In this document: piece after piece, positions 1 to 64,000 of the stretch
Numbering within the stretch: the stretch's first letter is position 1
Layout: each line of letters opens with the position of its first letter
DNA from: Cytophaga aurantiaca DSM 3654
GTDB taxonomy: Bacteria; Bacteroidota; Bacteroidia; Cytophagales; Cytophagaceae
NCBI RefSeq assembly: GCF_000379725.1
Contig: NZ_KB903632.1
Span: 62,001-126,000 of the forward strand
Direction: 5' to 3'
Length of the DNA stretch: 64,000 nt
Made by a program: the position numbers and the translations under genes
Notes under the pieces: generated by a model
Told to the model about the DNA's origin: nothing
Seen by the model: only the letters and a program-made list of their open reading frames with translations
Database searches by the model: none

Positions 1-3000
1 TGCTAAGGTATCGTAATATGTACCTGTTTGATTATACACATGCAAACCGATAGCGTATGTTTGATTCATACAAATAACGCGATTGATTGTATTCCTTTTG
101 TATGGGAGAACTGTCAGATTCAGAATTACAGTACTATCGCAGGTAGCAGTTGGTATTATGGTACGATATATTCCCGTTTGATTGTATGAATGTCCGGCAA
201 CCGTAGTACTCTGCCCTTCGCAGATTGTTTGTAGAAGAGAATCTTTTTTAGCAGACAACACCGTAAGGTTCAATATAACAATACTGTCACAACCTGTAGT
301 AGAAAGTGTATCTCTGAATATTCCTGTAGTTTTATATGATTTTGTTCCGATCACAAATACATTTCCTGCACAAACGGTTCGAACAAGCGAATCTTTTTTA
401 TACGGCAATACTTTAAGATCCAACACGATTATACTATCGCAGCCACTGGATGCTATCAGTGTATCTGAATATATACCGGTTTGATAATAGATCTTATTTG
501 CAGAAGCTTTACCTACACCTGCACACACGATAGCTCTAGTCGTATCTGCAATGCCATTTACTTTTAGATCTGTAATAATTAAATCATAACAGCCACCTGC
601 ATTCTGTACGGAATCTTTATAGATACCGGGCAGTGAATATTGATTTGTACCTACTGTTACGAGATCCCCTTTACAAATAGTAATATGACTCGTGTCTGAT
701 TTCTGCGGCAATATCAGAATAGACGTATGCACAATACTGTCACATCCCAATGTATTTGTCAGCGTATCGGTATATATACCAGGCAGAGTATACACATGTG
801 AGCCTACTGTTATGTGTGTCGTACCGCAAAACGGAATGATCTGTCGCGACTCATCTTTCAAACCAACATGATACGTAGAACGAAATGTATCTGTACAACC
901 ATTGATGGTCACTTTTTTAGTAATGATGTATGTTCCGGTATCGGCAGGGCTTAACGCAGGAATGACTAATGAATCACCAACATAAATAGTACCATCAGGT
1001 CGCTTCCATTCATAAGAAAAAAATGTTGAACTTACACCTTTAAGCACAATTCTGCTTCCTGTACACGATGCTCCTTTTTTTATAACAGGAGGAAACTTTG
1101 CTGAATCAACTGTGATCTGTCGGAGATTGCTATTATTACATGCATCCTTTATCCGAATGCTGTATGTTCCATAAGAAGGCAACTGAAAGACATTGCTGCT
1201 CTGCCATGGAAACGTTTGCGGACCTGAAACAATTTCGTATTGATAAGGTGGTACACCTCTTGTACTGTCAACATTCAGCTGTACATAACTACTGCCATTA
1301 CAAAAAACAGTTGTATTGGATTTAAATACATTGCTGCTGTAAGGAAAAATAGTGATGGTATCCTGAACATGCCAGCAATCCTGGTTGCCATCTGTAGCTG
1401 TACCGTCATACACACCACCGCCCATAGGATCATAGCCATAATAGATTTGCAGCATGTATTTACCTGGCTGCAATGAAGGAATAGAATCTACTTCATTATA
1501 TCCTCTTCTATAATAGATCAACGCACCGGTTGTTAGATTAGTAACATACGTACCGATTGTCATAGAACTTCTGGGATCTATATACAACATATTATCACCC
1601 AAACAACCGTTCTTTACCTTATAAGAATAATTAAAATCTGCTATTGAAGAAGGAAATACAACCAGATTTCCAAACACTTCATTCCCACAGGTATCCCATG
1701 CTCTATAGGCATAAGTTCCCTCAGCAAGGTTTTTAAGAGAAAGCCCATTAAACGAATTTGGTGTAAATGTTTTTGGATAAGTGATTACATCACTGAACTC
1801 GTATTTTGGTTTGGTACTTTTTACAGATGAAGGTCCGGATAACAAAGTAATTTTAACCGAAGACGTAAAATTATAAATATTGAAATAACCTACAGCAGTT
1901 GAATCCATGCAACCTACACCGGAAGATGTTTCAACTCTGGGGGCAGCAATTACCGGCCATAAAATTGTTTTATCATATACCGTTCCGCAACCATCAGTCA
2001 TGTGCAATTGATATGTCCTTCCGCTTACCTGTGGGTCAATTGTCAATGCACAATAAGTATAGGGACAAACGTCCGAATCTACTACTGTATTGGTTGCTAC
2101 ATCTGTTAATGTAAATGATAGAGACGGATTAGATGATGTCCAGGTATATGGATAATAGGGTGGATTTTTCATACGCAAACCTGCGCCCAGCTTATTACCA
2201 CAATTGGCAATCGTACTGTAATCTAATTCAAATTCAAACGGTGAAGTCATTGCTCTCGAAGCACAAATCATGTTCCCACAGGTATCGGAAAGGCAGCCAT
2301 AAATATAACTGCTGTAACCTATGCCTGCGCCTACAATCGTATCCCGTATTTCAAAATAGCCCGGTGCATACGTAATCGTATCCATGGGCACCGCGTATAC
2401 ATATTTCACCTGCACTCCTGCACTTGTATTTAGTGTAAGCTTTAAAGGCATGCGAGCTTTTTCCTTAAAGAGACGGATCTGCATAGAATACACAGCAGAA
2501 TCACAGCTCAGTTTATTAACTGTAGGAACACCATCGTAAAAATGTGAAAGACCTGAGCCACCTGTAACAAGAACGACAGTACGCGTTTGATAATTCAGGC
2601 AGGCATCTGTCATTTTTATTGTATAGGTACCTTCTGTTAAATTTTTTATGCTATCACTTGCCTGAGGAGCTGTTGTAAAAGGAGATGTAACCTCCCAGGT
2701 AAAAGGAGCCTTACCTGTTCCGGTTACTGGGTGACCCAAAATCATTCCGTCAGAAGAACCCGGACAGATCGGATTAATCGCAGCGGGCTGCATATCAGGT
2801 AATCTATATGTACCATCGACAACAAATTGCTGATCTTTAAATGCAAAATCTATATCATATACACGCATGGTGTATGTGCCGGGAAACAAGGAATAAAAGG
2901 TTGAGTTGTTTTGAAGAGGTGCAGTAGATGGACCTGCAATAATTTCATAGATCAAAAACGGATCGGGCTTGTTGCTTGTTGCTGTAACAGTTACTGTTCC

Positions 3001-3153
3001 ATTATTCCCGCAGGTACTTTCGGTTGTAGTAATAGATTGAATGGTTATGGCTGCATGAGCAGATGAACCTGCAAGTAGTAATAAGAATAAAAAAAGTACG
3101 CGGCTTTGTACACACAGGTATGAGATGATTTTGTAATACTGTAAATACTTCAT
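1..3153 (-). CDS. Giant secreted repeat protein (N-terminal part; continues past left edge)
   Basis: An open frame runs unbroken from an ATG at 3153 to base 1: 1051 residues are visible and there is no stop, so the C-terminus lies outside the window. Residues 1 to about 32 look like a signal peptide (hydrophobic LFLFLLLLAGSSAHA region). The N-terminal two thirds consist of SprB/PKD-like beta-sandwich units with recurring GTYTI-R/K-x-TDAC patterns. From about base 840 to the edge there are at least five tandem units of about 45-50 residues, each with a C-x-G start, a TGIY-x-DTL motif, GCDSI and a closing LxVLP. Such repeats are common in surface and gliding-related proteins of Bacteroidota, usually ending in a T9SS sorting domain, which would be off the edge here. 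A cell-surface or secreted role is inferred; the exact function is unknown. Confidence 0.9.
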   Translation of the reverse strand, partial: MKYLQYYKIISYLCVQSRVLFLFLLLLAGSSAHAAITIQSITTTESTCGNNGTVTVTATSNKPDPFLIYEIIAGPSTAPLQNNSTFYSLFPGTYTMRVYDIDFAFKDQQFVVDGTYRLPDMQPAAINPICPGSSDGMILGHPVTGTGKAPFTWEVTSPFTTAPQASDSIKNLTEGTYTIKMTDACLNYQTRTVVLVTGGSGLSHFYDGVPTVNKLSCDSAVYSMQIRLFKEKARMPLKLTLNTSAGVQVKYVYAVPMDTITYAPGYFEIRDTIVGAGIGYSSYIYGCLSDTCGNMICASRAMTSPFEFELDYSTIANCGNKLGAGLRMKNPPYYPYTWTSSNPSLSFTLTDVATNTVVDSDVCPYTYCALTIDPQVSGRTYQLHMTDGCGTVYDKTILWPVIAAPRVETSSGVGCMDSTAVGYFNIYNFTSSVKITLLSGPSSVKSTKPKYEFSDVITYPKTFTPNSFNGLSLKNLAEGTYAYRAWDTCGNEVFGNLVVFPSSIADFNYSYKVKNGCLGDNMLYIDPRSSMTIGTYVTNLTTGALIYYRRGYNEVDSIPSLQPGKYMLQIYYGYDPMGGGVYDGTATDGNQDCWHVQDTITIFPYSSNVFKSNTTVFCNGSSYVQLNVDSTRGVPPYQYEIVSGPQTFPWQSSNVFQLPSYGTYSIRIKDACNNSNLRQITVDSAKFPPVIKKGASCTGSRIVLKGVSSTFFSYEWKRPDGTIYVGDSLVIPALSPADTGTYIITKKVTINGCTDTFRSTYHVGLKDESRQIIPFCGTTHITVGSHVYTLPGIYTDTLTNTLGCDSIVHTSILILPQKSDTSHITICKGDLVTVGTNQYSLPGIYKDSVQNAGGCYDLIITDLKVNGIADTTRAIVCAGVGKASANKIYYQTGIYSDTLIASSGCDSIIVLDLKVLPYKKDSLVRTVCAGNVFVIGTKSYKTTGIFRDTLSTTGCDSIVILNLTVLSAKKDSLLQTICEGQSTTVAGHSYNQTGIYRTIIPTATCDSTVILNLTVLPYKRNTINRVICMNQTYAIGLHVYNQTGTYYDTLA

Positions 3154-3477
3154 AGCCTGCTTTCCTTTATATATCTATCATTCAGCTCTAATACTTTTTC
3201 AATATTCTATTATATAGATATCGAATTAAAGTAATTACAAAATGATCTATGAGTAGATACAGATTTTGTTCCTTTGGTAACCTTTCAATATAACAAATAA
3301 GGTATAAAGGATTGAAGCAATGCAAGCAAACAGTTCATATTAAATAAAGTATGAGATAATGATAACAATTTTTTAATAGCAACAGCTATTAACAATTGTA
3401 TGTTCAACAGGTGAAAGGTAGTGAATGAGTGAAATACAAAACAGGTTTTATTACACATAAAAATATTTGAATGAATT
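3154..3477. other. Gene-free stretch upstream of the giant secreted protein gene
   Basis: AT-rich and without a credible ORF. It presumably carries the promoter of the minus-strand giant gene. A small hairpin with the arms TTAATAGC and GCTATTAA lies around 3372-3392. It also receives the degraded downstream side of the ATPase remnant, but I find no recognisable ATPase residues below about 3478. Confidence 0.5.
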
Positions 3478-3776
3478 GAGAAGACTTTAAGTTTTTCAAG
3501 GGTATTCGACCTCTCAGAATCCTAACACAATGAAATAACAGGAACTACCAGAACAGAATATAAAAAACGTTTAACCAATTCTCCTCTAGAAAATAAATAA
3601 GGGAAGCACCTAACAATAACAAGATCATTGGTTCTTTTAGAATGCTTTTTAATGCATTCAGTACAGGGTATTCTTTTTTTATAGTCATATTCATTTCTTC
3701 CATATGTTCTACGGGAAAGAAGCACTTGTTCGTTTGTAAGACCTTTTATACTTGTAGCTATTACAGACATCATCAT
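3478..3776 (-). pseudogene. Remnant of a cation-transporting P-type ATPase N-terminus
   Basis: Reading leftward from the ATG at 3776, the peptide contains GLTNEQVLLSRRTYGRNEYD, which matches the cation-ATPase N-terminal domain pattern. The homology then jumps frame: after about 3670 a second frame gives LNALKSILKEPMILLLLGAS and IYFL, the first transmembrane hairpin of these pumps. It returns to the first frame for PVISL, a TAG stop, and DSERSNTLEKLKVFS, corresponding to the conserved region after TM2. Two frame changes and an in-frame stop within 300 bases, and no trace of the phosphorylation or ATP-binding domains, mark it as a dead fragment. It lies next to a stress cluster (UspA, Hsp20, PEP synthase), the kind of neighbourhood in which such pumps are found. 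The gap from 3777 to 4031 holds nothing else that I recognise. Confidence 0.8.
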
Positions 3777-4031
3777 AGATTGAGATTGCTACATTACTCA
3801 AAAGAGGTGAAATATGGTAACCAATATTTTGAATATTGTTCATACATGCGCTGTTACAACTTTTTATCAAAACTCATTAATCAAATAACAGTAATGTGTC
3901 AAAAAAGAAGCCTATACCGGTTAAAAAAAGGGGGTTCACCGATAACTAATAAAGATCATTGTGTCTAATGCTTTTTATCATACCCTTAATTAAATAGCTT
4001 TTATAATTTTAATAAACAACCACTTAAGCTT

Positions 4032-4889
4032 ATGAAAACAATTTTAGTACCCACCGACTTTAAAAGCCACTCTGAAAAAGCATTGAAAGTTGCAATGAAA
4101 ATCGCAGCAAAAGCAAGTGCAAAAATCATTTTGGTTCATTCTTTTGTCTTATATGTTACAGACATATATGCTACATCAGATATGGCCGTCGATATATATG
4201 AAGAAGAAAAGGAACAATCCAAAGAAATCCTACGCAACTACTGTGAAAAAATAAGATTAGAAAAAGATGTTCTTGGAAATCCACTTCAGGCAGAATACAT
4301 CGTACATCAAAATTTTGCACCTTCAGAAATTCTTTTAACAGCTTTGAATACAAAGGCAGATCTTATTGTCATGGGAGCCGAGAAACATTCAAACCTATCA
4401 ATTATTTTAGGAAGTATTGTAAATGAAGTTATGCATAAGTCTGATTGTCCAGTATTGCTGATACATGATGAAACTGTAGAATCTGATTTCAGCACAATTT
4501 ATTTGGGTATTGAAGATTTACAGAAAGAACTTCCTTCTGTTCAGCAAGTCATTCCTTTCGCAAAAGTTTTTGATGCTACGATTTCCATCATTCATATAGA
4601 CAGCCAGATCTTGACGATGCCGGATCTGCGAAACATGAACATTGAAAGAGCACAAGCCGAAACACTTCTGAATACATTAAAGCAAGAGTATGATTTTTCA
4701 GACATGTACCTCCGTTATTCGGTAGCAGATGAAATCATTCAAACAATGGATGCTATTCTTTTAGAAGAATCGCCGCAGATACTTGCTTTACGATACCAGA
4801 AAAGAAAATGGACAGATTCGATTTTTCATAAAAGCCTCATCCGGTATCTAATGATACATTCTAGTACCCCTTTGCTCATTATTCATTAA
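4032..4889 (+). CDS. Tandem universal stress protein (two UspA domains)
   Basis: A 285-residue protein. Residues 1-147 form a complete Usp domain: it starts MKTILVPTDFK, has a central DLIVMGA strand, and ends with the nucleotide-loop-like LGSIVNEV and CPVLLIH. Residues about 150-285 form a second, more diverged Usp-like domain ending in TPLLIIH and lacking a clear G-x2-G-x9-G motif. Usp proteins are cytoplasmic and bind ATP or other ligands during starvation and stress; degenerate second domains are common in tandem forms. It is the first gene of a co-directional set with hsp20 (43-base gap) and PEP synthase (93-base gap), suggesting one stress-induced unit. The start at 4032 is the first ATG and fits the family N-terminus. 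Confidence 0.9.
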   Translation: MKTILVPTDFKSHSEKALKVAMKIAAKASAKIILVHSFVLYVTDIYATSDMAVDIYEEEKEQSKEILRNYCEKIRLEKDVLGNPLQAEYIVHQNFAPSEILLTALNTKADLIVMGAEKHSNLSIILGSIVNEVMHKSDCPVLLIHDETVESDFSTIYLGIEDLQKELPSVQQVIPFAKVFDATISIIHIDSQILTMPDLRNMNIERAQAETLLNTLKQEYDFSDMYLRYSVADEIIQTMDAILLEESPQILALRYQKRKWTDSIFHKSLIRYLMIHSSTPLLIIH

Positions 4890-4931
4890 CACATTTCTTT
4901 TTATACTATTTAACTTTTAAACAATTCACGT

Positions 4932-5324
4932 ATGTCCCAGCAAAACACAAGTCCCGCTGTTAAGGCGAACAATGGCAATATCAAAAATGAATTATTTCCT
5001 TCTACATCTGCGCACTCCAAATCGTCCCTGATCCATAATCTTCCCGCTGCCAATATAAAAGACCTGCATGCGCATTATGAGATTGAACTGGCCGCTCCTG
5101 GTTTCAAAAAAGATAATTTTATGGTTAACATAAACAAACAAGTGGTAACAATTTCAGCAGATAAAAAACCATCGGAAAGAAAAAAATTCGTTCAGAGAGA
5201 ATTCAAGTATGGCTCCTTCAAACGCACTTTTGCCTTACCCTTACCCATTCATAAAAAGAAGCTGAAAATGTATTACAAAAACGGAATATTACTACTTAGT
5301 GTTTCTAAGAAAAAAACTACTTGA
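4932..5324 (+). CDS. Small heat shock protein, Hsp20/alpha-crystallin family
   Basis: 130 residues. The alpha-crystallin domain spans about residues 40-128 and opens with DLHAHYEIELAAPGFKKDNF, the standard beta-sandwich entry of bacterial Hsp20. The conserved A-x-x-x-N-G-I/V-L element near the C-terminus appears as YYKNGILLLSV. The first 40 residues are a flexible Asn/Ser-rich arm typical of these ATP-independent holdase chaperones. The C-terminal tail is short (KKKTT) and lacks an obvious I-x-I/V oligomerisation motif, so assembly may differ from larger family members. It sits between the tandem Usp gene and PEP synthase, consistent with a stress regulon. Confidence 0.93.
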   Translation: MSQQNTSPAVKANNGNIKNELFPSTSAHSKSSLIHNLPAANIKDLHAHYEIELAAPGFKKDNFMVNINKQVVTISADKKPSERKKFVQREFKYGSFKRTFALPLPIHKKKLKMYYKNGILLLSVSKKKTT

Positions 5325-5416
5325 ACAGCATCTCTACTATCATCATTTGACAACAATTTTAACATAAGATTTCATCCATCATTTTTAATTGAATAACCAC
5401 CTAAACAACTACCGCT

Positions 5417-7846
5417 ATGAATACCTACATACTATCTTTCAACCAGATTAATATCAATACAATCGCTACTGTTGGAGGCAAAAATGCTTCTCTCGGAGAA
5501 ATGTTCAACGGACTTAGTGAAAAAGGCATACGAATACCGAATGGCTTTGCAACTACAGCCTTTGCGTACAAACAGTTCTTAAAAACACACGGTCTATACG
5601 AAACAGTGTCAGAAACTCTTTCTACACTCGACACCAAAACATTTTCCAACCTGGCTTCTGTTGGTGAAAAAATCAGAAACATGATTCTGGCAACTAACAT
5701 ACAACCAGATCTTGCTTCAGAAATATGTACTGCATACAAACAGCTTTGGCTTTCTCCTACTATGCCCGTTGAGGTTGCGGTCAGAAGCAGCGCTACTGCA
5801 GAAGATCTTCCGGATGCCAGCTTTGCAGGACAGCATGAATCGTACCTGAATATTTTAGGGGAAGAACAATTGCTTCAAACATGTGTACGTTGTTATGCAT
5901 CTTTATTTACAGACAGAGCAATTAAATACAGACACGACCATGGCTTTGACCACATGAGTGTATCTCTTTCTATCGGAATACAACGAATGGTGCGTTCCGA
6001 TATGGCTTCTTCTGGTGTCTGCTTTACCCTGGATCCAGATTCAGGGACAGACACTGTCATACTGATTACAGGGGCTTGGGGATTGGGAGAAAATGTTGTT
6101 CAAGGTGCTGTAAATCCGGATGAATTCTATGTCTATAAAAAAGCACTTCGGGAAAACAAAAAACCGATTCTATCCAAGAAACTCGGTACCAAAGCAAAGA
6201 CAATGATGTATAATCTGGATATTTCTTCCAGTGAACGGATTGTAAATGTAGATACCCCGGCTGAAAAAAGAACGGCCTTTGTACTAAGTGAACCAGAAAT
6301 CATTCAGCTTGGCAAATGGGCGTTGCTTATTGAAGAACACTACAAAAAGCCAATGGACATTGAATGGGCTAAAGACGGAATAGATGGAAACATATACATT
6401 GTACAGGCACGCCCCGAAACTGTTTATAGCAAACACACCCAACTGGTAAGCATTACAGAATACCACTTAAAGGAAAAAGGAAAAATAATTGCCAGAGGAA
6501 ATGCGATCGGAAATAAAATAACCAGTGGTAAAGCCCGCATCATAGAATCTCCAAAAGATTCAGATCTGTTGCAGGAAGGTGAAATATTGGTTACGGATAT
6601 TACCAATCCGGATTGGGATCCAATTCTGAAAAAAGCATCTGCAATCATAACAAACAAAGGCGGACGTACCAGTCATGCAGCGATCGTTGCCAGAGAGATG
6701 GGCGCTGTAGCTGTAGTTGGCACAGGTGATGCAACCTCTTGCATCAAAGACGGGGATATCGTAACCGTATGCTGTTCAGAAGGAGAAAACGGACTGATCT
6801 ATTCCGGAAAACTTGCATGGGAAGAAGTAACGACAACGATCACATCAGAAGATAAGCCGCATACAAAAGTGATGTATATTCTTGGAGACCCCGATCAGGC
6901 ATTTCACCTGTCCCGTATCCCCAATGATGGTGTAGGGTTAATGAGACTTGAATTCATTATCAGCAATTCCATACAAATACATCCAATGGCTCTCGTAAAG
7001 TTTGATACACTAAAAGATCTTGATGCGAAAGCAGAAATCGAACTACTCACAGCAGATTATGCTGACAAGAAAGATTATTTCACAGAAAATCTCTCAAGAG
7101 CCGTTGCTACAATTGCTGCAGCCTTTTACCCAAAAGATGTTATTGTACGCATGAGTGATTTTAAAACGAATGAATATGCCAATCTATTAGGTGGAAAAGA
7201 ATTTGAACCGAAAGAAGAAAATCCGATGCTTGGTTTCCGTGGCGCAAGCAGATATTACCACAAAGCATATGCAGAAGGCTTTGGACTTGAATGCAAGGCC
7301 ATGAAGATTGTACGCGATGAAATGGGACTAACCAATGTAAAACTTATGATCCCTTTCTGCCGCACCGTTGCAGAAGGAACAAAGGTACTTTCCATTATGA
7401 AACAGTATGGATTAACTCAGGGAGAAAATGGACTGGAGATTTATGTTATGGCTGAAATACCAAGTAATGTAATTCTTGCAGAAGACTTTGCCGACATATT
7501 TGATGGTTTCTCTATAGGCTCTAACGACCTTACTCAGCTCACACTTGGAATTGACCGCGACTCTTCCATCGTCAACGAACTCTTTGACGAAAATAATGAG
7601 GCGCCTAAAAAAATGATACGTCAAGTAATTCAAGCAGCAAGGCTTGCCGGACGAAAAATAGGATTGTGTGGCCAGGCTCCAAGCGACTTTCCATTGTTTG
7701 CTGAATTCCTCGTAGAACAAGGGATTGATAGCATCTCCTTCAATCCCGATGCTTTACTTAAAGGAACAAAGAACATCCTGAATGCGGAGAAAAAAATATC
7801 CATTAAAGAGAAACAGTTATTAAATATGCTGGAGAAGATTGAATAA
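5417..7846 (+). CDS. ppsA: Phosphoenolpyruvate synthase (pyruvate, water dikinase)
   Basis: 809 residues, the usual length. It converts pyruvate, ATP and water to PEP, AMP and phosphate. The order is the N-terminal ATP-grasp domain (residues about 10-340, with GGKNASLGEM and RSSATAEDLPDASFAGQHES), the swivelling phosphohistidine domain with GGRTSHAAIVARE (catalytic His near residue 420), and the C-terminal PEP/pyruvate TIM barrel (GFRGASRYY, FSIGSNDLTQLTLG, and GLCGQAPSD with the catalytic Cys near residue 750). All catalytic signatures are intact. The water-dikinase reaction is favoured over pyruvate phosphate dikinase on overall architecture. It closes the UspA-Hsp20 cluster and is followed by a hairpin terminator. 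A gluconeogenic or energy-stress role is inferred from context. Confidence 0.93.
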   Translation: MNTYILSFNQININTIATVGGKNASLGEMFNGLSEKGIRIPNGFATTAFAYKQFLKTHGLYETVSETLSTLDTKTFSNLASVGEKIRNMILATNIQPDLASEICTAYKQLWLSPTMPVEVAVRSSATAEDLPDASFAGQHESYLNILGEEQLLQTCVRCYASLFTDRAIKYRHDHGFDHMSVSLSIGIQRMVRSDMASSGVCFTLDPDSGTDTVILITGAWGLGENVVQGAVNPDEFYVYKKALRENKKPILSKKLGTKAKTMMYNLDISSSERIVNVDTPAEKRTAFVLSEPEIIQLGKWALLIEEHYKKPMDIEWAKDGIDGNIYIVQARPETVYSKHTQLVSITEYHLKEKGKIIARGNAIGNKITSGKARIIESPKDSDLLQEGEILVTDITNPDWDPILKKASAIITNKGGRTSHAAIVAREMGAVAVVGTGDATSCIKDGDIVTVCCSEGENGLIYSGKLAWEEVTTTITSEDKPHTKVMYILGDPDQAFHLSRIPNDGVGLMRLEFIISNSIQIHPMALVKFDTLKDLDAKAEIELLTADYADKKDYFTENLSRAVATIAAAFYPKDVIVRMSDFKTNEYANLLGGKEFEPKEENPMLGFRGASRYYHKAYAEGFGLECKAMKIVRDEMGLTNVKLMIPFCRTVAEGTKVLSIMKQYGLTQGENGLEIYVMAEIPSNVILAEDFADIFDGFSIGSNDLTQLTLGIDRDSSIVNELFDENNEAPKKMIRQVIQAARLAGRKIGLCGQAPSDFPLFAEFLVEQGIDSISFNPDALLKGTKNILNAEKKISIKEKQLLNMLEKIE

Positions 7847-7905
7847 ATCGTTTTCAGGAAATTTTGTTCCTTATAATATCATATCACAATAGTATATTAT
7901 GCAGG

Positions 7906-7951
7906 CTCTATAAAACTTGTATCAATTACATGCAAGTTTTATAGAGTTTCT
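7906..7951 (+). terminator. Rho-independent terminator after ppsA
   Basis: The 14-base arms CTCTATAAAACTTG (7906-7919) and CAAGTTTTATAGAG (7933-7946) are a perfect inverted repeat with a 13-base loop, followed by a T-rich TTTCTTT tail. Confidence 0.8.
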
Positions 7952-8094
7952 TTATACGTATTACATATTGCTATTCAGACAACAGCCTTGCTTATTTTAA
8001 ACCAAAATTTCAATAAAACATTTTAGTAGATATTAACATTAGCTTAAAAAATGCCTACTAAAATTTTTATCTTTTAAAATCAAAGAGAAACCTT

Positions 8095-8553
8095 ATGAAA
8101 TCAGAAACACAATTACTTATGGCATTATGGATAGAAGCCCGGACACGTTTTTCAAATCAGTTAAAAACATTAAATGAACAGGACTTAAGGAAAAAGCTTA
8201 GCTATTCGCCAAATTCTGTAGGATTTCTCATACGTCATATCGGAGATGTTGAACTATTATTTGCCAAAAATATATTTGGTTCAACTGAAGTTAAAGTTAC
8301 AGCCAAAACTGTCATCGAAAAAAAAGATACTGGAGAATGGACAAACTTACAAAACCTGAATGAATACGTGAATCATTCATTTGAAACGCTCAAATATATT
8401 ATAGAAAAACAATCTGATACAGATTGGGAATCAGAAATTACAACCATTGAATTCGGCACAAAAACCAAAGCTGAAGCATTGGGCAGAATCATTTCGCACT
8501 CTGCATATCACGCAGGGCAAATAGCAATAGTTAATAAATACGGTACTGTTTAA
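8095..8553 (+). CDS. DinB-family four-helix-bundle protein
   Basis: 152 residues. The DinB superfamily (putative metal-dependent four-helix bundle enzymes, including some thiol transferases) is suggested by an early helix with IRHIGDVELLFAKN and a late helix with ISHSAYHAGQIAIVNKYG. The histidines in these two helices (the HIGD and SHSAYHAGQ regions) are in the usual metal-ligand positions. The length agrees with the family. No operon partner is evident: the gene follows the ppsA terminator and precedes convergent genes. The substrate cannot be inferred. Confidence 0.82.
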   Translation: MKSETQLLMALWIEARTRFSNQLKTLNEQDLRKKLSYSPNSVGFLIRHIGDVELLFAKNIFGSTEVKVTAKTVIEKKDTGEWTNLQNLNEYVNHSFETLKYIIEKQSDTDWESEITTIEFGTKTKAEALGRIISHSAYHAGQIAIVNKYGTV

Positions 8554-8715
8554 AAGAATGCTCGTATATGAATGAATAATAAAGTTTAGTGTGCAAAACC
8601 TCTTCGCTTCTAAATGTCAACAATAATTATAAACCTCTAACTTGCCCTCTCTGTTCGGTTCGCTGCAATAAAGTGCTTTTGTTATTTGAAATTCATTTTA
8701 AAAAAACACACTAAA

Positions 8716-8750
8716 AAAAAGAAAGGTCTCTTGATTTCTCAAGAGACCTT
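8716..8750 (-). terminator. Hairpin terminator for the minus-strand sorbosone dehydrogenase-like gene
   Basis: Read on the minus strand: AAGGTCTCTTGA, loop GAAA, TCAAGAGACCTT, then CTTTTTTTT. It lies about 100 bases past the stop of the 8853 gene. The hairpin is identical to the one after tRNA-His at 11299-11324, including part of its flank (see findings). A further small hairpin (GGTTGAA/TTCAACC, 8761-8777) lies just before it. Confidence 0.75.
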
Positions 8751-8852
8751 TAGGGTAGATGGTTGAAATGTTCAACCGGTTTTATGAATACATCAGAACA
8801 TTAATCGATTAAAATAATGACATATCAACTATTTAATCATTTACTCATATTG

Positions 8853-10157
8853 TTATTTTTTATACACAAAATATAAGGTACCGAATTTATCATCGGTGAA
8901 ATAAAATGCATCTTCTCCTAAAGGAAATATTCCGCAAGGCCTTCCATGAATCTTATTGTTTTCATCTCTAAATCCTGTAATAAAATCTTCTGGCGCAGTA
9001 TTTTCTCTTACTCTTTGCAGGCAATATCCCCTTCCTATTGCAGGATTATAAGATCCATGCTGCGCTACCAGGAAATAATTCATGAGTGCCGGATCTGAAG
9101 CCCTTTCTTTGCCAAACCAGGATAGTCCGAGAGGGGCAGTATGTGCTCCAAAATAACTAAAGGCGCCTGGAACATTTTTAGCACTAATTTTTATTTTTGA
9201 GGTGTCATATTTAGGATCGTCGTACACCTTATTATTTGAGTGATAACAGTATGGCCAGCCATAATGTTTGTTTTCAAGCAATCTAAACATAGCATCATCA
9301 GGCATGTCTGTTCCTAAGTGATCTGCTGCCATATTGGTTGCAAAAAGATTTCCTTCGGCCCACTCTAATCCTACCGCATTTCGTAATCCCTTTACAAATA
9401 TTTTTCTATTCTTACCATCCGGATCCATCTCCACAACAGCAGCTCTTACTTCTTCCTTTTCAATACATGAATTACAGCTGCTGCCAACAGAAACATAAAG
9501 CTTATTATTGCTACCGAATTGAATGGTTCGGGTTAAGTGCCACCCACCATATCGGTAGCTTAAACCATAATCCGGATAGGTGTCCAGCACTTCAGGCTCT
9601 GATGATGGTTTTTCGTCGCCTTCTTCATAAGCATAACGAATCAATTGGTCTGTCAAAGCAATGTATAGCCAGTCTTTTCCTGAAGCATCTTTATAAAAGG
9701 CAATACTATTAGGATTGTGTAAATTCTCAAGATATGTGATTCGCTTTTTGAATGTCATGGACGAATCATCGAAGTCCGATAAGATGTATATCTTCCCTTT
9801 CTTATTATCTTCCAGATTATACATATCCGTTAGAAACAACTTTTCGTCAGGACTCTGTGCCATAAACCGGATTCTTTTCATTCCCCACGCCACTGCTTTA
9901 ATGTCAAAACCTCTGGGAATATTAAGTGTAAAGGTGTCTCCGTTTGGATGCTGAATGGTATGTGGAATTAATTGCAATGCTGCTACATCGCCCTCCGGAA
10001 GAGGGATTACTGTTTCTACTGCAGCAGATGGTTGAGCTTCTGATGTTACATGTTCGATAACAGTTTGTTTGCTCTCACTGGATTCTTTTTCATCTGAACA
10101 AGAAGTTATTAAAAGAGAAATACACAGGAAAGCCCAAAGGCCATTATAAAAATTCAT
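8853..10157 (-). CDS. Sorbosone/glucose dehydrogenase-like beta-propeller lipoprotein
   Basis: 434 residues. The N-terminus is a lipoprotein signal: a hydrophobic stretch ending LLITSC, with the lipidated Cys at residue 20 followed by SDEKES, so the protein is probably anchored in a membrane facing the periplasm or surface. The body is a six-bladed soluble quinoprotein glucose/sorbosone dehydrogenase-type propeller, with GLRNAVGLEWAEGNLFATN, HLGTDMPDDAMFRL, HYGWPYCYH and a C-terminal HGRPCGIFPLGEDAFYFTDD. Family members oxidise sugars with PQQ, but many Bacteroidota homologues have no known substrate, so the enzymatic role is inferred. The next gene, divergent across a short gap, encodes another propeller lipoprotein. 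Confidence 0.85.
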   Translation of the reverse strand: MNFYNGLWAFLCISLLITSCSDEKESSESKQTVIEHVTSEAQPSAAVETVIPLPEGDVAALQLIPHTIQHPNGDTFTLNIPRGFDIKAVAWGMKRIRFMAQSPDEKLFLTDMYNLEDNKKGKIYILSDFDDSSMTFKKRITYLENLHNPNSIAFYKDASGKDWLYIALTDQLIRYAYEEGDEKPSSEPEVLDTYPDYGLSYRYGGWHLTRTIQFGSNNKLYVSVGSSCNSCIEKEEVRAAVVEMDPDGKNRKIFVKGLRNAVGLEWAEGNLFATNMAADHLGTDMPDDAMFRLLENKHYGWPYCYHSNNKVYDDPKYDTSKIKISAKNVPGAFSYFGAHTAPLGLSWFGKERASDPALMNYFLVAQHGSYNPAIGRGYCLQRVRENTAPEDFITGFRDENNKIHGRPCGIFPLGEDAFYFTDDKFGTLYFVYKK

Positions 10158-10269
10158 ATACGTTTTGTTAAATACAGCTCAAATATGCAAAATTATATTT
10201 TTCTTCAAAAGAACAATAAAAAGGAATATTAGAACTTATATTTACCAGCGAATGATTCGTTTATCTCAC

Positions 10270-11160
10270 ATGAAAAATTTGATTTGGTTGATTTTATTAG
10301 GTCCTATTGCCTGTTCACAGAAAAACATTGAATATAAACAGGAGAAAGATCTTTATAAATCTGAAAATTTTACTGACTCTCTATTTAGCATTGGTATTGA
10401 AGGACCGTGTTATTATAAGGGATTCTTATATGTTGTGAATCTTCACAAGAGAGGCAATATCGCTAGAGTAGATAGTAATGGACAGGTTGAATTATTTGTT
10501 GAACTGCCTGAGGGAAGTATCGGAAATGGCATACGTTTTTTCAAAGGAAAAATGTTTGTCGCAGATTATAAGAAACATAATGTATTAATTGTAGATCCTG
10601 ATACCAAAGAAATTTCCATGTATGCCCATAGTGATTTCATGAATCAGCCTAATGATATAACCATTCGAAATTCAGGTGTCATCTTTGCTGCTGATCCGAA
10701 CTGGGGCAAATCGAATGGAAAACTTTGGAGCATTAATATTGATGGAACTACCAAACTTCTTGAAGACCGCATGGGCACCACTAACGGAGTAGAGATAAGC
10801 CCTGATGGAAATACGTTATATGTCAATGAAAGCGTTCAGAGAAACGTATGGAGGTATGATATTACTCCTACCAATGAGTTAAAAAATAAAACACTGTTTT
10901 ATAAATTTGATGACTTTGGTATGGATGGAATGCGGGTTGATAGCCTGGGCAATCTATACATTACAAGGTATGGAAAAGGCACGATAGCAGTTATATCTCC
11001 TCTTGGGAAATTAATAAGAGAAATTAAGTTAATAGGTATGAAACCGACTAATCTTTCTTTTGGAGGAAAGGATGGAAAAAAAGTATTTGTTACAATGCAG
11101 GATACAAGAAGAATAGAAGTATTCGAGAATGAAGTACCTGGCAAAGACTACGTGTATTAA
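10270..11160 (+). CDS. SMP-30/gluconolactonase-like beta-propeller lipoprotein
   Basis: 296 residues from the ATG at 10270. An upstream in-frame ATG at 10165 would add 35 residues before the signal peptide and is rejected. The signal ILLGPIAC gives a plausible lipidated Cys at residue 15, although Pro at -3 makes the lipobox imperfect. The remainder is a six-bladed propeller with repeated elements of the type GIRFFKGKMFVADYKKHNVL, TNGVEISPDGNTLYVNES and MDGMRVDSLGNLYIT, the last two being the family's metal-site blades (Asn and Asp ligands). Gluconolactonase/SMP-30 proteins hydrolyse lactones. With the divergent sorbosone dehydrogenase-like neighbour, a sugar-oxidation pair (dehydrogenase, then lactonase) is an attractive inference. 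Confidence 0.82.
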   Translation: MKNLIWLILLGPIACSQKNIEYKQEKDLYKSENFTDSLFSIGIEGPCYYKGFLYVVNLHKRGNIARVDSNGQVELFVELPEGSIGNGIRFFKGKMFVADYKKHNVLIVDPDTKEISMYAHSDFMNQPNDITIRNSGVIFAADPNWGKSNGKLWSINIDGTTKLLEDRMGTTNGVEISPDGNTLYVNESVQRNVWRYDITPTNELKNKTLFYKFDDFGMDGMRVDSLGNLYITRYGKGTIAVISPLGKLIREIKLIGMKPTNLSFGGKDGKKVFVTMQDTRRIEVFENEVPGKDYVY

Positions 11161-11292
11161 GTCTCTTTCCCTTCTCGTTTAGAAGATTCGTGCCTTTTAT
11201 CGGATAGATCATGATGTGGCATGATAGCTTTGTAATATTGATAAATCTTAATACAACAACGTAGCTTTTTATTTTTATCACCCATATAAAAA

Positions 11293-11324
11293 TAAAAAAG
11301 GTCTCTTGATTTCTCAAGAGACCT
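11293..11324 (-). terminator. Terminator downstream of tRNA-His
   Basis: On the minus strand, AGGTCTCTTGA-GAAA-TCAAGAGACCT followed by TTTTTT, only five bases after the mature tRNA 3' end. Confidence 0.85.
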
Positions 11325-11328
11325 TTAG

Positions 11329-11403
11329 GGTAAATGATGGGGTTCGAACCCACGACCCTCGGTACCACAAACCGATGCTCTAACCAGCTGAGCTACATCT
11401 ACC
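11329..11403 (-). tRNA. tRNA-His (GTG anticodon)
   Basis: The minus-strand cloverleaf fits well. There are eight bases (GGTAGATG) before the TA linker, so the first G is the extra G(-1) that defines tRNA-His and pairs with C73 at the 3' end (CATTTAC-C). The D arm is GCTCAGCTGGTTAGAGC; the anticodon arm is TCGGT-TTGTGGT-ACCGA with GTG; the T arm is GTGGG-TTCGAAC-CCCAT. CCA is not encoded. It ends directly in a strong terminator. Confidence 0.97.
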
Positions 11404-11476
11404 GTGTTCTAAAACGTTTGTTTTAGGTCTGCAAAACTACGACATAGCAGATAAAAATACAAGTCTTCTGCAAAAT

Positions 11477-12808
11477 TTATCTTTCAAATATCAACCGTGC
11501 CCCTTTTTGTTCTTCATTAAACGTTCCATCGTGATAGGCCCAATGACCTGAAACAAAGGTATCTGTTACCTTAGATTTGAATTGATGTCCTTCAAAAGGC
11601 GACCAATTGCATTTTGAAACAATAGTATTTTTTCCCACAGTCCATGGGCTGTTTAGATCCACTAAAACCATATCTGCAAAATATCCTTCACGGATAAAAC
11701 CTCTCTTTTCGATCTGAAATAACTTAGCAACATTATGTGCGGTTTTCTCAACGATCATCTCCAGCGAAATTTTTCCTTCGTGATATTTATCCAGCAATGC
11801 AACCAGACTATGCTGCACTAAAGGACCACCGGAAGGTGCATCCAAATATGGAAGCTCTTTTTCTTCGATCGTATGTGGCGCGTGATCTGTTGCGATCACA
11901 TCAATACGCCCGTCTAATACTGCTTGCCAGATTGCTTCTCTGTCTGCAACCGTTTTTACTGCCGGATTCCATTTGATGTAATTTCCTTTCGTTGCATAAT
12001 CTTCGTTTGAAAACCACAAATGATGTACACAAGCTTCGGCTGTAATTTTCTTTTCTTCCAGCGGAATATCATTTCTGAATAAATCTAATTCTTTCGCTGT
12101 AGAAATATGCAGGATATGCAAACGTGTACCGTGCTTTTTAGCCAGTGCTACTGCCTTCGACGAAGATTCGTAGCATGCTTCTTCGCTGCGGATCAGATGG
12201 TGATGTGTTGCATTCAGCTTGTCGCCATACAATGCTTTGTACTTCTCTGTATTCGCCCGCACAATCGGATCTTCTTCTGCATGAATTGCAATAAGCATTT
12301 TTACTTTCGAAAAAATCTCATCCAGCATGGCAGTATTATCTACCAGCATATCGCCTGTAGAGGATCCCATAAAAATTTTAATCCCGCATACATTCTTCGG
12401 ATTCGTCTTCAACAACTCTTCAATGTTCGTATTGGTTGTACCCATGAAAAAAGAATAGTTTGCAAGACTGGTACGTGAAGCGATCTCATATTTTTCTTCC
12501 AGCAAAACCTGCGTTACCGCTGGCGGTTTTGTATTGGGCATTTCCATATAACTGGTGATCCCTCCAGCTACTGCTGCGCGGGATTCCGTATAAATTGTTG
12601 CCTTATGTGTTAAGCCTGGTTCTCTGAAATGTACCTGATCATCAATCAAGCCCGGCAATAAATATTTACCCGTTGCATCTATCGTTTGATCCGCTTCAGC
12701 AGCAATCTTTCCTATTTGTTTGATCAATCCGCCCTCTATCCATACATCTCCCTGAAAGATCTGACCTTCATTTACTATATTTGCATTACGTATTTTAATC
12801 GTGCCCAT
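11477..12808 (-). CDS. pyrC: Dihydroorotase
   Basis: 443 residues. Third step of pyrimidine synthesis: reversible cyclisation of carbamoyl aspartate to dihydroorotate, in the cytoplasm. Amidohydrolase barrel signatures are IDDQVHFREPGLTHK near residue 55, EMPNTKPP, the carbamylated-Lys region IKIFMGSSTGD, the His ligands in AIHAEE and LHILHIST, and the catalytic Asp in IATDHAPHT. The usual metal motif HxH is QVH here, so the first His ligand is Gln; I believe this is common in Bacteroidota dihydroorotases (from memory). An allantoinase or hydantoinase is less likely because REPG and ATDHAPH match dihydroorotase. Transcribed divergently from the helicase gene with a very short spacer. Confidence 0.9.
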   Translation of the reverse strand: MGTIKIRNANIVNEGQIFQGDVWIEGGLIKQIGKIAAEADQTIDATGKYLLPGLIDDQVHFREPGLTHKATIYTESRAAVAGGITSYMEMPNTKPPAVTQVLLEEKYEIASRTSLANYSFFMGTTNTNIEELLKTNPKNVCGIKIFMGSSTGDMLVDNTAMLDEIFSKVKMLIAIHAEEDPIVRANTEKYKALYGDKLNATHHHLIRSEEACYESSSKAVALAKKHGTRLHILHISTAKELDLFRNDIPLEEKKITAEACVHHLWFSNEDYATKGNYIKWNPAVKTVADREAIWQAVLDGRIDVIATDHAPHTIEEKELPYLDAPSGGPLVQHSLVALLDKYHEGKISLEMIVEKTAHNVAKLFQIEKRGFIREGYFADMVLVDLNSPWTVGKNTIVSKCNWSPFEGHQFKSKVTDTFVSGHWAYHDGTFNEEQKGARLIFER

Positions 12809-12860
12809 ATTTCATTCTTATTTTGGGTCAAATTTAATCCATTATTTCATAGAATTTACC

Positions 12861-14228
12861 TTGAATTTCGAAGAACTTAAATTAAACAGACAGCTGCTGA
12901 ATGCGATTGAAGAAGCAGGATATACTGAACCTACTGAGATTCAGTTAAAAGCCATTCCTCAAATCTTAGCAGGTCACGATATTATTGGTGTGGCACAAAC
13001 AGGTACGGGTAAAACCGCTGCCTATGCCTTACCTATTTTGATGAAAATAAAATACGCTCAAGGCCATAATCCAAGAGCGGTTATTTTTGGACCAACACGC
13101 GAATTGGTTATGCAGATCGAAATTGCAGTTAAACAATTTGCTAAATATACAGACCTGCGTATTGTTGCGCTTTACGGAGGCGTTGGTACAAAACTTCAAA
13201 AAGAACACTTACAAAAAGGTGTGGATATTATCATTGCTACTCCAGGCCGTTTTCTGGATCTGTATTTAGAAGAAGAATTCGTTTTGAAAGAAGTTAAAAC
13301 GATGGTATTAGATGAAGCAGATAAAATGATGGACATGGGCTTTATGCCCCAGCTTCGTAAGATGCTGGAAGTGATTCCGCGTAAGAGACAAAATTTACTC
13401 TTTTCTGCAACCATGTCTGAACGTGTAGAGCGTTTAACAGAAGAGTTTCTTGAATACCCAATGAAGATTGAGGTGACACCACAGGCTACCCCTGCAACGT
13501 TGATCAGTCAGAAATTATATACAGTCCCCAATTTTAAAACAAAAATTCACCTGCTGGAATACCTGATCCGGAAAGATGAAACTGTAACGCGGGCTATTAT
13601 TTTTGTTCGTACAAAAAAATCCGCAGATGATATTTATAAATTCATCGTTCGCAAAACAACAAATACGTGTCGGATCATCCATGCCAATAAAGATCAGAAC
13701 AGCCGCATCAATGCGATGGATGATTTTAAAGATGGATCGATCAAAATCTTAGTTGCTACCGATGTGGCGTCACGTGGTATTGATGTACGCGAAGTAAGTC
13801 ACGTGATCAATTTTGATGTACCGATTATTTATGATGATTACATTCACCGGATCGGTCGAACCGGAAGAGCCAATCACACGGGTGTTGCGATTACTTTTGC
13901 TACAGAAGCAGAATTGTATCACATCCATAAAATTGAAAAGATCATTCGAATGCCGATTCCAGTAGAAGAACTTCCTTCAGAAGTTGAGATTACTGAAACA
14001 GGTTTTGAAGAAGCACAGGAATTTGCCCGAGAACTGGATTTTTACAAGAAAAAAGAGGATCCTACATACAAAGGAGCCTTCCATGAGAAAAAAAGAGAGC
14101 TAAAAACAGAGAACAAATCTTCTACGTTCAAACCCGGCAAAGCCTCTAAACCAAAGGTGTCCAAGGCGAATAAACCACAGCCGAAAGCGAAGCCTCAAAA
14201 ACCTAAAGCACCGAAAAAGCCGAAATAG
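12861..14228 (+). CDS. DEAD-box ATP-dependent RNA helicase
   Basis: 455 residues if started at TTG 12861 (MNFEELKLNRQLLNAIEEAG), which matches the usual N-terminus with its Q-motif. The in-frame ATG at 12801 would overlap the divergent pyrC start and add 20 residues unlike the family. Motifs in order: AQTGTGKT, PTRELVMQ, TPGRFLD, DEAD, SAT, then the second RecA domain with ATDVASRGIDV and HRIGRTGRA. The C-terminal 60 residues are Lys/Pro/Ala-rich, a typical RNA-binding tail of cold- or ribosome-associated helicases. A role in RNA unwinding in ribosome assembly or mRNA turnover is inferred from the family. Confidence 0.92.
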   Translation: MNFEELKLNRQLLNAIEEAGYTEPTEIQLKAIPQILAGHDIIGVAQTGTGKTAAYALPILMKIKYAQGHNPRAVIFGPTRELVMQIEIAVKQFAKYTDLRIVALYGGVGTKLQKEHLQKGVDIIIATPGRFLDLYLEEEFVLKEVKTMVLDEADKMMDMGFMPQLRKMLEVIPRKRQNLLFSATMSERVERLTEEFLEYPMKIEVTPQATPATLISQKLYTVPNFKTKIHLLEYLIRKDETVTRAIIFVRTKKSADDIYKFIVRKTTNTCRIIHANKDQNSRINAMDDFKDGSIKILVATDVASRGIDVREVSHVINFDVPIIYDDYIHRIGRTGRANHTGVAITFATEAELYHIHKIEKIIRMPIPVEELPSEVEITETGFEEAQEFARELDFYKKKEDPTYKGAFHEKKRELKTENKSSTFKPGKASKPKVSKANKPQPKAKPQKPKAPKKPK

Positions 14229-14390
14229 CAATAAAATGTGTATAAATATTTTTGCAACTATTGGAATTAACAATTGTATACAGTAAATTTGGTCATCTTA
14301 AAATAAAGAATCTTTAGATTTACATAGCTGATTTATCAAATCCCTCTGAAAATCTAAAAACATTTAAGATTCCATAGCTGGTTGAAAGAT

Positions 14391-14437
14391 CCCGGAGTTT
14401 AGTTGGCCCCCCGCCGCTTGCTCCGGGCTTATTTTTT
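14391..14437 (+). terminator. Probable terminator after the DEAD helicase
   Basis: CCCGGAG (14391-14397) pairs with CTCCGGG (14421-14427), followed by CTTATTTTTTAT. The loop of about 23 bases is C-rich. It lies in a 429-base gap (14229-14657) that otherwise holds only the two repeat tracts listed next. Confidence 0.65.
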
Positions 14438-14441
14438 ATAT

Positions 14442-14572
14442 ACGTTTTAAGTAATAAGTTTTAAGTTCTAAGAACTCATTATAAGTTATCAGATGTTTAT
14501 TGCATTTCTGCCGCCGAAAATCGTATCTCTTCTTCCTTTCTTATAACTTATTACATAGAACTTATTACTTTT
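14442..14572. repeat. TTTTAAGT-family inverted-repeat spacer (copy B1)
   Basis: The left arm at 14442-14492 is built of units such as GTTTTAAGTAATAAG and TTAAGTTCTAAG. The right arm at about 14541-14572 carries the complement (TTATAACTTATTACATAG, AACTTATTACTT). Bases 14441-14465 are identical over 25 positions to the reverse complement of 53616-53640 in copy B4. Confidence 0.75.
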
Positions 14573-14617
14573 TTTCCTATCTTCTGTATCCATTTACCAT
14601 TCTTTAAACGTATTAAT

Positions 14618-14657
14618 TTACTGTTTACTGACCACTGTTTACTGACCACTGACCACT
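14618..14657. repeat. Short tandem tract of GTTTACTGACCACT units abutting a start codon
   Basis: Two and a half units of TTTACTGACCACTG lie in direct repeat and end in GACCACT immediately before the ATG at 14658. A related but mutated AGTGGACAGTAGAC overlaps the stop codon of the minus-strand gene ending at 17833. No ribosome-binding site is seen in the tract. Confidence 0.6.
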
Positions 14658-15467
14658 ATGATAATACCAGCTTCTTTTGATATTCAAGGACATCGCGGAT
14701 GCAGAGGACTATTACCTGAAAATACAATAGCTGCTTTCACAAAAGCATTATTAATGGGTGTAACAACATTGGAATTTGACCTGGTTATTTCGAAAGACAA
14801 ACAGGTAGTTGTTTCGCACGACACATTTTTCCATCATGAAATTACAATGATGGTTGATGGCGAAGATGTGACCGAAAGCAATGAACATCAATTCAATTTA
14901 TATAAAATGAATTATGCTGACATAAAAGAAATAGATGTCGGGATGAAACGCCACCCCAGATTTAACAGTCAGGTGAAAGTGCCGGCGGTAAAGCCTTTAT
15001 TAAAAGAGCTCATCGAAACAAGCGAGCGTCTGTCTTCAAAAATATTATTTAATGCAGAAATAAAATCTACCGTTGAAGGTGATGGTATTGATCATCCCCA
15101 GATTGCCGAATTCTGTGATCTGGTCATTGCCCAAATTAAAAAAGCACATCTTACAAATCGTTTTACCATACAATCCTTTGATACACGCGCATTGGAGTAT
15201 ATGCATAAAATGTATCCGGAAATAAAACTTTCTTATCTGGTTGAAACAAAAGGAACATTGGAAAAACATTTGAAAGCGCTTACGTTCACGCCTACGATTT
15301 ACAGTCCTGATTATACACTCTTAACAAAAAAGGATGTGGATACAGCACATAAGTCAGGCATACGTGTTATACCCTGGACGGTTAATACAAAAGAAGAAAT
15401 TGAAACGCTCATTAAAATGGGTGTCGACGGTATTATAACCGATTACCCGAATTTATTTTTTGAGTAA
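14658..15467 (+). CDS. Glycerophosphodiester phosphodiesterase
   Basis: 269 residues. It hydrolyses glycerophosphodiesters to glycerol-3-phosphate and an alcohol. The GDPD barrel signatures are at the N-terminus: QGHRGCRGLLPENTIAAF, then LEFDLVISKDKQVVVSHD, giving the HR, E-x-D and HD catalytic and metal residues. A later NAEIKS Glu and the terminal strand VDGIITDYPN complete the barrel. There is no signal peptide, so it is cytoplasmic (UgpQ-like). It is convergent with glpD and overlaps it by 15 bases at the 3' ends. The two products act in sequence (glycerol-3-phosphate release, then oxidation), so the pairing is functionally sensible. Confidence 0.9.
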   Translation: MIIPASFDIQGHRGCRGLLPENTIAAFTKALLMGVTTLEFDLVISKDKQVVVSHDTFFHHEITMMVDGEDVTESNEHQFNLYKMNYADIKEIDVGMKRHPRFNSQVKVPAVKPLLKELIETSERLSSKILFNAEIKSTVEGDGIDHPQIAEFCDLVIAQIKKAHLTNRFTIQSFDTRALEYMHKMYPEIKLSYLVETKGTLEKHLKALTFTPTIYSPDYTLLTKKDVDTAHKSGIRVIPWTVNTKEEIETLIKMGVDGIITDYPNLFFE

Positions 15468-17084
15468 AAGCTGAAACGCATCTGTATAAGCAATGCGTTG
15501 CTGATCAGTCCAGCTAAGTAAGATCTGCATACAGGAAATTAATTCCTTGTAATAGCCTTCCGCTTCATTGCGTCTGAAATAAAAATCTGCGGTACGTCTT
15601 ATAATGAAATCTTCGGGTTTGCAAACAAACTCATGCTTGATGGTATATTGCAGCTGTGCTTTCAACCACTTAGGAAGATTGTGTAATGCAATGCGTTCAT
15701 CGATCTGATGCAGCTCTGCAACATAATGTTCGATGTTGCTTCCATACAAGCGGATCAACCGTGTTGCAGTCAAGGCATCAATTCCTTCGCTTGTCAACTC
15801 TGGAAGCTTCAATGCAATAAACGCTTTCAAGCCTCCGTGCTTAGCAATGTCACCACCATACAACATGTGTTTCTCTGTTGTACAGGAATCAATGTCGTAT
15901 GTATCTTTCAATCGTTCAGCCAGAATATCTGTGATGCGTTCAGCCATTTTGCGATAGCCTGTTAGCTTACCGCCGGCAATACTGAGTAAGCCTGTCTTAC
16001 TTGTAAAAATCTCGTCTTTGCGTGAAATAGCAGAAGGAGACTTGCTGTCTTTCTGACGGATCAAGGGACGCAGGCCCGACCAGTAACTTTCAATATCTTC
16101 CTCTTTTAATTGAACAGTTGGAAACACAAGCGTAACACATTCGATCAGATATTTCTTATCGGATTCTTCTATGCCCGGCTCTTCAAAACTTCCTGTATAT
16201 TTGGTATCAGTAGTTCCGATATACGTCTTCCCTTCTCTTGGAATTGCAAATACCATTCGTCCATCTCCAACATCAAAATAGGCAGCCTGCTTAATCGGAA
16301 ACTTTGCATAATCCACTACAACGTGTACACCTTTTGTAAGAAGCAATTTATCTTTTCGTATATCTGCATCCTGCGCATCGATCCCGTCAACCCAGGGTCC
16401 GCTCGCATTTACAACTTCTATTCCTTTAAAAGTATATTCTTTATTTGAAAGTGTATCCAGCACCTTAACACCCACAATTGTCTGTGCTTCATAGATCAAT
16501 TCTATAACTTTTGCATAGGTAAGAATTACTGCACCTTGTGTTTGTGCAGTATGTGCAACAGCCATTGTTAAGCGCGCATCATCGGTACGATACTCATAAT
16601 AATGTATGCCACCTGTAACACGGGCTCCCGCGAGCAAAGGTTCCTGCTCTAAGGTAGCAGCTTTATCCAATACTTGTCTGCTTTCACTTTTCTTTACACC
16701 TGCTAGCAGATCGTAAATCCATGTACCTAATGAAGCCATCCACTGCGGCATAGAACCGCCTTTAATGATCGGCAATAACATAGGTTCCGGAACGGTTATG
16801 TGTGGAGCTAAATGATGAACAACGGCACGCTCTCTCCCTGTCTCTTGCACCAAGCCAAATTCCAATTGCTTTAAGTAACGTAATCCGCCATGGATCAATT
16901 TTGTTGAACGCGAAGAGGTACCTGAAGCAAGATCATTCATTTCAATCAACAAGGTCGGAATACCGCGGGTTTGTGCATCCAATGCAATGCCGCTACCGGT
17001 AATTCCTCCGCCAATCACAATCAAACCGAATTCGGTATGTGTTGCATTTTCTAAAAGTGCTTGTCGTTGTTGATAGTAGCTCAA
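15453..17084 (-). CDS. glpD: Aerobic glycerol-3-phosphate dehydrogenase
   Basis: 543 residues, full length. FAD-dependent oxidation of glycerol-3-phosphate to dihydroxyacetone phosphate, passing electrons to quinone at the membrane. FAD-binding GxGxxG motif: IVIGGGITGSGIALDAQTRG at residues 22-42. GlpD signatures follow: SSRSTKLIHGGLRYLKQLE, ASGPWVDGID, FAIPREGKTYIGTTDT and LLSIAGGKLTGYRKMAE. The C-terminal GlpD helical cap is present. It converges on the glycerophosphodiesterase gene with overlapping 3' ends. Confidence 0.94.
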   Translation of the reverse strand: MSYYQQRQALLENATHTEFGLIVIGGGITGSGIALDAQTRGIPTLLIEMNDLASGTSSRSTKLIHGGLRYLKQLEFGLVQETGRERAVVHHLAPHITVPEPMLLPIIKGGSMPQWMASLGTWIYDLLAGVKKSESRQVLDKAATLEQEPLLAGARVTGGIHYYEYRTDDARLTMAVAHTAQTQGAVILTYAKVIELIYEAQTIVGVKVLDTLSNKEYTFKGIEVVNASGPWVDGIDAQDADIRKDKLLLTKGVHVVVDYAKFPIKQAAYFDVGDGRMVFAIPREGKTYIGTTDTKYTGSFEEPGIEESDKKYLIECVTLVFPTVQLKEEDIESYWSGLRPLIRQKDSKSPSAISRKDEIFTSKTGLLSIAGGKLTGYRKMAERITDILAERLKDTYDIDSCTTEKHMLYGGDIAKHGGLKAFIALKLPELTSEGIDALTATRLIRLYGSNIEHYVAELHQIDERIALHNLPKWLKAQLQYTIKHEFVCKPEDFIIRRTADFYFRRNEAEGYYKELISCMQILLSWTDQQRIAYTDAFQLLLKK

Positions 17085-17208
17085 AATACCTTCGTGTTTA
17101 AAAAGCAGTTAATTTTTAATTTTCAAATAATTAAACATGTATTAAAACGAAAATGATGTAAATAAGTTTTTGAATATGTTAACGGTTCGATTATAACTAA
17201 TGTCTTGA

Positions 17209-17784
17209 CTATTTTTTATAAACTGAATTAAATTTTAATCTTCCTAATTCTTCAAATGAGTCAACCTTTCCCCTTTTAATCAAATACCAGCCATCTTCAA
17301 AGAGTTTGTAAATTTTCACTTCACTTGGATAAACATAATCATAAGTGTCGAACTCATTTTCTGGCTCTTCAGGAATTTTCTTAGGTATTTCAAAAGCATA
17401 ATATTCAGCACCAGCAATTCCATTCTTTATTGACTTTCCTTTAAAATCAGTTCCTTCTTTTAATTCAATTTTCCTGTTACTGTAAACAATTAAGTCAAAG
17501 TTTTTATTAGCAAAACACTGTGCCATAATAAAAGGCCCGGTGGAATCAGATACATTTATGCCTTGAATACCTCCTTGCCACATATCAAGAGAATCACAGT
17601 CTGTCAAAAAATCAAAATCGATTTTTTCAATTTTAACTTCCTCTCTAGGATGTATATTGGTATTTTTATCAATGATCGTATCTTGTACGATCTCTGTTTT
17701 TTTAATCAGAGATTCTTTATTAGATGAGTCTTCGCATCCCAATAATATATATGCTCCAAGTATTAAGATTAACAACTTTTTCAT
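17209..17784 (-). CDS. Uncharacterised lipoprotein
   Basis: 191 residues from the ATG at 17784. The longer frame opening at 17820 would put twelve residues before the signal peptide. The N-terminus KKLLILILGAYILLGCED is a textbook lipoprotein signal with Cys at residue 17. The mature part is acidic and Lys/Glu-rich, with no domain I recognise; one Cys pair (residues near FLTDCDS and MAQCFA) could form a disulfide. It follows the DUF1573 gene on the same strand with a 48-base gap, so the two may be co-transcribed. Confidence 0.72.
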   Translation of the reverse strand: MKKLLILILGAYILLGCEDSSNKESLIKKTEIVQDTIIDKNTNIHPREEVKIEKIDFDFLTDCDSLDMWQGGIQGINVSDSTGPFIMAQCFANKNFDLIVYSNRKIELKEGTDFKGKSIKNGIAGAEYYAFEIPKKIPEEPENEFDTYDYVYPSEVKIYKLFEDGWYLIKRGKVDSFEELGRLKFNSVYKK

Positions 17785-17832
17785 TTTATTATTGACTTTA
17801 ATACTAAATTTATAACACAAAATATTTAACGT

Positions 17833-18975
17833 CTACTGTCCACTAACAGGCACAACAACCGGTAGTTCTTCTATCACCGTTGCTTTCAGCTTCACTATTA
17901 CGATCGGGTTCGCAGCATCTGTTGAAAAAATACTGATCATTTTATCTTCTACACCCAAACGATCATTTGTATCAAAAACAATTTTAATAGTAGTTGATGC
18001 GCCGGGTTTTAATGTGACTTTATCAGCAAAGGCTTCTATACACGAACATGATGTGCGTACAGAACGAATCGTTAAGTCTGCCATTCCTGAATTGGTAATG
18101 CGTATTTCTCTTGTCGTTTTCTCATTTGTTTTGATTGAACCGAAATCAACAAATGTTTTATCAACCAGAATTTTTGGGCCCGTAACGGAAGCTTCTTCAG
18201 CAGGTGTATAAGTATCTTTTATTGTAGCAGTCAATACCAACGGCACTTTCGTCACCGTACTTCCCGACAAAAACAATACTTCAACCTGCTCAGCAAAATA
18301 ACCCAGATTAGGAACATCCTTGGTATTCAACGAAACTTTGATCACACCGCGTTGTTTTGATTCAATTTTAGTTGGCAGTAAAACAACCTTCATATATGCC
18401 GGCAATTTCATTTTATCCGCTTGAATTAAAATGGTCTGACTTCCTGAATTGTAAACAGGAATCTCCATACTTACCGGACTCTTTGTAGACACAACTCCAA
18501 AATTGGCGTAATTTTTTTGCAGATAAATATTGTTGTATTTAAAAGAAGACGTGCGCTCCCATTCCGGCAATGGCTGCGGAGACGGAGTTACATAGCCTTG
18601 TACATATAAATTAATTGGCGCCTTTGAAGCATTACCTTTGACCGTAACTTTTTGATTGAATACGCCGGGATGATTTACCAGATCTACATACAACACAATC
18701 TGACCTTTTCCACCTGCATGTATGGTATCCGTTGGATAGTCCGGTGTGATGCATCCGCAGGAAGGATCTACATTTTCAATAATAAAATGTTCCGGACCAA
18801 GATTTACGAATTTAAAGGTGTGCGATAAAACACCTTGTTCTTCTTTCACCGGACCAAAATTAATAAGCGTATCAGAAAACTCTAAGTGTCCAATCTCTTT
18901 AATGGTTTGAGCTTGGGCAACAGCTGAAAAATATACACTCAATAAAAGTGTGCTTACGGTTAGGATGAACTTCAT
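17833..18975 (-). CDS. Secreted protein with two DUF1573 domains
   Basis: 380 residues with a clear Sec signal peptide (LLLSVYFSAVAQAQ, cleavage near residue 22). Two DUF1573/ASH-like immunoglobulin-fold domains are visible: residues about 32-130 (INFGPVKEEQGVLSHTFKF, DPSCGCITPDYP) and about 270-368 (VDFGSIKTNEKTTREIRITN, RTSCSCIEAF). Each carries the typical CxC pair. The middle region is a diverged third sandwich. The family is very common in Bacteroidota, exported, with no established biochemical role. The promoter is expected between this gene and trpS, where CTAG-family repeat A1 sits. Confidence 0.85.
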   Translation of the reverse strand: MKFILTVSTLLLSVYFSAVAQAQTIKEIGHLEFSDTLINFGPVKEEQGVLSHTFKFVNLGPEHFIIENVDPSCGCITPDYPTDTIHAGGKGQIVLYVDLVNHPGVFNQKVTVKGNASKAPINLYVQGYVTPSPQPLPEWERTSSFKYNNIYLQKNYANFGVVSTKSPVSMEIPVYNSGSQTILIQADKMKLPAYMKVVLLPTKIESKQRGVIKVSLNTKDVPNLGYFAEQVEVLFLSGSTVTKVPLVLTATIKDTYTPAEEASVTGPKILVDKTFVDFGSIKTNEKTTREIRITNSGMADLTIRSVRTSCSCIEAFADKVTLKPGASTTIKIVFDTNDRLGVEDKMISIFSTDAANPIVIVKLKATVIEELPVVVPVSGQ

Positions 18976-19007
18976 GTAAATAAACAGTTATAGTCAAAGA
19001 TAGTAAA

Positions 19008-19098
19008 TTTAGTTACTAGTTACTAGGTACTAGCTTCTAGTTACTAGACAATAAACTATTTCAGTATCTAGTAACTGGAAACTGGCAACTAGTAACTA
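19008..19098. repeat. CTAG-family inverted-repeat spacer (copy A1)
   Basis: Left arm of CTAGTTACTAG-type units (19010-19048), loop ACAATAAACTATTTC, right arm with CTAGTAACTGG and CAACTAGTAACT (19068-19098). Bases 19081-19098 are identical to 27553-27570, and 19037-19053 to 27417-27433. A TATATTTG box (TAnnTTTG type) at 19097-19104 overlaps its right edge and may be the trpS -7 element; no good -33 match is present. Confidence 0.78.
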
Positions 19099-19124
19099 TA
19101 TTTGTTCATTAACCAATACACAAT

Positions 19125-20093
19125 ATGGCCAGAATTTTAACAGGCATACAAAGCAGCGGCAGACCACATCTAGGTAATTTATTGGGTGCAATCCTCCCTG
19201 CAATTGAATTGTCCAATACACCGGGTAATGAGTCTTTATTTTTCATTGCAGATTTGCATACACTTACCTCATTAAAAGATGGAGCAGTACGCAAAGCCAA
19301 TACGCATGCAGCAGCTGCAGCCTGGCTTGCATTTGGTTTCGATACAGATAAAAATATATTCTTTAAGCAATCAGATCTTCCTCAGGTATGTGAATTGACG
19401 TGGATTTTAAATTGCTTTACGCCTTATCCAATGCTGGCAAATGCGCATTCATTCAAAGATAAATCGAGCAAATTATCGGATGTAAATGCAGGGTTGTTTG
19501 TCTATCCGGTATTGATGGCGGCAGATATTTTAATGTACAATGCGGAGATTGTGCCTGTTGGTAAAGATCAGATCCAGCACCTGGAAATTGCCCGCGATAT
19601 TGCTTCGGCTTTTAATAAACAATACGGCGAAACCTTTGTATTGCCGAAGGAGAAAGTGGATAACAATGTTATGACAATCCCGGGTATCGACGGACAAAAA
19701 ATGAGTAAGTCGTACAACAACTACATTGATATCTTTGTCTCTGAAAAAGAATTACTGAAAGTAGTTAAGACTATTGTTACAGACAGCAAAGGATTGGAAG
19801 AACCGAAAGATCCGGATACCTGTAATGTTTATAAAATATATTCACTGGTAGCTGACAAAGATCAGATCACAGACATTCGTGCGAAATATCAGGCAGGTGG
19901 TTTCGGATACGGCCATGCCAAGCAGGCCTTATTTGACGTCCTTTGGACGAAATATGCGAAAGAGCGTGAATTGTTTAATTATTATATGAACAACACCCAC
20001 GAAATTGATGCGAAGTTAAAAGCCGGTGCTGAAAAAGCCTGGGCGATAGGAAGTAAAGTATTTGCAGATGTTAAAGAGAAGGTCGGTTATTAA
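19125..20093 (+). CDS. trpS: Tryptophanyl-tRNA synthetase
   Basis: 322 residues, class I synthetase. It charges tRNA-Trp in the cytoplasm. The HIGH-equivalent is SGRPHLGNLLGA at residues 10-21 and the KMSKS loop is GQKMSKSYNN near residue 193. Trp-specific features include NCFTPYPMLANAHSFKDK and YPVLMAADILMYNAEIVPVG followed by DQIQHLE. It is a single-gene unit, ended by a strong bidirectional hairpin. Confidence 0.96.
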   Translation: MARILTGIQSSGRPHLGNLLGAILPAIELSNTPGNESLFFIADLHTLTSLKDGAVRKANTHAAAAAWLAFGFDTDKNIFFKQSDLPQVCELTWILNCFTPYPMLANAHSFKDKSSKLSDVNAGLFVYPVLMAADILMYNAEIVPVGKDQIQHLEIARDIASAFNKQYGETFVLPKEKVDNNVMTIPGIDGQKMSKSYNNYIDIFVSEKELLKVVKTIVTDSKGLEEPKDPDTCNVYKIYSLVADKDQITDIRAKYQAGGFGYGHAKQALFDVLWTKYAKERELFNYYMNNTHEIDAKLKAGAEKAWAIGSKVFADVKEKVGY

Positions 20094-20114
20094 ACAAAAT
20101 AAATTTCATACTAT

Positions 20115-20155
20115 AAAAAAGCCCTATAAGAAATGAAAACTTATAGGGCTTTTTC
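20115..20155 (+). terminator. Bidirectional terminator between trpS and the 20174 gene
   Basis: AAAAAAGCCCTATAAG (20115-20130) pairs with CTTATAGGGCTTTTT (20140-20154), loop of about nine bases. It has A-runs and T-runs on both sides, so it can serve both convergent genes. Confidence 0.88.
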
Positions 20156-20173
20156 ATGTATTGAGCGAGCAGG

Positions 20174-20599
20174 TTATTGACCTTCTCCCCAAACAACTAC
20201 CTTTTTATCTTTACCCGTTATTAAGACCAATCTCAATGGATTTGGTACAAATATCAAACGTGTATCTGTATTTTTAAACTTTCCGCTTTCAACCAATACG
20301 CCTTGATCTGCAGCGATCTCAAACTGCTGACTTCCATCTGCATTTTTTGCTACAGGTTTATAATATGCACCAACATAAGCAATTGGCAATAACACATCGT
20401 TATCTGCATCGATCTTCACATGTACCTGATCCAGAACTTCTTCTAATTCATCTCCGTACGCATCTAAAAAATCATCTTCCATATCATGCAACTCTTCTTC
20501 AATGTCATCATAATCCTTATGATCGTAAGTAAGTGCATTCAATTCGTTCTTTTTAAGAACAATTGCTTCTAAATCTTTATTTAATTGTTTTAAATCCAT
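20174..20599 (-). CDS. Uncharacterised acidic coiled-coil protein
   Basis: 141 residues, no signal peptide. Residues 1-60 are helical and strongly acidic (IEEELHDMEDDFLDAYG, ELEEVLDQV), probably a coiled coil. The rest is beta-rich with LLPIAYVGAYYKP and LVPNPLRLVLI-like strands. The gene has normal composition and a plausible start. I believe similar short proteins occur in other Cytophagales, but I cannot name a family. Convergent with trpS and divergent from the phosphomutase gene. Confidence 0.75.
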   Translation of the reverse strand: MDLKQLNKDLEAIVLKKNELNALTYDHKDYDDIEEELHDMEDDFLDAYGDELEEVLDQVHVKIDADNDVLLPIAYVGAYYKPVAKNADGSQQFEIAADQGVLVESGKFKNTDTRLIFVPNPLRLVLITGKDKKVVVWGEGQ

Positions 20600-20774
20600 T
20601 CGAAGTTAATGTGTAGAATTTCCTCCAAGGTAAGGGAATCCCTTCTTTTTTTGAAACCTTCTGCACTTTTTTTTCCAAAATTCAGGTAAAAACGTTATTT
20701 TAATAATACCGTATAATAATTCGATTTATATTGTAGAAATTTTAGTACCCATTAAATACTTAGTTTTAATTGTT

Positions 20775-22535
20775 ATGAGCGAAATCACGACACAATTGCC
20801 AAAGGCAGACGATGCAACCAAAAAGAAAATTCAGACATGGCTGACCGGCAGTTATGATGCAGATACAAAAAAACAAATTCAATCTTTGGTAGACGCAGGA
20901 AAAGAAGATGAATTGATCGAATGTTTTTATAAAGATCTTGAATTTGGTACAGGTGGTTTGCGTGGACTTATGGGTGTTGGTTCAAACAGAATGAACAAAT
21001 ATACCATTGGTGCTGCTACTCAAGGTTTATGTAATTATTTAAAAAAGAATTTCCCGGGCCAGTCATTAAAAGCGGCAATTGCCCATGACAGCAGAAATAA
21101 CTCAGATTTTTTTGCTCGTACTACGGCTGAAGTTTTTGCAGCAAACGGCATCAAAGTATATTTTTTCAAAGCGCTACGTTCTACTCCGGAACTTTCATTT
21201 GCCATCCGTCACTTCGGCTGTCAGACGGGTGTAGTACTTACAGCTTCCCACAATCCAAAAGAATACAACGGCTATAAAGCATACTGGAACGATGGTGCAC
21301 AAGTAATCGCTCCGCATGATAAAAACATTATTACAGAAGTTCAGAAAATTTCAAGCATCGACGATGTTAACTTCAAAGCAGATCAATCATTGATTACAGA
21401 GATCGGTGAAGAAGTTGATAATGCATATTTAAATGAAATTAAAAAACTGACAGTATCTCCGGATGCAATCAAACGTCAGAAGGATATGAAGATCGTCTTC
21501 ACTCCTATTCACGGTACAGGTATCGTTTTGGTTCCTGAAATATTAAAACGTTTCGGTTTTGAGAATGTACGTGTAGTGCAGGAACAAGCTGTTCCGGATG
21601 GCAACTTCCCTACGGTAGTTTATCCGAATCCTGAAGAGAAGGATGCTTTGAGCTTAGCTGTAAAGCAGGCTACAGAATGGGATGCAGACTTAGTAATGGC
21701 TACCGACCCGGATGCGGATCGCGTGGGTATTGCTATTAAAAATGATAAAAATGAATTCCAGTTATTAAACGGAAATCAGACAGGTAGTTTATTGATCCTA
21801 TACATGCTGCAGGCATGGAAGAATGCAAACAAAATCACAGGCAAAGAATTTATTGTTAAGACAATTGTTACAACCGACCTGATCGAAAAGATCGCTACTA
21901 AGTTTGGTGTTAAGTATTACAACACACTTACAGGTTTCAAATACATTGCTGCAAAAATTAAAGAGCTTGAAGGCAAAGAACAATTCATTGCGGGCGGCGA
22001 AGAGAGCTACGGTTATTTGATCGGCGATAGCGTGCGTGATAAGGATGCGATCGCATCGTGTGCGTTCATTGCTGAAATGGTAGCCTATGCAAAAGATCAA
22101 GGCAAATCATTATACGACACGTTGCTTGATATGTATGTAGAATATGGTTTCTACAAAGAGAACCTGATCTCCTTAACAAAGAAAGGTAAATCGGGAGCAG
22201 AAGAAATTCAAACCATGATGAAAGAACTTCGTGCGACACCTCCGAAAACATTGAGCGGTTCTCCGGTTGAATGGATGTTTGATTACGACAGTCAGCTTGC
22301 AACAAACATTATTACTGGTGCAACTAAGAAAATTGAATTGCCGCAGGAAAATGTACTTCAGTTTAAAACAGCTGATGGTACACTAGTATCCGCGAGGCCT
22401 TCAGGTACAGAGCCGAAGATCAAGTTCTATTTCAGTGTAAACGAACCGTTGGCATCGAGAGCAGAATTTGCAGCCGTTGATAAAAAATTAGATGCGAAGA
22501 TTCAGACCTTGATTAGTGATTTGAAATTGGCGTAA
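20775..22535 (+). CDS. Phosphoglucomutase/phosphomannomutase (alpha-D-phosphohexomutase)
   Basis: 586 residues. It interconverts hexose 1- and 6-phosphates via a phosphoserine. Four domains are visible: the start with ECFYKDLEFGTGGLRGLMG; the catalytic loop VVLTASHNPKEYNGYKAYW with active Ser near residue 159; the metal loop MATDPDADRVGIAIK; the sugar loop GGEESYGYLIGDSVRDKDA; and the phosphate-binding SARPSGTEPKIKFY in domain 4. The length and FGTGGLRG motif place it in the long PgcA/PGM2-like branch, so phosphoglucomutase or phosphopentomutase activity is likely. Confidence 0.92.
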   Translation: MSEITTQLPKADDATKKKIQTWLTGSYDADTKKQIQSLVDAGKEDELIECFYKDLEFGTGGLRGLMGVGSNRMNKYTIGAATQGLCNYLKKNFPGQSLKAAIAHDSRNNSDFFARTTAEVFAANGIKVYFFKALRSTPELSFAIRHFGCQTGVVLTASHNPKEYNGYKAYWNDGAQVIAPHDKNIITEVQKISSIDDVNFKADQSLITEIGEEVDNAYLNEIKKLTVSPDAIKRQKDMKIVFTPIHGTGIVLVPEILKRFGFENVRVVQEQAVPDGNFPTVVYPNPEEKDALSLAVKQATEWDADLVMATDPDADRVGIAIKNDKNEFQLLNGNQTGSLLILYMLQAWKNANKITGKEFIVKTIVTTDLIEKIATKFGVKYYNTLTGFKYIAAKIKELEGKEQFIAGGEESYGYLIGDSVRDKDAIASCAFIAEMVAYAKDQGKSLYDTLLDMYVEYGFYKENLISLTKKGKSGAEEIQTMMKELRATPPKTLSGSPVEWMFDYDSQLATNIITGATKKIELPQENVLQFKTADGTLVSARPSGTEPKIKFYFSVNEPLASRAEFAAVDKKLDAKIQTLISDLKLA

Positions 22536-22552
22536 CAAATTAGAAATTATGA

Positions 22553-22591
22553 ATAAAAAAAAGCTCCGGGGAATACTCGGAGCTTTTTTAT
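22553..22591 (+). terminator. Bidirectional terminator after the phosphohexomutase
   Basis: AAAAAGCTCCG pairs with CGGAGCTTTTTT around a short loop (GGGAATACT). It serves convergent genes at 22535 and 22611. Confidence 0.87.
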
Positions 22592-22610
22592 TTATTTCAA
22601 AAGGCAATTC

Positions 22611-23300
22611 TTACCAGAACTTCCACCAAGGCTTAAAGTTTTCAAAATCTGAAAGTTTATTTTCAAGTTTATCAACAGCAGATTCAGGTCTTAAGTCTAC
22701 GTCAACAGAGGTGAATGTATATCCATCCATCATATGAAACGAATTAAAATCTACAGCATCCTCCAAAGGAGTACCAAGATACCTCGCATAAAAATCCATA
22801 CCAAAATCTATCATTGCTCTCTCATTGAAAACAAATTCTCCTTGTCTATATTGAACTTTCCCATCCCATACAATAGCATCTTTTAAAAAAGGCTTTTCAT
22901 GTTCTAAATGTTCTCCAAAACTTACAATTCTTTCATTTTGCTCATTCACCGCTATTAATCGAACAGTCGTTCCCGATTGGATCAATCCGATCCCCCATGC
23001 AATGTTACCAATACTCATAACGTTAATAGCGATTTCAGATGTAGGAAATACGCTTATAAGCTTTTGCTCAAAAGGTGGAGCATAAGGTGCTAATAATTGC
23101 GAAGGAAAATCCAGCAGATTAATAATTAAATGATTGTTGTACGTAGTTATGTAAACTTCATTTGCTGCCGGAACCAGACTTTCGTAATGTGTTTTCGAAG
23201 TTGTTTTAACCAAACCTTTAAAGCCTAGTTTTCGCAGTGTTTCTTGGTAGTTCGTGTTATTAAAATCTTTAACAATTATTGAAGAATATTTCCAACCCAT
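22611..23300 (-). CDS. Uncharacterised cytoplasmic protein
   Basis: 229 residues, no signal peptide or membrane segment. It opens MGWKYSSIIVKDF and closes with an aromatic PWWKFW tail. The predicted alternation of short strands and loops suggests an alpha/beta fold, and one conserved-looking element is GNIAWGIGLIQSG. I do not recognise a family. It stands alone: convergent with the phosphomutase, and separated from the next minus-strand gene by 332 bases. Confidence 0.72.
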   Translation of the reverse strand: MGWKYSSIIVKDFNNTNYQETLRKLGFKGLVKTTSKTHYESLVPAANEVYITTYNNHLIINLLDFPSQLLAPYAPPFEQKLISVFPTSEIAINVMSIGNIAWGIGLIQSGTTVRLIAVNEQNERIVSFGEHLEHEKPFLKDAIVWDGKVQYRQGEFVFNERAMIDFGMDFYARYLGTPLEDAVDFNSFHMMDGYTFTSVDVDLRPESAVDKLENKLSDFENFKPWWKFW

Positions 23301-23548
23301 ATCGTATAGTTTTTATAAGAAGTTATTTCGACAAGGTAATTAAATTAATTCAATGTGAATTAATTTAACGAAATCAATTTGTACATAGTTGATATAGGTT
23401 TAACTCATATTGGGGATCTCCACCTCCAACCTAGCTACAAATCACGCTGCTGTTGCGCAGTCAACGACCCATAAAACTATTAAGCTAAAAAACTTTTTGT
23501 GTTCGCCGCGACGAACACAAAATAGTTACCTGACGAAAGAGCCTAAAC
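23301..23548. other. Intergenic stretch with an isolated perfect hairpin
   Basis: No ORF. At 23495-23522 the arms TTTTGTGTTCG and CGAACACAAAA flank a CCGCGA loop, a perfect 11-base stem with a GC-rich tip. Both sides have short T/A runs, so it could be a terminator remnant or a structured RNA element. The rest, including a locally GC-rich patch at 23420-23465, shows nothing I can interpret. Confidence 0.5.
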
Positions 23549-23590
23549 AAAAAGTGGTCTGAAGAAAATAACTCTTCAGACCACTTTTCA
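23549..23590 (-). terminator. Terminator of the dienelactone hydrolase gene
   Basis: On the minus strand AAAAGTGGTCTGAAGAG and CTTCAGACCACTTTTT pair nearly perfectly, ending in a T-run, about 45 bases past the stop at 23633. Confidence 0.82.
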
Positions 23591-23632
23591 ATTTATTATA
23601 AGCTATCGAAATTTATAACTCATTACGCATAA

Positions 23633-24484
23633 TTACAATAAAAATGCCTTCTTAATAAACGCCACACTCATCCCCCATGCTTCTTTTGTATATGCTTTGT
23701 TATATTGCGGATTGCTCGGATTTGCAAAGGCATGATCCGCATCAAAAATTCTGAAGGTGTAATTTTTATGTGCTGCAGTCAAATCTTTTTTAAATGTTTC
23801 AACCATCTCCGGATTGATCCACTTGTCTTTTGTACCAAAGATACCCAATACATCCCCTTTTAAGGATGTAAGTTTCGCAGGATCTTTTTCCGTCATACCA
23901 TAATACATAACTGTCCCTTTACTTTTGTCGCCTGCCAGGATAGAAGATTGCAACGCCCAGCCGCCACCGAAGCACCAACCCATAGAGATGATCTCTGCTT
24001 TAGTCCCTGCAAATGTAAATGCGCCATTCAAGATAGAAATAATCCGTGCAGCATTTGCTGCGCCCATGTAAGCAGCCGCAGAATCTCTATTCGAAGTAAC
24101 CTTACCATCGTACAGATCCAGTGCCATAATATTTACTTTACCGCCAAGATCCGCATACAATTTATCCGCATCTTTTTTGATGTAATCGTTTAAGCCCCAC
24201 CATTCGTGGATTAGAAATACATATTTATTGCTTGACGACGAAGCTTTAATCATATAGGCATTTGCTTTTTTACCATCTGCAGCATCAAATTGTATCATTG
24301 CACCTTTTGCATCCACCAATGTATATGCCTTGGGAGATTTATGCGCCTTTCTGAAAGCAGCATCTGAACTGAATACAGACATACCTGAATTACTTGCAGC
24401 CGCAACTTTACAGCAGTTCGGCTGTTGAGCAAATGCCGTTGCACCAATTACAATTGAGGCAATTAGTAAAATTATTTTTTTCAT
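23633..24484 (-). CDS. Exported dienelactone hydrolase-family protein
   Basis: 283 residues from the ATG at 24484. The 24520 start would place 12 residues before a perfect signal peptide (KKIILLIASIVIGATAFAQ). The alpha/beta hydrolase core has the DLH nucleophile elbow GWCFGGGWAL (Cys nucleophile), a strand FLIHEWWGLNDYI characteristic of the family, GIFGTKDKWI for the acidic residue, and a late DADHAFANPSNPQYN with the His. The triad Cys-Asp-His is therefore complete. Its export to the periplasm is unusual relative to the classical cytoplasmic aromatic-degradation enzyme, so the substrate is open. Confidence 0.88.
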   Translation of the reverse strand: MKKIILLIASIVIGATAFAQQPNCCKVAAASNSGMSVFSSDAAFRKAHKSPKAYTLVDAKGAMIQFDAADGKKANAYMIKASSSSNKYVFLIHEWWGLNDYIKKDADKLYADLGGKVNIMALDLYDGKVTSNRDSAAAYMGAANAARIISILNGAFTFAGTKAEIISMGWCFGGGWALQSSILAGDKSKGTVMYYGMTEKDPAKLTSLKGDVLGIFGTKDKWINPEMVETFKKDLTAAHKNYTFRIFDADHAFANPSNPQYNKAYTKEAWGMSVAFIKKAFLL

Positions 24485-25497
24485 AGTTGAGTTTATTTGA
24501 GTGTTATAACTGTTAAACATAATTTAGGCAGAATTGTTCGAATTCTATATGCATTAAAAAACGAATATCTTATACACGTGCAATTTGCTGCTGGCGTAAG
24601 TATATTACTCTTAAATTTATTGTATTAAGCTATTAAATCTAAACCTACACGATTTACACTGTATAAATTTAAAAGCACTTTTCATTCATTTTGTTCCTGC
24701 AATTTTCGAACTTTGTATTAGTAATGAAGGCGGGATTAACCTTCTATTTTTTATTGGTTTACCAAGCGCGAGCAAGAATACTTCAGCGCCCTATTTACTC
24801 CACATAATACTCTCACACGGAACATTCACGGAATATAGTCGGAAAATACCCGGAACATCCATGCTTGCACCAGTCTTTATGCATCATTCAGGCATACTCC
24901 TTTCGTACTTCTGCTATACTTTGCTGAGTACTTTTGCTTTGGATTCTCCTACTGTTTTTCTAAATATAACTACTTACTACAAACAGCATGTCCAATGCCT
25001 ACATAGCCGATTACACACTTAATACAGATTTTTTCATTCAAATCACAGATATATTAACAGATTATCCACTTAAAATTCAAATACTATCAACATAAGTATG
25101 CCATCGAAAAAAGGCGTTTATTTATTTAAACAAGCAATCTCTTACTTATCAACCTCCATATTCACACAAAACCAACATTTTATCCATACAGCCAAGCCTG
25201 GTTATAAACATATCTCTAACTGAAAGTTATCCACTATATTTTCGCTTCTGAATCAATTAAAACCGAATCCTTTTATTACCAAAGCATTATTATTGGATTA
25301 TCTCTGCCTATAAGCCTTTTTCAGACACTTTTAAACCAATATCTTTTATTACAGATTGCCCCAAGTGTTTGCCTCAAAAACTTCGTTTTTAGATAAAAAA
25401 TGCGGAAATTTGCACCTCCTTACCTAGAGCACACGATCACGCTTGAGATAAGATTTAACAATTGATTACAAGAACAATTTAAGCATACAAAATTTGC
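24485..25497. other. 1-kb gene-free tract with a cluster of near-consensus DnaA boxes
   Basis: No credible ORF on either strand. Six nine-mers each differ from TTATNCACA at one position, all on the plus strand: TTATACACG 24570, TTATCCACT 25062, ATATTCACA 25158, TTATCCATA 25180, TTATAAACA 25202, TTATCCACT 25227. Five lie within 174 bases. The plus strand is markedly C-rich over G for several hundred bases (for example 25141-25200), and a very AT-rich stretch sits at 24601-24690. This could be a replication origin or DnaA-controlled region, or a long serA leader. No dnaA gene is in the window. Confidence 0.35.
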
Positions 25498-27399
25498 ATG
25501 GAAACAATCGAGAAGGTTCCGTATTTCGTCATTGACTTTGACAGTACATTTACTCAAGTTGAAGCTTTAGATGAATTGGCTACGATTTCATTAGCAGGTA
25601 ATCCAAATCAACAGCAGATCATTCAACAAATCATTGATCTTACCAATCTTGGTATGGAAGGCAAAGGTTCGTTCAGCGAAAACCTTGTTAAAAGATTACA
25701 GCTTGTTAAAGCAAACAGATCTCACCTTGAACCATTGATTGAACTGTTACGCTCTAAAGTTTCCAAATCTGTAAAGCGTAACAAACATTTCTTCCGCGAT
25801 TATGCAGAGCAGATCTACATTGTTTCTTCTGGCTTCAAAGAATTCATCTTGCCGATCGTAACAGAATTCGGCATCAAAGAAGATCACGTACTTGCAAACA
25901 CATTTACGTTCGATAAAGACGACAACATCATTGGCTGCGATTCAAACAATCCGCTTAGTCAGGATAAAGGAAAAATCAAGTTAATGGAAAAACTTGGTTT
26001 GACAGGTGATGTACACGTGATCGGCGATGGCTACACAGACTACGAGATAAGAGGTGCAGGTCTTGCTACTAAATTCTATGCATTCACAGAGAATGTAAGT
26101 CGTGCTGCGGTAATTGCAAAAGCAGACAGCATTGCTCCAAACTTCGACGAAATATTATTCCAGGAAAAACTTCCGATGACGATCTCTTATCCAAAGAATC
26201 GCATTAAAGTTTTATTGTTGGAAAACATTCATACAGACGCTCTCAAATTATTCAGTGGTGAAGGTTATACCGTTGAAGTAATTGCGAGTGCATTGGAAGA
26301 AGATGAATTGATCGAAAAGATCAAAGACGTTTCTATCATTGGTATCCGTTCTAAAACAACGATCACTGCAAAAGTATTGGAGCACGCTCCGAAACTATTA
26401 GCGATCGGTGCATTCTGTATCGGTACAAACCAAATTGATTTAAAGGCTGCACAAAAGAAAGGTGTTGCAGTATTCAATGCACCATTCAGCAATACACGAA
26501 GTGTGGTTGAATTGGCAATCGGTGAGATCATCATGCTTTACAGACGTACGCTTGAGAAGAGTATGCAAATGCACTCCGGTAAGTGGGACAAGTCTGCTAA
26601 GAACTCATTCGAGATCAGAGGTAAGAAATTAGGTCTTGTAGGCTACGGCAACATCGGTTCTCAGCTTTCTGTGATTGCAGAATCACTTGGAATGGTTGTG
26701 TATTACTATGATATCGTTGAAAGACTTTCTCTTGGTAATGCTAAAAAATGCAACACATTAAAAGAATTGTTAAATACGGTAGATGTTGTTTCCTTACACG
26801 TGGACGGAAGACCAAGCAATAAAGGTATTTTCGGTGCGAAGGAATTCAATGAAATGAGACAAGGTTCTATCTTCTTAAACTTAGCGCGCGGACCGGTAAC
26901 GGATCTTAAAGCGTTAGCAGAAAATCTGAAGAGCGGCAAAATCTTAGGCGCTGGTCTGGATGTATACGAATACGAACCAAAAAATAACGACGAAGAATTC
27001 ATCAACGATGTACGAGGCTTACCAAACGTAATTCTTACACCGCACATTGGTGGTTCTACAGAAGAAGCGCAATCAAACATCGGCAACTTCGTACCAAACA
27101 GAATTACGGATTACATCAACAACGGTACAACATTGCACAGTGTTAACTTCCCGAATATTCAGCTACCTGAATTGCAGGAAGGTCATCGTTTCATGCACTT
27201 ACACGAAAACCAACCGGGTGTGCTTGCACAACTAAATAACATATTCGCAAAACACAACATCAACATTTTAGCACAGTACTTAAAAACCAACGAACAGGTT
27301 GGTTATGTAATTACCGACATCGCTAAGATCTACGATAAAGAAGTGTTGAACGAATTAAAAGAAATCCCTGGAACAATCCGTTTCAGAACGTTATACTAG
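25498..27399 (+). CDS. Fused phosphoserine phosphatase / D-3-phosphoglycerate dehydrogenase
   Basis: 633 residues. Residues about 1-225 form a HAD-superfamily phosphoserine phosphatase: nucleophile motif DFDST at 13-17, IVSSGFKEFI motif II region, and GDGYTDYEIRGAG near 178. Residues about 235-545 are 3-phosphoglycerate dehydrogenase: IGIRSKT, Rossmann GLVGYGNIGSQL near 381, NLARGPVTD, and TPHIGGSTEEAQ with the catalytic His. Residues about 560-633 form an ACT domain (HENQPGVLAQLNNIFAKHNI), the likely serine feedback site. The first and last steps of serine synthesis are thus on one chain, with serC directly downstream supplying the middle step. Start at 25498 gives the compact HAD N-terminus. 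Confidence 0.92.
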   Translation: METIEKVPYFVIDFDSTFTQVEALDELATISLAGNPNQQQIIQQIIDLTNLGMEGKGSFSENLVKRLQLVKANRSHLEPLIELLRSKVSKSVKRNKHFFRDYAEQIYIVSSGFKEFILPIVTEFGIKEDHVLANTFTFDKDDNIIGCDSNNPLSQDKGKIKLMEKLGLTGDVHVIGDGYTDYEIRGAGLATKFYAFTENVSRAAVIAKADSIAPNFDEILFQEKLPMTISYPKNRIKVLLLENIHTDALKLFSGEGYTVEVIASALEEDELIEKIKDVSIIGIRSKTTITAKVLEHAPKLLAIGAFCIGTNQIDLKAAQKKGVAVFNAPFSNTRSVVELAIGEIIMLYRRTLEKSMQMHSGKWDKSAKNSFEIRGKKLGLVGYGNIGSQLSVIAESLGMVVYYYDIVERLSLGNAKKCNTLKELLNTVDVVSLHVDGRPSNKGIFGAKEFNEMRQGSIFLNLARGPVTDLKALAENLKSGKILGAGLDVYEYEPKNNDEEFINDVRGLPNVILTPHIGGSTEEAQSNIGNFVPNRITDYINNGTTLHSVNFPNIQLPELQEGHRFMHLHENQPGVLAQLNNIFAKHNINILAQYLKTNEQVGYVITDIAKIYDKEVLNELKEIPGTIRFRTLY

Positions 27400-27570
27400 T
27401 CGCTAGTTTCTAGGTGCTAGTTACTAGACAATAGAAGATAGTTACTAGGCACTAGTTTCCAGTTTCTAGACAATAAAATATTAGTTCTAAATACACTTTT
27501 AAAATAACAAAGTCAGTTACTAGTTAAGTAGAAAAAAATCTAGCAACTAGTAACTGGCAACTAGTAACTA
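27395..27570. repeat. CTAG-family inverted-repeat spacer (copy A2)
   Basis: It fills the serA-serC gap and overlaps the TAG stop of the first gene. The left part has two arms (CTAGTTTCTAGGTGCTAG, then GTTACTAGGCACTAG); the right part has CTAGCAACTAG and TAACTGGCAACTAGTAACTA, ending six bases before the serC ATG. It shares an 18-mer and a 17-mer with A1. Confidence 0.8.
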
Positions 27571-27575
27571 ACAAA

Positions 27576-28661
27576 ATGAACAATAAAATCTACTTTACCC
27601 CCGGCCCGTCTGAATTATACCCAACCGTTCGTCAGCATATGATCACGGCGTTGGATGAAAAGATTGGTGTTATCTCTCACCGCAGTAAGAAGTTTGAAGA
27701 AGTGTACAAAACAGCTTCAGACAATCTTAAAACATTATTAGAACTTCCTTCAAACTATGAAGTGTTGTTTCTTGCTTCTGCTACAGAGATCTGGGAACGT
27801 ATCATTCAGAACTGTGTAGAGAAAAAAAGTTTTCATTGTGTAAATGGTTCTTTCTCAAAACGGTTTTATGAATTTGCCGGTGAGCTTGGTCGTGAGGCAT
27901 ACAAAGAAGAAGCTGCTTTTGGAAAAGGCTTCTACCCTGCCAACATCACTGTTCCTGCAGATGCAGAGATCATTTGCTTAACGCACAATGAAACCAGTTC
28001 AGGGGTTTCTATGCCTGTTGAAGACATCAATCAGTTCAGAGAAAAAAATAAAGAAGCATTGATCTTTGTTGATGCAGTATCTTCTCTTCCTTATCCAAAA
28101 TTTGACTGGACTAAAATAGACTCTGCATTTTTCTCTGTGCAGAAATGTTTTGGTTTGCCTGCAGGCTTAGGTGTTTGGATCTTGAACGACCGAGTGATTG
28201 CAAAATCAAAAGCTTTGTTAGCGAAAGGACAATCTATCGGAACATACCATACGATTCCTTCAATGTTGGAGAAAGCGAAGGTAAATCAAACACCTGAAAC
28301 ACCAAACGCGATCAATATTTTCCTATTAGGAAAAGTTACGACAGATATGTTGCAGATCAGTGCAGATGGAATACGCAAACAAACAGAAGAAAAAGCAGCA
28401 TTGATCAATAAATACATTGAATCAAGCAAGGTCTTTAGCTTTGGTGTTGAAGATGCGAGATTGCGTTCTATGACAACGATCGTTGCAAATACTACAATAC
28501 TACCCGGCGATATCAATAAGGCATTAGAACCTTTTGACATGGCTGTTGGTGCAGGATATGGTTCTAAAAAAGAAACGCAAATACGGATTGCCAACTTCCC
28601 TGCACACTCTTTAGAGCAGGTTCAAAAGCTTGTTAAAACATTACAGGAAAAAATCGGTTAA
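27576..28661 (+). CDS. serC: Phosphoserine aminotransferase
   Basis: 361 residues, class V PLP aminotransferase. It converts 3-phosphohydroxypyruvate and glutamate to phosphoserine and 2-oxoglutarate. It starts IYFTPGPSELYP, has the phosphate-contacting NGSFSKRF, the cofactor Asp in IFVDAVSSLPYP, and the Schiff-base Lys in SVQKCFGLPAGLGVW near residue 190. Placement after the SerB-SerA fusion completes serine biosynthesis in two genes. The MaoC-like gene starts two bases after the stop. Confidence 0.9.
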   Translation: MNNKIYFTPGPSELYPTVRQHMITALDEKIGVISHRSKKFEEVYKTASDNLKTLLELPSNYEVLFLASATEIWERIIQNCVEKKSFHCVNGSFSKRFYEFAGELGREAYKEEAAFGKGFYPANITVPADAEIICLTHNETSSGVSMPVEDINQFREKNKEALIFVDAVSSLPYPKFDWTKIDSAFFSVQKCFGLPAGLGVWILNDRVIAKSKALLAKGQSIGTYHTIPSMLEKAKVNQTPETPNAINIFLLGKVTTDMLQISADGIRKQTEEKAALINKYIESSKVFSFGVEDARLRSMTTIVANTTILPGDINKALEPFDMAVGAGYGSKKETQIRIANFPAHSLEQVQKLVKTLQEKIG

Positions 28662-28663
28662 TT

Positions 28664-29068
28664 ATGCTACAGGTTGGTGATACATATTCAGAAAAATTCT
28701 CTTATACACAAGAGCAGGTACAAGCATTTGCAGAACTTTCGGGTGATAAGAACCCGCTGCATTTAGATGCAGAATATGCGGCTACTACAATGTTCAAAAA
28801 ACCGATCATTCACGGGATTTTAGGTGCAAGCATTATGTCAAAAATTCTTGGCATGCACTTTCCAGGAGAAGGAACTGTTTATTTAAGACAGGAAATAGAT
28901 TTTAAGCGCCCCATGTACGTTGAGGTACAGTATGAGGCTCAACTTAAAGTTATTGAGATCAACAGCGACAAACACACTGCTGTTGTTGAAACAAAAATAG
29001 TAGATAAAGAAACAGGTAAAGTAAATGTATTGGGTAATGCCCATGTCATGCACAAAGATAAAATATGA
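28664..29068 (+). CDS. MaoC-like (R)-specific enoyl-CoA hydratase
   Basis: 134 residues, single hot-dog domain. The hydratase 2 motif is present: FAELSGDKNPLHLDAEYA with the catalytic Asp and His near residues 28-33, then FKKPIIHGILGASIMSKIL. Members hydrate trans-2-enoyl-CoA to (R)-3-hydroxyacyl-CoA, or act in related acyl-thioester chemistry; the substrate is unknown. It starts 2 bases after serC and its stop overlaps the bestrophin start by 4 bases, so translation is probably coupled. Confidence 0.87.
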   Translation: MLQVGDTYSEKFSYTQEQVQAFAELSGDKNPLHLDAEYAATTMFKKPIIHGILGASIMSKILGMHFPGEGTVYLRQEIDFKRPMYVEVQYEAQLKVIEINSDKHTAVVETKIVDKETGKVNVLGNAHVMHKDKI

Positions 29069-29940
29069 AATTAGATAAGGAGTCGTTAAAGCTTGCACTT
29101 ATATTCAAGGGTGCTATCGTAAAAAGATTACTTGCAGGAATGCTGGTACTTACTTCGATCACATTTGTATTGGTATATCTTCACAACAACAATGCAGAAG
29201 AATATAAAAAACTGAACATGACAATCAGTGGAGCGTTACCTGGCTACATGGGGGCTGCATTAGGTTTATTACTTGTATTCAGAAACTCTACAGCTTATGA
29301 CAAATGGTGGGAAGCACGCAAAGAAGTAGGCGCACTTGTAAATACTGCCCGCAATTTAGCCATTACATTAAATGGGCTGCTTCCTTTCAATACTCCTGAA
29401 AGAAAAGACGTATCGCATTTATTGATCTGTTTTACATTTAGTCTAAAAGCACATTTAAGAGATCAAGTCGAAAAAACATCGCTTGATATTCTTTCTGAAG
29501 AAGATCGAGTATTAGTTGAAAATGCCAAACACAGACCGGTTGTAATTGCCAACATTATGACGAATAAAATTGAAAATGTTTGGAAACGCAAATTGATTAC
29601 AGATATTCAACAAAGCCTTCTTATTGAAAAAATACACGGCTTGGTAGATATTTTGGGGAAATGCGAACGCATTAAAAATACTCCGATCCCAATGGCGTAT
29701 ATGTATTTATTGAAATTTCTGATTAATTTATACGTAATTATTTTACCATTCAGTCTGGTTGATGAGATCGGTTGGTTATGTATCCCTTTGGTAATACTTT
29801 TATATTACATTTTAATGAGTATTGTAATTACTGCTGAAGAAATTGAAGAGCCATTCGGTTACGATTTGAATGACCTGGAAATGGATAAAATTGCATTAAA
29901 TATCAAAAACAATATTGAAGAAATTGTAACGCATGACTAA
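29065..29940 (+). CDS. Bestrophin-family anion channel protein
   Basis: 291 residues. The membrane segments fit the bestrophin/UPF0187 fold: an N-terminal LLAGMLVLTSITFVLVYLH helix, SGALPGYMGAALGLLLVFRN followed by STAYDKWWEARK, the family hallmark, and C-terminal helices around residues 205-255 (LLKFLINLYVIILPFSLVD, LVILLYYILMSIVIT) ending in EEIEEPFGYDLNDLEMD. Bacterial homologues form pentameric ion channels in the inner membrane. Overlaps the upstream gene by 4 bases and the downstream histidine kinase by 8 bases. Confidence 0.9.
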   Translation: MKLDKESLKLALIFKGAIVKRLLAGMLVLTSITFVLVYLHNNNAEEYKKLNMTISGALPGYMGAALGLLLVFRNSTAYDKWWEARKEVGALVNTARNLAITLNGLLPFNTPERKDVSHLLICFTFSLKAHLRDQVEKTSLDILSEEDRVLVENAKHRPVVIANIMTNKIENVWKRKLITDIQQSLLIEKIHGLVDILGKCERIKNTPIPMAYMYLLKFLINLYVIILPFSLVDEIGWLCIPLVILLYYILMSIVITAEEIEEPFGYDLNDLEMDKIALNIKNNIEEIVTHD

Positions 29941-32017
29941 ACCTCCTTCATATAGAGCTGCATTTTTTAAGTCGACGATAGTTATCCTTTTTGTTTTTTT
30001 AAATTTATTACTAACCTTAAATACCTTCGCCGGAAACACATGGGAGACAACAATCGCTCCCATGACCACAAACAATAGGCACGCCGGCGGAAAATACGTG
30101 CATACCTTCAACCCCAATAAGGCGATCTCTCCTGATAGTGCATTAAGGCTTGCTAAAAATTATTCCTTTAAGAAAAATGGAATTGATATATATTCAAGAG
30201 TAAGCACTATAAAACAGCCGGTATGGGTCTATTTTAAAACAGATAGTTTTATTTCATCTGAAACACATTTTTTAGTTATTGAAAATTGCAACTTCAATCT
30301 CATTACACTTTATGCATATCAAAATGACTCATTAAAACTCATTGAAAGAAAAGGTATGAGTCTGCCGTATCAAAAAGACAATTTATTCCCGGAACAAACT
30401 TCCTTTTGCATTCAGCCCAACACCATCTATTTTATTGAAGCATATGATTTATTCAATATTGTTTTACCCATCTTCATACGCACCAACACAGTTAATATAA
30501 AGAGTTCTGTTTTTAAAAATTATTTCAACGGATTTTATTGGGGTGTAATTTCAGTAATGGGTATCGTTGCGCTGTTCTTCTTTATTCGTTCTAAAGAACG
30601 AGCCTTTCTATATTATTCTCTTTTCTTATTCGGAACAATCGTTTTAAACCTGTGCCTTGAAGGATATCTCTTCGCTTATTTTTGGCCCGACCATCCTGAA
30701 ATAAATACACATAAAATTGCCATATATGCATTAAGTGCTATAACAACTCCGCTGTTTGTTTATCATTTCCTGGATATTAAATCCTATTACCCAGGAACGA
30801 AGTTTGTCTTCCTGATCCTTACAGGTGTTTTTTTACTGATCCCGATTATGAGCTTTATGGGTTGGTATGCGCAAGCTCTTTATTCTTTGCAGATGATAGC
30901 GTTCCTGCAAATCATTGTATACATCGTATACGGCATTTCAATATGGAAGAAAGGCAATCAGAATGCATTGTATTTCATACTTGCCTGGTCTCTGTATTTA
31001 TCTTCTATTGTATTTGCCGTTCTATCTTCTTTAAATATCATTCCGCGTACTACGTTTGTAAATAATTATGTACAGATCGGAACACTCATTCAGGGAGGTA
31101 TTTTTTCTTTTATTATGGCAGGAAAGTATCAGCAATACAAACTGACGCATATTCAGTCGCAGGAAAAAATTATTGATGTGTTAAAAGAACGTGAATTGTT
31201 ATTAACGAATCAAAATGACACACTTGAAACAACGGTATTCAATCGTACACAGGAATTAAATCGTACAAACAACGAGTTAAATACCCTGAATACAAAATTA
31301 AATGAATTGGTTTCTCAAAAAACATGGGAACTTCAAAAATCTCTTGAAGAAATCGTTAGCACAAACAATCAACTTCACCAATTCAATTACATTACTTCTC
31401 ATAATTTACGAGGGCCTGTATCAAGCTTAAAAGGCCTGATCGAATTATATTCTGAAGAAAAAGATGCTACAGAACGTGCTGTTTACATTGAAAAAATCAG
31501 ACATGTAATTAATCGAATGGATGAAATACTAATTGACCTGAATAAAATTTTATCTTATCGAAATAGCAATTCTATTAAAGAGCTTATTGATTTTGAAACA
31601 ATGATCTCAAATAATTTAAGGCAATTAGAAATCCAACGAATTCAGGTAAATCTATACATAGATCCAAGTCTTGAGATATACGGCATCAAATCTTTTTACG
31701 AAAGTATTTTTTACAACTTGTTAACCAATGCCCAAAAATATTCGAGCCCGGAACGAACATTAAAAATTACGATACAAATAATCCGCTTAGCAGAGCATCG
31801 ATTTACATTAACTGTGTCGGATAATGGTATCGGAATGGATGAATCTAAAACAGGAGATAAATTATTCGGCTTCTATAAACGCTTCCACACACACGTGGAA
31901 GGAAAAGGCCTGGGTTTATATATTACAAAAAATCAAATTGATATGCTAGGCGGTACGATTCGTGCCGAAAGCGAGTTAAATGTAGGCACGACATTTATTA
32001 TTGAACTACCGTGTTAA
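29933..32017 (+). CDS. 7TM-DISM sensor histidine kinase
   Basis: 694 residues. Signal or first TM at 10-33, periplasmic 7TMR-DISM extracellular beta domain (about 50-185), seven membrane helices (about 195-395), a coiled coil (about 405-475, rich in Asn/Thr/Leu), then the kinase core: H-box FNYITSHNLRGP with His near residue 490, N-box NLLTNAQKYS, G-boxes VSDNGIGMD and GKGLGLYITKNQI. There is no receiver domain and no response regulator next to it, so its partner is elsewhere. Its 8-base overlap with the bestrophin gene suggests coupled expression; whether it senses the channel's state is speculative. Confidence 0.92.
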   Translation: MTKPPSYRAAFFKSTIVILFVFLNLLLTLNTFAGNTWETTIAPMTTNNRHAGGKYVHTFNPNKAISPDSALRLAKNYSFKKNGIDIYSRVSTIKQPVWVYFKTDSFISSETHFLVIENCNFNLITLYAYQNDSLKLIERKGMSLPYQKDNLFPEQTSFCIQPNTIYFIEAYDLFNIVLPIFIRTNTVNIKSSVFKNYFNGFYWGVISVMGIVALFFFIRSKERAFLYYSLFLFGTIVLNLCLEGYLFAYFWPDHPEINTHKIAIYALSAITTPLFVYHFLDIKSYYPGTKFVFLILTGVFLLIPIMSFMGWYAQALYSLQMIAFLQIIVYIVYGISIWKKGNQNALYFILAWSLYLSSIVFAVLSSLNIIPRTTFVNNYVQIGTLIQGGIFSFIMAGKYQQYKLTHIQSQEKIIDVLKERELLLTNQNDTLETTVFNRTQELNRTNNELNTLNTKLNELVSQKTWELQKSLEEIVSTNNQLHQFNYITSHNLRGPVSSLKGLIELYSEEKDATERAVYIEKIRHVINRMDEILIDLNKILSYRNSNSIKELIDFETMISNNLRQLEIQRIQVNLYIDPSLEIYGIKSFYESIFYNLLTNAQKYSSPERTLKITIQIIRLAEHRFTLTVSDNGIGMDESKTGDKLFGFYKRFHTHVEGKGLGLYITKNQIDMLGGTIRAESELNVGTTFIIELPC

Positions 32018-32020
32018 TGT

Positions 32021-32084
32021 AATATGTTTTATGTTCTAAGTTTTAAGAAAAAAAGTAAATCTTAAAACTTAGAACATATTACTT
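32021..32084. repeat. TTTTAAGT-family hairpin (copy B2) between convergent genes
   Basis: ATGTTCTAAGTTTTAAGA (32031-32048) and TCTTAAAACTTAGAACAT (32060-32077) form a perfect 18-base stem with an 11-base A-rich loop. It occupies nearly the whole gap between the kinase stop and the stop of the minus-strand aminotransferase, so it may also terminate both. Confidence 0.82.
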
Positions 32085-32093
32085 ATAACTACT

Positions 32094-33398
32094 TCAGCTT
32101 TTCAAATATTCTCTGATCGCATCGCGGATGCTCGTGAATGTTTGCTGCAGCAATTCTTCATTCTCTTCCAGCAACGTTACTCTGAAGCCTTTTAAATCTG
32201 AGCAGAACGAAGAGATCGGCACTACACAAATCCCTTTAGATGCAAGTAAATAATATACAAAACGTTTATCCAGATCAACATTCGGCTCGCTAACCCACTT
32301 TTCTACCAAAACCTTGTTTGCTGCATTACTAATCGGCAACGTTTGTTTATCATTCAACACACCGTCTTTAAATACAATGGTATTATAAAAGGCACCATAT
32401 GTTTCGTTAAACATCAGCTCAGGAATCTGTCCAAGTATACCTGCAATGATTTTACTGCGCTTGCCGATCTTATTATTTAATTCTTCTCTGTATGGCAAGT
32501 AACGCGGATCAGACATGATCACCGGAATTGCTAATTGCGGAAGTGTTGTAGAACAAACTTCGATCATTTTTGCATTATCCAATGCTGAACAGAATTTATC
32601 AAAGTCCTGATCTTTGCCGCGATTGTAATATTCCATCCAGCCACAACGGGAACCCGGCCAAGGAAATTCTTTCGAAATCCCCTTCATGGCAATGCCCGGA
32701 ACATCTTCAATTACTTCTGCTAATGAATACGCACGGGCACCGTTGTACGTAATGTTCAAATAAATTTCATCACTCAATAAAAATAAATTAAACTCTCTCG
32801 CTATTTCAACGATGCGCTTTAACGTCTCTAATGGATAGACCATCCCTGTTGGGTTATCTGGATTGATGATCAGAATTCCAATGATGTTCGGATTGTATTT
32901 TACTTTATTATACAGATCATCCAGATCGGGATACCAATGATTATTGGGATCTAATTTGTATGTGATCGGATCCTGACTTGCGTGTGCAGCCTCTGCAGAA
33001 GAGTGTGTAGAGTATGCAGGTGATGGCCCGATAACACGAGAACTGCGGCTTATAAATTGATACACTTTTGCAATTGCATCTCCCAAGCCATTGAAGAATA
33101 AAATATCTTCCGCTGTTATTTGCGCTCCGGCTTTTTTATTATTTAACTCGGCTAAAAATTGACGCGTCTTCAGAATTCCTTTTGAAGGAGAATAACTGTA
33201 ACTCTTATTATCTAAGGTCAGATTAGAAATTGTTTCTCTGATCCATTGAGGAACGACATTATTTTTTTGAATCGGATCACCAATGTTTTCAAAAACAATT
33301 GATTGTCCGTTTTTATTTATCAGATCGGCCTTTTTAACAATCTCTCTGATTTCATAACTGAGCTCCTTCGCTCCATCACTTAATATCTTATTCCTCAT
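32094..33398 (-). CDS. Class I/II PLP-dependent aminotransferase
   Basis: 434 residues, fold type I. NPDNPTGMVYP near residue 185, SDEIYLNITYNG with the PLP Asp and Tyr near 210, and GISKEFPWPGSRCGW with the Schiff-base Lys near 240. The conserved Arg that binds the substrate carboxylate is expected in the C-terminal GFRVTLLEE region. The sequence resembles alanine/aspartate-type aminotransferases, but the exact substrate cannot be fixed. A methionine or branched-chain role is possible but unsupported. It stands alone, upstream of the divergent SAM riboswitch unit. Confidence 0.85.
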   Translation of the reverse strand: MRNKILSDGAKELSYEIREIVKKADLINKNGQSIVFENIGDPIQKNNVVPQWIRETISNLTLDNKSYSYSPSKGILKTRQFLAELNNKKAGAQITAEDILFFNGLGDAIAKVYQFISRSSRVIGPSPAYSTHSSAEAAHASQDPITYKLDPNNHWYPDLDDLYNKVKYNPNIIGILIINPDNPTGMVYPLETLKRIVEIAREFNLFLLSDEIYLNITYNGARAYSLAEVIEDVPGIAMKGISKEFPWPGSRCGWMEYYNRGKDQDFDKFCSALDNAKMIEVCSTTLPQLAIPVIMSDPRYLPYREELNNKIGKRSKIIAGILGQIPELMFNETYGAFYNTIVFKDGVLNDKQTLPISNAANKVLVEKWVSEPNVDLDKRFVYYLLASKGICVVPISSFCSDLKGFRVTLLEENEELLQQTFTSIRDAIREYLKS

Positions 33399-33615
33399 TC
33401 TAATTTGATTAAAATCCTGCTAATTTAAGAACACTTTACGGTATTGTCTGCAGTTTATCTTCGAAAGTGGAAAGAAAGTTTATTCTGCATTTTCAACCAT
33501 TGCAATTCATTCATTTTATAAAATACCTGTATACACGCATGAAGCAATTTCAATACAGATAAAAACAGAATAATATTCTGTATAATATAATATTTTTAAT
33601 TATTTAAGAATAATA

Positions 33616-33646
33616 TTTGCTATTATTCATTTTTATTTTACATTTG
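33616..33646 (+). promoter_or_regulatory. Bacteroidota-type promoter for the SAM riboswitch transcript
   Basis: TTTG at 33616-33619, 19-base spacer, then TACATTTG (TAnnTTTG) at 33639-33646. This matches the -33/-7 consensus of the primary sigma factor of this phylum, and puts the transcript start near 33653, just ahead of the aptamer. Confidence 0.75.
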
Positions 33647-33655
33647 TATCACCTA

Positions 33656-33777
33656 CCCGATTGAGGGTCGTGTATTATAAAGAATGAAGGGAGAGATTAG
33701 GCTCTGTGAACTTCTGGCAACCTGCCCACCAAAGCAAGGTGCCAATTCCTACCCATGTGGAACTATAAAAATTACGA
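33656..33777 (+). ncRNA. SAM-I (S-box) riboswitch aptamer
   Basis: The core matches the S-box consensus: AAAGAATGAAGGGA, hairpin GAG-ATTAG-GCTC, TGTGAACTTC, then TGGCAACC, P4 with CACC-AAAGCAA-GGTG, and CCAATTCCTACC. Arms GAAG/CTTC and CACC/GGTG pair as expected. The P1 closing helix is less certain (GTCGT at 33667 with ACGAC at 33773 is one possibility). S-boxes normally switch methionine or SAM genes off when SAM is high. No such gene follows here. Confidence 0.85.
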
Positions 33778-33892
33778 CTATGAAAACAAGATATTGTTGC
33801 TAAAGCCTGACTTCTCGAAGTTACCAGCTGACTTAACCTGCGGTTTAACGTCATGCCCAAAATCCATTTCTTACACTCAATCTATTACACGT

Positions 33893-34132
33893 ATGACAAC
33901 TACAATTCAATATAAAACGCTTTCAATAACAAAAAATGCCGTTTCTAATGAAACAACATTTTCAAAACCTGAATCTGTTTACACACCAAATCTGTTTGAT
34001 GAGCAATTGATAAATATTATCAAACCTTCCGCAAGCCTTGTGGAAATAGACCAAACGATATTTGAAAAAAACATTTTGAGTTCTTTAAAAACAAACAATC
34101 CATTACATAGCTATGTTTGGTTTTTAAATTAA
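33893..34132 (+). CDS. Small unknown protein downstream of the SAM riboswitch
   Basis: 79 residues from the ATG at 33893. The in-frame ATG at 33755 lies inside the aptamer and is rejected. The peptide is Thr/Ser/Asn-rich with no signal, membrane span or domain I know, and ends HSYVWFLN. A 7-codon frame (ATG 33780) and a 20-codon frame (ATG 33853) precede it in the leader. An arm pair TTGGCTTG (34155) and CAAGCCAA (34207), followed by TCTTTGTTTTCTT, may terminate the unit. Being the only gene under an intact SAM-I switch, it is either a methionine-linked small protein or what remains after loss of a metabolic gene. Confidence 0.5.
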   Translation: MTTTIQYKTLSITKNAVSNETTFSKPESVYTPNLFDEQLINIIKPSASLVEIDQTIFEKNILSSLKTNNPLHSYVWFLN

Positions 34133-34244
34133 TACAATCTTTCACTCAGTATTGGCTTGTTCAGTATTTGTATTCGCATCACTTGATGTTCATACAAAAC
34201 TCTGATCAAGCCAATCTTTGTTTTCTTCCAATAATTTTTATTTA

Positions 34245-34342
34245 ATTATGAATTATAAATGATAAATTATGAATGAAAAGCTTATTCCCTAAGCTATTCA
34301 GTTTTGGAAATTCATAATTTATAACCTATAACTCATAATTCA
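34245..34342. repeat. AT-rich inverted-repeat spacer (family C)
   Basis: The left arm ATTATGAATTATAAATG plus ATAAATTATGAATG (34245-34275) is complementary to the right arm TTCATAATTTATAACC plus TATAACTCATAATTCA (34310-34342). It ends five bases before the ATG at 34347. Confidence 0.72.
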
Positions 34343-34346
34343 ATCT

Positions 34347-34658
34347 ATGTCTGCTTCGCTTGATGACATGCCTGCTTATGAACATTTTCAGGATGAACTG
34401 GATCTTGAGCTTGCCCGCTATGCCAAAACACATGCATTATCGGATCTGTATGTTGAGAACGAATTTATTCAATACATCTGCTTTTCACTTTTTTTAACTA
34501 AACCCAGCGAGCTCACTTCCGAAATCCTGGAGCATTTTTTGTCGGAAAAACCTGAAAGCAGATCAGCTGTAGAAACCTTTATTTTATACATGAATGATAA
34601 CGATAAATCTTACCTAAAAAACATGTTTACCAATAATTTCAATTTCACCAGCAGATAA
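34347..34658 (+). CDS. Small unknown acidic protein
   Basis: 103 residues, no signal peptide. Largely helical and acidic (YEHFQDELDLELARYAK, KPSELTSEILEHFLSEKP). No family recognised. The start codon comes directly after the family C repeat. Upstream of a PAS kinase on the same strand, but the 118-base gap gives no strong operon evidence. Confidence 0.6.
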   Translation: MSASLDDMPAYEHFQDELDLELARYAKTHALSDLYVENEFIQYICFSLFLTKPSELTSEILEHFLSEKPESRSAVETFILYMNDNDKSYLKNMFTNNFNFTSR

Positions 34659-34776
34659 GCTATCTACTCAAGAAATCAATACATTGAAGCCGTATTCAAT
34701 TTATTTTTTTGTAGTATTGATATGAATTTATGCCGTATCCTTTTAACAAAACCGTTAAATAACCGAAGCACAGACA

Positions 34777-36252
34777 ATGGAATTAAATAATATCCAAATA
34801 GAATCTTCAGCTTCTGATAACCAAGACATCATTTTTATAATTAATGAAGATTATATTTTCTTAGAAGTAATCGCAATAAACGAAGACCTACTTTACAAAA
34901 AGAAAAGCGACATAATTGGCTTTTCTATCAATGCCGTTTTCGACGAAGATAAAAACAGAAATTTATTTTCCAATTTAATAAAAAACACATTAGTATCCGG
35001 AAAATCCATAACGATCAAGTATAACTTAACCGTTATGGCAGGAGTTGAATTATTTTTTGAAGCAATCTGCTACCCATTCCGGATCAATTTTGATGGCAAA
35101 CGTTCCGTAATGATTCATATTAAAAACATTACTGAAAAAATCGCTACAGAAAAAGCATTACAAAAAAGCGAGACAAATTTTCGAAGTATTTACGAAACAA
35201 CAAATGTAGGTATTGCTATCAAAGATGATCAAGGATACTACATCGCTGCAAATAAAGCGTTTGAAAATATTTTAGGTTATACAGAAGCAGAACTAAAAGG
35301 AATTCACTTTACACACTTTATTTCTCCGGAAGACCTGGAAGCAGAGCTTACTGTACATAAACAATTAATAACAAATCAAATCAATAAGTATAATCTTGAA
35401 AAGAAATTCATAACAAAATCAGGAGAAATAATCTGGGGCAATCTGAATGTTGCAGCAATCACAGATATCGGCAATAAAACAACCAGCTGCATAAGCGTAC
35501 TTGTTGATGTTACAGAAAGACGTACACACGAAGAAAAGCTTATGAGCTTAAATACAACAAAGGATAAGTTTTTCTCCATTATTTCTCATGACATACAAAA
35601 TCCTCTTATTGGTATTATTGGCTTAGGTGAAATATTAAAAGACCGGGTAGATACAATTGAAAGCTGGGAGCGTGATAAAATAATACGATGGATCATTGAA
35701 GGAAGTCAAACGGCAAGAAACCTTTTAATAAATCTATCCGAATGGTCGCGTTCTCAAAGTAATCAGATCGAATTGCACCCAACGCAATTAAATTTATTTG
35801 AACTAGTTGAAAACAACATCGCCATTGCAAAAAATCTTGCTGAATACAAACGCGTAACTATTGAAAATAAAATACCTGAATACTTTTCTGTTTGGATCGA
35901 CATCAACATTCTTAATACCATTATCCGTAATTTAATTACCAATGCAATTAAATTTTCTCATAGTGAATCTGTAGTTGAAATTACCATTGCGACTGAAGGA
36001 AATGAATGCATCGTTTCTGTGAGAGATTTTGGAATCGGAATGACTCCTGTACAATTGGAAAAATTATTCATTCCTACAAAAAAAGTAAGTACACTCGGAA
36101 CTTCTAATGAAAGAGGAACCGGATTAGGCCTTATTTTATGTAAAGAATTTATAGATAAATACAATGGTAAAATATGGGTTAAAAGCTCTCCCAATGAAGG
36201 GTCTACCATCAGTTTCACCATACCTATGCAACCGAACCCAGACCAGAAATAA
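34777..36252 (+). CDS. PAS-domain sensor histidine kinase (cytoplasmic)
   Basis: 491 residues with no membrane segment. Two PAS domains (about 10-125 and 128-255); the second has the typical YETTNVGIAIKDDQGYYIAA and YTEAELKGIHFTHFISPED. Kinase core: H-box FSIISHDIQNPLIGIIG with His near residue 271, N-box NLITNAIKFS, G1 VRDFGIGM, G2 GTGLGLILCKEF. No response regulator adjacent. The RHH/PIN pair follows 26 bases later but is probably an independent unit. Confidence 0.92.
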   Translation: MELNNIQIESSASDNQDIIFIINEDYIFLEVIAINEDLLYKKKSDIIGFSINAVFDEDKNRNLFSNLIKNTLVSGKSITIKYNLTVMAGVELFFEAICYPFRINFDGKRSVMIHIKNITEKIATEKALQKSETNFRSIYETTNVGIAIKDDQGYYIAANKAFENILGYTEAELKGIHFTHFISPEDLEAELTVHKQLITNQINKYNLEKKFITKSGEIIWGNLNVAAITDIGNKTTSCISVLVDVTERRTHEEKLMSLNTTKDKFFSIISHDIQNPLIGIIGLGEILKDRVDTIESWERDKIIRWIIEGSQTARNLLINLSEWSRSQSNQIELHPTQLNLFELVENNIAIAKNLAEYKRVTIENKIPEYFSVWIDINILNTIIRNLITNAIKFSHSESVVEITIATEGNECIVSVRDFGIGMTPVQLEKLFIPTKKVSTLGTSNERGTGLGLILCKEFIDKYNGKIWVKSSPNEGSTISFTIPMQPNPDQK

Positions 36253-36278
36253 CATTTTTATAACAGTACTATAACCGT

Positions 36279-36524
36279 ATGGACGTTAAACTAACTCTGA
36301 AACTTGACGAGGAAATAATTAAAAAAGCCAAATTATTCGCAGCAGATAACAATACAAGTCTGTCGCGAATGATTGAAAATTATTTATTGCAAATAACTTC
36401 TGAGTCTACAACTGAAACAAAAGTTACAACGCTCGTTAAAAGTCTTTCCGGAATTATTGATTCTGAACTTGTAGGAGATTATAAAAAACAAACTACAGAT
36501 CATTTAATTCAAAAGCTCTCTTAA
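36279..36524 (+). CDS. Ribbon-helix-helix antitoxin
   Basis: 81 residues. N-terminal RHH DNA-binding fold: KLTLKLDEEIIKKAKLFA as strand and first helix, then TSLSRMIENYLLQI as second helix. The C-terminal half is the toxin-binding tail. Resembles the DUF6364/VapB-like antitoxins. One base separates its stop from the PIN toxin start, the usual antitoxin-first arrangement; autoregulation of the pair is expected. Confidence 0.85.
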   Translation: MDVKLTLKLDEEIIKKAKLFAADNNTSLSRMIENYLLQITSESTTETKVTTLVKSLSGIIDSELVGDYKKQTTDHLIQKLS

Positions 36525-36525
36525 T

Positions 36526-36942
36526 ATGGAACGCATCTACGTAGACACGGATATTGTTATGGATCTGTTGGCAAAGCGCGAACCGCATTATCAATTTGCA
36601 GCTCAATTATTTTCTTTAGCCGATAAGAATCAAATCGAAATATGTATCTCCCCTCTTACGTTTTATAATATAAGCTATATCGTTTTTAGAAATTACAATT
36701 CTTCTGAATCAAGAAAAAATCTATTGAAGTTTAAAACACTAGTTACTTTTTTACCTGTGAACGACAAAGTGATTGACCTTACCTTAACCTCCAAATTTAA
36801 AGATTTTGAAGATGGCATCCAGTATTATACTGCCTTGGAGCACAATGTCAATACACTTATTACACGAAATCTAAAAGAATACAAATCTGCTGAAATCAAT
36901 ATCATTACAGCAGAGCAGTATTTGAAGAATAAAGCGAAATAA
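36526..36942 (+). CDS. PIN-domain toxin (VapC-like ribonuclease)
   Basis: 138 residues, single PIN domain. Acidic residues fit the active site: VDTDIVMDLLAKREPH near the N-terminus (Asp 7, Asp 9, Asp 13), a central Glu/Asp set in the FKDFEDGIQY element, and a C-terminal NVNTLITRNLKEY strand with the usual T-R-N. PIN toxins cleave RNA. Paired with the RHH antitoxin immediately upstream. Confidence 0.88.
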   Translation: MERIYVDTDIVMDLLAKREPHYQFAAQLFSLADKNQIEICISPLTFYNISYIVFRNYNSSESRKNLLKFKTLVTFLPVNDKVIDLTLTSKFKDFEDGIQYYTALEHNVNTLITRNLKEYKSAEINIITAEQYLKNKAK

Positions 36943-36965
36943 TTTATCCTTTTAGATATTCTATT

Positions 36966-38282
36966 TTAAGCTTCTGCAGGTACTTCACCGTATGACTTTG
37001 TGCGTATGGTTGCTCCCAATTGATTGAGCAGATTATACAAGCCAAAATATGTTCGGTTAATATAGATACCGTGGCGAGAGCCACGTGCTTGTCTGGCATC
37101 TTTTATTTCTTTCACGTTACTTATGTGTTCACCAAATTCATAAATTTTGGTAAAATAAGAATCATCGCTAAAATCAAATGTTTCAGCATGAAATGGTAAG
37201 CCCAGCAAACGTGTCATCTCACAAAACAAATCAAAGAATATCTCGCGCTGTTTAGGTGTATCCTCTGCATCAAAGAAATTAAGTCGCTCAAATGTTTCCA
37301 ACAAAATCGTTTTATCGGCTATTACTTCTTTATTCAGCAATTTAAAATACTCATTATAAAATTCATCTGGAATCTCTTTTACACATCCAAAATCAATTAC
37401 ACCTAAGGTGCCGTCTTTCCGCATCAAGAAATTCCCCGGATGCGGGTCGGCATGAACCGTACGTAATTGATGCATTTGAAAATCATAAAAATCCCATAAT
37501 AATTGCCCAATATGATTACGTACTTCCTGTGAAGGATTGGTTGCCAGAAATTCTTTCATGTGTAATCCATCGAGCCAGTCCATTGTTAGAATGCGCTTGC
37601 TGGAATACTCCGGATAATAAGCAGGAAAAACTAACCCCGTTATATGTGCACATTGCTTAGAAATTTCGTCCGAACGCCTTAACTCAAGTTCATAATCGGT
37701 TTCTTCAATGAGTTTGGATTCTACTTCATCCATGTACATATCCAAATCCTTTTCCTTCATGTTTAGCAAGCGAACAGCAAATGGTTTTACCAATTTCAAA
37801 TCAGATGAAACACTTTCGGCTACACCTGGGTATTGAATTTTCACGGCATACACTTTACCATCTTTGATTGCCTTATGAACCTGCCCGATGGATGCTGCAT
37901 TTGAAGCATTACGCTCAAATGTATCAAATAAAGAATCCGGCGATTTACCGAAATATTTCTGAAAGGTTTTTACCACTAATGGATAGGATAAAGGCGGTGC
38001 ACTGTACTGTGCCATTGTAAATTTATCAACGTATGCTTGTGGGAGCATATTCTTATCCTGACTTAACATCTGTGCAACTTTAAGCGCACTACCTTTAAGC
38101 TGACTCAGGGTATCATATACATCTTTAGAGTTATCTTCATGCAGCTGCTCTTTTGTTAATTCTGAATCAAAAGCCTTCTTCGCATAATATTTAATATAAT
38201 TCCCTCCGATCTTCGCCCCTGTTTGTACAAATTTTGTTGCGCGTTCAACTTTGCTTGTAGGAATACTGTTTTGTTCTTTCAT
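36966..38282 (-). CDS. ABC1/UbiB-like atypical kinase
   Basis: 438 residues. UbiB/COQ8 family features: the KxGQ region reads LKVAQMLSQDKNMLP (Gly to Ala), the Ala-rich loop is NAASIGQVHKA, the VAIK-type Lys is YAVKIQYPGV, the catalytic loop is VHADPHPGNF and the metal loop VIDFGCVKEIP. Family members support quinone biosynthesis or lipid handling through ATPase activity. Here the quinone would be menaquinone, so the target is unclear. The TetR-like gene lies just upstream on the same strand, separated by an inverted repeat that fills the gap. Confidence 0.9.
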   Translation of the reverse strand: MKEQNSIPTSKVERATKFVQTGAKIGGNYIKYYAKKAFDSELTKEQLHEDNSKDVYDTLSQLKGSALKVAQMLSQDKNMLPQAYVDKFTMAQYSAPPLSYPLVVKTFQKYFGKSPDSLFDTFERNASNAASIGQVHKAIKDGKVYAVKIQYPGVAESVSSDLKLVKPFAVRLLNMKEKDLDMYMDEVESKLIEETDYELELRRSDEISKQCAHITGLVFPAYYPEYSSKRILTMDWLDGLHMKEFLATNPSQEVRNHIGQLLWDFYDFQMHQLRTVHADPHPGNFLMRKDGTLGVIDFGCVKEIPDEFYNEYFKLLNKEVIADKTILLETFERLNFFDAEDTPKQREIFFDLFCEMTRLLGLPFHAETFDFSDDSYFTKIYEFGEHISNVKEIKDARQARGSRHGIYINRTYFGLYNLLNQLGATIRTKSYGEVPAEA

Positions 38283-38425
38283 GATTCGGATTTGTTGGAT
38301 TAATTGAAAATTAGGATTTGCTTCATAGTTAATTGATGCTGTAAGCCGAATCTAGTTGTTGAAATATGGAAAATGTTAAGTGAAACGACAATCCAATTAA
38401 TCCATATATCCAACAAATCCGAATC
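38283..38425. repeat. Inverted repeat filling the whole gap between a stop and a start codon
   Basis: GATTCGGATTTGTTGGAT (38283-38300) and ATCCAACAAATCCGAATC (38408-38425) are perfect 18-base complements. GGATTAATTG (38297-38306) and CAATTAATCC (38394-38403) form an overlapping inner pair. One arm touches the UbiB-like ATG and the other touches the TAG of the TetR-like gene. Confidence 0.85.
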
Positions 38426-39097
38426 CTATTTCTGAAATAAAAACTTTCCAAAATCCACCACTGAATCCAATACAGTATTCCCCATCAAATCAAACGAAAG
38501 ATTTACCGCTTTTTCAATGGCTGCATCCGTACGTTCAAAACCACGGCTCTCATCGTCCATCCAAAACTTCAACACAAACATCAATTGCATCCAAACAAGT
38601 TTGTCGTAGTTGTCTGATAAGTATGGGCGTTTTACGACTTCGTTCTTTTCAATACCTTCGTTGATTAAACTTTTGGCATATGTTAAGAAGGGTTCTCTGA
38701 AGGCTTTGATTGGCGAGCTCATCCAGTTATCTGGACGAAGGCTGAATTTAGAAGTATGAACAATATAACTGCGGTAGTTTTTCAATACCTCAATCCATGT
38801 GTAATAGAACGAAAGTAGCTTTTCTCTCGCTGAATACGATTCGTAGACTTCTTCGCTTTTAAGTTTTGTAAGTGTTTCTTCAAATATGCCCATCCATACA
38901 TCCTTTTCAAGAGATTTGAACGAGTTGTAATGATCGTAAAACTCCGATTCCCTCCTATTCAGTGTTTTCATGAATTGAAAAACTGATTGCGGAAGTTTTC
39001 CGTTCATAAGTACATATTCTATAAAGGTATCCCGAAGTTGCTTTGCAGAAATAGCTTCTGAAGTATGTTGGTGCGATTCTTCTGTATGTGTTTCCAT
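38426..39097 (-). CDS. TetR-family regulator-like protein (COQ9/TetR fold)
   Basis: 223 residues. The N-terminal 60 residues fit a TetR helix-turn-helix (QLRDTFIEYVLMNGKLPQSV, then FMKTLNRRESEFYDHYNSFK). The rest is an all-helical ligand domain with EKLLSFYYTWIEVLKNYRSY and a late WMDDESRGFERTDAAIEKAV, reminiscent of COQ9-like TetR proteins. With the UbiB-like gene downstream, a joint quinone or lipid role is more interesting than simple transcription control, but this is inference. Confidence 0.78.
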   Translation of the reverse strand: METHTEESHQHTSEAISAKQLRDTFIEYVLMNGKLPQSVFQFMKTLNRRESEFYDHYNSFKSLEKDVWMGIFEETLTKLKSEEVYESYSAREKLLSFYYTWIEVLKNYRSYIVHTSKFSLRPDNWMSSPIKAFREPFLTYAKSLINEGIEKNEVVKRPYLSDNYDKLVWMQLMFVLKFWMDDESRGFERTDAAIEKAVNLSFDLMGNTVLDSVVDFGKFLFQK

Positions 39098-39239
39098 AAT
39101 CTTAAAACAGATGAAGTGTGGAGAATGTTCTTGTTGCTTCTTATTAATTTCAACATTTATCGACTCAAAGTCAATTAATTCGGAAAAGAAGTTACTTTAC
39201 TGCCCCAAAGTCGTATGTATGACTTTAAAACACCCCAAA

Positions 39240-39689
39240 ATGATATCATTTAAAATCTGGTTCTCTTTTTCGTTGATTGTTTTATTTTCGATACAATCTT
39301 TTGGGCAAACTGATAAAAATTCCGACAGTACTGCAATAAAGGTCGAAGCAATGCCTAATAAGCAATACACGAACTTTATGATTCTAACGAAAGAGTGCAA
39401 GCATTGTCAGGATAAATTTAAAATAGAAATATGGATCAATGATAATATTTACTTAAATACGATTGCAATAGATTCCCTTGTCATTCATATACCCACTGCA
39501 CAGCCCAACGATATAATTTCCATTAAAAAATACAAATATTTTGATCATACATGGAATTGCAGAAGTTGGACTTACAACCGGGGATACAAGTTTAAAATTA
39601 AAAACAAACCTATAATACGCATAAAATCTACATTAAAAGTAAAAAGCAATTACCCTCATAAAAAAGGGCAAGTCAATTATGATATGTAA
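39240..39689 (+). CDS. Exported relative of the downstream Cys-ribbon family C-terminal domain
   Basis: 150 residues from ATG 39240, giving a signal peptide (FSFSLIVLFSIQSFGQ). The open frame to 39111 adds unlikely residues and runs into the divergent regulator's upstream region. The mature domain has ECKHCQDKFKIEIWINDNIY, similar to the ISIFINNVLYKK region in the three paralogues at 39706-41834, and a matching pattern of PNDIISIKKYKY. It therefore seems to be the same beta-domain without the N-terminal ribbon. Function unknown. Confidence 0.65.
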   Translation: MISFKIWFSFSLIVLFSIQSFGQTDKNSDSTAIKVEAMPNKQYTNFMILTKECKHCQDKFKIEIWINDNIYLNTIAIDSLVIHIPTAQPNDIISIKKYKYFDHTWNCRSWTYNRGYKFKIKNKPIIRIKSTLKVKSNYPHKKGQVNYDM

Positions 39690-39705
39690 TTTTATTCAAC
39701 GTTAA

Positions 39706-40407
39706 ATGATCCGATTCAAAGACATACATATCCCCAAGCCCTGCTCGGTAGAATACGATTCATTGCAAGGCGATGAAACAAAACGGTTTTGCGGTAATTG
39801 CAAAGAGTATGTGTATGATTTCAGAGGAAAGAATGAAGCGTATTTAAATCAGGTGACCGAAACCCAGGGGAAGGTTTGCGGTATTTATTATGAAGATCAA
39901 ATACGGCAACCGAGTTTACGCATAAAACGTCCATTTTACTTTGCAATTGCAACAAAGATTGTAAGCATAGGTCTTTTCATAAAAACTTTTTTTAGCACCC
40001 ACACCGCCGATGCTTCGACTACCTATACACCCTCTATACATTTCGAGCAGCAGGACACGATTGCAGTCATCAAAGCGGAGTTTAAAAACAAACCTAAAAA
40101 ACACAATTCTTATACTATAAGCATTTTTATCAACAATGTTTTATACAAAAAGAATGTATCTGTATATGATGGTTATTTGTACATGCCTGATACTACCTCA
40201 CCCGATGATAGCATTAAAATTATAGTATACAAAAAGAAAGCCTCACGCTATAGCAATGTTTCCTATTCCATAAAACCTAAAGAGTATTTATTTACATTTA
40301 AAGAATCGGATAAAATTGTTGTTGAAATAGATTACAAATTCCATTTCACTTTGATCAAAAGAAGAAACATCAGAGGCAAACGAAGAGCTGCCGTGGGATA
40401 TTATTAA
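39706..40407 (+). CDS. Cys-ribbon membrane protein, paralogue 1
   Basis: 233 residues. N-terminal domain with four Cys (13, 29, 32, 58) in the frame PKPCSVEYDSL, KRFCGNCKEYVYDFRGK and GKVCGIYY, a likely zinc-binding ribbon widespread as an N-terminal module in Bacteroidota. A single membrane helix follows at about 73-95 (FYFAIATKIVSIGLFIKTFF), then a beta-rich exported domain with YTISIFINNVLYKKN and a basic C-terminus (KRRNIRGKRRA). Orientation ribbon-in, domain-out is inferred from the helix. One of three tandem copies. Confidence 0.75.
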   Translation: MIRFKDIHIPKPCSVEYDSLQGDETKRFCGNCKEYVYDFRGKNEAYLNQVTETQGKVCGIYYEDQIRQPSLRIKRPFYFAIATKIVSIGLFIKTFFSTHTADASTTYTPSIHFEQQDTIAVIKAEFKNKPKKHNSYTISIFINNVLYKKNVSVYDGYLYMPDTTSPDDSIKIIVYKKKASRYSNVSYSIKPKEYLFTFKESDKIVVEIDYKFHFTLIKRRNIRGKRRAAVGYY

Positions 40408-40442
40408 GGGTTACTACACAAACTAAATTACATATTCACTCA

Positions 40443-41108
40443 ATGATCCGATTCAAAGACATACACATTCCCAAGCCCTGCTCTGAAGATTATGACTCGC
40501 TTTCAGGCGACGAGGTAAAACGCTTCTGCAGCAGCTGTGAAAAGCATGTCTATGATTTTAGAGGTAAAGATGAAGTTTATCTGAATGAAGTCTTTCAACA
40601 TTCAACAAAGACCTGTGGTATTTACTATCTGGATGAAATAAATACTATCAAAACAAATGCTATCAAAACAAACAAAAAAAGTTTATTCATACACGTTATA
40701 AGCTTCTTGATTTTCATTAAAGCTTTCCTGACAATACAGGATACAAAAGCTTCACAACGCATCATTCCTCAAACAGTACAACTGTCTGAAGATACAGATA
40801 GCACTGAAATCAAAACAACATTTAAAGGAAGACCGATTCGATCAAGAGTAAAAATCAACATTTATATTAACGATACTTTGTATAAGCAATATGCTTACCC
40901 TGAACAAGGCTATCTCTATTTACCTGACTCGCTAAAAGCCCATGATAAAATCAAAGTGAAAATTTTAGGCAACAAATTGTACAAGTCTAAAACATACAAA
41001 TTCAAGTTTGCACATGTGGACAAAATAACTGTTATAATCGCTGGTAAATCACCGATACATTTATTTAAAAGAAGAACTATTGTTGGTGCCATGGGAGATT
41101 TTTGGTAG
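40443..41108 (+). CDS. Cys-ribbon membrane protein, paralogue 2
   Basis: 221 residues. Same architecture: Cys 13, 29, 32 and 58 (RFCSSCEKHVYDFRGKDE), membrane helix near 78-98 (FIHVISFLIFIKAFLTI), then the beta domain with VKINIYINDTLYKQY and LYLPDSLKAHDKIKVK. The first 40 bases of the gene are almost identical to those of its neighbours, pointing to recent duplication. Gap of 35 bases to the upstream copy. Confidence 0.75.
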   Translation: MIRFKDIHIPKPCSEDYDSLSGDEVKRFCSSCEKHVYDFRGKDEVYLNEVFQHSTKTCGIYYLDEINTIKTNAIKTNKKSLFIHVISFLIFIKAFLTIQDTKASQRIIPQTVQLSEDTDSTEIKTTFKGRPIRSRVKINIYINDTLYKQYAYPEQGYLYLPDSLKAHDKIKVKILGNKLYKSKTYKFKFAHVDKITVIIAGKSPIHLFKRRTIVGAMGDFW

Positions 41109-41144
41109 TTTTTTTTTATCAGTAACCCTTATACAATATCAGAC

Positions 41145-41834
41145 ATGATCCGATTCAAAGACATACACATCCCAAAGCCCTGTTCCGTAGATTACGATTC
41201 ACTTCCAGGCGATGAAGTAAAACGTTTCTGCAGTAGTTGTGAAAAATATGTTTATGATTTCAGAGGAAAAGATGAAGTATATTTTAATTCCATTATTAAT
41301 GCACATGGAAAAGTATGCGGTTTTTTTTATGAAGACGATATTAAGTCAACAGCCGTAAAAATTAAGCGTCCATTTTATTCTGCTTTTGCTGCAAAACTAT
41401 TCGGTATATTTTTATTCATTAAAACCTTATTAAGTTCAGACCATGCGCAGGCGTCGACATTCCAAACACATACCACTACTCAGCAAGCAACAGATAGTAG
41501 TGGTGTAAAAGTGAATATCAAAAATCGTCCTTCACAATATCAGGCATACTTACTAGATATCTTTATCAATAATACCTTATACAAATCAGGCGCTAATCTT
41601 GATGATGGAACGGGCTTTATATGGCTGCCCGATTCGTTAAAAGAAAATGACAAAATCAGAATTGTAATAAAGGATTACGGCGACAATCGAGGATCGTATA
41701 AAATTCATAGGAAGGAATATCATTTCAACTATAAAGAATCTGAAAAGATAACGGTCAAAATAAAATTCCATAAAAGATCTGAAATACATCTCTTCAAGAA
41801 AAGAAGAAGATCTACTGGTGGAGTCTATTATTAA
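41145..41834 (+). CDS. Cys-ribbon membrane protein, paralogue 3
   Basis: 229 residues. Cys 13, 29, 32 and 58 conserved (RFCSSCEKYVYDFRGK, GKVCGFFYED), helix near 72-95 (FYSAFAAKLFGIFLFIKTLL), exported beta domain with LLDIFINNTLYKSG and a basic tail (KKRRRSTGG). Gap of 36 bases to copy 2. Together with copies 1, 2 and the exported relative, a four-gene family in one direction. Confidence 0.75.
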   Translation: MIRFKDIHIPKPCSVDYDSLPGDEVKRFCSSCEKYVYDFRGKDEVYFNSIINAHGKVCGFFYEDDIKSTAVKIKRPFYSAFAAKLFGIFLFIKTLLSSDHAQASTFQTHTTTQQATDSSGVKVNIKNRPSQYQAYLLDIFINNTLYKSGANLDDGTGFIWLPDSLKENDKIRIVIKDYGDNRGSYKIHRKEYHFNYKESEKITVKIKFHKRSEIHLFKKRRRSTGGVYY

Positions 41835-41948
41835 ATTCAGAATTCTATATTATTATTCGATTTTATAAATAGAATCGAATAATAGTACATCTTACAGGAG
41901 CATTCAGAAGAAATGCGTATTTTGATATTAAACCGTATTCCAGATAGT

Positions 41949-42842
41949 ATGAAACACATCATCCATTCTACCTTCCTCCTATTCTTCATAGCTTCCATTA
42001 CAATTTCCTGTAAGAAAAAAGGTGACGAACCTACAATAGCTGCAGACACCATGAATTATGACATGGATGAAGCTGCAGTTATTAATGCTGGCTGGACCAA
42101 GACTATGGACGAACCTTTCAATAATGATCTAAGCAATTGGAATATCTGGCAAAGCGGTGCATACAACAACGAATATCAATACTACTCCAACAGCACAAAC
42201 AATATTCATCTCAACAACGGGCAGCTAATTATTACTGCCATTAAAGAATCCGCAACGGGTAATACAGATCCGTACACAACAACACAAAAAACATTTGCAT
42301 TTACTTCCGGACGAATGGAATATAAAACACCCATTTCCGCGAATAGTACTACACCTAAGATTAGATATGCTGCACGCATTAAACTTCCTGCGGGTTATGG
42401 TATGTGGCCAGCCTTCTGGAGCACCGGTGCAAACTGGCCTCAAAATGGAGAAATCGATGTAATGGAAGCAAAAGGACAATTACCTTTTGCTTATGGCACC
42501 AATTATTTCTATGGATCTACATCAGGCATTAGTCAGGTACCTTCAAACAGCGGACTTAATTATACGACAACAAAAGACTTAACAAAATACTGGCATGTAT
42601 ATGAAGTGATCTGGGAAGAGAATAAACTCACGTACATGTTAAACGGAAAAGTGATCCGTACACTAACAAGCGACGTCGCTCCTGGACAATACATCGATGA
42701 TATGTTTGGCAAATCTCAAAACATTACGTTAAACCTTGCTGTTGGCGGAGATTATTTTAGAAATCCGAACTTGCCTGATCCGAATGATATTGTTACGGGT
42801 AGCATGTATGTAGACTGGGTAAAAGTTTTTACAAGTAACTAA
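41949..42842 (+). CDS. GH16-family glycoside hydrolase lipoprotein
   Basis: 297 residues from ATG 41949, chosen because it gives a lipoprotein signal (FFIASITISC, lipidated Cys at 21, followed by KKK). The GH16 catalytic ExDxxE motif is NGEIDVMEAKGQ near residues 168-173. Upstream YAARIKLPAGYGMWPAFWST and downstream WHVYEVIWEENKLTYMLNG match laminarinase/lichenase-type enzymes that cut beta-1,3 or mixed-linkage glucans. Lipid anchoring suggests a cell-envelope location. Ended by a bidirectional hairpin. Confidence 0.9.
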   Translation: MKHIIHSTFLLFFIASITISCKKKGDEPTIAADTMNYDMDEAAVINAGWTKTMDEPFNNDLSNWNIWQSGAYNNEYQYYSNSTNNIHLNNGQLIITAIKESATGNTDPYTTTQKTFAFTSGRMEYKTPISANSTTPKIRYAARIKLPAGYGMWPAFWSTGANWPQNGEIDVMEAKGQLPFAYGTNYFYGSTSGISQVPSNSGLNYTTTKDLTKYWHVYEVIWEENKLTYMLNGKVIRTLTSDVAPGQYIDDMFGKSQNITLNLAVGGDYFRNPNLPDPNDIVTGSMYVDWVKVFTSN

Positions 42843-42845
42843 CAT

Positions 42846-42888
42846 AAAAAAGAAGTCCTGTACCTTTTGATACAGGACTTCTTTTTTA
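42846..42888 (+). terminator. Bidirectional terminator between GH16 and LuxR genes
   Basis: AAAAAAGAAGTCCTGTA pairs with TACAGGACTTCTTTTTT around a CCTTTTGA loop. Convergent genes on both sides. Confidence 0.9.
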
Positions 42889-42928
42889 TATCCTATTTCT
42901 ACATACACGGATTTGAAAAATATTCATT

Positions 42929-43729
42929 TTACAAGTATATATTTTTCAAAAAAGCAAATTGAATCAATTCAGCCATATTTTTGGAATTGGTTTTATGCAA
43001 CATGTTTTTGCGATGGGTGTGAATAGTGTTTTCACTCACAAACAACTTAGCAGCTATTTCTTTACTTGTATGACCTTTTTTTACTAAAGCCAGTATTTCT
43101 ATTTCTCTTTTTGATAATTTCAATTGAGAATTATCTTCGTTAAAAGATGTATAAGATATGGTTTGTTGAATTTGTCCACTTACCGCTTTATAGATTAAGA
43201 AATCGATATTGCCGTCTTTTTTAATATGATTAATATCATTCATTAAAAACATCATATACATGGGAGATCCGTCGGGATAGGTTTCGATAACACCAAATTG
43301 AACCTGGCACCAAAATTCGTGTTTGTCTGACCGTACTGCTCTAAAGGTAGAATTAAACTTATAGCTTTTAGCATCTTCATTGTTTGCTACTGCTTCTGCG
43401 ATTGTTTCACTGATTTTGGGATATAAATAGGCATTATAAATTGCCATGTGTGTGGGATGAAAAGTATCATATACTATCTGCATTCCGTTTTCGCTTACAA
43501 ATGCCTCTCTGGAATACCCCATGAGGCTAGAAAAATTTTCATTGCAATATATGTATCTTAATTCTTTATGGTCAAATATATTTACCGCTACTGGAAAGCT
43601 ATTGAATAAGACATCCAGTTCTTTTAAAAATATTGGCTTGTGATTGTCCAGTGATTGTGAATTCTTTTTCTCAAATAGGTTTTTCAAATTCACTTCAAAG
43701 TCAACAAATGAAATTATTTCATTTTCCAT
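42929..43729 (-). CDS. PAS-LuxR transcriptional regulator, copy 1
   Basis: 266 residues. Central PAS domain (about 45-170: FPVAVNIFDHKELRYIYCNE, FSSLMGYSREAFV), then a C-terminal LuxR/GerE helix-turn-helix (about 200-262): LKLSKREIEILALVKKGHTS, KEIAAKLFVSENTIHTHRKN. No receiver domain, so it is a one-component sensor-regulator. Nearly identical throughout to the gene at 43992, forming a tandem duplication. Confidence 0.88.
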   Translation of the reverse strand: MENEIISFVDFEVNLKNLFEKKNSQSLDNHKPIFLKELDVLFNSFPVAVNIFDHKELRYIYCNENFSSLMGYSREAFVSENGMQIVYDTFHPTHMAIYNAYLYPKISETIAEAVANNEDAKSYKFNSTFRAVRSDKHEFWCQVQFGVIETYPDGSPMYMMFLMNDINHIKKDGNIDFLIYKAVSGQIQQTISYTSFNEDNSQLKLSKREIEILALVKKGHTSKEIAAKLFVSENTIHTHRKNMLHKTNSKNMAELIQFAFLKNIYL

Positions 43730-43991
43730 AATTCATTAATAAAGTTCTAAAATCTTATTATATAATAGCATTTGTCATGCAAATTTAACCAATTGCCTGA
43801 TAGAAGTTGAAATATTTTTTTTACTTGACTTGCTTTTTATTTAGTTACTCTCCTATTTCTACATAACCGGTTTTCAATAGGATTGAAAGACATTCTCTTT
43901 TTTTAATTGCGTTAAAATAGCCGAATAAGCTTATTTCTTTTCGCCAATATTTCAGTAGTAAATACTATGAAAATATTTTAAAATATTTATT

Positions 43992-44792
43992 TTACAAGTA
44001 TATATTTTTCAAATTAGCAAAGTGAATCAATTCAGCCATATTTTTGGAATTGGTTTTATGCAACATGTTTTTGCGATGGGTGTGTACAGTGTTTTCACTC
44101 ACAAACAACTTTGCCGCTATTTCTTTACTTGTATAGCCTTTTTTTACTAAAGCCAGTATTTCTATTTCTCTTTTTGATAATTTCAATTGAGAATTATCTT
44201 CATTAAAAGAAGTATAAGATATTGTGTGTTGAATTTCGCCACTTGTTGTTTTATAGATTAAGAAATCCATATTGTTATCTTTTTTTATATGACTAATATC
44301 GTTCAATAATGACAAAGTAAACATCGGAATTCCATCTGAATAGGTTTCAATAACTCCAAACTGCACTTGACACCAAAATACGTGTTTGTCTGAACGAATG
44401 GCTTTAAAGGTAGAACTGAACTTGTAGCTTTTAACATCTTCATTGTTTGCTACTGCTTCTTCCATTATTTCAACTACTTTGGGATATAAATAAGTATTAT
44501 AAATTGCCATGTGCGTGGGATGAAAAGTATCATATACAGTTTGCATTCCATTTTCGCCCATAAATGTCGATCTGGAATATCCCATGAGACTAGCGAGATT
44601 TTCATTGCAATACGTGTATCTTAATTCTTTATGGTCAAATATATTGGCCGCTACTGGCAAGCTATTGAATAAGACATCTAGATCTTTTAAAAATGTTGGG
44701 TTATGATTGTTTAATGATTGTAAATTTCTTTTCTCAAATAATTTTTTCAAATTCAGTTCAAAGTCAACAAATGAGATCATTTCATTTTCCAT
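43992..44792 (-). CDS. PAS-LuxR transcriptional regulator, copy 2
   Basis: 266 residues, the same length and architecture as copy 1 (PAS about 45-170, LuxR HTH about 200-262), with scattered substitutions mostly in the PAS domain. The promoter-side sequence is also duplicated (ATAATTCATTAATA and CTTATTATA blocks at 43730-43815 and 44793-44875). The DNA-recognition helix ENTVHTHRKN differs from copy 1 only by I to V, so both likely bind the same sites while sensing different signals. Confidence 0.88.
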   Translation of the reverse strand: MENEMISFVDFELNLKKLFEKRNLQSLNNHNPTFLKDLDVLFNSLPVAANIFDHKELRYTYCNENLASLMGYSRSTFMGENGMQTVYDTFHPTHMAIYNTYLYPKVVEIMEEAVANNEDVKSYKFSSTFKAIRSDKHVFWCQVQFGVIETYSDGIPMFTLSLLNDISHIKKDNNMDFLIYKTTSGEIQHTISYTSFNEDNSQLKLSKREIEILALVKKGYTSKEIAAKLFVSENTVHTHRKNMLHKTNSKNMAELIHFANLKNIYL

Positions 44793-44881
44793 AATTCATT
44801 AATATAGTTCTTAAATCTTATTATAAAATAACATTTGCCTCAGCAAATCTAACCAATTGAGTGAAAGAAGTAAATTTGACA

Positions 44882-44938
44882 AATACTAAAAAATAAATGC
44901 CTTGAATTAAATTTACAAGGCATTTATTTTTTAGTATT
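44882..44938. terminator. Long perfect hairpin between LuxR copy 2 and the T9SS cargo gene
   Basis: Arms of 23 bases (44882-44904 and 44916-44938) with the core AAATGCCTTG/CAAGGCATTT pair perfectly around an 11-base loop. It lies past the stop of the minus-strand gene ending at 45033, so it is probably that gene's terminator. Confidence 0.8.
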
Positions 44939-45032
44939 TAATTATTCTCTACTATTTTTTAATCTACCAAGATTTCAAAAAAACAGAAATCTATAAAGAA
45001 CTTAGTATGTTATCTTAGGGCGATCAGGAAAT

Positions 45033-46595
45033 TTACTCTTTAGTGAATTTAAAATTATTTTTGTTCCCATCAGCAGTAAATTGAAGAATATAAGTTCCAG
45101 GTTTAAGAGTGCTCACATCTATTTGTCCATTGTCGTGATGCAGGATGATTTTACTTCCCAGCATATCATACACACAAATATCTGTTAACTCTGTTGTATT
45201 TTGTTTGATGGATAACGTTTGCTTTGTCGGGTTTGGAAACCATAGAGCAGTAGAAGCTTGCCCTGCCAATTTAGTATCTGTAGCAATGTGTGTTGGTGTG
45301 AATTCATATAACTCCCTTCCTGTACTCTCTTCGTAACCGAAAAAGAACACCTTGGTTTCAGTAGCGTATATATCACTCTGAGTCAAATCAACTTCATATA
45401 AATCAGATCCTCCAAGTGTTCCATCAGATATAAATAATCCATATTGATCCGTTCTTGAATCTGTTCCATTAAATACAAGTCCTGTATTGGTCTTTACCAG
45501 CATCAAATCAGAATTGTCATCAATAGGATTACCAATCACAGAAATTGTACCTGCTGGTGTACCGTCAGTTTTGTATATATTCTGCTTATATCCATCATAA
45601 GTTGCAGAGAAATAAATTTCACCCATGTATTGAATAATTTGTTTGGGAAAGCTAAGTAAATTACTCTCAGTATACAGGCTTTTTGTACCTGCAACTGTAC
45701 CGTCTGACACAAACAACTCCAGGGTTCTACTCTCAGGGTCTCCGGAAGGAAGCATAGCATTAAAATAGTATTTTCCATTCAGGAGATAACAACCTTCAAG
45801 ACCAAATGAAAAACTGCTTTGAAATTCTTTTAGCTTTTTTGATCCTGCTTGAGTTCCATCAGTAACATACAATGTCTTTGCCGTTTGTCCATGAAAATAA
45901 TAAATAATTTTATTGTCAGGTAGTTTTTCGAAAAACCACGGACCAGCAGAATAAGCTTCATCCATTTCCAATAATTCTTCTAAAGTCTCTGTAGCTGTAT
46001 TGTACTTGTACAGCATGGATAATTGGTTATCAAACGACTGAGGGGCGGTGTAATATATAATGTTCCCGTCTACAAAATAATCTTCTATCGAATTAGAATT
46101 TCCGTCGGAAACTAAAACAGTCGATTGTTTCTGACTTATAGAATAGCTTATTACATCTGAAAAAGAATTGTAATAAAGCAGATCATTTTTTATACGCAGA
46201 TTTACTCCTGTGAATGATGCTTCCTGCACTACCGTTCCGTTTAATGTTCCATCCGTAAAATAAAGTACATCGTCAATCAGAATTAATCCACCAGTATTAT
46301 CCTTTTTTATAAAATCCTGAATTTTGTTGGAAAATTTAGATTCGGTATCTACAAGTATATAAGTGCCTGCAGCCGTACCATCTGAGCGCCACAGCTGATA
46401 CGTACCATTATCCCCCATCTTCAGTGATATAAGAATTACGTCGCCAAGGTTTCCGATTATTTCGGAGTAAGTCATAGAAGATTCTGCACCTGGCAGAATG
46501 TCTTTAACCAATCTTGCATTAACATTTTGAGACTTTGCTGTAAAAAATGTGAATACAAATAAAAGCAGTGGTAATCGAAGTAGAATTTTGTTCAT
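45033..46595 (-). CDS. T9SS cargo protein with xDGTxxGT repeats
   Basis: 520 residues. Signal peptide LLLFVFTFFTAKS. At least six units with the ELW/LYxSDGTxxGT signature (YQLWRSDGTAAGTYIL, LYVTDGTQAGSKKL, ELFVSDGTVAGTKSLY, IYKTDGTPAGT), which form a beta-propeller-like array in many Bacteroidota secreted proteins. The C-terminal 75 residues are a type A T9SS sorting domain (FPNPTKQTLSI, DICVYDMLGSKI, DVSTLKPGTYILQF). Secreted or surface attached; ligand unknown. Confidence 0.9.
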   Translation of the reverse strand: MNKILLRLPLLLFVFTFFTAKSQNVNARLVKDILPGAESSMTYSEIIGNLGDVILISLKMGDNGTYQLWRSDGTAAGTYILVDTESKFSNKIQDFIKKDNTGGLILIDDVLYFTDGTLNGTVVQEASFTGVNLRIKNDLLYYNSFSDVISYSISQKQSTVLVSDGNSNSIEDYFVDGNIIYYTAPQSFDNQLSMLYKYNTATETLEELLEMDEAYSAGPWFFEKLPDNKIIYYFHGQTAKTLYVTDGTQAGSKKLKEFQSSFSFGLEGCYLLNGKYYFNAMLPSGDPESRTLELFVSDGTVAGTKSLYTESNLLSFPKQIIQYMGEIYFSATYDGYKQNIYKTDGTPAGTISVIGNPIDDNSDLMLVKTNTGLVFNGTDSRTDQYGLFISDGTLGGSDLYEVDLTQSDIYATETKVFFFGYEESTGRELYEFTPTHIATDTKLAGQASTALWFPNPTKQTLSIKQNTTELTDICVYDMLGSKIILHHDNGQIDVSTLKPGTYILQFTADGNKNNFKFTKE

Positions 46596-46658
46596 AAGCG
46601 CTATTGTGAATAGATAATCTAATAGTAAAAGTATTTAAAAGAAATTCTGTTTTTAAAA

Positions 46659-46703
46659 TTAATAAAAAAGGCCTTGCATCTTTCGATACAAAGCCTTTTT
46701 ATT
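46659..46703 (-). terminator. Terminator of the tRNA-like RNA gene
   Basis: On the minus strand AATAAAAAGGCTTTGTATC, loop GAAA, GATGCAAGGCCTTTTTTATT. It starts about five bases after the tRNA-like 3' end, the same arrangement as at tRNA-His. Confidence 0.82.
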
Positions 46704-46706
46704 AAT

Positions 46707-46864
46707 TGCTGTAGGGGAGGGATTCGAACCAACTCACGGAGCAATTAGCCATAGTACATAACATTAAGTGGTCAACCCTAGCTTTTGTGCTTTACACTAC
46801 GTTTATTTTGAACTCTCCACCCCCGAGACAGGAGGGCATGTCTGCCAATTTCAACACCCTACAG
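46707..46864 (-). ncRNA. tRNA-like RNA with a long insert in the variable arm
   Basis: Read on the minus strand the ends fold as a class II tRNA: acceptor TGTAGGG with CCCTACA, linker TG, a Leu-like D arm (TTGAAATTGGCAGACATG), anticodon-type arm CCCTC-CTGTCTC-GGGGG, and a T loop TTCGAAT closed by CCCTC. It is not an ordinary tRNA: the loop triplet reads GTC with T at position 37, the T-stem 5' strand is GAG-TT-GG with a two-base bulge, and about 83 bases separate the anticodon arm from the T arm. That insert begins GGAGAGTT and ends AATTGCTCC, which pair, with an inner AGCTA/TGGCT stem. CCA is not encoded. Confidence 0.5.
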
Positions 46865-46889
46865 TATAATTGTCCGACTGACAACAATA

Positions 46890-46921
46890 CAAAAGTAATA
46901 GACCGAACCTTTTATTGCAAA
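46890..46921 (-). promoter_or_regulatory. Promoter of the tRNA-like RNA gene
   Basis: Minus strand: TTTG (46921-46918), 20-base spacer, TACTTTTG (46897-46890), a full TAnnTTTG-type promoter. Predicted start near 46882, about 18 bases upstream of the tRNA-like acceptor stem. Confidence 0.7.
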
Positions 46922-47006
46922 TATTATCGTAAATTATTTTAATATTTAACATTTTATCAATAGATTAACATTATAATTATTAATTTAATAATTAAGACCT
47001 GAAAAT

Positions 47007-47474
47007 ATGGCTTTACATTCCGAAATTGATAGCATCGATCTGAAAATTCTAACTGAATTGATCCAAGATGCTTCCCTACCCTATACAGAGATTGCAAAAA
47101 AAATTGGCGTATCCGGCGGAACCATCCACGTGCGCATGAAAAAAATGGAAGATCTGGGCATTGTAAAAGGCTCGCACCTGGAAATCAATTACAACCGTTT
47201 GGGCTACGACATCACCGCTTTCCTTGGAATTTACCTCGATAAGAGCGAGTTCTATGATAAAGCAGTAGACGATCTTCGTAAAATTCCGGAGGTAGTAAAT
47301 GTGCATTACACTACAGGAAACTACAGCATGTTTGTTAAAATTATCTGTCGGGATACGCAACATCTGCGGGAAGTTCTCCACGATAAAATCCAAAAAGTCT
47401 ACGGTATCCAGCGCACGGAAACCAGTATCTCGCTTGAAGAGTCGATAAATAGAACATTGGCACTTGACCTCTAA
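47007..47474 (+). CDS. Lrp/AsnC-family transcriptional regulator
   Basis: 155 residues. N-terminal HTH (IDLKILTELIQDASLPYTEI, KKIGVSGGTIHVRMKKME) and a C-terminal RAM ligand domain (GYDITAFLGIYLDK, VVNVHYTTGNYSMFVKIICR). Members bind amino acids and form octamers. It lies 200 bases upstream of sufB on the same strand; a repeat tract (A4) and a possible sufB promoter box lie between, so separate transcription is likely, though control of suf by this protein is conceivable. Confidence 0.92.
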   Translation: MALHSEIDSIDLKILTELIQDASLPYTEIAKKIGVSGGTIHVRMKKMEDLGIVKGSHLEINYNRLGYDITAFLGIYLDKSEFYDKAVDDLRKIPEVVNVHYTTGNYSMFVKIICRDTQHLREVLHDKIQKVYGIQRTETSISLEESINRTLALDL

Positions 47475-47518
47475 GTTATAATCATCTAATACATAACAAC
47501 TACTGTATCTCAGAAGAG

Positions 47519-47553
47519 TTTCTAGTACCTCGTACCTCGTAACTAGGAACTGG
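47519..47553. repeat. Short CTAG-family repeat (copy A4)
   Basis: TTCTAGTACCTCGTACC followed by CGTAACTAGGAACTGG, a compact palindromic version of the A family in the Lrp-sufB gap. A TACTTTTG box at 47629-47636 farther on could be the sufB -7 element; a TTG at 47611 is closer than the usual spacing. Confidence 0.6.
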
Positions 47554-47674
47554 TGAAGATGTACCCAAAAACACAACATTTCAATAAATATTTGTACCTA
47601 AAAGAACTCATTGTTACCAAATTTGTTCTACTTTTGTATTATAATAGAATTAGTCTAAACTAATTAAAAGACCC

Positions 47675-49120
47675 ATGAGCGATAGTAATAAAATACTGGA
47701 AGAAATAACTTCATCGGAATACAAATGGGGATTCGTTACGGATATCGATAACGATTCTTTGCCAAAAGGTTTAAATGAAGATACAGTACGTTACATATCC
47801 GCGAAGAAAAATGAACCTGAGTGGTTGCTTGAGTGGCGATTGGATGCTTTCCGTAAGTGGTTAAAAATGGAAGAGCCTATATGGCCAAATGTAACATATC
47901 CTAAAATTGATTTTCAGGATATCATTTACTACTCTGCTCCGAAGCAAAAAGTTACATTAAACAGTTTGGATGAAATTGATCCGGAACTACGTGCAACGTT
48001 CGAGAAGCTTGGTATTTCGTTGGATGAACAAAAACGTATGACAGGTGTAGCGGTTGATGCTGTTATTGACAGTGTTTCTATTACTACTACTTTCAAAGTA
48101 AAATTATCAGAGCTAGGAATTATTTTCTGCTCAATGAGTGAAGCTGTTCAGGAACACCCTGAATTGGTTCGTAAATATTTAGGCAGCGTTGTTCCGGTAA
48201 CGGACAACTATTATGCTGCTTTAAACTCTGCAGTATTCAGTGATGGTTCATTTTGCTACATACCGAAAGGTGTTCGCAGTCCAATGGAACTATCTACCTA
48301 CTTCCGTATCAATGCTGCCAACACAGGTCAGTTTGAGCGTACGTTATTGATTGCAGATGAAAGTTCTTATGTTAGTTATCTGGAAGGTTGTACAGCTCCG
48401 GTGCGTGATGAAAATCAATTGCATGCTGCCGTTGTAGAACTTGTTGCCATGGAAAAAGCAGAGATCAAATACTCTACTGTTCAGAACTGGTATCCAGGTG
48501 ATAAAAATGGTAAAGGTGGCATCTACAACTTTGTAACGAAACGTGGTATCTGTGCAGGCGACTACGCTAAGATCTCATGGACACAAGTAGAAACTGGTTC
48601 TGCAGTTACATGGAAATATCCAAGCTGTATTCTTAAAGGCGATCACTCGATCGGTGAATTCTATTCTGTTGCTGTTACCAATAACTACCAGCAAGCAGAT
48701 ACCGGAACGAAGATGATTCACATCGGTAAAAACACGAAGAGCCGCATTGTATCAAAAGGTATTTCTGCAGGTCATAGTCATAATAGCTACCGAGGTTTAG
48801 TGAAAGTAATGAAACGTGCTGAAGGCGCGCGTAACTACTCGCAGTGTGATTCGCTTTTAATGGGCGATCAATGCGGTGCACATACCTTCCCGTACATCGA
48901 AGTTGAAAACAATACGTCTACTGTTGAACACGAAGCAACAACTTCTAAGATCGGTGAAGATCAGATCTTCTATTGCAACCAACGTGGTATTGCTACTGAA
49001 AAAGCAGTTGCCTTGATCGTTAACGGTTATTGCAAAGAAGTATTAAATCAATTACCAATGGAATTTGCTGTTGAAGCCCAAAAGCTTCTTGCGATCTCGT
49101 TGGAAGGCAGTGTAGGATAA
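47675..49120 (+). CDS. sufB: Fe-S cluster assembly scaffold SufB
   Basis: 481 residues, full length. Core subunit of the SufBC2D scaffold that builds Fe-S clusters in the cytoplasm. Starts with an AspGlu-rich N-terminus, then [20 protein letters not shown], and the SufB beta-helix with [58 protein letters not shown] and [20 protein letters not shown]. The Cys of [13 protein letters not shown] is the conserved core Cys. First gene of the suf operon. Confidence 0.96.
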
Positions 49121-49196
49121 ACGTTTTAAGTAATACGTTTTAAGTTTTAAGAAGTCGTTTCGATATCAACCCTTAGAACTTATTACTTAAAACATT
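49121..49196. repeat. TTTTAAGT-family inverted-repeat spacer (copy B3)
   Basis: Begins at the base after the sufB stop. GTTTTAAGTAATA (49123-49135) pairs with TATTACTTAAAAC (49181-49193). Bases 49123-49144 are identical over 22 positions to 53502-53523 in copy B4. The following 68 bases up to sufC show nothing further. Confidence 0.82.
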
Positions 49197-49264
49197 GAAC
49201 AAACAAATATATCTTAATAGAGTGCAGCATTAAAATACGCACCTCTGATTATTAAACAAACGTT

Positions 49265-50026
49265 ATGTTATCAATTAAAAATTTACACGCCCGCATTGAA
49301 GAAAAAGAAATTCTTCGTGGTATCAACCTTGAAGTAAAAGCGGGTGAAGTGCATGCTATCATGGGACCAAATGGTTCTGGTAAAAGTACCCTTGCTTCTG
49401 TTTTAGCAGGACGTTCAGATTATGAAGTTACAAGCGGAAGCGTTACTCTAAATGGCAAAGATCTATTGGATTTATCCCCTGAAGATCGTGCTCGTGAAGG
49501 AGTGTTTCTTGCATTCCAATACCCGATTGAAATTCCAGGTGTTAGCACCATCAATTTCATGAAAACAGCAGTAAACGAAATTCGTGAGTACCGTGGTCAG
49601 GAAACAATGGATGCTGTTTCTTTCTTAAAATTAATGAAAGAAAAAATGAAGTTGGTTGAGATCGATGAGTCACTATTGAAACGCGCATTGAACGAAGGTT
49701 TCTCAGGTGGTGAAAAGAAACGCAATGAGATCTTTCAGATGGCAATGCTTGAACCATCTTTAGCAATACTTGATGAAACCGATTCAGGTTTGGATATTGA
49801 TGCGTTGCGTATTGTTGCAAACGGTGTGAATAAATTGAAGACTCCAAACAATGCTACAATCGTTGTAACGCACTATCAGCGTTTACTTGATTACATTATA
49901 CCTGATTTTGTTCACGTATTATACAAAGGACGTATTGTTAAATCCGGCACAAAGGAATTAGCATTGGAATTAGAAGAAAAAGGCTACGACTGGATCAAAG
50001 CTGAAGCAGATGCACAAACGGTTTAA
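49265..50026 (+). CDS. sufC: Fe-S assembly ATPase SufC
   Basis: 253 residues, ABC-type ATPase of the SufBCD complex. Walker A GPNGSGKSTLASVLAGR near residue 35, signature FSGGEKKRNEIFQMAML, Walker B LAILDETDSGLDIDAL, and the SufC-typical VTHYQRLLDYIIPDFVHVL. Not a membrane transporter. 17 bases upstream of sufD, so tightly coupled. Confidence 0.96.
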   Translation: MLSIKNLHARIEEKEILRGINLEVKAGEVHAIMGPNGSGKSTLASVLAGRSDYEVTSGSVTLNGKDLLDLSPEDRAREGVFLAFQYPIEIPGVSTINFMKTAVNEIREYRGQETMDAVSFLKLMKEKMKLVEIDESLLKRALNEGFSGGEKKRNEIFQMAMLEPSLAILDETDSGLDIDALRIVANGVNKLKTPNNATIVVTHYQRLLDYIIPDFVHVLYKGRIVKSGTKELALELEEKGYDWIKAEADAQTV

Positions 50027-50043
50027 TACCGCATTACAAGACA

Positions 50044-51321
50044 ATGACTACAGAATTAAAAGAATCGCTGATACAGCATTTTAATACGCTTGAAAAAACA
50101 CCGTCTTCTGCACTATTAGTAGATACACGTAAAGAAGCGATCAGTGCTTTCCAGGAATTGGGCTTCCCGACTACAAAGCACGAAGAATGGAAATACACGA
50201 ATTTAAAAAATACGATTGCTAAAACGTATGCAATTGAATCTGCTGCAACTTTTTCTGCAGAAGATATCAAAACGCTTACAGCATTACCAATCGATTGTTA
50301 CAAAGTAATTTTCGTAAACGGCATCTTCTCCCCTTCTCTATCTACTATAGATGCTGCAGGTGTGACGATTGAGCCTTTTCAAACAAGCAATCAGGAAGTA
50401 GTAAAAAACTATTTCGCAAAAAATCTTCCATACAACGACAGTATGGTTGCATTGAATGTTGCCTTTGCTACTGCAGGAACTTTGATTCATGTAAAAGCAA
50501 AACAACATGTTGCAAAACCAATTGTCTGTTTCTATTTATCGGATGTGCGTTCAGCAAATGTATTTGCACAACCAAGTGTTTTAGTAGTTGTAGAAGAAGC
50601 AGCATCAGCAACTGTGGTTGAATTGAACCGCAGCCTGGGCTCAAACACCGCGTTCACAAATGCATTTACACATGCGATCCTGAAAAAAGAAGCGTATCTG
50701 GAGCAATACAAAATTCAAAACGATATTGACAACAGCAACTTCGTTCACAATTCTCAGATTGTTCATGAAGGGAAAAGTAATTCGTATACAACCACCATTA
50801 CATTAAATGGCGGCTTGGTACGAAACAACTTAAACATCACGCTGGGCGCTGAACATTGCGAAGCATATTTAAATGGCTTGTATCTTGAAAAAGGTGCACA
50901 GCACGTAGATAACCATACGCTTGTAGACCACGCCATGCCGAACTGTTACAGCAATGAGTTATATAAAGGTATTCTGGATGGAAAATCTACGGGAGTATTC
51001 AATGGAAAAATCTGGGTTCGTAAAGACGCTCAGAAAACAAATGCATTCCAATCCAATAAAAATATATTGCTATCAAAAGAAGCATCTGTACATACAAAGC
51101 CGCAATTAGAAATCTTCGCAGACGACGTTAAATGTTCGCACGGAGCTACTACAGGACAACTAGATCCGGAAGCAATGTTCTACCTACGCGCACGTGGTGT
51201 TGGTGAAGACAAAGCGAAGAAAATGCTTGTTCATGCTATTGCGTTTGATGTATTGGATAAAGTAAAACACGACGAACTTCGTGCTTATTTGGAACAAGAG
51301 ATTGAAGAAAGATTGAAGTAG
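50044..51321 (+). CDS. sufD: Fe-S assembly protein SufD
   Basis: 425 residues. Paralogue of SufB and partner in the scaffold. Helical N-terminus (KHEEWKYTNLKN is the family marker), then the parallel beta-helix with VLVVVEEAASATVVELNRS, HVDNHTLVDHAMPNCYSNEL, DGKSTGVFNGKIWVRKDAQK, and the C-terminal CSHGATTGQLDPEAMFYLRA. All expected SufD features present. Confidence 0.95.
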   Translation: MTTELKESLIQHFNTLEKTPSSALLVDTRKEAISAFQELGFPTTKHEEWKYTNLKNTIAKTYAIESAATFSAEDIKTLTALPIDCYKVIFVNGIFSPSLSTIDAAGVTIEPFQTSNQEVVKNYFAKNLPYNDSMVALNVAFATAGTLIHVKAKQHVAKPIVCFYLSDVRSANVFAQPSVLVVVEEAASATVVELNRSLGSNTAFTNAFTHAILKKEAYLEQYKIQNDIDNSNFVHNSQIVHEGKSNSYTTTITLNGGLVRNNLNITLGAEHCEAYLNGLYLEKGAQHVDNHTLVDHAMPNCYSNELYKGILDGKSTGVFNGKIWVRKDAQKTNAFQSNKNILLSKEASVHTKPQLEIFADDVKCSHGATTGQLDPEAMFYLRARGVGEDKAKKMLVHAIAFDVLDKVKHDELRAYLEQEIEERLK

Positions 51322-51467
51322 TTGCTAGGTTCTAGTTGCTAGGTACTAGACAAAAAGAACTTAGCAACTAATAATACTTAAATATTGTTACTAGAAACCA
51401 GAGCCTAGTAACTAGCAACTAAAAATGTTACTAGCGTCTAGAAACTGGTAACTAGAAACTAGCAACT
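51320..51467. repeat. CTAG-family inverted-repeat spacer (copy A3)
   Basis: It fills the sufD-sufS gap completely, overlapping the sufD TAG and ending in AACTAGAAACTAGCAACT directly before the sufS ATG at 51468. Left arm GTTGCTAGGTTCTAG plus TTGCTAGGTACTAG; right arms CTAGTAACTAGCAACT and CTAGAAACTGGTAACT. Confidence 0.82.
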
Positions 51468-52727
51468 ATGATGACAACCATCAATACTGACCTTTTAACC
51501 GCCGATGGAACGTTAAACATCGACCGTATCCGGGAAGATTTCCCGATCCTGCATCAAGAGGTGAATGGCAAACCTTTGGTGTATTTTGATAACGCTGCTA
51601 CTACTCAAAAACCGATACAAGTTGTTGAAGCCCTTACGGCTTATTATTTAAACGACAACGCAAATATTCACCGTGGCATCCATACGCTTGCTGAACGTGC
51701 TACTGCTGCGTTTGAAGCTACACGAGATACGGTAAAAACATTCATCAATGCAAAGGAACGCGAAGAAGTGATCTTTACGCGCGGCACAACAGAAGGCATT
51801 AATTTAGTTGCTTCAACCTGGGGACTTGCCAACCTTAAAGCTGGTGATGAAATTGTTGTTTCCGCAATGGAACACCATTCAAACATGGTACCCTGGCACA
51901 TGCTTGCGCAGCGTACCAATGCTATTGTAAAAATACTACCGATGAATGATGCCGGCGAATTGCTTACTGAAGCATTCGACACCATCATTACTTCAAAAAC
52001 GAAAATACTTGCTTGCGTACATGTTTCCAACACACTCGGAAGCATTAATCCGGTAAAACAATTGATCGCGAAAGCACACGCTGTTGGCGCAGTTGCATTG
52101 ATCGACGGTGCTCAGGCGGTTTCTCATTTAGATATTGACGTGCAGGATCTGGATGCGGATTTCTATGCATTCTCAGCACATAAATTATACGGCCCTACAG
52201 GTGTAGGTGTCTTATACGGCAAACGCGCGATCTTAGAAGCGATGCCTCCTTATCAAGGCGGTGGCGAGATGATCAGCGAAGTAAGCTATGAGAGCTGCAC
52301 CTACAACGAACTTCCATACAAGTTTGAAGCAGGTACACCAAACATTGCAGATGTAGTTGCCTTAAAAGCTGCGATTGATTACGTGAATTCTATCGGCAAA
52401 GCACCCATCCGTGCATACGAACATGAATTGCTGGATTATGCGGTTTCAAAACTAAAGGATATTGAAGGCATCCGTTTGATAGGTACAGCAAAAGAAAAAG
52501 TAAGCGTACAGTCATTTGTATTTTCAGACCTACACCATCAGGATTTAGGTATTATTTTAGATAAAGAAGGCATTGCAATCCGTACCGGTCACCATTGCAC
52601 GCAACCGTTAATGGGAAGATTAGGTGTTACGGGAACTTCTCGCACCTCTTTTGCATTTTATAATACAAAGGAAGAAGTTGATCAATTCATTGCTGCCATT
52701 TACAAGGCGATAAAATTATTCAGATAA
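51468..52727 (+). CDS. sufS: Cysteine desulfurase SufS
   Basis: 419 residues, class V PLP enzyme that takes sulfur from cysteine for the Suf system. YFDNAATTQKPIQVVEAL at the N-terminus, GTTEGINLVAS, MEHHSNMVPWH, the Schiff-base Lys in AFSAHKLYGPTGVGVLYG, and RTGHHCTQPLM with the catalytic Cys near residue 375. The short loop and HHC context mark it as group II (SufS) rather than IscS. Start ATG 51468; the next in-frame ATG is one codon later, making the first residue ambiguous. sufE follows after three bases. Confidence 0.95.
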   Translation: MMTTINTDLLTADGTLNIDRIREDFPILHQEVNGKPLVYFDNAATTQKPIQVVEALTAYYLNDNANIHRGIHTLAERATAAFEATRDTVKTFINAKEREEVIFTRGTTEGINLVASTWGLANLKAGDEIVVSAMEHHSNMVPWHMLAQRTNAIVKILPMNDAGELLTEAFDTIITSKTKILACVHVSNTLGSINPVKQLIAKAHAVGAVALIDGAQAVSHLDIDVQDLDADFYAFSAHKLYGPTGVGVLYGKRAILEAMPPYQGGGEMISEVSYESCTYNELPYKFEAGTPNIADVVALKAAIDYVNSIGKAPIRAYEHELLDYAVSKLKDIEGIRLIGTAKEKVSVQSFVFSDLHHQDLGIILDKEGIAIRTGHHCTQPLMGRLGVTGTSRTSFAFYNTKEEVDQFIAAIYKAIKLFR

Positions 52728-52730
52728 TAC

Positions 52731-53156
52731 ATGGCAACAATTAACGAAATTCAGGATCAGATCATTGAAGACTTTGGTTTGTTTGATGAGTGGGACGATA
52801 AATACGCATACATCATTGACCTTGGAAAAAAACTCCCTGGTATTGATCCGAAATATAAAGTTGAAGAGAATATCATCAAAGGTTGTCAGTCGCTGGTGTG
52901 GATGGTAAGCACCTACAAAGACGGCAAGGTATATTTTGAAGGCGAAAGTGACGCGATCATTGTAAAAGGATTGGTTGCATTACTTTTAAAAGTATTAAGC
53001 GGACAACCTGCTGAAGACGTTGCAAAAAGCGATATGTATTTTATACATAAAATAGGTATGGAGCAGCATCTATCCATGACGCGTTCAAACGGATTAGCGT
53101 CGATGGTAAAACAAATGAAAATGCATGCCCTTGCATACCAAAGTAAAACAGTATAA
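52731..53156 (+). CDS. sufE: Sulfur acceptor protein SufE
   Basis: 141 residues. Receives persulfide sulfur from SufS. Family core: FDEWDDKYAYIIDLGKKLPG, VKGCQSLVWM-type loop (IIKGCQSLVWMVS) with the active Cys near residue 51, and LVALLLKVLSGQPAEDV. Three bases after sufS. Confidence 0.95.
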   Translation: MATINEIQDQIIEDFGLFDEWDDKYAYIIDLGKKLPGIDPKYKVEENIIKGCQSLVWMVSTYKDGKVYFEGESDAIIVKGLVALLLKVLSGQPAEDVAKSDMYFIHKIGMEQHLSMTRSNGLASMVKQMKMHALAYQSKTV

Positions 53157-53160
53157 TACT

Positions 53161-53487
53161 ATGAGTGAAGTAGAAATAGATCAGGCTGAATTAAAAAATA
53201 AAGCGATCGAAGCCATACAAACGGTGTACGATCCGGAGATACCTGTAAATATCTTTGAATTAGGATTGATATACGAAGTGAGTGTATTCCCAGTCAACAA
53301 TATATTTGTACAGATGACATTGACTTCACCAAACTGCCCTGCGGCGCAATCTATGCCGGCTGAAGTAGAAACGAAGATCAAGGCAATTGAAGGTGTAAAT
53401 GAAGTTACGGTAGAGATCACATTCGACCCGGCCTGGAGTCAGGAAATGATGAGCGATGCAGCAAAGCTGGAGTTGGGGTTTATGTAA
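53161..53487 (+). CDS. sufT: SufT/PaaD-like Fe-S assembly accessory protein (DUF59)
   Basis: 108 residues from ATG 53161, four bases after the sufE stop; the frame extends upstream into sufE without meaning. DUF59/MIP18 features: TVYDPEIPVNIFELGLIYEV, TLTSPNCPAAQSMPAEVETK with the conserved Cys, and VEITFDPAWSQEMMS. Members help mature Fe-S proteins. As the last suf gene it fits SufT well. Confidence 0.9.
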   Translation: MSEVEIDQAELKNKAIEAIQTVYDPEIPVNIFELGLIYEVSVFPVNNIFVQMTLTSPNCPAAQSMPAEVETKIKAIEGVNEVTVEITFDPAWSQEMMSDAAKLELGFM

Positions 53488-53645
53488 TTCGTAAGTATTA
53501 AGTTTTAAGTAATACGTTTTAAGAATGCATCTTTAAACTTCATCTTAAAAACTTAATCATTCCTAATACCTCAGTCTGTCTACATCTCGATTAAATCAGA
53601 ATAGAAACAAAGAAACTTAAAACTTATTACTTAAAACGTATAACA
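53488..53645. repeat. TTTTAAGT-family inverted-repeat spacer (copy B4)
   Basis: Starts with the base after the sufT stop. Left arm with TAAGTTTTAAGTAATACG and TTTTAAGAATG (53492-53525); right arm CTTAAAACTTATTACTTAA plus AACGTATAAC ending five bases before the next ATG. Its middle portion (53545-53605) looks unrelated to the arms. Confidence 0.8.
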
Positions 53646-53650
53646 TACAT

Positions 53651-54058
53651 ATGTATCCAGAACAATTAGTAGCCCCAATGAAAGCGGAACTTGCCAATGC
53701 AGGTTTCACTGAATTAACAACTCCGGAAGCTGTTGAAGCTTTTATGAAAAAACCAGGCACATCCATGATCGTGATCAACTCTGTGTGTGGTTGCGCTGCA
53801 GGTACTGCAAGACCGGGTGTTAGAAAATCAATCGAACATTCTAAAATTCCTGCAAATTTAGGAACTGTATTTGCTGGTGTAGATAAAGAAGCTGTAAGTA
53901 AAGCACGTGAATTCACATTGCCTTACCCTCCATCTTCTCCTGCAATTGCCGTATTTAAAGATGGCAATCTTGTTCATTTTGTAGAACGTCACCACATTGA
54001 AGGTCGCTCTGCAGATATGATCGCAACACACCTTAAAATGGTTTACGACGAATTATAA
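53651..54058 (+). CDS. BrxA/BrxB-family bacilliredoxin
   Basis: 135 residues. The family hallmark CGC motif is in INSVCGCAAGTARPGV near residue 47, in a thioredoxin-like fold (RPGVRKSIEHSKIPANLGTV, FAGVDKEAVSKAREF, SSPAIAVFKDGNLVHFVERH). Bacilliredoxins remove low-molecular-weight thiols such as bacillithiol from proteins. After sufT in the same direction, a protective role for Fe-S assembly or sulfur enzymes is plausible. Start ATG 53651 is preceded by repeat B4. Confidence 0.93.
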   Translation: MYPEQLVAPMKAELANAGFTELTTPEAVEAFMKKPGTSMIVINSVCGCAAGTARPGVRKSIEHSKIPANLGTVFAGVDKEAVSKAREFTLPYPPSSPAIAVFKDGNLVHFVERHHIEGRSADMIATHLKMVYDEL

Positions 54059-54087
54059 GATTCTAGATACTAGAAGATATTCAAATA

Positions 54088-54118
54088 ACAAAAGAAGCTG
54101 CGTAATGTGGCTTTTTTT
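54088..54118 (+). terminator. Weak terminator after the bacilliredoxin gene
   Basis: AAGAAGCTGC, short loop, GTGGCTTTTTTTG, imperfect stem with a clear T-run. Just upstream (54061-54080) is a mini CTAG palindrome TTCTAGATACTAGAAGA. Confidence 0.5.
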
Positions 54119-54157
54119 GTTTAAAATTAGGTTCAACTTTATTTAGAATGCGTTAAC

Positions 54158-54700
54158 ATGAAACACTTTTTTATCCTTATATGTATTTTTATTGGAACAA
54201 CATCTTTTCAAACAAGGAATCAGGATCTTATTGATGAAATCACAAAATCACTTTTAAAAGATTTGAAAAGTTGTGATTCAAAAGGCTTTCAAAACAAATA
54301 CAGTATCACCAATTCTGATTTGAAATGGTATACAAATACTGTAAACTCAGATAGTCTAATCGAACCAAATAAAAAAAATGAATATATAAATGAATTAAAT
54401 TCACTAAAAAAGTCACTGCAAACAAAAGCATTAAAAAGCGAATATGAAAAAATTTGGTTGTCCAATTTGAATACATACCAAATAAATAAAGATAGCATAA
54501 CAATAACTGACTTTTTTTTCATGTTTGGCAATCAAAAGCTAAATCTAGATTGTTTAGTTATGGAAATGAAATTGTTTCATAAAGGATCGTATTATAAAAT
54601 CAAATTAGATCTTGCAAACTTCGACAATAAATGGAAAGTACTTTTCATTTCAGAATTCGAACCATGCGATAAATACTACATTAGCGATTATAGATTTTAA
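54158..54700 (+). CDS. Small exported protein, paralogue 1 of 2
   Basis: 180 residues. Signal peptide HFFILICIFIGTTSFQ. Helical, Lys/Asn/Ser-rich mature part, with SNLNTYQINKDSITITDFFF and a final EFEPCDKYYISD. No family recognised. The next gene is a clear paralogue with the same layout (SLLKDL/LLNDLL, S-D-L-x-WY, S-D-x-CDKY). Function unknown. Confidence 0.75.
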   Translation: MKHFFILICIFIGTTSFQTRNQDLIDEITKSLLKDLKSCDSKGFQNKYSITNSDLKWYTNTVNSDSLIEPNKKNEYINELNSLKKSLQTKALKSEYEKIWLSNLNTYQINKDSITITDFFFMFGNQKLNLDCLVMEMKLFHKGSYYKIKLDLANFDNKWKVLFISEFEPCDKYYISDYRF

Positions 54701-54727
54701 AATTCTGCTACTCTAATAAAAACAATA

Positions 54728-55261
54728 ATGAAAAATATATTTTCACTACTTATTTTAATTATTTTAATTACAACATCATTCACAACCAGCCCAATTTCTC
54801 CAATTGAAAAAAATGGAGAAATTCTGCTAAATGATTTATTAAATAACGATTCAGAATCTTTTAAAAAGAAGTATCAAATTGACAGCAGCGACCTTCAATG
54901 GTACGAGAATAAAATCAATTCAGACACCTTACTTACCGATGAAACAAAACTTGAATACATAGATAATTTCAAAGAATTCAAACTGAAAAATAATAATTCT
55001 CAAGAAATTCGATATACTCGAAAATGGACGTCTTTACTAGAAAAATACAACATCAAGAAAAGTGACATCAAATACATAAAAACATATTACATCCAAACCA
55101 ATCAAAATTTTCATATAAATGGTTTGGGGGTATTCATTAAATTTTTCGCTAACAACTCTTATTATTATGTACAACTAAGCGTTTACGAAATAAATAAAAA
55201 ATGGAAAGGTGCTCTATTATCCAATTCAGACGAATGTGATAAATACTTTGATGGAATTTAA
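54728..55261 (+). CDS. Small exported protein, paralogue 2 of 2
   Basis: 177 residues, signal peptide LLILIILITTSFTTS. Shares with its neighbour the SSDLQWYENKINSDTLL element (SNSDLKWYTNTVNSDSLI in paralogue 1), a SYYYVQLSVYEINKKWKGAL strand region, and the terminal ECDKYFDG. Moderate divergence, so an old duplication. Only 27 bases separate the two genes. Confidence 0.75.
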   Translation: MKNIFSLLILIILITTSFTTSPISPIEKNGEILLNDLLNNDSESFKKKYQIDSSDLQWYENKINSDTLLTDETKLEYIDNFKEFKLKNNNSQEIRYTRKWTSLLEKYNIKKSDIKYIKTYYIQTNQNFHINGLGVFIKFFANNSYYYVQLSVYEINKKWKGALLSNSDECDKYFDGI

Positions 55262-55334
55262 ATTAATATTCGGTATTAATTATTAACGAACCAAAGACAA
55301 TTAAAAAAAATATAAAATCAATCAATACTTTTAA

Positions 55335-56816
55335 ATGAACAAGTCGAACAGCTTTAAAATTTTAGTAGCAATTATACTTTTTTTTGCAATTGTATATTCT
55401 TCCATCTCTCTGGTTAATCACTATTGTTTCAGAACATATGCTTTAGACCTGGGCATGTTCAATCAGGCTATCTATAGCTTTTCACATTTTAAAATGAATT
55501 ATTTCACGCTGGATATATCCGGTGCTGAAATCAACTACTTCGGAGACCACTTCTCTCCGATCACAATATTACTGTCTCCATTCTATTATATATTTGGCTC
55601 CTATACCTTATTGATCATTCAGATCGCTGCTATTTTATTCGGCGGATATGGTATATATAAATACGCTTCATTATCGCATCCCAATTCATACCTGCCCTTA
55701 TTACTGACAGTCCATTTTTTTTCAATCTGGGGAATCTATTCTGCGTTATCTTATGATTTCCATACCAATGTACTTGCTGCAATGTTTATCCCTTGGCTGG
55801 TGTATTTTTATGAAAAAGAAAACAAGAAATATTTTTTGATCGTGTTTGTTCTTATACTCCTTGCAAAAGAGAACATGGCGCTCTGGCTTGCATTCATAGT
55901 AGCAGGATTAGTCTTAAAAAATATTTTAGAAAAAGGAACTTCATTTCCATTCAAAAAAATCCTTTCATTCGAAATTCCTCTGATCTTAATTTCGTTTGTT
56001 TACTTTGTAGTAATTGTCGCTATAGTAATGCCATTAATCAGTCATGGTGAGGGTACAAATCAAATTGCACGATATGGGCATTTAGGCAATTCCTTTTCGG
56101 AAATCATTCTATCTATTTTAAAAAATCCTAAATACATATTCTCGCTGTTTTTTGAAAGCACATCAACAGATCCTATAACTACAGGCATTAAATCAGAATT
56201 GCATTTTATGGTGCTGATTTCAGGTGGCTTTGCATTGCTTTACAGACCCTATTATCTAGTAATGCTTATTCCCATTTATGCGCAAAAACTACTTACAACA
56301 GACTATGGATTTTGGGGTATTAACAATCAGTATTCAATTGAGTTTGTTCCGATACTTACACTTTGCTTATCTGACTTATTGTTAAAAATAAAACCTATTA
56401 AACTTATCTATGCCATAACATTGGCAACGGTATTCTTAACGGCTGCTTATACGATCCAGACCATTCGTACCCGAAAATCTATTTGGTATGAAAATACAAA
56501 TTCTATTTTCTTCGAGAAAAAACACTATCAAACAGAATTTAACAGAAGTGAAATACTGAAAGCATTGCATTCAATTCCTCAGGATGCTTCGGTGTCAGCC
56601 TCTCCGGCCATTACACCACACATTGCATCCAGAGATTCCTTGTATCATTTTCCTGTTGTTAAAAATGCTTCTTACATTGCTTTATTTACAGAACACAGCA
56701 GTGTATATCCTTTAAATCAGGAAGAGTTTATTTCTAAAATTCAGGAATATAAAACAGGTGGAAAATACGATGTGATTTATGACAAAAACTTTCTGCTGAT
56801 TTTAAAAAGGAAATAA
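55335..56816 (+). CDS. DUF2079 integral membrane protein
   Basis: 493 residues, about nine to eleven membrane helices. DUF2079 hallmark near the N-terminus: RTYALDLGMFNQAIYSF and INYFGDHFSPITILL. The C-terminal 120 residues are soluble (LHSIPQDASVSASPAITPHI). The fold is related to membrane glycosyltransferases that use lipid-linked sugars (GT-C type), but no activity is established. Inner membrane. The gene stands alone, convergent with the WG-repeat gene. Confidence 0.88.
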   Translation: MNKSNSFKILVAIILFFAIVYSSISLVNHYCFRTYALDLGMFNQAIYSFSHFKMNYFTLDISGAEINYFGDHFSPITILLSPFYYIFGSYTLLIIQIAAILFGGYGIYKYASLSHPNSYLPLLLTVHFFSIWGIYSALSYDFHTNVLAAMFIPWLVYFYEKENKKYFLIVFVLILLAKENMALWLAFIVAGLVLKNILEKGTSFPFKKILSFEIPLILISFVYFVVIVAIVMPLISHGEGTNQIARYGHLGNSFSEIILSILKNPKYIFSLFFESTSTDPITTGIKSELHFMVLISGGFALLYRPYYLVMLIPIYAQKLLTTDYGFWGINNQYSIEFVPILTLCLSDLLLKIKPIKLIYAITLATVFLTAAYTIQTIRTRKSIWYENTNSIFFEKKHYQTEFNRSEILKALHSIPQDASVSASPAITPHIASRDSLYHFPVVKNASYIALFTEHSSVYPLNQEEFISKIQEYKTGGKYDVIYDKNFLLILKRK

Positions 56817-56859
56817 GAAGCAGAAAAATTTAAGAGGCAATAAATCACTTTATTAATAG

Positions 56860-57720
56860 CTAGTATTTATAATCAATAGTCTCCAATACTACTCCTTTTT
56901 TATCTATGATTTGTCTCAATGGTTTTACCGGATTACCCGACATAACCATTGATCTTCCATTCACAAAATCTTCTGCAGAAAGATAGATTGCCTTAACCAC
57001 AATTTTACCTTGTTTATCCATAAAGCCGTACAAGGTATTTCCCGAAGTAGACTTCCAGTTGATTTTCACAACACCTTCATTGTATGCTTGATCAAGTTGA
57101 TAGATTGATAGTGCAGCAAATAAAAATTTCATCTGCGTATCCATTACTTTATTATTAATAATTGCAAGTCCCTCAGAGAATCTAAATCGAATAAGCTGAA
57201 TATCGTCACACACAAAACGACCTAAAGATGAGGGTTGGCTAGTAATAATTGCACCGCCCGATGTTAAAGGCATATTGCCCATCAATGGATCAATGTGATA
57301 TTCCTTGCCTTTTAAATCTACAACACCGTCTACTTTATCTCCATTGATCGAATAAAAAGCAAAGCCTTCATTCACATCAGAAAGGTTTTTGTACTTCAGT
57401 GGTATTACAATCGTACCCAAGCTATCAATTGCTCCATACAACCCATTAATGCCAACTACTGCGTAGCCTTTATGAAATGCTTTTGCTAGATCAAACTTTA
57501 AAGGTATCGTAATATTGGTTGCTGAAGTGCCAAATCCAAACGATTTTGGACCAACAACTGAATATGCATTGCCTTTGATTTGAACGCGCACGATTCGTTT
57601 TAATGTACTTATATCATTGTTAAGTACTGTAATACACGAATCTTTTACACAAGGCGACTGAGCAAAACCATCAATAAAATAAAACAATGAACAAACGATT
57701 AATACTATTTTCAGTTTCAT
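56860..57720 (-). CDS. Exported WG-repeat protein
   Basis: 286 residues, signal peptide LKIVLIVCSLFYFIDGFAQ. WG (KWG leptospira-type) beta repeats: GYAVVGINGLYGAIDSLGTI, EGFAFYSINGDKVDGVVDLK, EGVVKINWKSTSGNTLYGF followed by MDKQGKIVVKAIY. Each ends in D-x-x-G-x-x-V-x-P/K. Such repeats are widespread secreted modules without known ligands. 23 bases after the TylF-like gene on the same strand, possibly co-transcribed. Confidence 0.85.
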   Translation of the reverse strand: MKLKIVLIVCSLFYFIDGFAQSPCVKDSCITVLNNDISTLKRIVRVQIKGNAYSVVGPKSFGFGTSATNITIPLKFDLAKAFHKGYAVVGINGLYGAIDSLGTIVIPLKYKNLSDVNEGFAFYSINGDKVDGVVDLKGKEYHIDPLMGNMPLTSGGAIITSQPSSLGRFVCDDIQLIRFRFSEGLAIINNKVMDTQMKFLFAALSIYQLDQAYNEGVVKINWKSTSGNTLYGFMDKQGKIVVKAIYLSAEDFVNGRSMVMSGNPVKPLRQIIDKKGVVLETIDYKY

Positions 57721-57743
57721 ATAATTTACTTAGTTATACGTTA

Positions 57744-58499
57744 TCATTTACTATTTTTAATGATCATAACACTGCCCTGCCAATCCAGTACTTCTATTAA
57801 TGATTCCGGGATTGTACCCATAAATTCATCAACCGCTTTTTTAATTCCTTCCCAGTTATGATTGTAATCGTGAATAATAAGAACTCCACCGGGAGCAACC
57901 TTTGGATAAAAATATTTCAATGCTTCAATCGTTGGTAAATAAAGATCTGCATCAATATGCACCAACGAAAATATTTTATCCGTTACTGATTTTGCAGTAG
58001 CAGGAAAATATCCCGGATAAAATGAGACATCTTTTACATTTTTAAATAATTCTTTAACAGTTTCTAGAGATGTATCCGAAAAATTATCTGTTGTATAACG
58101 CTCATCTTTATTTTTTTCAATATCCAGATCCTTTGAATCAAATCCTTCGAACGTATCAAATAAATGCAACCTGCGGGTAGCATCCATGTGGTGCATCATA
58201 AGAGCAGTTTCTCCTTTATAAACTCCCAGCTCTGCAAATGCGCCTTGTATCTTCATTCGTTTCAGTCGTTCTACTTGAAACCACAGATTATAAAAACGTA
58301 CTTTATCTCTGTACGTACGTTCCATTTTTACAAGCTCTTTAGAAATCATTCCTTGCTTAACAGCATGCTCCCACTTGTGTGGCTTACTGATTTTATAAGA
58401 CCAGGAAGTCTCCATTACTTTGAAAGCCAGGAATAAAAAAATCAGTATCAAAACAATACTAATGAGCTGAACAATGGAAATAGATAATAACATAAACAC
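57744..58499 (-). CDS. TylF/macrocin-type O-methyltransferase
   Basis: 251 residues. N-terminal single membrane helix (LISIVLILIFLFLAFKVM). SAM methyltransferase core of the TylF family: FAELGVYKGETALMMHHMDA, LHLFDTFEGFDSKDLD, SLVHIDADLYLPTIEAL, GGVLIIHDYNHNWEGIKKAV. The metal-binding Asp and DYNH set are present. Relatives methylate sugars. A membrane-tethered form acting on lipid-linked or envelope sugars is an inference. Confidence 0.87.
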   Translation of the reverse strand: MFMLLSISIVQLISIVLILIFLFLAFKVMETSWSYKISKPHKWEHAVKQGMISKELVKMERTYRDKVRFYNLWFQVERLKRMKIQGAFAELGVYKGETALMMHHMDATRRLHLFDTFEGFDSKDLDIEKNKDERYTTDNFSDTSLETVKELFKNVKDVSFYPGYFPATAKSVTDKIFSLVHIDADLYLPTIEALKYFYPKVAPGGVLIIHDYNHNWEGIKKAVDEFMGTIPESLIEVLDWQGSVMIIKNSK

Positions 58500-58755
58500 A
58501 GAATTGACCGGAACGAAGATAAATAATTACTTAGTAATTCTATAATACCATCGTATTATTCGTACATTTTCAATTCGTATATCCGTATTCGAAATAGTAA
58601 ATGGTGTTTTATCGTAAACTACCGAAGTAAATACCTACCTTCAATCATCTGACAAATCAACCACGTATAATCCCCCAAGGTTAAAAAACAGATTTGGGTA
58701 ATAAACTATCGGAAACATACAATATTTCTGGCAGTAATTACTTTAAACCTGTATC

Positions 58756-59346
58756 ATGGAAGAGTCTTTTGAATCTTTGATCAATAGCTATATTGAAACA
58801 AATGTAGGTATTGCCGAAAATTTTTTACCTGATGCCCTGGCATCAAAGTTAACATCCAACCTACTGAATTTATATAATGAAAATTTAATGTCTTCTGCAG
58901 GAACCGGTAGTTTCGGAAATGTGGCACACAATAAAAATAATCGTGGCGATTCAATTTATTGGTTGGATAAAAATCACAACAACAAAGATGAAAATGATTT
59001 TTTTGATCACATGGATGCATTCGTTGATTATCTAAACGGGCAGTGCTATACCGGAATTAAAAGCTACGAGTTTCATTACACGTTGTACAAACCCGGCACA
59101 TATTACAAAAGACATCTGGATCAATTTCAAAACAGTGCCAACCGTGCATTTTCAATTATTAGCTACTTAAACCTTGATTGGAAAAAGTCTGATGGCGGAG
59201 AACTTTGCATTCATCATGAAAAAAATGAGCAACGCATATCACCTAGCAATGGCAAAACGGTATTTTTTAAAAGTAATGAATTAGAGCACGAAGTTTTAAC
59301 AACAACTGTCAATAGATTGAGCATAACCGGCTGGTTAAAAACATAA
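58756..59346 (+). CDS. 2-oxoglutarate/Fe(II)-dependent dioxygenase (prolyl hydroxylase-like)
   Basis: 196 residues. Double-stranded beta helix with the iron motif: HLD in KRHLDQFQNSA and the distal His in NELEHEVLTT, plus the 2OG-binding Arg in VNRLSITGW ten residues later. The segment YTLYKPGTYYKRHLD matches SM-20/EGL-9-type protein hydroxylases (CC3-like). Substrate unknown. No close neighbours on the same strand until the small gene at 59443. Confidence 0.9.
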   Translation: MEESFESLINSYIETNVGIAENFLPDALASKLTSNLLNLYNENLMSSAGTGSFGNVAHNKNNRGDSIYWLDKNHNNKDENDFFDHMDAFVDYLNGQCYTGIKSYEFHYTLYKPGTYYKRHLDQFQNSANRAFSIISYLNLDWKKSDGGELCIHHEKNEQRISPSNGKTVFFKSNELEHEVLTTTVNRLSITGWLKT

Positions 59347-59442
59347 CCATACAAATTCAATTTATAGTAAATTAAGCCACTTAACAGATTTGCAGTTTCA
59401 GTCAATTAGTAATATCTTCATACCAAACTTATCACTACAGCT

Positions 59443-59655
59443 ATGAAAAAAATGCATACTTTATTAAAAGAGATCAACATACTCACGTTGAAAATTGAAC
59501 GCGATTACCCCGAATTATACGAGCATTTAGATGAAAATCCAATAACGATACCAAATATTCCTCACCCTCATTTGGATACTCAAATTTTTTCAGAGTATCT
59601 CGAGTCTTTAAAAACACTTTTAGAAAATCATTTAGCTTCTCACATCAAAAAGTAA
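59443..59655 (+). CDS. Small conserved-looking helical protein
   Basis: 70 residues, no signal. Pattern LLKEINILTLKIERDYPELY then EHLDENPITIPNIPHPHLD and a C-terminal helix ESLKTLLENHLASHIKK. The D-E-N-P-I-T-I-P element looks like a short conserved motif, and I believe similar 70-residue proteins exist in other Cytophagales. Function unknown. Confidence 0.65.
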   Translation: MKKMHTLLKEINILTLKIERDYPELYEHLDENPITIPNIPHPHLDTQIFSEYLESLKTLLENHLASHIKK

Positions 59656-59770
59656 CTTAGAGAAAAAATTCCTATACAATTTTCATAGCAATTCATTTCG
59701 AATCAACACTACTACACCCCTATCATGTTTAGCCGCTCAGGTTGCATGATCAAGCTATAATATTTAAAAT

Positions 59771-60847
59771 ATGAGTAATTCCGAAGAAACTTTATTCAAA
59801 ATGGATTCGTTTTTTGAGTTATCAATGGACCTATTATGCATTGCAGGTTTTGATGGTTTTTTCAAAAAAATCAACCCTTCTGTTTCAAGGATTTTAGAAT
59901 ACACAGATGATGAACTTTATTCAAGACCTATTAATGAGTTTGTTCATCCTGACGATCGTCATATTACAAGTATGTATAGAGATAAAATTTATGAGAACAT
60001 TCCTCTTTTAAATTTCGAAAACAGGTATATCACAAAAAGTGGATCTATTGTCTGGTTCACTTGGACTTCCATGCCATCGATAGAAGACAGACTGGTATAT
60101 GCAATTGCAAAAAATATTACGCACAAAAAAATTGCAGAAGAAGCCAGGAACAAAATGGTTTCAAGTTTGACTGAAGTAAATAATAATTTTAAACAATTAA
60201 CCTATACGATCTCTCACGACTTAAGATCACCGATTAATAATTTACTTACCATTTTTGATTTTATAGATTCAACCAAAATAAATGATATTAAGACACTTGA
60301 ATCTATAGAAATGTTAAGACTTGCCAGCGAGAATTTAAAAACAACAGTCGATAATTATGCAGAAATTTTAAATAACAAAGAAAAATACCAAACGAATTTA
60401 ACAGTCTTAAATCTAAAGCACACCCTGCATGCTGTCCTTACATCTATTCATACATTAATTGTAGATTCAAATACAAAATTTGAAATTAATTTCTCTCAAC
60501 TTGAATCCATTACATTCAATAAGGTTTATTTAGAAAGTATTTTTTTAAATCTCATAACCAATGCAATTAAATATTCAAAGCCCAATTGCAGTCCTATTGT
60601 AAAAATATCATCACGAATACATCAAGGGGTAAGTCAATTGATTATATCCGATAATGGACTAGGCCTTAATCTTTCTGATGTTAAGGATGAAATATTTACG
60701 TTACATACTAAGTTTCATGAGCACGCCGACAGTAGCGGAATTGGGCTATATTTGGTATATAGCCATATTAATAACATGGGTGGTAAGATTGATATTGAAA
60801 GTGAACCTAATAAAGGAACTACATTTATCATTTCATTTAAAAAATAA
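59771..60847 (+). CDS. PAS sensor histidine kinase (cytoplasmic)
   Basis: 358 residues, no membrane helix. PAS domain at about 10-125 (LLCIAGFDGFFKKINPSVSR, VHPDDRHITSMYRDKIYENI). H-box YTISHDLRSPINNLL with His near 149, N-box NLITNAIKYS, G-box SDNGLGLNLS and GIGLYLVYSHINNMGG. No response regulator is adjacent. The downstream porin gene is 35 bases away, so a signalling-transport unit is possible. Confidence 0.9.
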   Translation: MSNSEETLFKMDSFFELSMDLLCIAGFDGFFKKINPSVSRILEYTDDELYSRPINEFVHPDDRHITSMYRDKIYENIPLLNFENRYITKSGSIVWFTWTSMPSIEDRLVYAIAKNITHKKIAEEARNKMVSSLTEVNNNFKQLTYTISHDLRSPINNLLTIFDFIDSTKINDIKTLESIEMLRLASENLKTTVDNYAEILNNKEKYQTNLTVLNLKHTLHAVLTSIHTLIVDSNTKFEINFSQLESITFNKVYLESIFLNLITNAIKYSKPNCSPIVKISSRIHQGVSQLIISDNGLGLNLSDVKDEIFTLHTKFHEHADSSGIGLYLVYSHINNMGGKIDIESEPNKGTTFIISFKK

Positions 60848-60881
60848 TTTATTCCATTCATTCTGATGTCTATTCTGATTA

Positions 60882-61958
60882 ATGAAACAAATTATTTATA
60901 GTATATTTTTCCTGATTTGTTCAAATGCATTTGGACAACAAGACTCTATTAAATCCTCTTTAAAAGTCAGCGGCTATATTGAAGTATATTATGGTTATGA
61001 TTTTGGAAAACCTTCAGATCACAACAGACCACCTTTCATCTATTCATTTAACAGAAGCAATGAAGTAAATCTAAACCTTGGATTTATTAAAGCTTCATTT
61101 GAAAATACATACACCCATGCCAATCTTGCGATCATGGCAGGTACTTATTCAAATGCCAATCTGGTATCCGAGCAAGGAGTGCTGAAAAATATTTATGAAA
61201 CGAATGCTGGAGTTAAAATCCACAAAAATAAAAACATATGGATCGATGCAGGAATATTTGGTTCTCATCTGGGAATAGAAACGGCTGTTGGAAAAGATTC
61301 CTGGAATTTAACCCGAAGTATGGCAGCAGATAATTCTCCTTATTATGAAACCGGTGTTAAAGGCACCTATATAAGTGATAATTCCAAATGGCTTTTATGC
61401 GGTCTGATTCTAAACGGATGGCAACGCATTCAAAGAATTGATGGCAATAATTCCTTAGCAGTGGGCCATCAGATTACTTTTACACCATCAAAAAAATTCA
61501 CCTTAAATAGCAGCTCTTTCATTGGCAATACCAAACCTGATTCTGTAAAACAAATGCGCTATTTTCATAATCTTTATGCAACGTATGAATGGAATTCAAC
61601 ATGTGGATTAATAGCAGGATTTGATATTGGTGCTGAACAAAAAAATAAAGGCAGTACTGCTTATAACATATGGTTTACTCCTTACCTGCAGCTCCGTTAC
61701 AAGCTATCACAAAAAATAATTCTTGCTGCACGGGCAGAATATTATTACGATAAAAATCAAGTGATCATTTCTACCGGTACTATCAACGGATTTCAAACCC
61801 TTGGCTACTCCATCAATACAGATGTACAAATCCATACCTATGCAGTATGGAGAATTGAAGCAAAAGCATTGAATAGCAAAGATGAAATATTTACATTGCA
61901 CAATAAAAGCAGCAGACTGAATTACGCTCTTACAACATCACTAGCTATTGCTTTCTGA
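60882..61958 (+). CDS. bbp2-type outer-membrane beta-barrel porin
   Basis: 358 residues, signal peptide IIYSIFFLICSNAFGQ. Barrel strands with the family opening SGYIEVYYGYDFGKPSDHNR and the repeated aromatic-girdle pattern (NEVNLNLGFIKASFEN, AGIFGSHLGIETAVGKDSWN, GLIAGFDIGAEQKNKG), ending in LTTSLAIAF. This is the putative beta-barrel porin-2 (OmpL-like) family. Substrate unknown. The start codon ATG 60882 follows the PAS kinase by 34 bases. Confidence 0.9.
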   Translation: MKQIIYSIFFLICSNAFGQQDSIKSSLKVSGYIEVYYGYDFGKPSDHNRPPFIYSFNRSNEVNLNLGFIKASFENTYTHANLAIMAGTYSNANLVSEQGVLKNIYETNAGVKIHKNKNIWIDAGIFGSHLGIETAVGKDSWNLTRSMAADNSPYYETGVKGTYISDNSKWLLCGLILNGWQRIQRIDGNNSLAVGHQITFTPSKKFTLNSSSFIGNTKPDSVKQMRYFHNLYATYEWNSTCGLIAGFDIGAEQKNKGSTAYNIWFTPYLQLRYKLSQKIILAARAEYYYDKNQVIISTGTINGFQTLGYSINTDVQIHTYAVWRIEAKALNSKDEIFTLHNKSSRLNYALTTSLAIAF

Positions 61959-61989
61959 TCATACATTCCTTCAGATTTCTCTATATACT

Positions 61990-62709
61990 ATGACACCTAT
62001 TGCAGACCCCATTGGAAGTGCAATCCTGGATTTTCTTTCAACTAAAAATCAGAACGCAATTCTTGTCGAATCGGATCAGACTGAAGACGAAGAAATTCCG
62101 GTACCGTACCTTTTCAGAAACAAAGAAGAACTGCCGGAAAAAGAAGTTTTTGCCTTATCAAAAGCACATGGACGTATACTTGATGTGGGTGCAGGTTCAG
62201 GTGCGCACAGCTTGATACTTCAATCTGCTCAACAAAATGTAGTAGCACTTGACGTTTCAGAAAAATGTTGTGAAGCAATGAAACTGCAAGGAATTACACA
62301 GATTGTCTGTGCAGACTTTTTCACTTTTCAAGACACCGAAAAATTTGACACCATCCTTCTATTGATGAACGGATTCGGCATTGCCGGCACCCTTGACAAT
62401 CTTGAGCCGTTGTTGCAGCAATGTAAATCCTTACTTAAGCCCGGAGGTATTATTATTGGCGAATCTGCAGATATCCTATACCTATTCGAGGAAGAAGACG
62501 GTTCATGTAGTATTGACTTAAATGGGAATTATTATGGCGAAATGAACTACCGAATGAGCTACCAAAACGAAGTGGGCAATTGGTTTCCATGGTTATATAT
62601 CTCAGCTGATTTGCTCATAGACATTGCTGATAAAGCAGGATTTCAGATGAGCGAAATCAAGCACGGTACTGAAGATGATTTCATAATTTTTCTTCAGTTA
62701 AAACAATAA
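61990..62709 (+). CDS. Class I SAM-dependent methyltransferase
   Basis: 239 residues from ATG 61990. The frame extends to 61948, but that start lies inside the porin gene's last codons and is rejected. SAM-binding motif I GRILDVGAGSGAHSLIL, post-I VVALDVSEKC, motif II TILLLMNGFGIAG and GGIIIGESADILYLF. The substrate cannot be inferred. Confidence 0.82.
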   Translation: MTPIADPIGSAILDFLSTKNQNAILVESDQTEDEEIPVPYLFRNKEELPEKEVFALSKAHGRILDVGAGSGAHSLILQSAQQNVVALDVSEKCCEAMKLQGITQIVCADFFTFQDTEKFDTILLLMNGFGIAGTLDNLEPLLQQCKSLLKPGGIIIGESADILYLFEEEDGSCSIDLNGNYYGEMNYRMSYQNEVGNWFPWLYISADLLIDIADKAGFQMSEIKHGTEDDFIIFLQLKQ

Positions 62710-62923
62710 TTTTACACCCTTTAATACAATAAATCAGCTTTAAAATCCATTTAACCTGATTCATAACAATACATATACCTATGCAATAAAAATTAAATAC
62801 TGCTAATTTTATCGTACATTGCATGTATATATCATATAATCCAGAAGTGGCGGCGCAATTCTACCAGTTCAATTATATCCTTATAATTAATCAGACATTT
62901 AGAATCAATCGCGTAAGCACACT

Positions 62924-63379
62924 ATGAGTAAATCACAAGAAACCTGGAACAAAAAAGAAGCAGAGAAGAAAAAAGCAAAAAAGAAGCAAGATAAGGAGCA
63001 GAAGAAAGAAGAGCGTAAGGCCAATGCCAAAGATGGCAGTAGCTTTGAAGATATGTTGGCTTATGTAGATGAATATGGTAACATTACATCAACTCCGCCA
63101 GATCCGCTTAAAAAGATTGTGATAAAAGAAGAAGACATTCAGATCGCAATCCCTAAACTTGCTAATATGGCTCCTGTTGATCCTGTTCGCAAGGGAATTG
63201 TGACATTTTTCAATGATTCTAAAGGATATGGTTTTATTAAAGATACCGATACACAAGAAAGTATCTTTGTACATATTAACGGTTTAGTTGATTCAATTAA
63301 AGAAAATAATAAAGTTTCCTTTGAAGTTGAAATGGGACCAAAAGGACCTAATGCAGTAAATGTAAAACTGGTAAAATAG
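62924..63379 (+). CDS. Cold-shock domain protein with charged N-terminal extension
   Basis: 151 residues. Residues 1-40 are almost all Lys/Glu/Ala (a highly charged helix), followed by a linker and a cold-shock domain at about 88-151: GIVTFFNDSKGYGFIKD (RNP1) and SIFVHINGL (RNP2), closing in GPNAVNVKLVK. Binds single-stranded RNA or DNA. The charged extension is the type found in some Bacteroidota CSD proteins and may add RNA affinity. Ends in a very strong palindromic terminator. Confidence 0.93.
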   Translation: MSKSQETWNKKEAEKKKAKKKQDKEQKKEERKANAKDGSSFEDMLAYVDEYGNITSTPPDPLKKIVIKEEDIQIAIPKLANMAPVDPVRKGIVTFFNDSKGYGFIKDTDTQESIFVHINGLVDSIKENNKVSFEVEMGPKGPNAVNVKLVK

Positions 63380-63403
63380 TTTTAGTTTAACCTAGACGAT
63401 TTT

Positions 63404-63456
63404 AAGTCCCGTCTCGACCCCGATAGCTATCGGGGTCGAGACGGGACTTTTTTTAT
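63404..63456 (+). terminator. Perfect 46-base palindromic terminator
   Basis: Arms 63404-63426 and 63427-63449 are complementary over 23 positions with no separate loop (centre GATAGCTATC), core GTCCCGTCTCGACCCCG, then a run of seven T. Much more GC-rich than its surroundings. Confidence 0.9.
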
Positions 63457-63534
63457 GAAATCATTACATTTCCAGAAAAACAACGAATAATCCAACTTAT
63501 TTATATTATATTTATACTTCTAAAATATAATATA

Positions 63535-64000
63535 ATGAAAAAAATCCCCCTGTTTCTCTCATTATTCTGTAGTTTCCACCTCCTTTTCGCCCAAACCGGG
63601 ATGCTGGAAAACTTCAACGACAATTTACTGGATCCGAATTGGAAAAGTGTTCCCGCAGGAAAGTTTACGTTTACTGAATCATCCAGTCAATTGGCAGTAG
63701 CAACTTCTGCAGTAGGTCCGGGCTGGGAGAACTTCGAATACAGCTTTAGCTCTGTAAATCTAACAAGCAACCCAACTGTTACAATCAAAATAAAAAACAG
63801 TACAGCATTAACACTTCGAATAGACCTCGTTGATATCAATGGAAAATCAACAAATGCAAGTCCGGTATCAAAATCAGTTGCCATCAATGGTTCACTAACA
63901 ACACTTACCTACGACTTTACAAATAAGTTTAGCCAGTCTGATGGAGCAACGGTTGATAAAACAAAAATCAGCAAAGTGGTTTTCTTTATTAATCCGGGTG
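63535..64000 (+). CDS. Secreted protein with possible carbohydrate-binding fold (N-terminal part; continues past right edge)
   Basis: An open frame from ATG 63535 runs to the end of the window (155 residues). Signal peptide KKIPLFLSLFCSFHLLFAQ. The following domain reads MLENFNDNLLDPNWKSVPA then a beta-sandwich with TVTIKIKNSTALTLRIDLVD and KTKISKVVFFINPG, resembling CBM11/galactose-binding-type folds placed at the N-terminus of extracellular glycanases in this phylum. The catalytic part, if any, lies outside the window, so the enzyme type cannot be stated. Confidence 0.8.
   Translation, partial: MKKIPLFLSLFCSFHLLFAQTGMLENFNDNLLDPNWKSVPAGKFTFTESSSQLAVATSAVGPGWENFEYSFSSVNLTSNPTVTIKIKNSTALTLRIDLVDINGKSTNASPVSKSVAINGSLTTLTYDFTNKFSQSDGATVDKTKISKVVFFINPG

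What the first reader, a model, noticed from the sequence alone, without database searches (positions are those of the whole stretch)
46659..46921. tRNA-like RNA gene with its own promoter, an 83-base insert and a terminator
The ends form a class II tRNA with correct acceptor and T-stem lengths, but the triplet reads GTC, the T stem has a TT bulge, and the variable region is about 83 bases and folds on itself. A matching TTTG-N20-TAnnTTTG promoter and a strong terminator frame it, so it is likely transcribed. It is not tmRNA: it has a full D arm and is too short. It may be a decaying tRNA-Leu or a tRNA-shaped regulator.
Basis: partly seen in the sequence, partly recalled or inferred. Interest (0 to 1): 0.72.

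Follow-up and report, generated by a model that had tools for sequence, protein, structure and literature searches.

The report
Non-decoding tRNA for making asparagine
A tRNA-shaped RNA, conserved across many Bacteroidota and carried by large phages, has lost the marks needed for reading mRNA but keeps the marks for being loaded with aspartate and having it converted to asparagine, so it is probably a dedicated carrier for amino-acid synthesis, not a decaying tRNA.

Summary
On the minus strand (46863-46708) lies a 156-nt class II tRNA-like RNA with a promoter, a huge variable arm, a UU-bulged T stem and a terminator. It is not decaying. Homologues occur in most sampled Cytophagales, in several other Bacteroidota families, often as tandem copies, and in 101 IMG/VR viral contigs. 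Covariation supports all arms except the near-invariant anticodon stem. Rfam and ARAGORN do not recognise it.

77 of 77 distinct host copies keep U1-A72, G2-C71, G73, U35, C36 and C38 (G34 in 75). That is most of the aspartyl-tRNA-synthetase set plus the GatCAB amidotransferase mark. Decoding marks are lost: position 37 is always a pyrimidine (3 of 443 ordinary tRNAs) and U33 is dispensable.

Within the class, GatB is present in all 39 genomes with the RNA and 3 of 42 without. Among genomes that also have AsnRS and GlnRS, where GatCAB has no obvious translational role, the split is 23/23 against 0/11. E. coli-type AsnB shows the reverse: 0/33 against 8/12. An Lrp/AsnC regulator is divergently encoded in about 100 loci.

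Best explanation: a non-decoding carrier on which Asp is amidated to Asn. Structure and correlations are shown; charging and release are inferred.

The parts
46708..46863 (-). the tRNA-like RNA: U1 (46863) to C74 (46708); CCA presumably completed post-transcriptionally
   Evidence: CM match 138.7 bits; N73+C74 without the rest of CCA is how nearly all tRNA genes of this genome end
46857..46863 (-). acceptor stem 5' strand UGUAGGG (U1-A72, G2-C71)
   Evidence: U1-A72 and G2-C71 invariant in 77/77 host copies while pairs 3-7 covary in phages
46710..46716 (-). acceptor stem 3' strand CCCUACA; followed by G73 (46709) and C74 (46708)
46838..46854 (-). D arm, tRNA-Leu-like (UUG AAAUUGGCAGA CAU)
   Evidence: near-identical to own tRNA-Leu(GAG) D arm; covariation
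46820..46836 (-). anticodon arm CCCUC-CUGUCUC-GGGGG; C32 46831, U33 46830, G34 46829, U35 46828, C36 46827, U37 46826, C38 46825
   Evidence: loop equals own tRNA-Asp loop CUGUCAC except A37->U; G34 75/77, U35 C36 C38 77/77, Y37 77/77
46738..46818 (-). giant variable arm: basal stem GGAG (46818-46815)/CUCC (46741-46738), a second short helix, conserved internal loop GAUAAA/CUAA (here AAUAAA/CUAA), distal stem, and a GGGUUGACCAC motif
   Evidence: all three helices covary; absent in a 77-nt relative in G030
46717..46735 (-). T arm with UU bulge (46732-46731) in the T stem
   Evidence: 1-2 nt bulge shared by a subset of relatives, no bulge in others
46890..46921 (-). Bacteroidota-type promoter TTTG-N20-TACTTTTG
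   Evidence: TTG-N18-23-TAnnTTTG exact in 70 of 197 upstream regions against 0.9 in shuffles
46663..46698 (-). intrinsic terminator hairpin with T run
   Evidence: terminator-like hairpin in 99 of 197 downstream regions against 1-8 in shuffles
47007..47474 (+). divergently transcribed Lrp/AsnC-family regulator, conserved partner of the RNA gene
   Evidence: Pfam AsnC_trans_reg 3.1e-19; found divergent beside the RNA in 98 of 172 host loci
47675..53156 (+). SUF iron-sulfur gene cluster downstream of the Lrp gene (context only)
   Evidence: ORFs (named from sequence); the sufB neighbour recurs in 44 of 172 loci

Best explanation
The RNA is a dedicated tRNA that does not decode. Aspartyl-tRNA synthetase reads its tRNA-Asp-like anticodon loop (GUC plus C38) and G73 and charges it with aspartate. 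The amidotransferase GatCAB recognises its U1-A72 pair and converts Asp-RNA to Asn-RNA. Because position 37 is always a pyrimidine, U33 is not kept and the variable arm is huge, the RNA stays off the ribosome. That is necessary, since Asn on a GUC anticodon would miscode Asp codons. Asparagine is then released by hydrolysis for use by AsnRS, so the RNA stands in for asparagine synthetase; an Lrp/AsnC regulator encoded back to back probably ties its transcription to amino-acid supply. Shown by computation: structure, conservation, identity bases, promoter and terminator, co-occurrence with GatCAB, anti-occurrence with E. coli-type AsnB, Lrp linkage. Inferred: charging, amidation, release of free Asn, the regulatory link.
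For: Identity bases in 77 distinct host copies: U1-A72 77, G2-C71 77, G73 77, U35 77, C36 77, C38 77, G34 75. In phages, acceptor pairs 3-7 vary freely while U1-A72 (58/59) and G2-C71 (59/59) do not. Bacterial AspRS determinants are G73, G10, G34, U35, C36, C38, with G2-C71 minor (PMC9976931); bacterial GatCAB recognises U1-A72 (PMC4206432; PMC9976931). Own tRNA-Asp has the same loop with A37 and G1-C72; none of 15 tRNA-Asp has U1-A72. Non-decoding: position 37 pyrimidine in 77/77 against 3 of 443 ordinary tRNAs; U33 replaced in 9 of 77. Co-occurrence: GatB in 32/32 same-class genomes with the RNA plus one in another class, and in 7 more including G030; without the RNA 1/12 and 2/30. The one (G099) lacks GlnRS; the two are divergent ~1,120-aa fusions. 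In AsnRS+ GlnRS+ genomes GatB is 23/23 with the RNA and 0/11 without. The split also holds inside families f23 and f24. E. coli-type AsnB: 0/33 with the RNA, 8/12 without. G028, G046 and G321 have neither AsnA nor AsnB above cut-off. Lrp/AsnC divergent neighbour in 98/172 loci. Large phages carry it inside tRNA arrays beside a normal tRNA-Asp and tmRNA.
Against: No charging, amidation or expression data. G10 is not kept and G1-C72, which helps AspRS, is replaced (PMC9976931), so aspartylation may be weak. Two host lineages have C34 or A34. Most genomes with the RNA also encode divergent AsnB-like proteins above the TIGR01536 cut-off and six have AsnA, so the RNA is not their only possible asparagine route. 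tRNA-Asn of the Cytophaga genome and of G065 also has U1-A72, so GatCAB could instead serve Asp-tRNA-Asn if AspRS is non-discriminating. The window's own genome lacks GlnRS, so its GatCAB is needed for Gln-tRNA anyway. Species share ancestry, so counts are not independent, and the RNA-minus set is dominated by one family (f26).
Confidence: 0.62

Rival explanations
1. The RNA is aspartylated (and perhaps amidated), but the amino acid is handed to an unknown acceptor (peptide, lipid, cell wall or protein end) instead of being released as free asparagine.
For: The same identity and co-occurrence data; other non-decoding tRNAs donate amino acids outside the ribosome (established knowledge); AsnB-like genes coexist in many genomes.
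Against: No transferase gene is linked to the RNA: the recurrent neighbours are Lrp/AsnC and suf. The reciprocal pattern with E. coli-type AsnB fits asparagine supply better.
Confidence: 0.15
2. The RNA is a regulator or scaffold: a tRNA mimic that binds AspRS/GatCAB (scaffolding or titrating a transamidosome that really works on tRNA-Asn) or works with the neighbouring Lrp regulator.
For: The huge structured variable arm with a conserved internal loop; conserved divergent Lrp gene; tRNA-Asn with U1-A72 in hosts; mRNAs that mimic tRNA and bind synthetases are known (PMC9976931).
Against: Invariant G73-C74 and a processed tRNA-like 3' end would not be needed for a pure mimic; the variable arm is lost in the 77-nt relative of G030 while acceptor and anticodon-loop marks remain; phages carry the RNA within tRNA arrays.
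Confidence: 0.15
3. It is a decoding minor tRNA-Asp isoacceptor of unusual shape.
For: GUC anticodon, G73 and C38 as in tRNA-Asp; sits in phage tRNA arrays.
Against: Normal tRNA-Asp is present in the same genome and in the same phage arrays; pyrimidine 37 in every copy and loss of U33 in nine; U1-A72 would turn Asp into Asn on an Asp anticodon wherever GatCAB is present.
Confidence: 0.04
4. It is a decaying tRNA-Leu.
For: tRNA-Leu-like D arm; not called by ARAGORN.
Against: Compensatory changes in most pairs over many families and phages, invariant functional bases, promoters and terminators enriched, tandem amplification in several genomes.
Confidence: 0.01

Closest known systems
tRNA-dependent asparagine synthesis on tRNA-Asn (non-discriminating AspRS + GatCAB; Thermus, Deinococcus, Bdellovibrio; PMC4206432)
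   Same: Predicted chemistry: Asp charged on an RNA with U1-A72, amidated by GatCAB, in genomes that also have AsnRS and GlnRS.
   Different: There the carrier is the decoding tRNA-Asn, charged by a relaxed AspRS. Here a separate RNA bears the Asp identity set and U1-A72 and has lost decoding marks, so no relaxed AspRS is required.
Canonical tRNA-Asp(GUC)
   Same: Anticodon loop CUGUC-C with C38, G73, G2-C71.
   Different: Class II body, U1-A72 instead of G1-C72, pyrimidine 37, giant variable arm.
Class II tRNA-Leu
   Same: D arm nearly identical to this genome's tRNA-Leu(GAG); long variable arm.
   Different: G73 and Asp anticodon loop; variable arm several times longer with conserved internal loop.
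tRNA-Sec and allo-tRNAs (PMC7609411)
   Same: Long-armed tRNAs; tRNA-Sec hosts a tRNA-bound amino-acid conversion.
   Different: They are used or tested in decoding and have 13- or 12-bp branches of 8/5, 8/4 or 9/3 shape; this one is 7/5 with Asp identity and appears not to decode.
Non-decoding tRNAs used outside translation (for example Staphylococcus tRNA-Gly for cell-wall synthesis; from general knowledge)
   Same: A tRNA specialised away from the ribosome.
   Different: Predicted role is amino-acid synthesis, not amino-acid donation to cell wall.
tmRNA
   Same: tRNA-like ends, found beside tmRNA in phage tRNA arrays.
   Different: Full D and anticodon arms, no tag reading frame, separate gene.

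Membership tests
tRNA (cloverleaf with 7/5 acceptor branch) | acceptor, D, anticodon and T arms supported by covariation | tested here: met
   the anticodon stem is mostly invariant in sequence, so it is supported by pairing and alternative stems (CCGCC/GGCGG, CCCGC/GCGGG)
tRNA (cloverleaf with 7/5 acceptor branch) | tRNA-type 3' end (N73, C74) | tested here: met
   G73 and C74 in 77/77 copies, as in the genome's other tRNAs
decoding elongator tRNA | U33 and purine 37 | tested here: not met
   pyrimidine 37 in 77/77, U33 in 68/77; purine 37 in 440 of 443 ordinary tRNAs
AspRS substrate | G34 U35 C36 C38 G73, minor G2-C71 | tested here: met
   G34 in 75 of 77
AspRS substrate | G10 and G1-C72 | tested here: not met
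   position 10 is A51/U18/G8; position 1-72 is U-A
AspRS substrate | actual aspartylation | not testable with these tools
   needs biochemistry
GatCAB substrate | U1-A72 pair | tested here: met
   77/77 host, 58/59 phage
GatCAB substrate | GatCAB present wherever the RNA is | tested here: met
   GatB in 40/40 tested genomes with the RNA, counting G327 (another class) and the short form of G030
tRNA-dependent asparagine synthesis | replaces asparagine synthetase | tested here: inconclusive
   E. coli-type AsnB absent in 33/33, but other AsnB-like proteins or AsnA exist in most
tmRNA | missing D/anticodon arms and tag reading frame | tested here: not met
   full D and anticodon arms; tmRNA found elsewhere in the genome
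tRNA-Leu | A73 discriminator and Leu anticodon | tested here: not met
   G73 and GUC loop
Rfam families | score over gathering threshold | tested here: not met

The most novel reading that the evidence does not exclude
A phylum-wide class of tRNA has left translation altogether and serves as the molecule on which an amino acid is manufactured: AspRS and GatCAB make asparagine on a dedicated, non-decoding RNA that replaces asparagine synthetase, is linked to an AsnC-type regulator, and is carried by large and crAss-like phages to keep protein synthesis supplied.
Probability: 0.45. Interest if true: 0.93.

Novelty: new variant of a known kind. Interest (0 to 1): 0.85.

Why it matters
It would explain why Bacteroidota with both AsnRS and GlnRS still carry GatCAB. 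A 2014 survey counted such genomes, Bacteroidetes among them, and proposed tRNA-Asn with a relaxed AspRS (PMC4206432); here a separate RNA is the predicted substrate. It would show a tRNA captured for metabolism, make tRNA-dependent amino-acid synthesis testable apart from decoding, and add an RNA family that the annotation tools tried here miss and that phages find worth carrying.

Tried and rejected
Decaying tRNA: rejected by conservation. tmRNA-like tag: no conserved reading frame noticed in the variable arm, and the GGGUUGACCAC motif is missing in several lineages. Bacterial Y RNA (UUGACC resemblance): a lead from memory only, not searched; the motif is dispensable. Queuosine/Tgt recognition (U33 G34 U35): U33 is not kept, so unlikely. 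Group I intron remnant in tRNA-Leu: insert too short and in the variable region; no Rfam hit. Internal pairing of GUC with the GAC of the insert: only 3 bp and the motif is dispensable. Anti-Shine-Dalgarno mimicry by CCUCC in the anticodon stem: other stems replace it (CCGCC, CCCGC). Direct single-sequence folding: uninformative. Blast against named phage and plasmid records: no match. tRNA-Asn acceptor test in G065: U1-A72 there too, so it does not separate the main explanation from the tRNA-Asn rival. AsnA distribution: sparse in both groups. Literature searches found no description of this RNA, but only open-licence PMC papers were searched.

Full report
WHAT IS THERE. It is a tRNA cloverleaf of the 7/5 type with a tRNA-Leu-like D arm, an anticodon arm CCCUC-CUGUCUC-GGGGG, a variable arm of about 80 nt and a T stem with a UU bulge. 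A Bacteroidota promoter (TTTG-N20-TACTTTTG, 46921-46890) lies upstream and a strong terminator (46698-46663) downstream. ARAGORN does not call it and Rfam has nothing at threshold. The window lies in a 4.42-Mb Bacteroidota genome (G000). Its closest complete relative G002 is 4,433,218 bp long, the size I remember for Cytophaga hutchinsonii, so Cytophaga is my inference, not a tool result.

IT IS CONSERVED. Blast found it in 44 of 59 relatives, including every sampled genome of the same family and many other families of the order, often as tandem arrays (five copies in G007, six in G050, four in G018). A named-genome pattern scan stopped at its limit with 119 loci: Cytophagales (Hymenobacter, Dyadobacter, Spirosoma, Runella, Algoriphagus, Cyclobacterium, Flammeovirga, Aquirufa and others), Saprospiraceae, Chitinophagales and some Flavobacteriales assemblies. 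A covariance model (R1) separates true members (about 85-160 bits) from ordinary Leu/Ser tRNAs (below about 62 bits) over 296 genomes of the phylum. One borderline 68.5-bit hit in G030 is a 77-nt form without the variable arm, described below. Covariation is strong: 23 of 36 pairs change on both sides in the building set and 25 of 36 in phage copies that were not used for building, against 0 of 500 shuffles and much lower sliding controls. All three helices of the variable arm covary. Between them lies a conserved internal loop GAUAAA/CUAA. A single-sequence fold shows nothing unusual, which is why the comparison was needed.

IT IS IN PHAGES. The same pattern occurs in 101 IMG/VR contigs, and all 80 loci checked match the model. 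Neighbouring proteins include terminase, portal, DNA polymerases A and B, a T4-type RNA ligase and a crAss-type capsid. In many contigs the RNA gene sits 3-30 nt from a tRNA gene, usually tRNA-Ser, in same-strand arrays of up to 26 tRNAs. Several of those arrays also encode tmRNA and a normal tRNA-Asp. Such arrays imply processing as a tRNA (inference). No match was found in named phages or plasmids by blastn.

WHAT IT KEEPS AND WHAT IT HAS LOST. Over 77 distinct host copies found by blast or model: U1-A72, G2-C71, G73, C74, U35, C36 and C38 are invariant and G34 is kept in 75. In phages acceptor pairs 3-7 vary by compensated changes while U1-A72 (58/59) and G2-C71 (59/59) stand still. This genome's tRNA genes almost all encode N73 and C74 without the final CA, as the element does, so CCA addition is expected. 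The anticodon loop is that of the genome's own tRNA-Asp (CUGUCAC) with A37 changed to U. Published bacterial AspRS determinants are G73, G10, G34, U35, C36 and C38 with G2-C71 minor (PMC9976931). All are present except G10, and G1-C72 is replaced. Bacterial GatCAB recognises U1-A72 (PMC4206432; PMC9976931). In the tRNAs collected here U1-A72 is typical of tRNA-Gln (22 of 25) and absent from tRNA-Asp (0 of 15). Decoding features are lost: position 37 is a pyrimidine in 77 of 77, against 3 of 443 ordinary tRNAs, and U33 is A, G or C in nine copies. The genome G030 has a 77-nt form without the variable arm that keeps U1-A72, U35, C36, U37, C38, G73 and C74, so the acceptor and loop marks are the core and the variable arm is an accessory.

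CO-OCCURRENCE TEST. The identity reading predicts GatCAB wherever the RNA is. GatB (TIGR00133) is present in all 33 genomes with the RNA in the first sample (32 of the class, plus G327 of another class); of 12 same-class genomes without it, only G099 has GatB, and G099 lacks GlnRS, so it needs GatCAB for Gln-tRNA. In a second sample GatB is in 6 of 6 genomes with the RNA and in G030, and in 2 of 30 without; those two are divergent fusions with frames of about 1,120 codons. AsnRS is present in all 45 of these genomes. Restricted to genomes with both AsnRS and GlnRS, where GatCAB has no obvious decoding tRNA to serve, GatB is 23 of 23 with the RNA and 0 of 11 without (Fisher p about 3e-9; species are not independent, so this is a description). 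The split holds inside families f23 (G135, G154, G193, G267, G313 with both; G060 and G177 with neither) and f24 (eight with both; G075 and G170 with neither), which argues for repeated joint gain or loss. RNA-minus genomes of other classes have GatB for reasons not tested here. E. coli-type AsnB is in 8 of 12 genomes without the RNA and 0 of 33 with it. G028, G046 and G321 have neither AsnA nor AsnB above cut-off. Most other RNA-bearing genomes do have divergent AsnB-like proteins (about 22-36% identical to each other among those compared) whose role is unknown.

NEIGHBOURHOOD. In 98 of 172 host loci the nearest gene is a divergently transcribed Lrp/AsnC regulator, here 47007-47474 (Pfam AsnC_trans_reg). 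The window's own copy was missed in that count, apparently because a longer antisense ORF masked it. sufB lies beyond it in 44 loci. The back-to-back pair suggests shared control; AsnC of E. coli responds to asparagine (established knowledge). Promoter-like sites (70 of 197 against 0.9 in shuffles) and terminators (99 of 197 against 1-8) are strongly enriched around the RNA.

MECHANISM. Best reading: AspRS charges the RNA with Asp, GatCAB amidates it to Asn, the RNA cannot enter decoding, and Asn is released for AsnRS. A tRNA with U1-A72 and a GUC anticodon would be dangerous if it decoded, because GatCAB would place Asn at Asp codons; the invariant pyrimidine 37 and bulky arm fit that need. 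Phages that bring nearly complete tRNA sets would bring it for the same reason they bring tRNAs. Shown: structure, conservation, identity bases, gene co-occurrence, linkage, promoter and terminator. Inferred: every enzymatic step, the release of Asn, and regulation by Lrp. Confidence 0.62 for the AspRS/GatCAB carrier role with asparagine supply as its purpose; lower for the supply part alone, because of the AsnB-like paralogues and because tRNA-Asn in two RNA-bearing genomes also has U1-A72.

NOVELTY. tRNA-dependent asparagine synthesis is known on tRNA-Asn (Thermus, Deinococcus, Bdellovibrio; PMC4206432), and that paper lists Bacteroidetes among genera with AsnRS, GlnRS and GatCAB but no synthetase. 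I found no description of a separate RNA for the task (open-licence papers only). I therefore rate it a new variant of a known kind; if the charging and auxotrophy tests hold, it would be a new class of tRNA function.

Noticed in passing
L235 (8136-8251, 7682-7830, 6477-6616, 6142-6262, 5129-5276, minus); L242 (4907-5050, 5866-5974); L246 9734-9831; L291 716-819: Phage tRNA arrays hold several genes with nearly identical tRNA-Leu-like ends (AGTCAGGTGGCG...TACAGGTTCGAATCCTGTCCTGACTAC) framing completely different middles of roughly 50-100 nt: a family of tRNA-framed inserts.
   Followed up: partly
L341 238-314 (genome G030): A 77-nt relative of the element without the giant variable arm (loop CUAUCUC) that keeps U1-A72, G73 and the anticodon-loop marks, in the same genus as a long form with C34 (L092).
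   Followed up: partly
genomes G209 and G255 (family f26): Divergent GatB-like domain inside an open frame of about 1,120 codons, in genomes without the RNA; perhaps a fused amidotransferase of another pathway.
   Followed up: no
L268 and L285 near the element: ARAGORN predicts a tRNA with a four-base anticodon (agtc) about 240 nt from the element in two viral contigs.
   Followed up: no
window 33672-33771 (+): SAM riboswitch (S box leader), 57 bits.
   Followed up: no
window 42929-43729 and 43992-44792 (-): Two adjacent near-identical 266-aa proteins that look like a sensor domain with a LuxR-type DNA-binding end; a recent tandem duplication.
   Followed up: no
window 39706-41834 (+): Three tandem paralogous proteins of 221-233 aa with a shared N-terminal motif (MIRFKDIHIPKPCS...).
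   Followed up: no
L249, L253, L263, L281: Viral contigs with 19-26 predicted tRNA genes near the element; three of these loci (L249, L253, L281) also encode tmRNA.
   Followed up: partly
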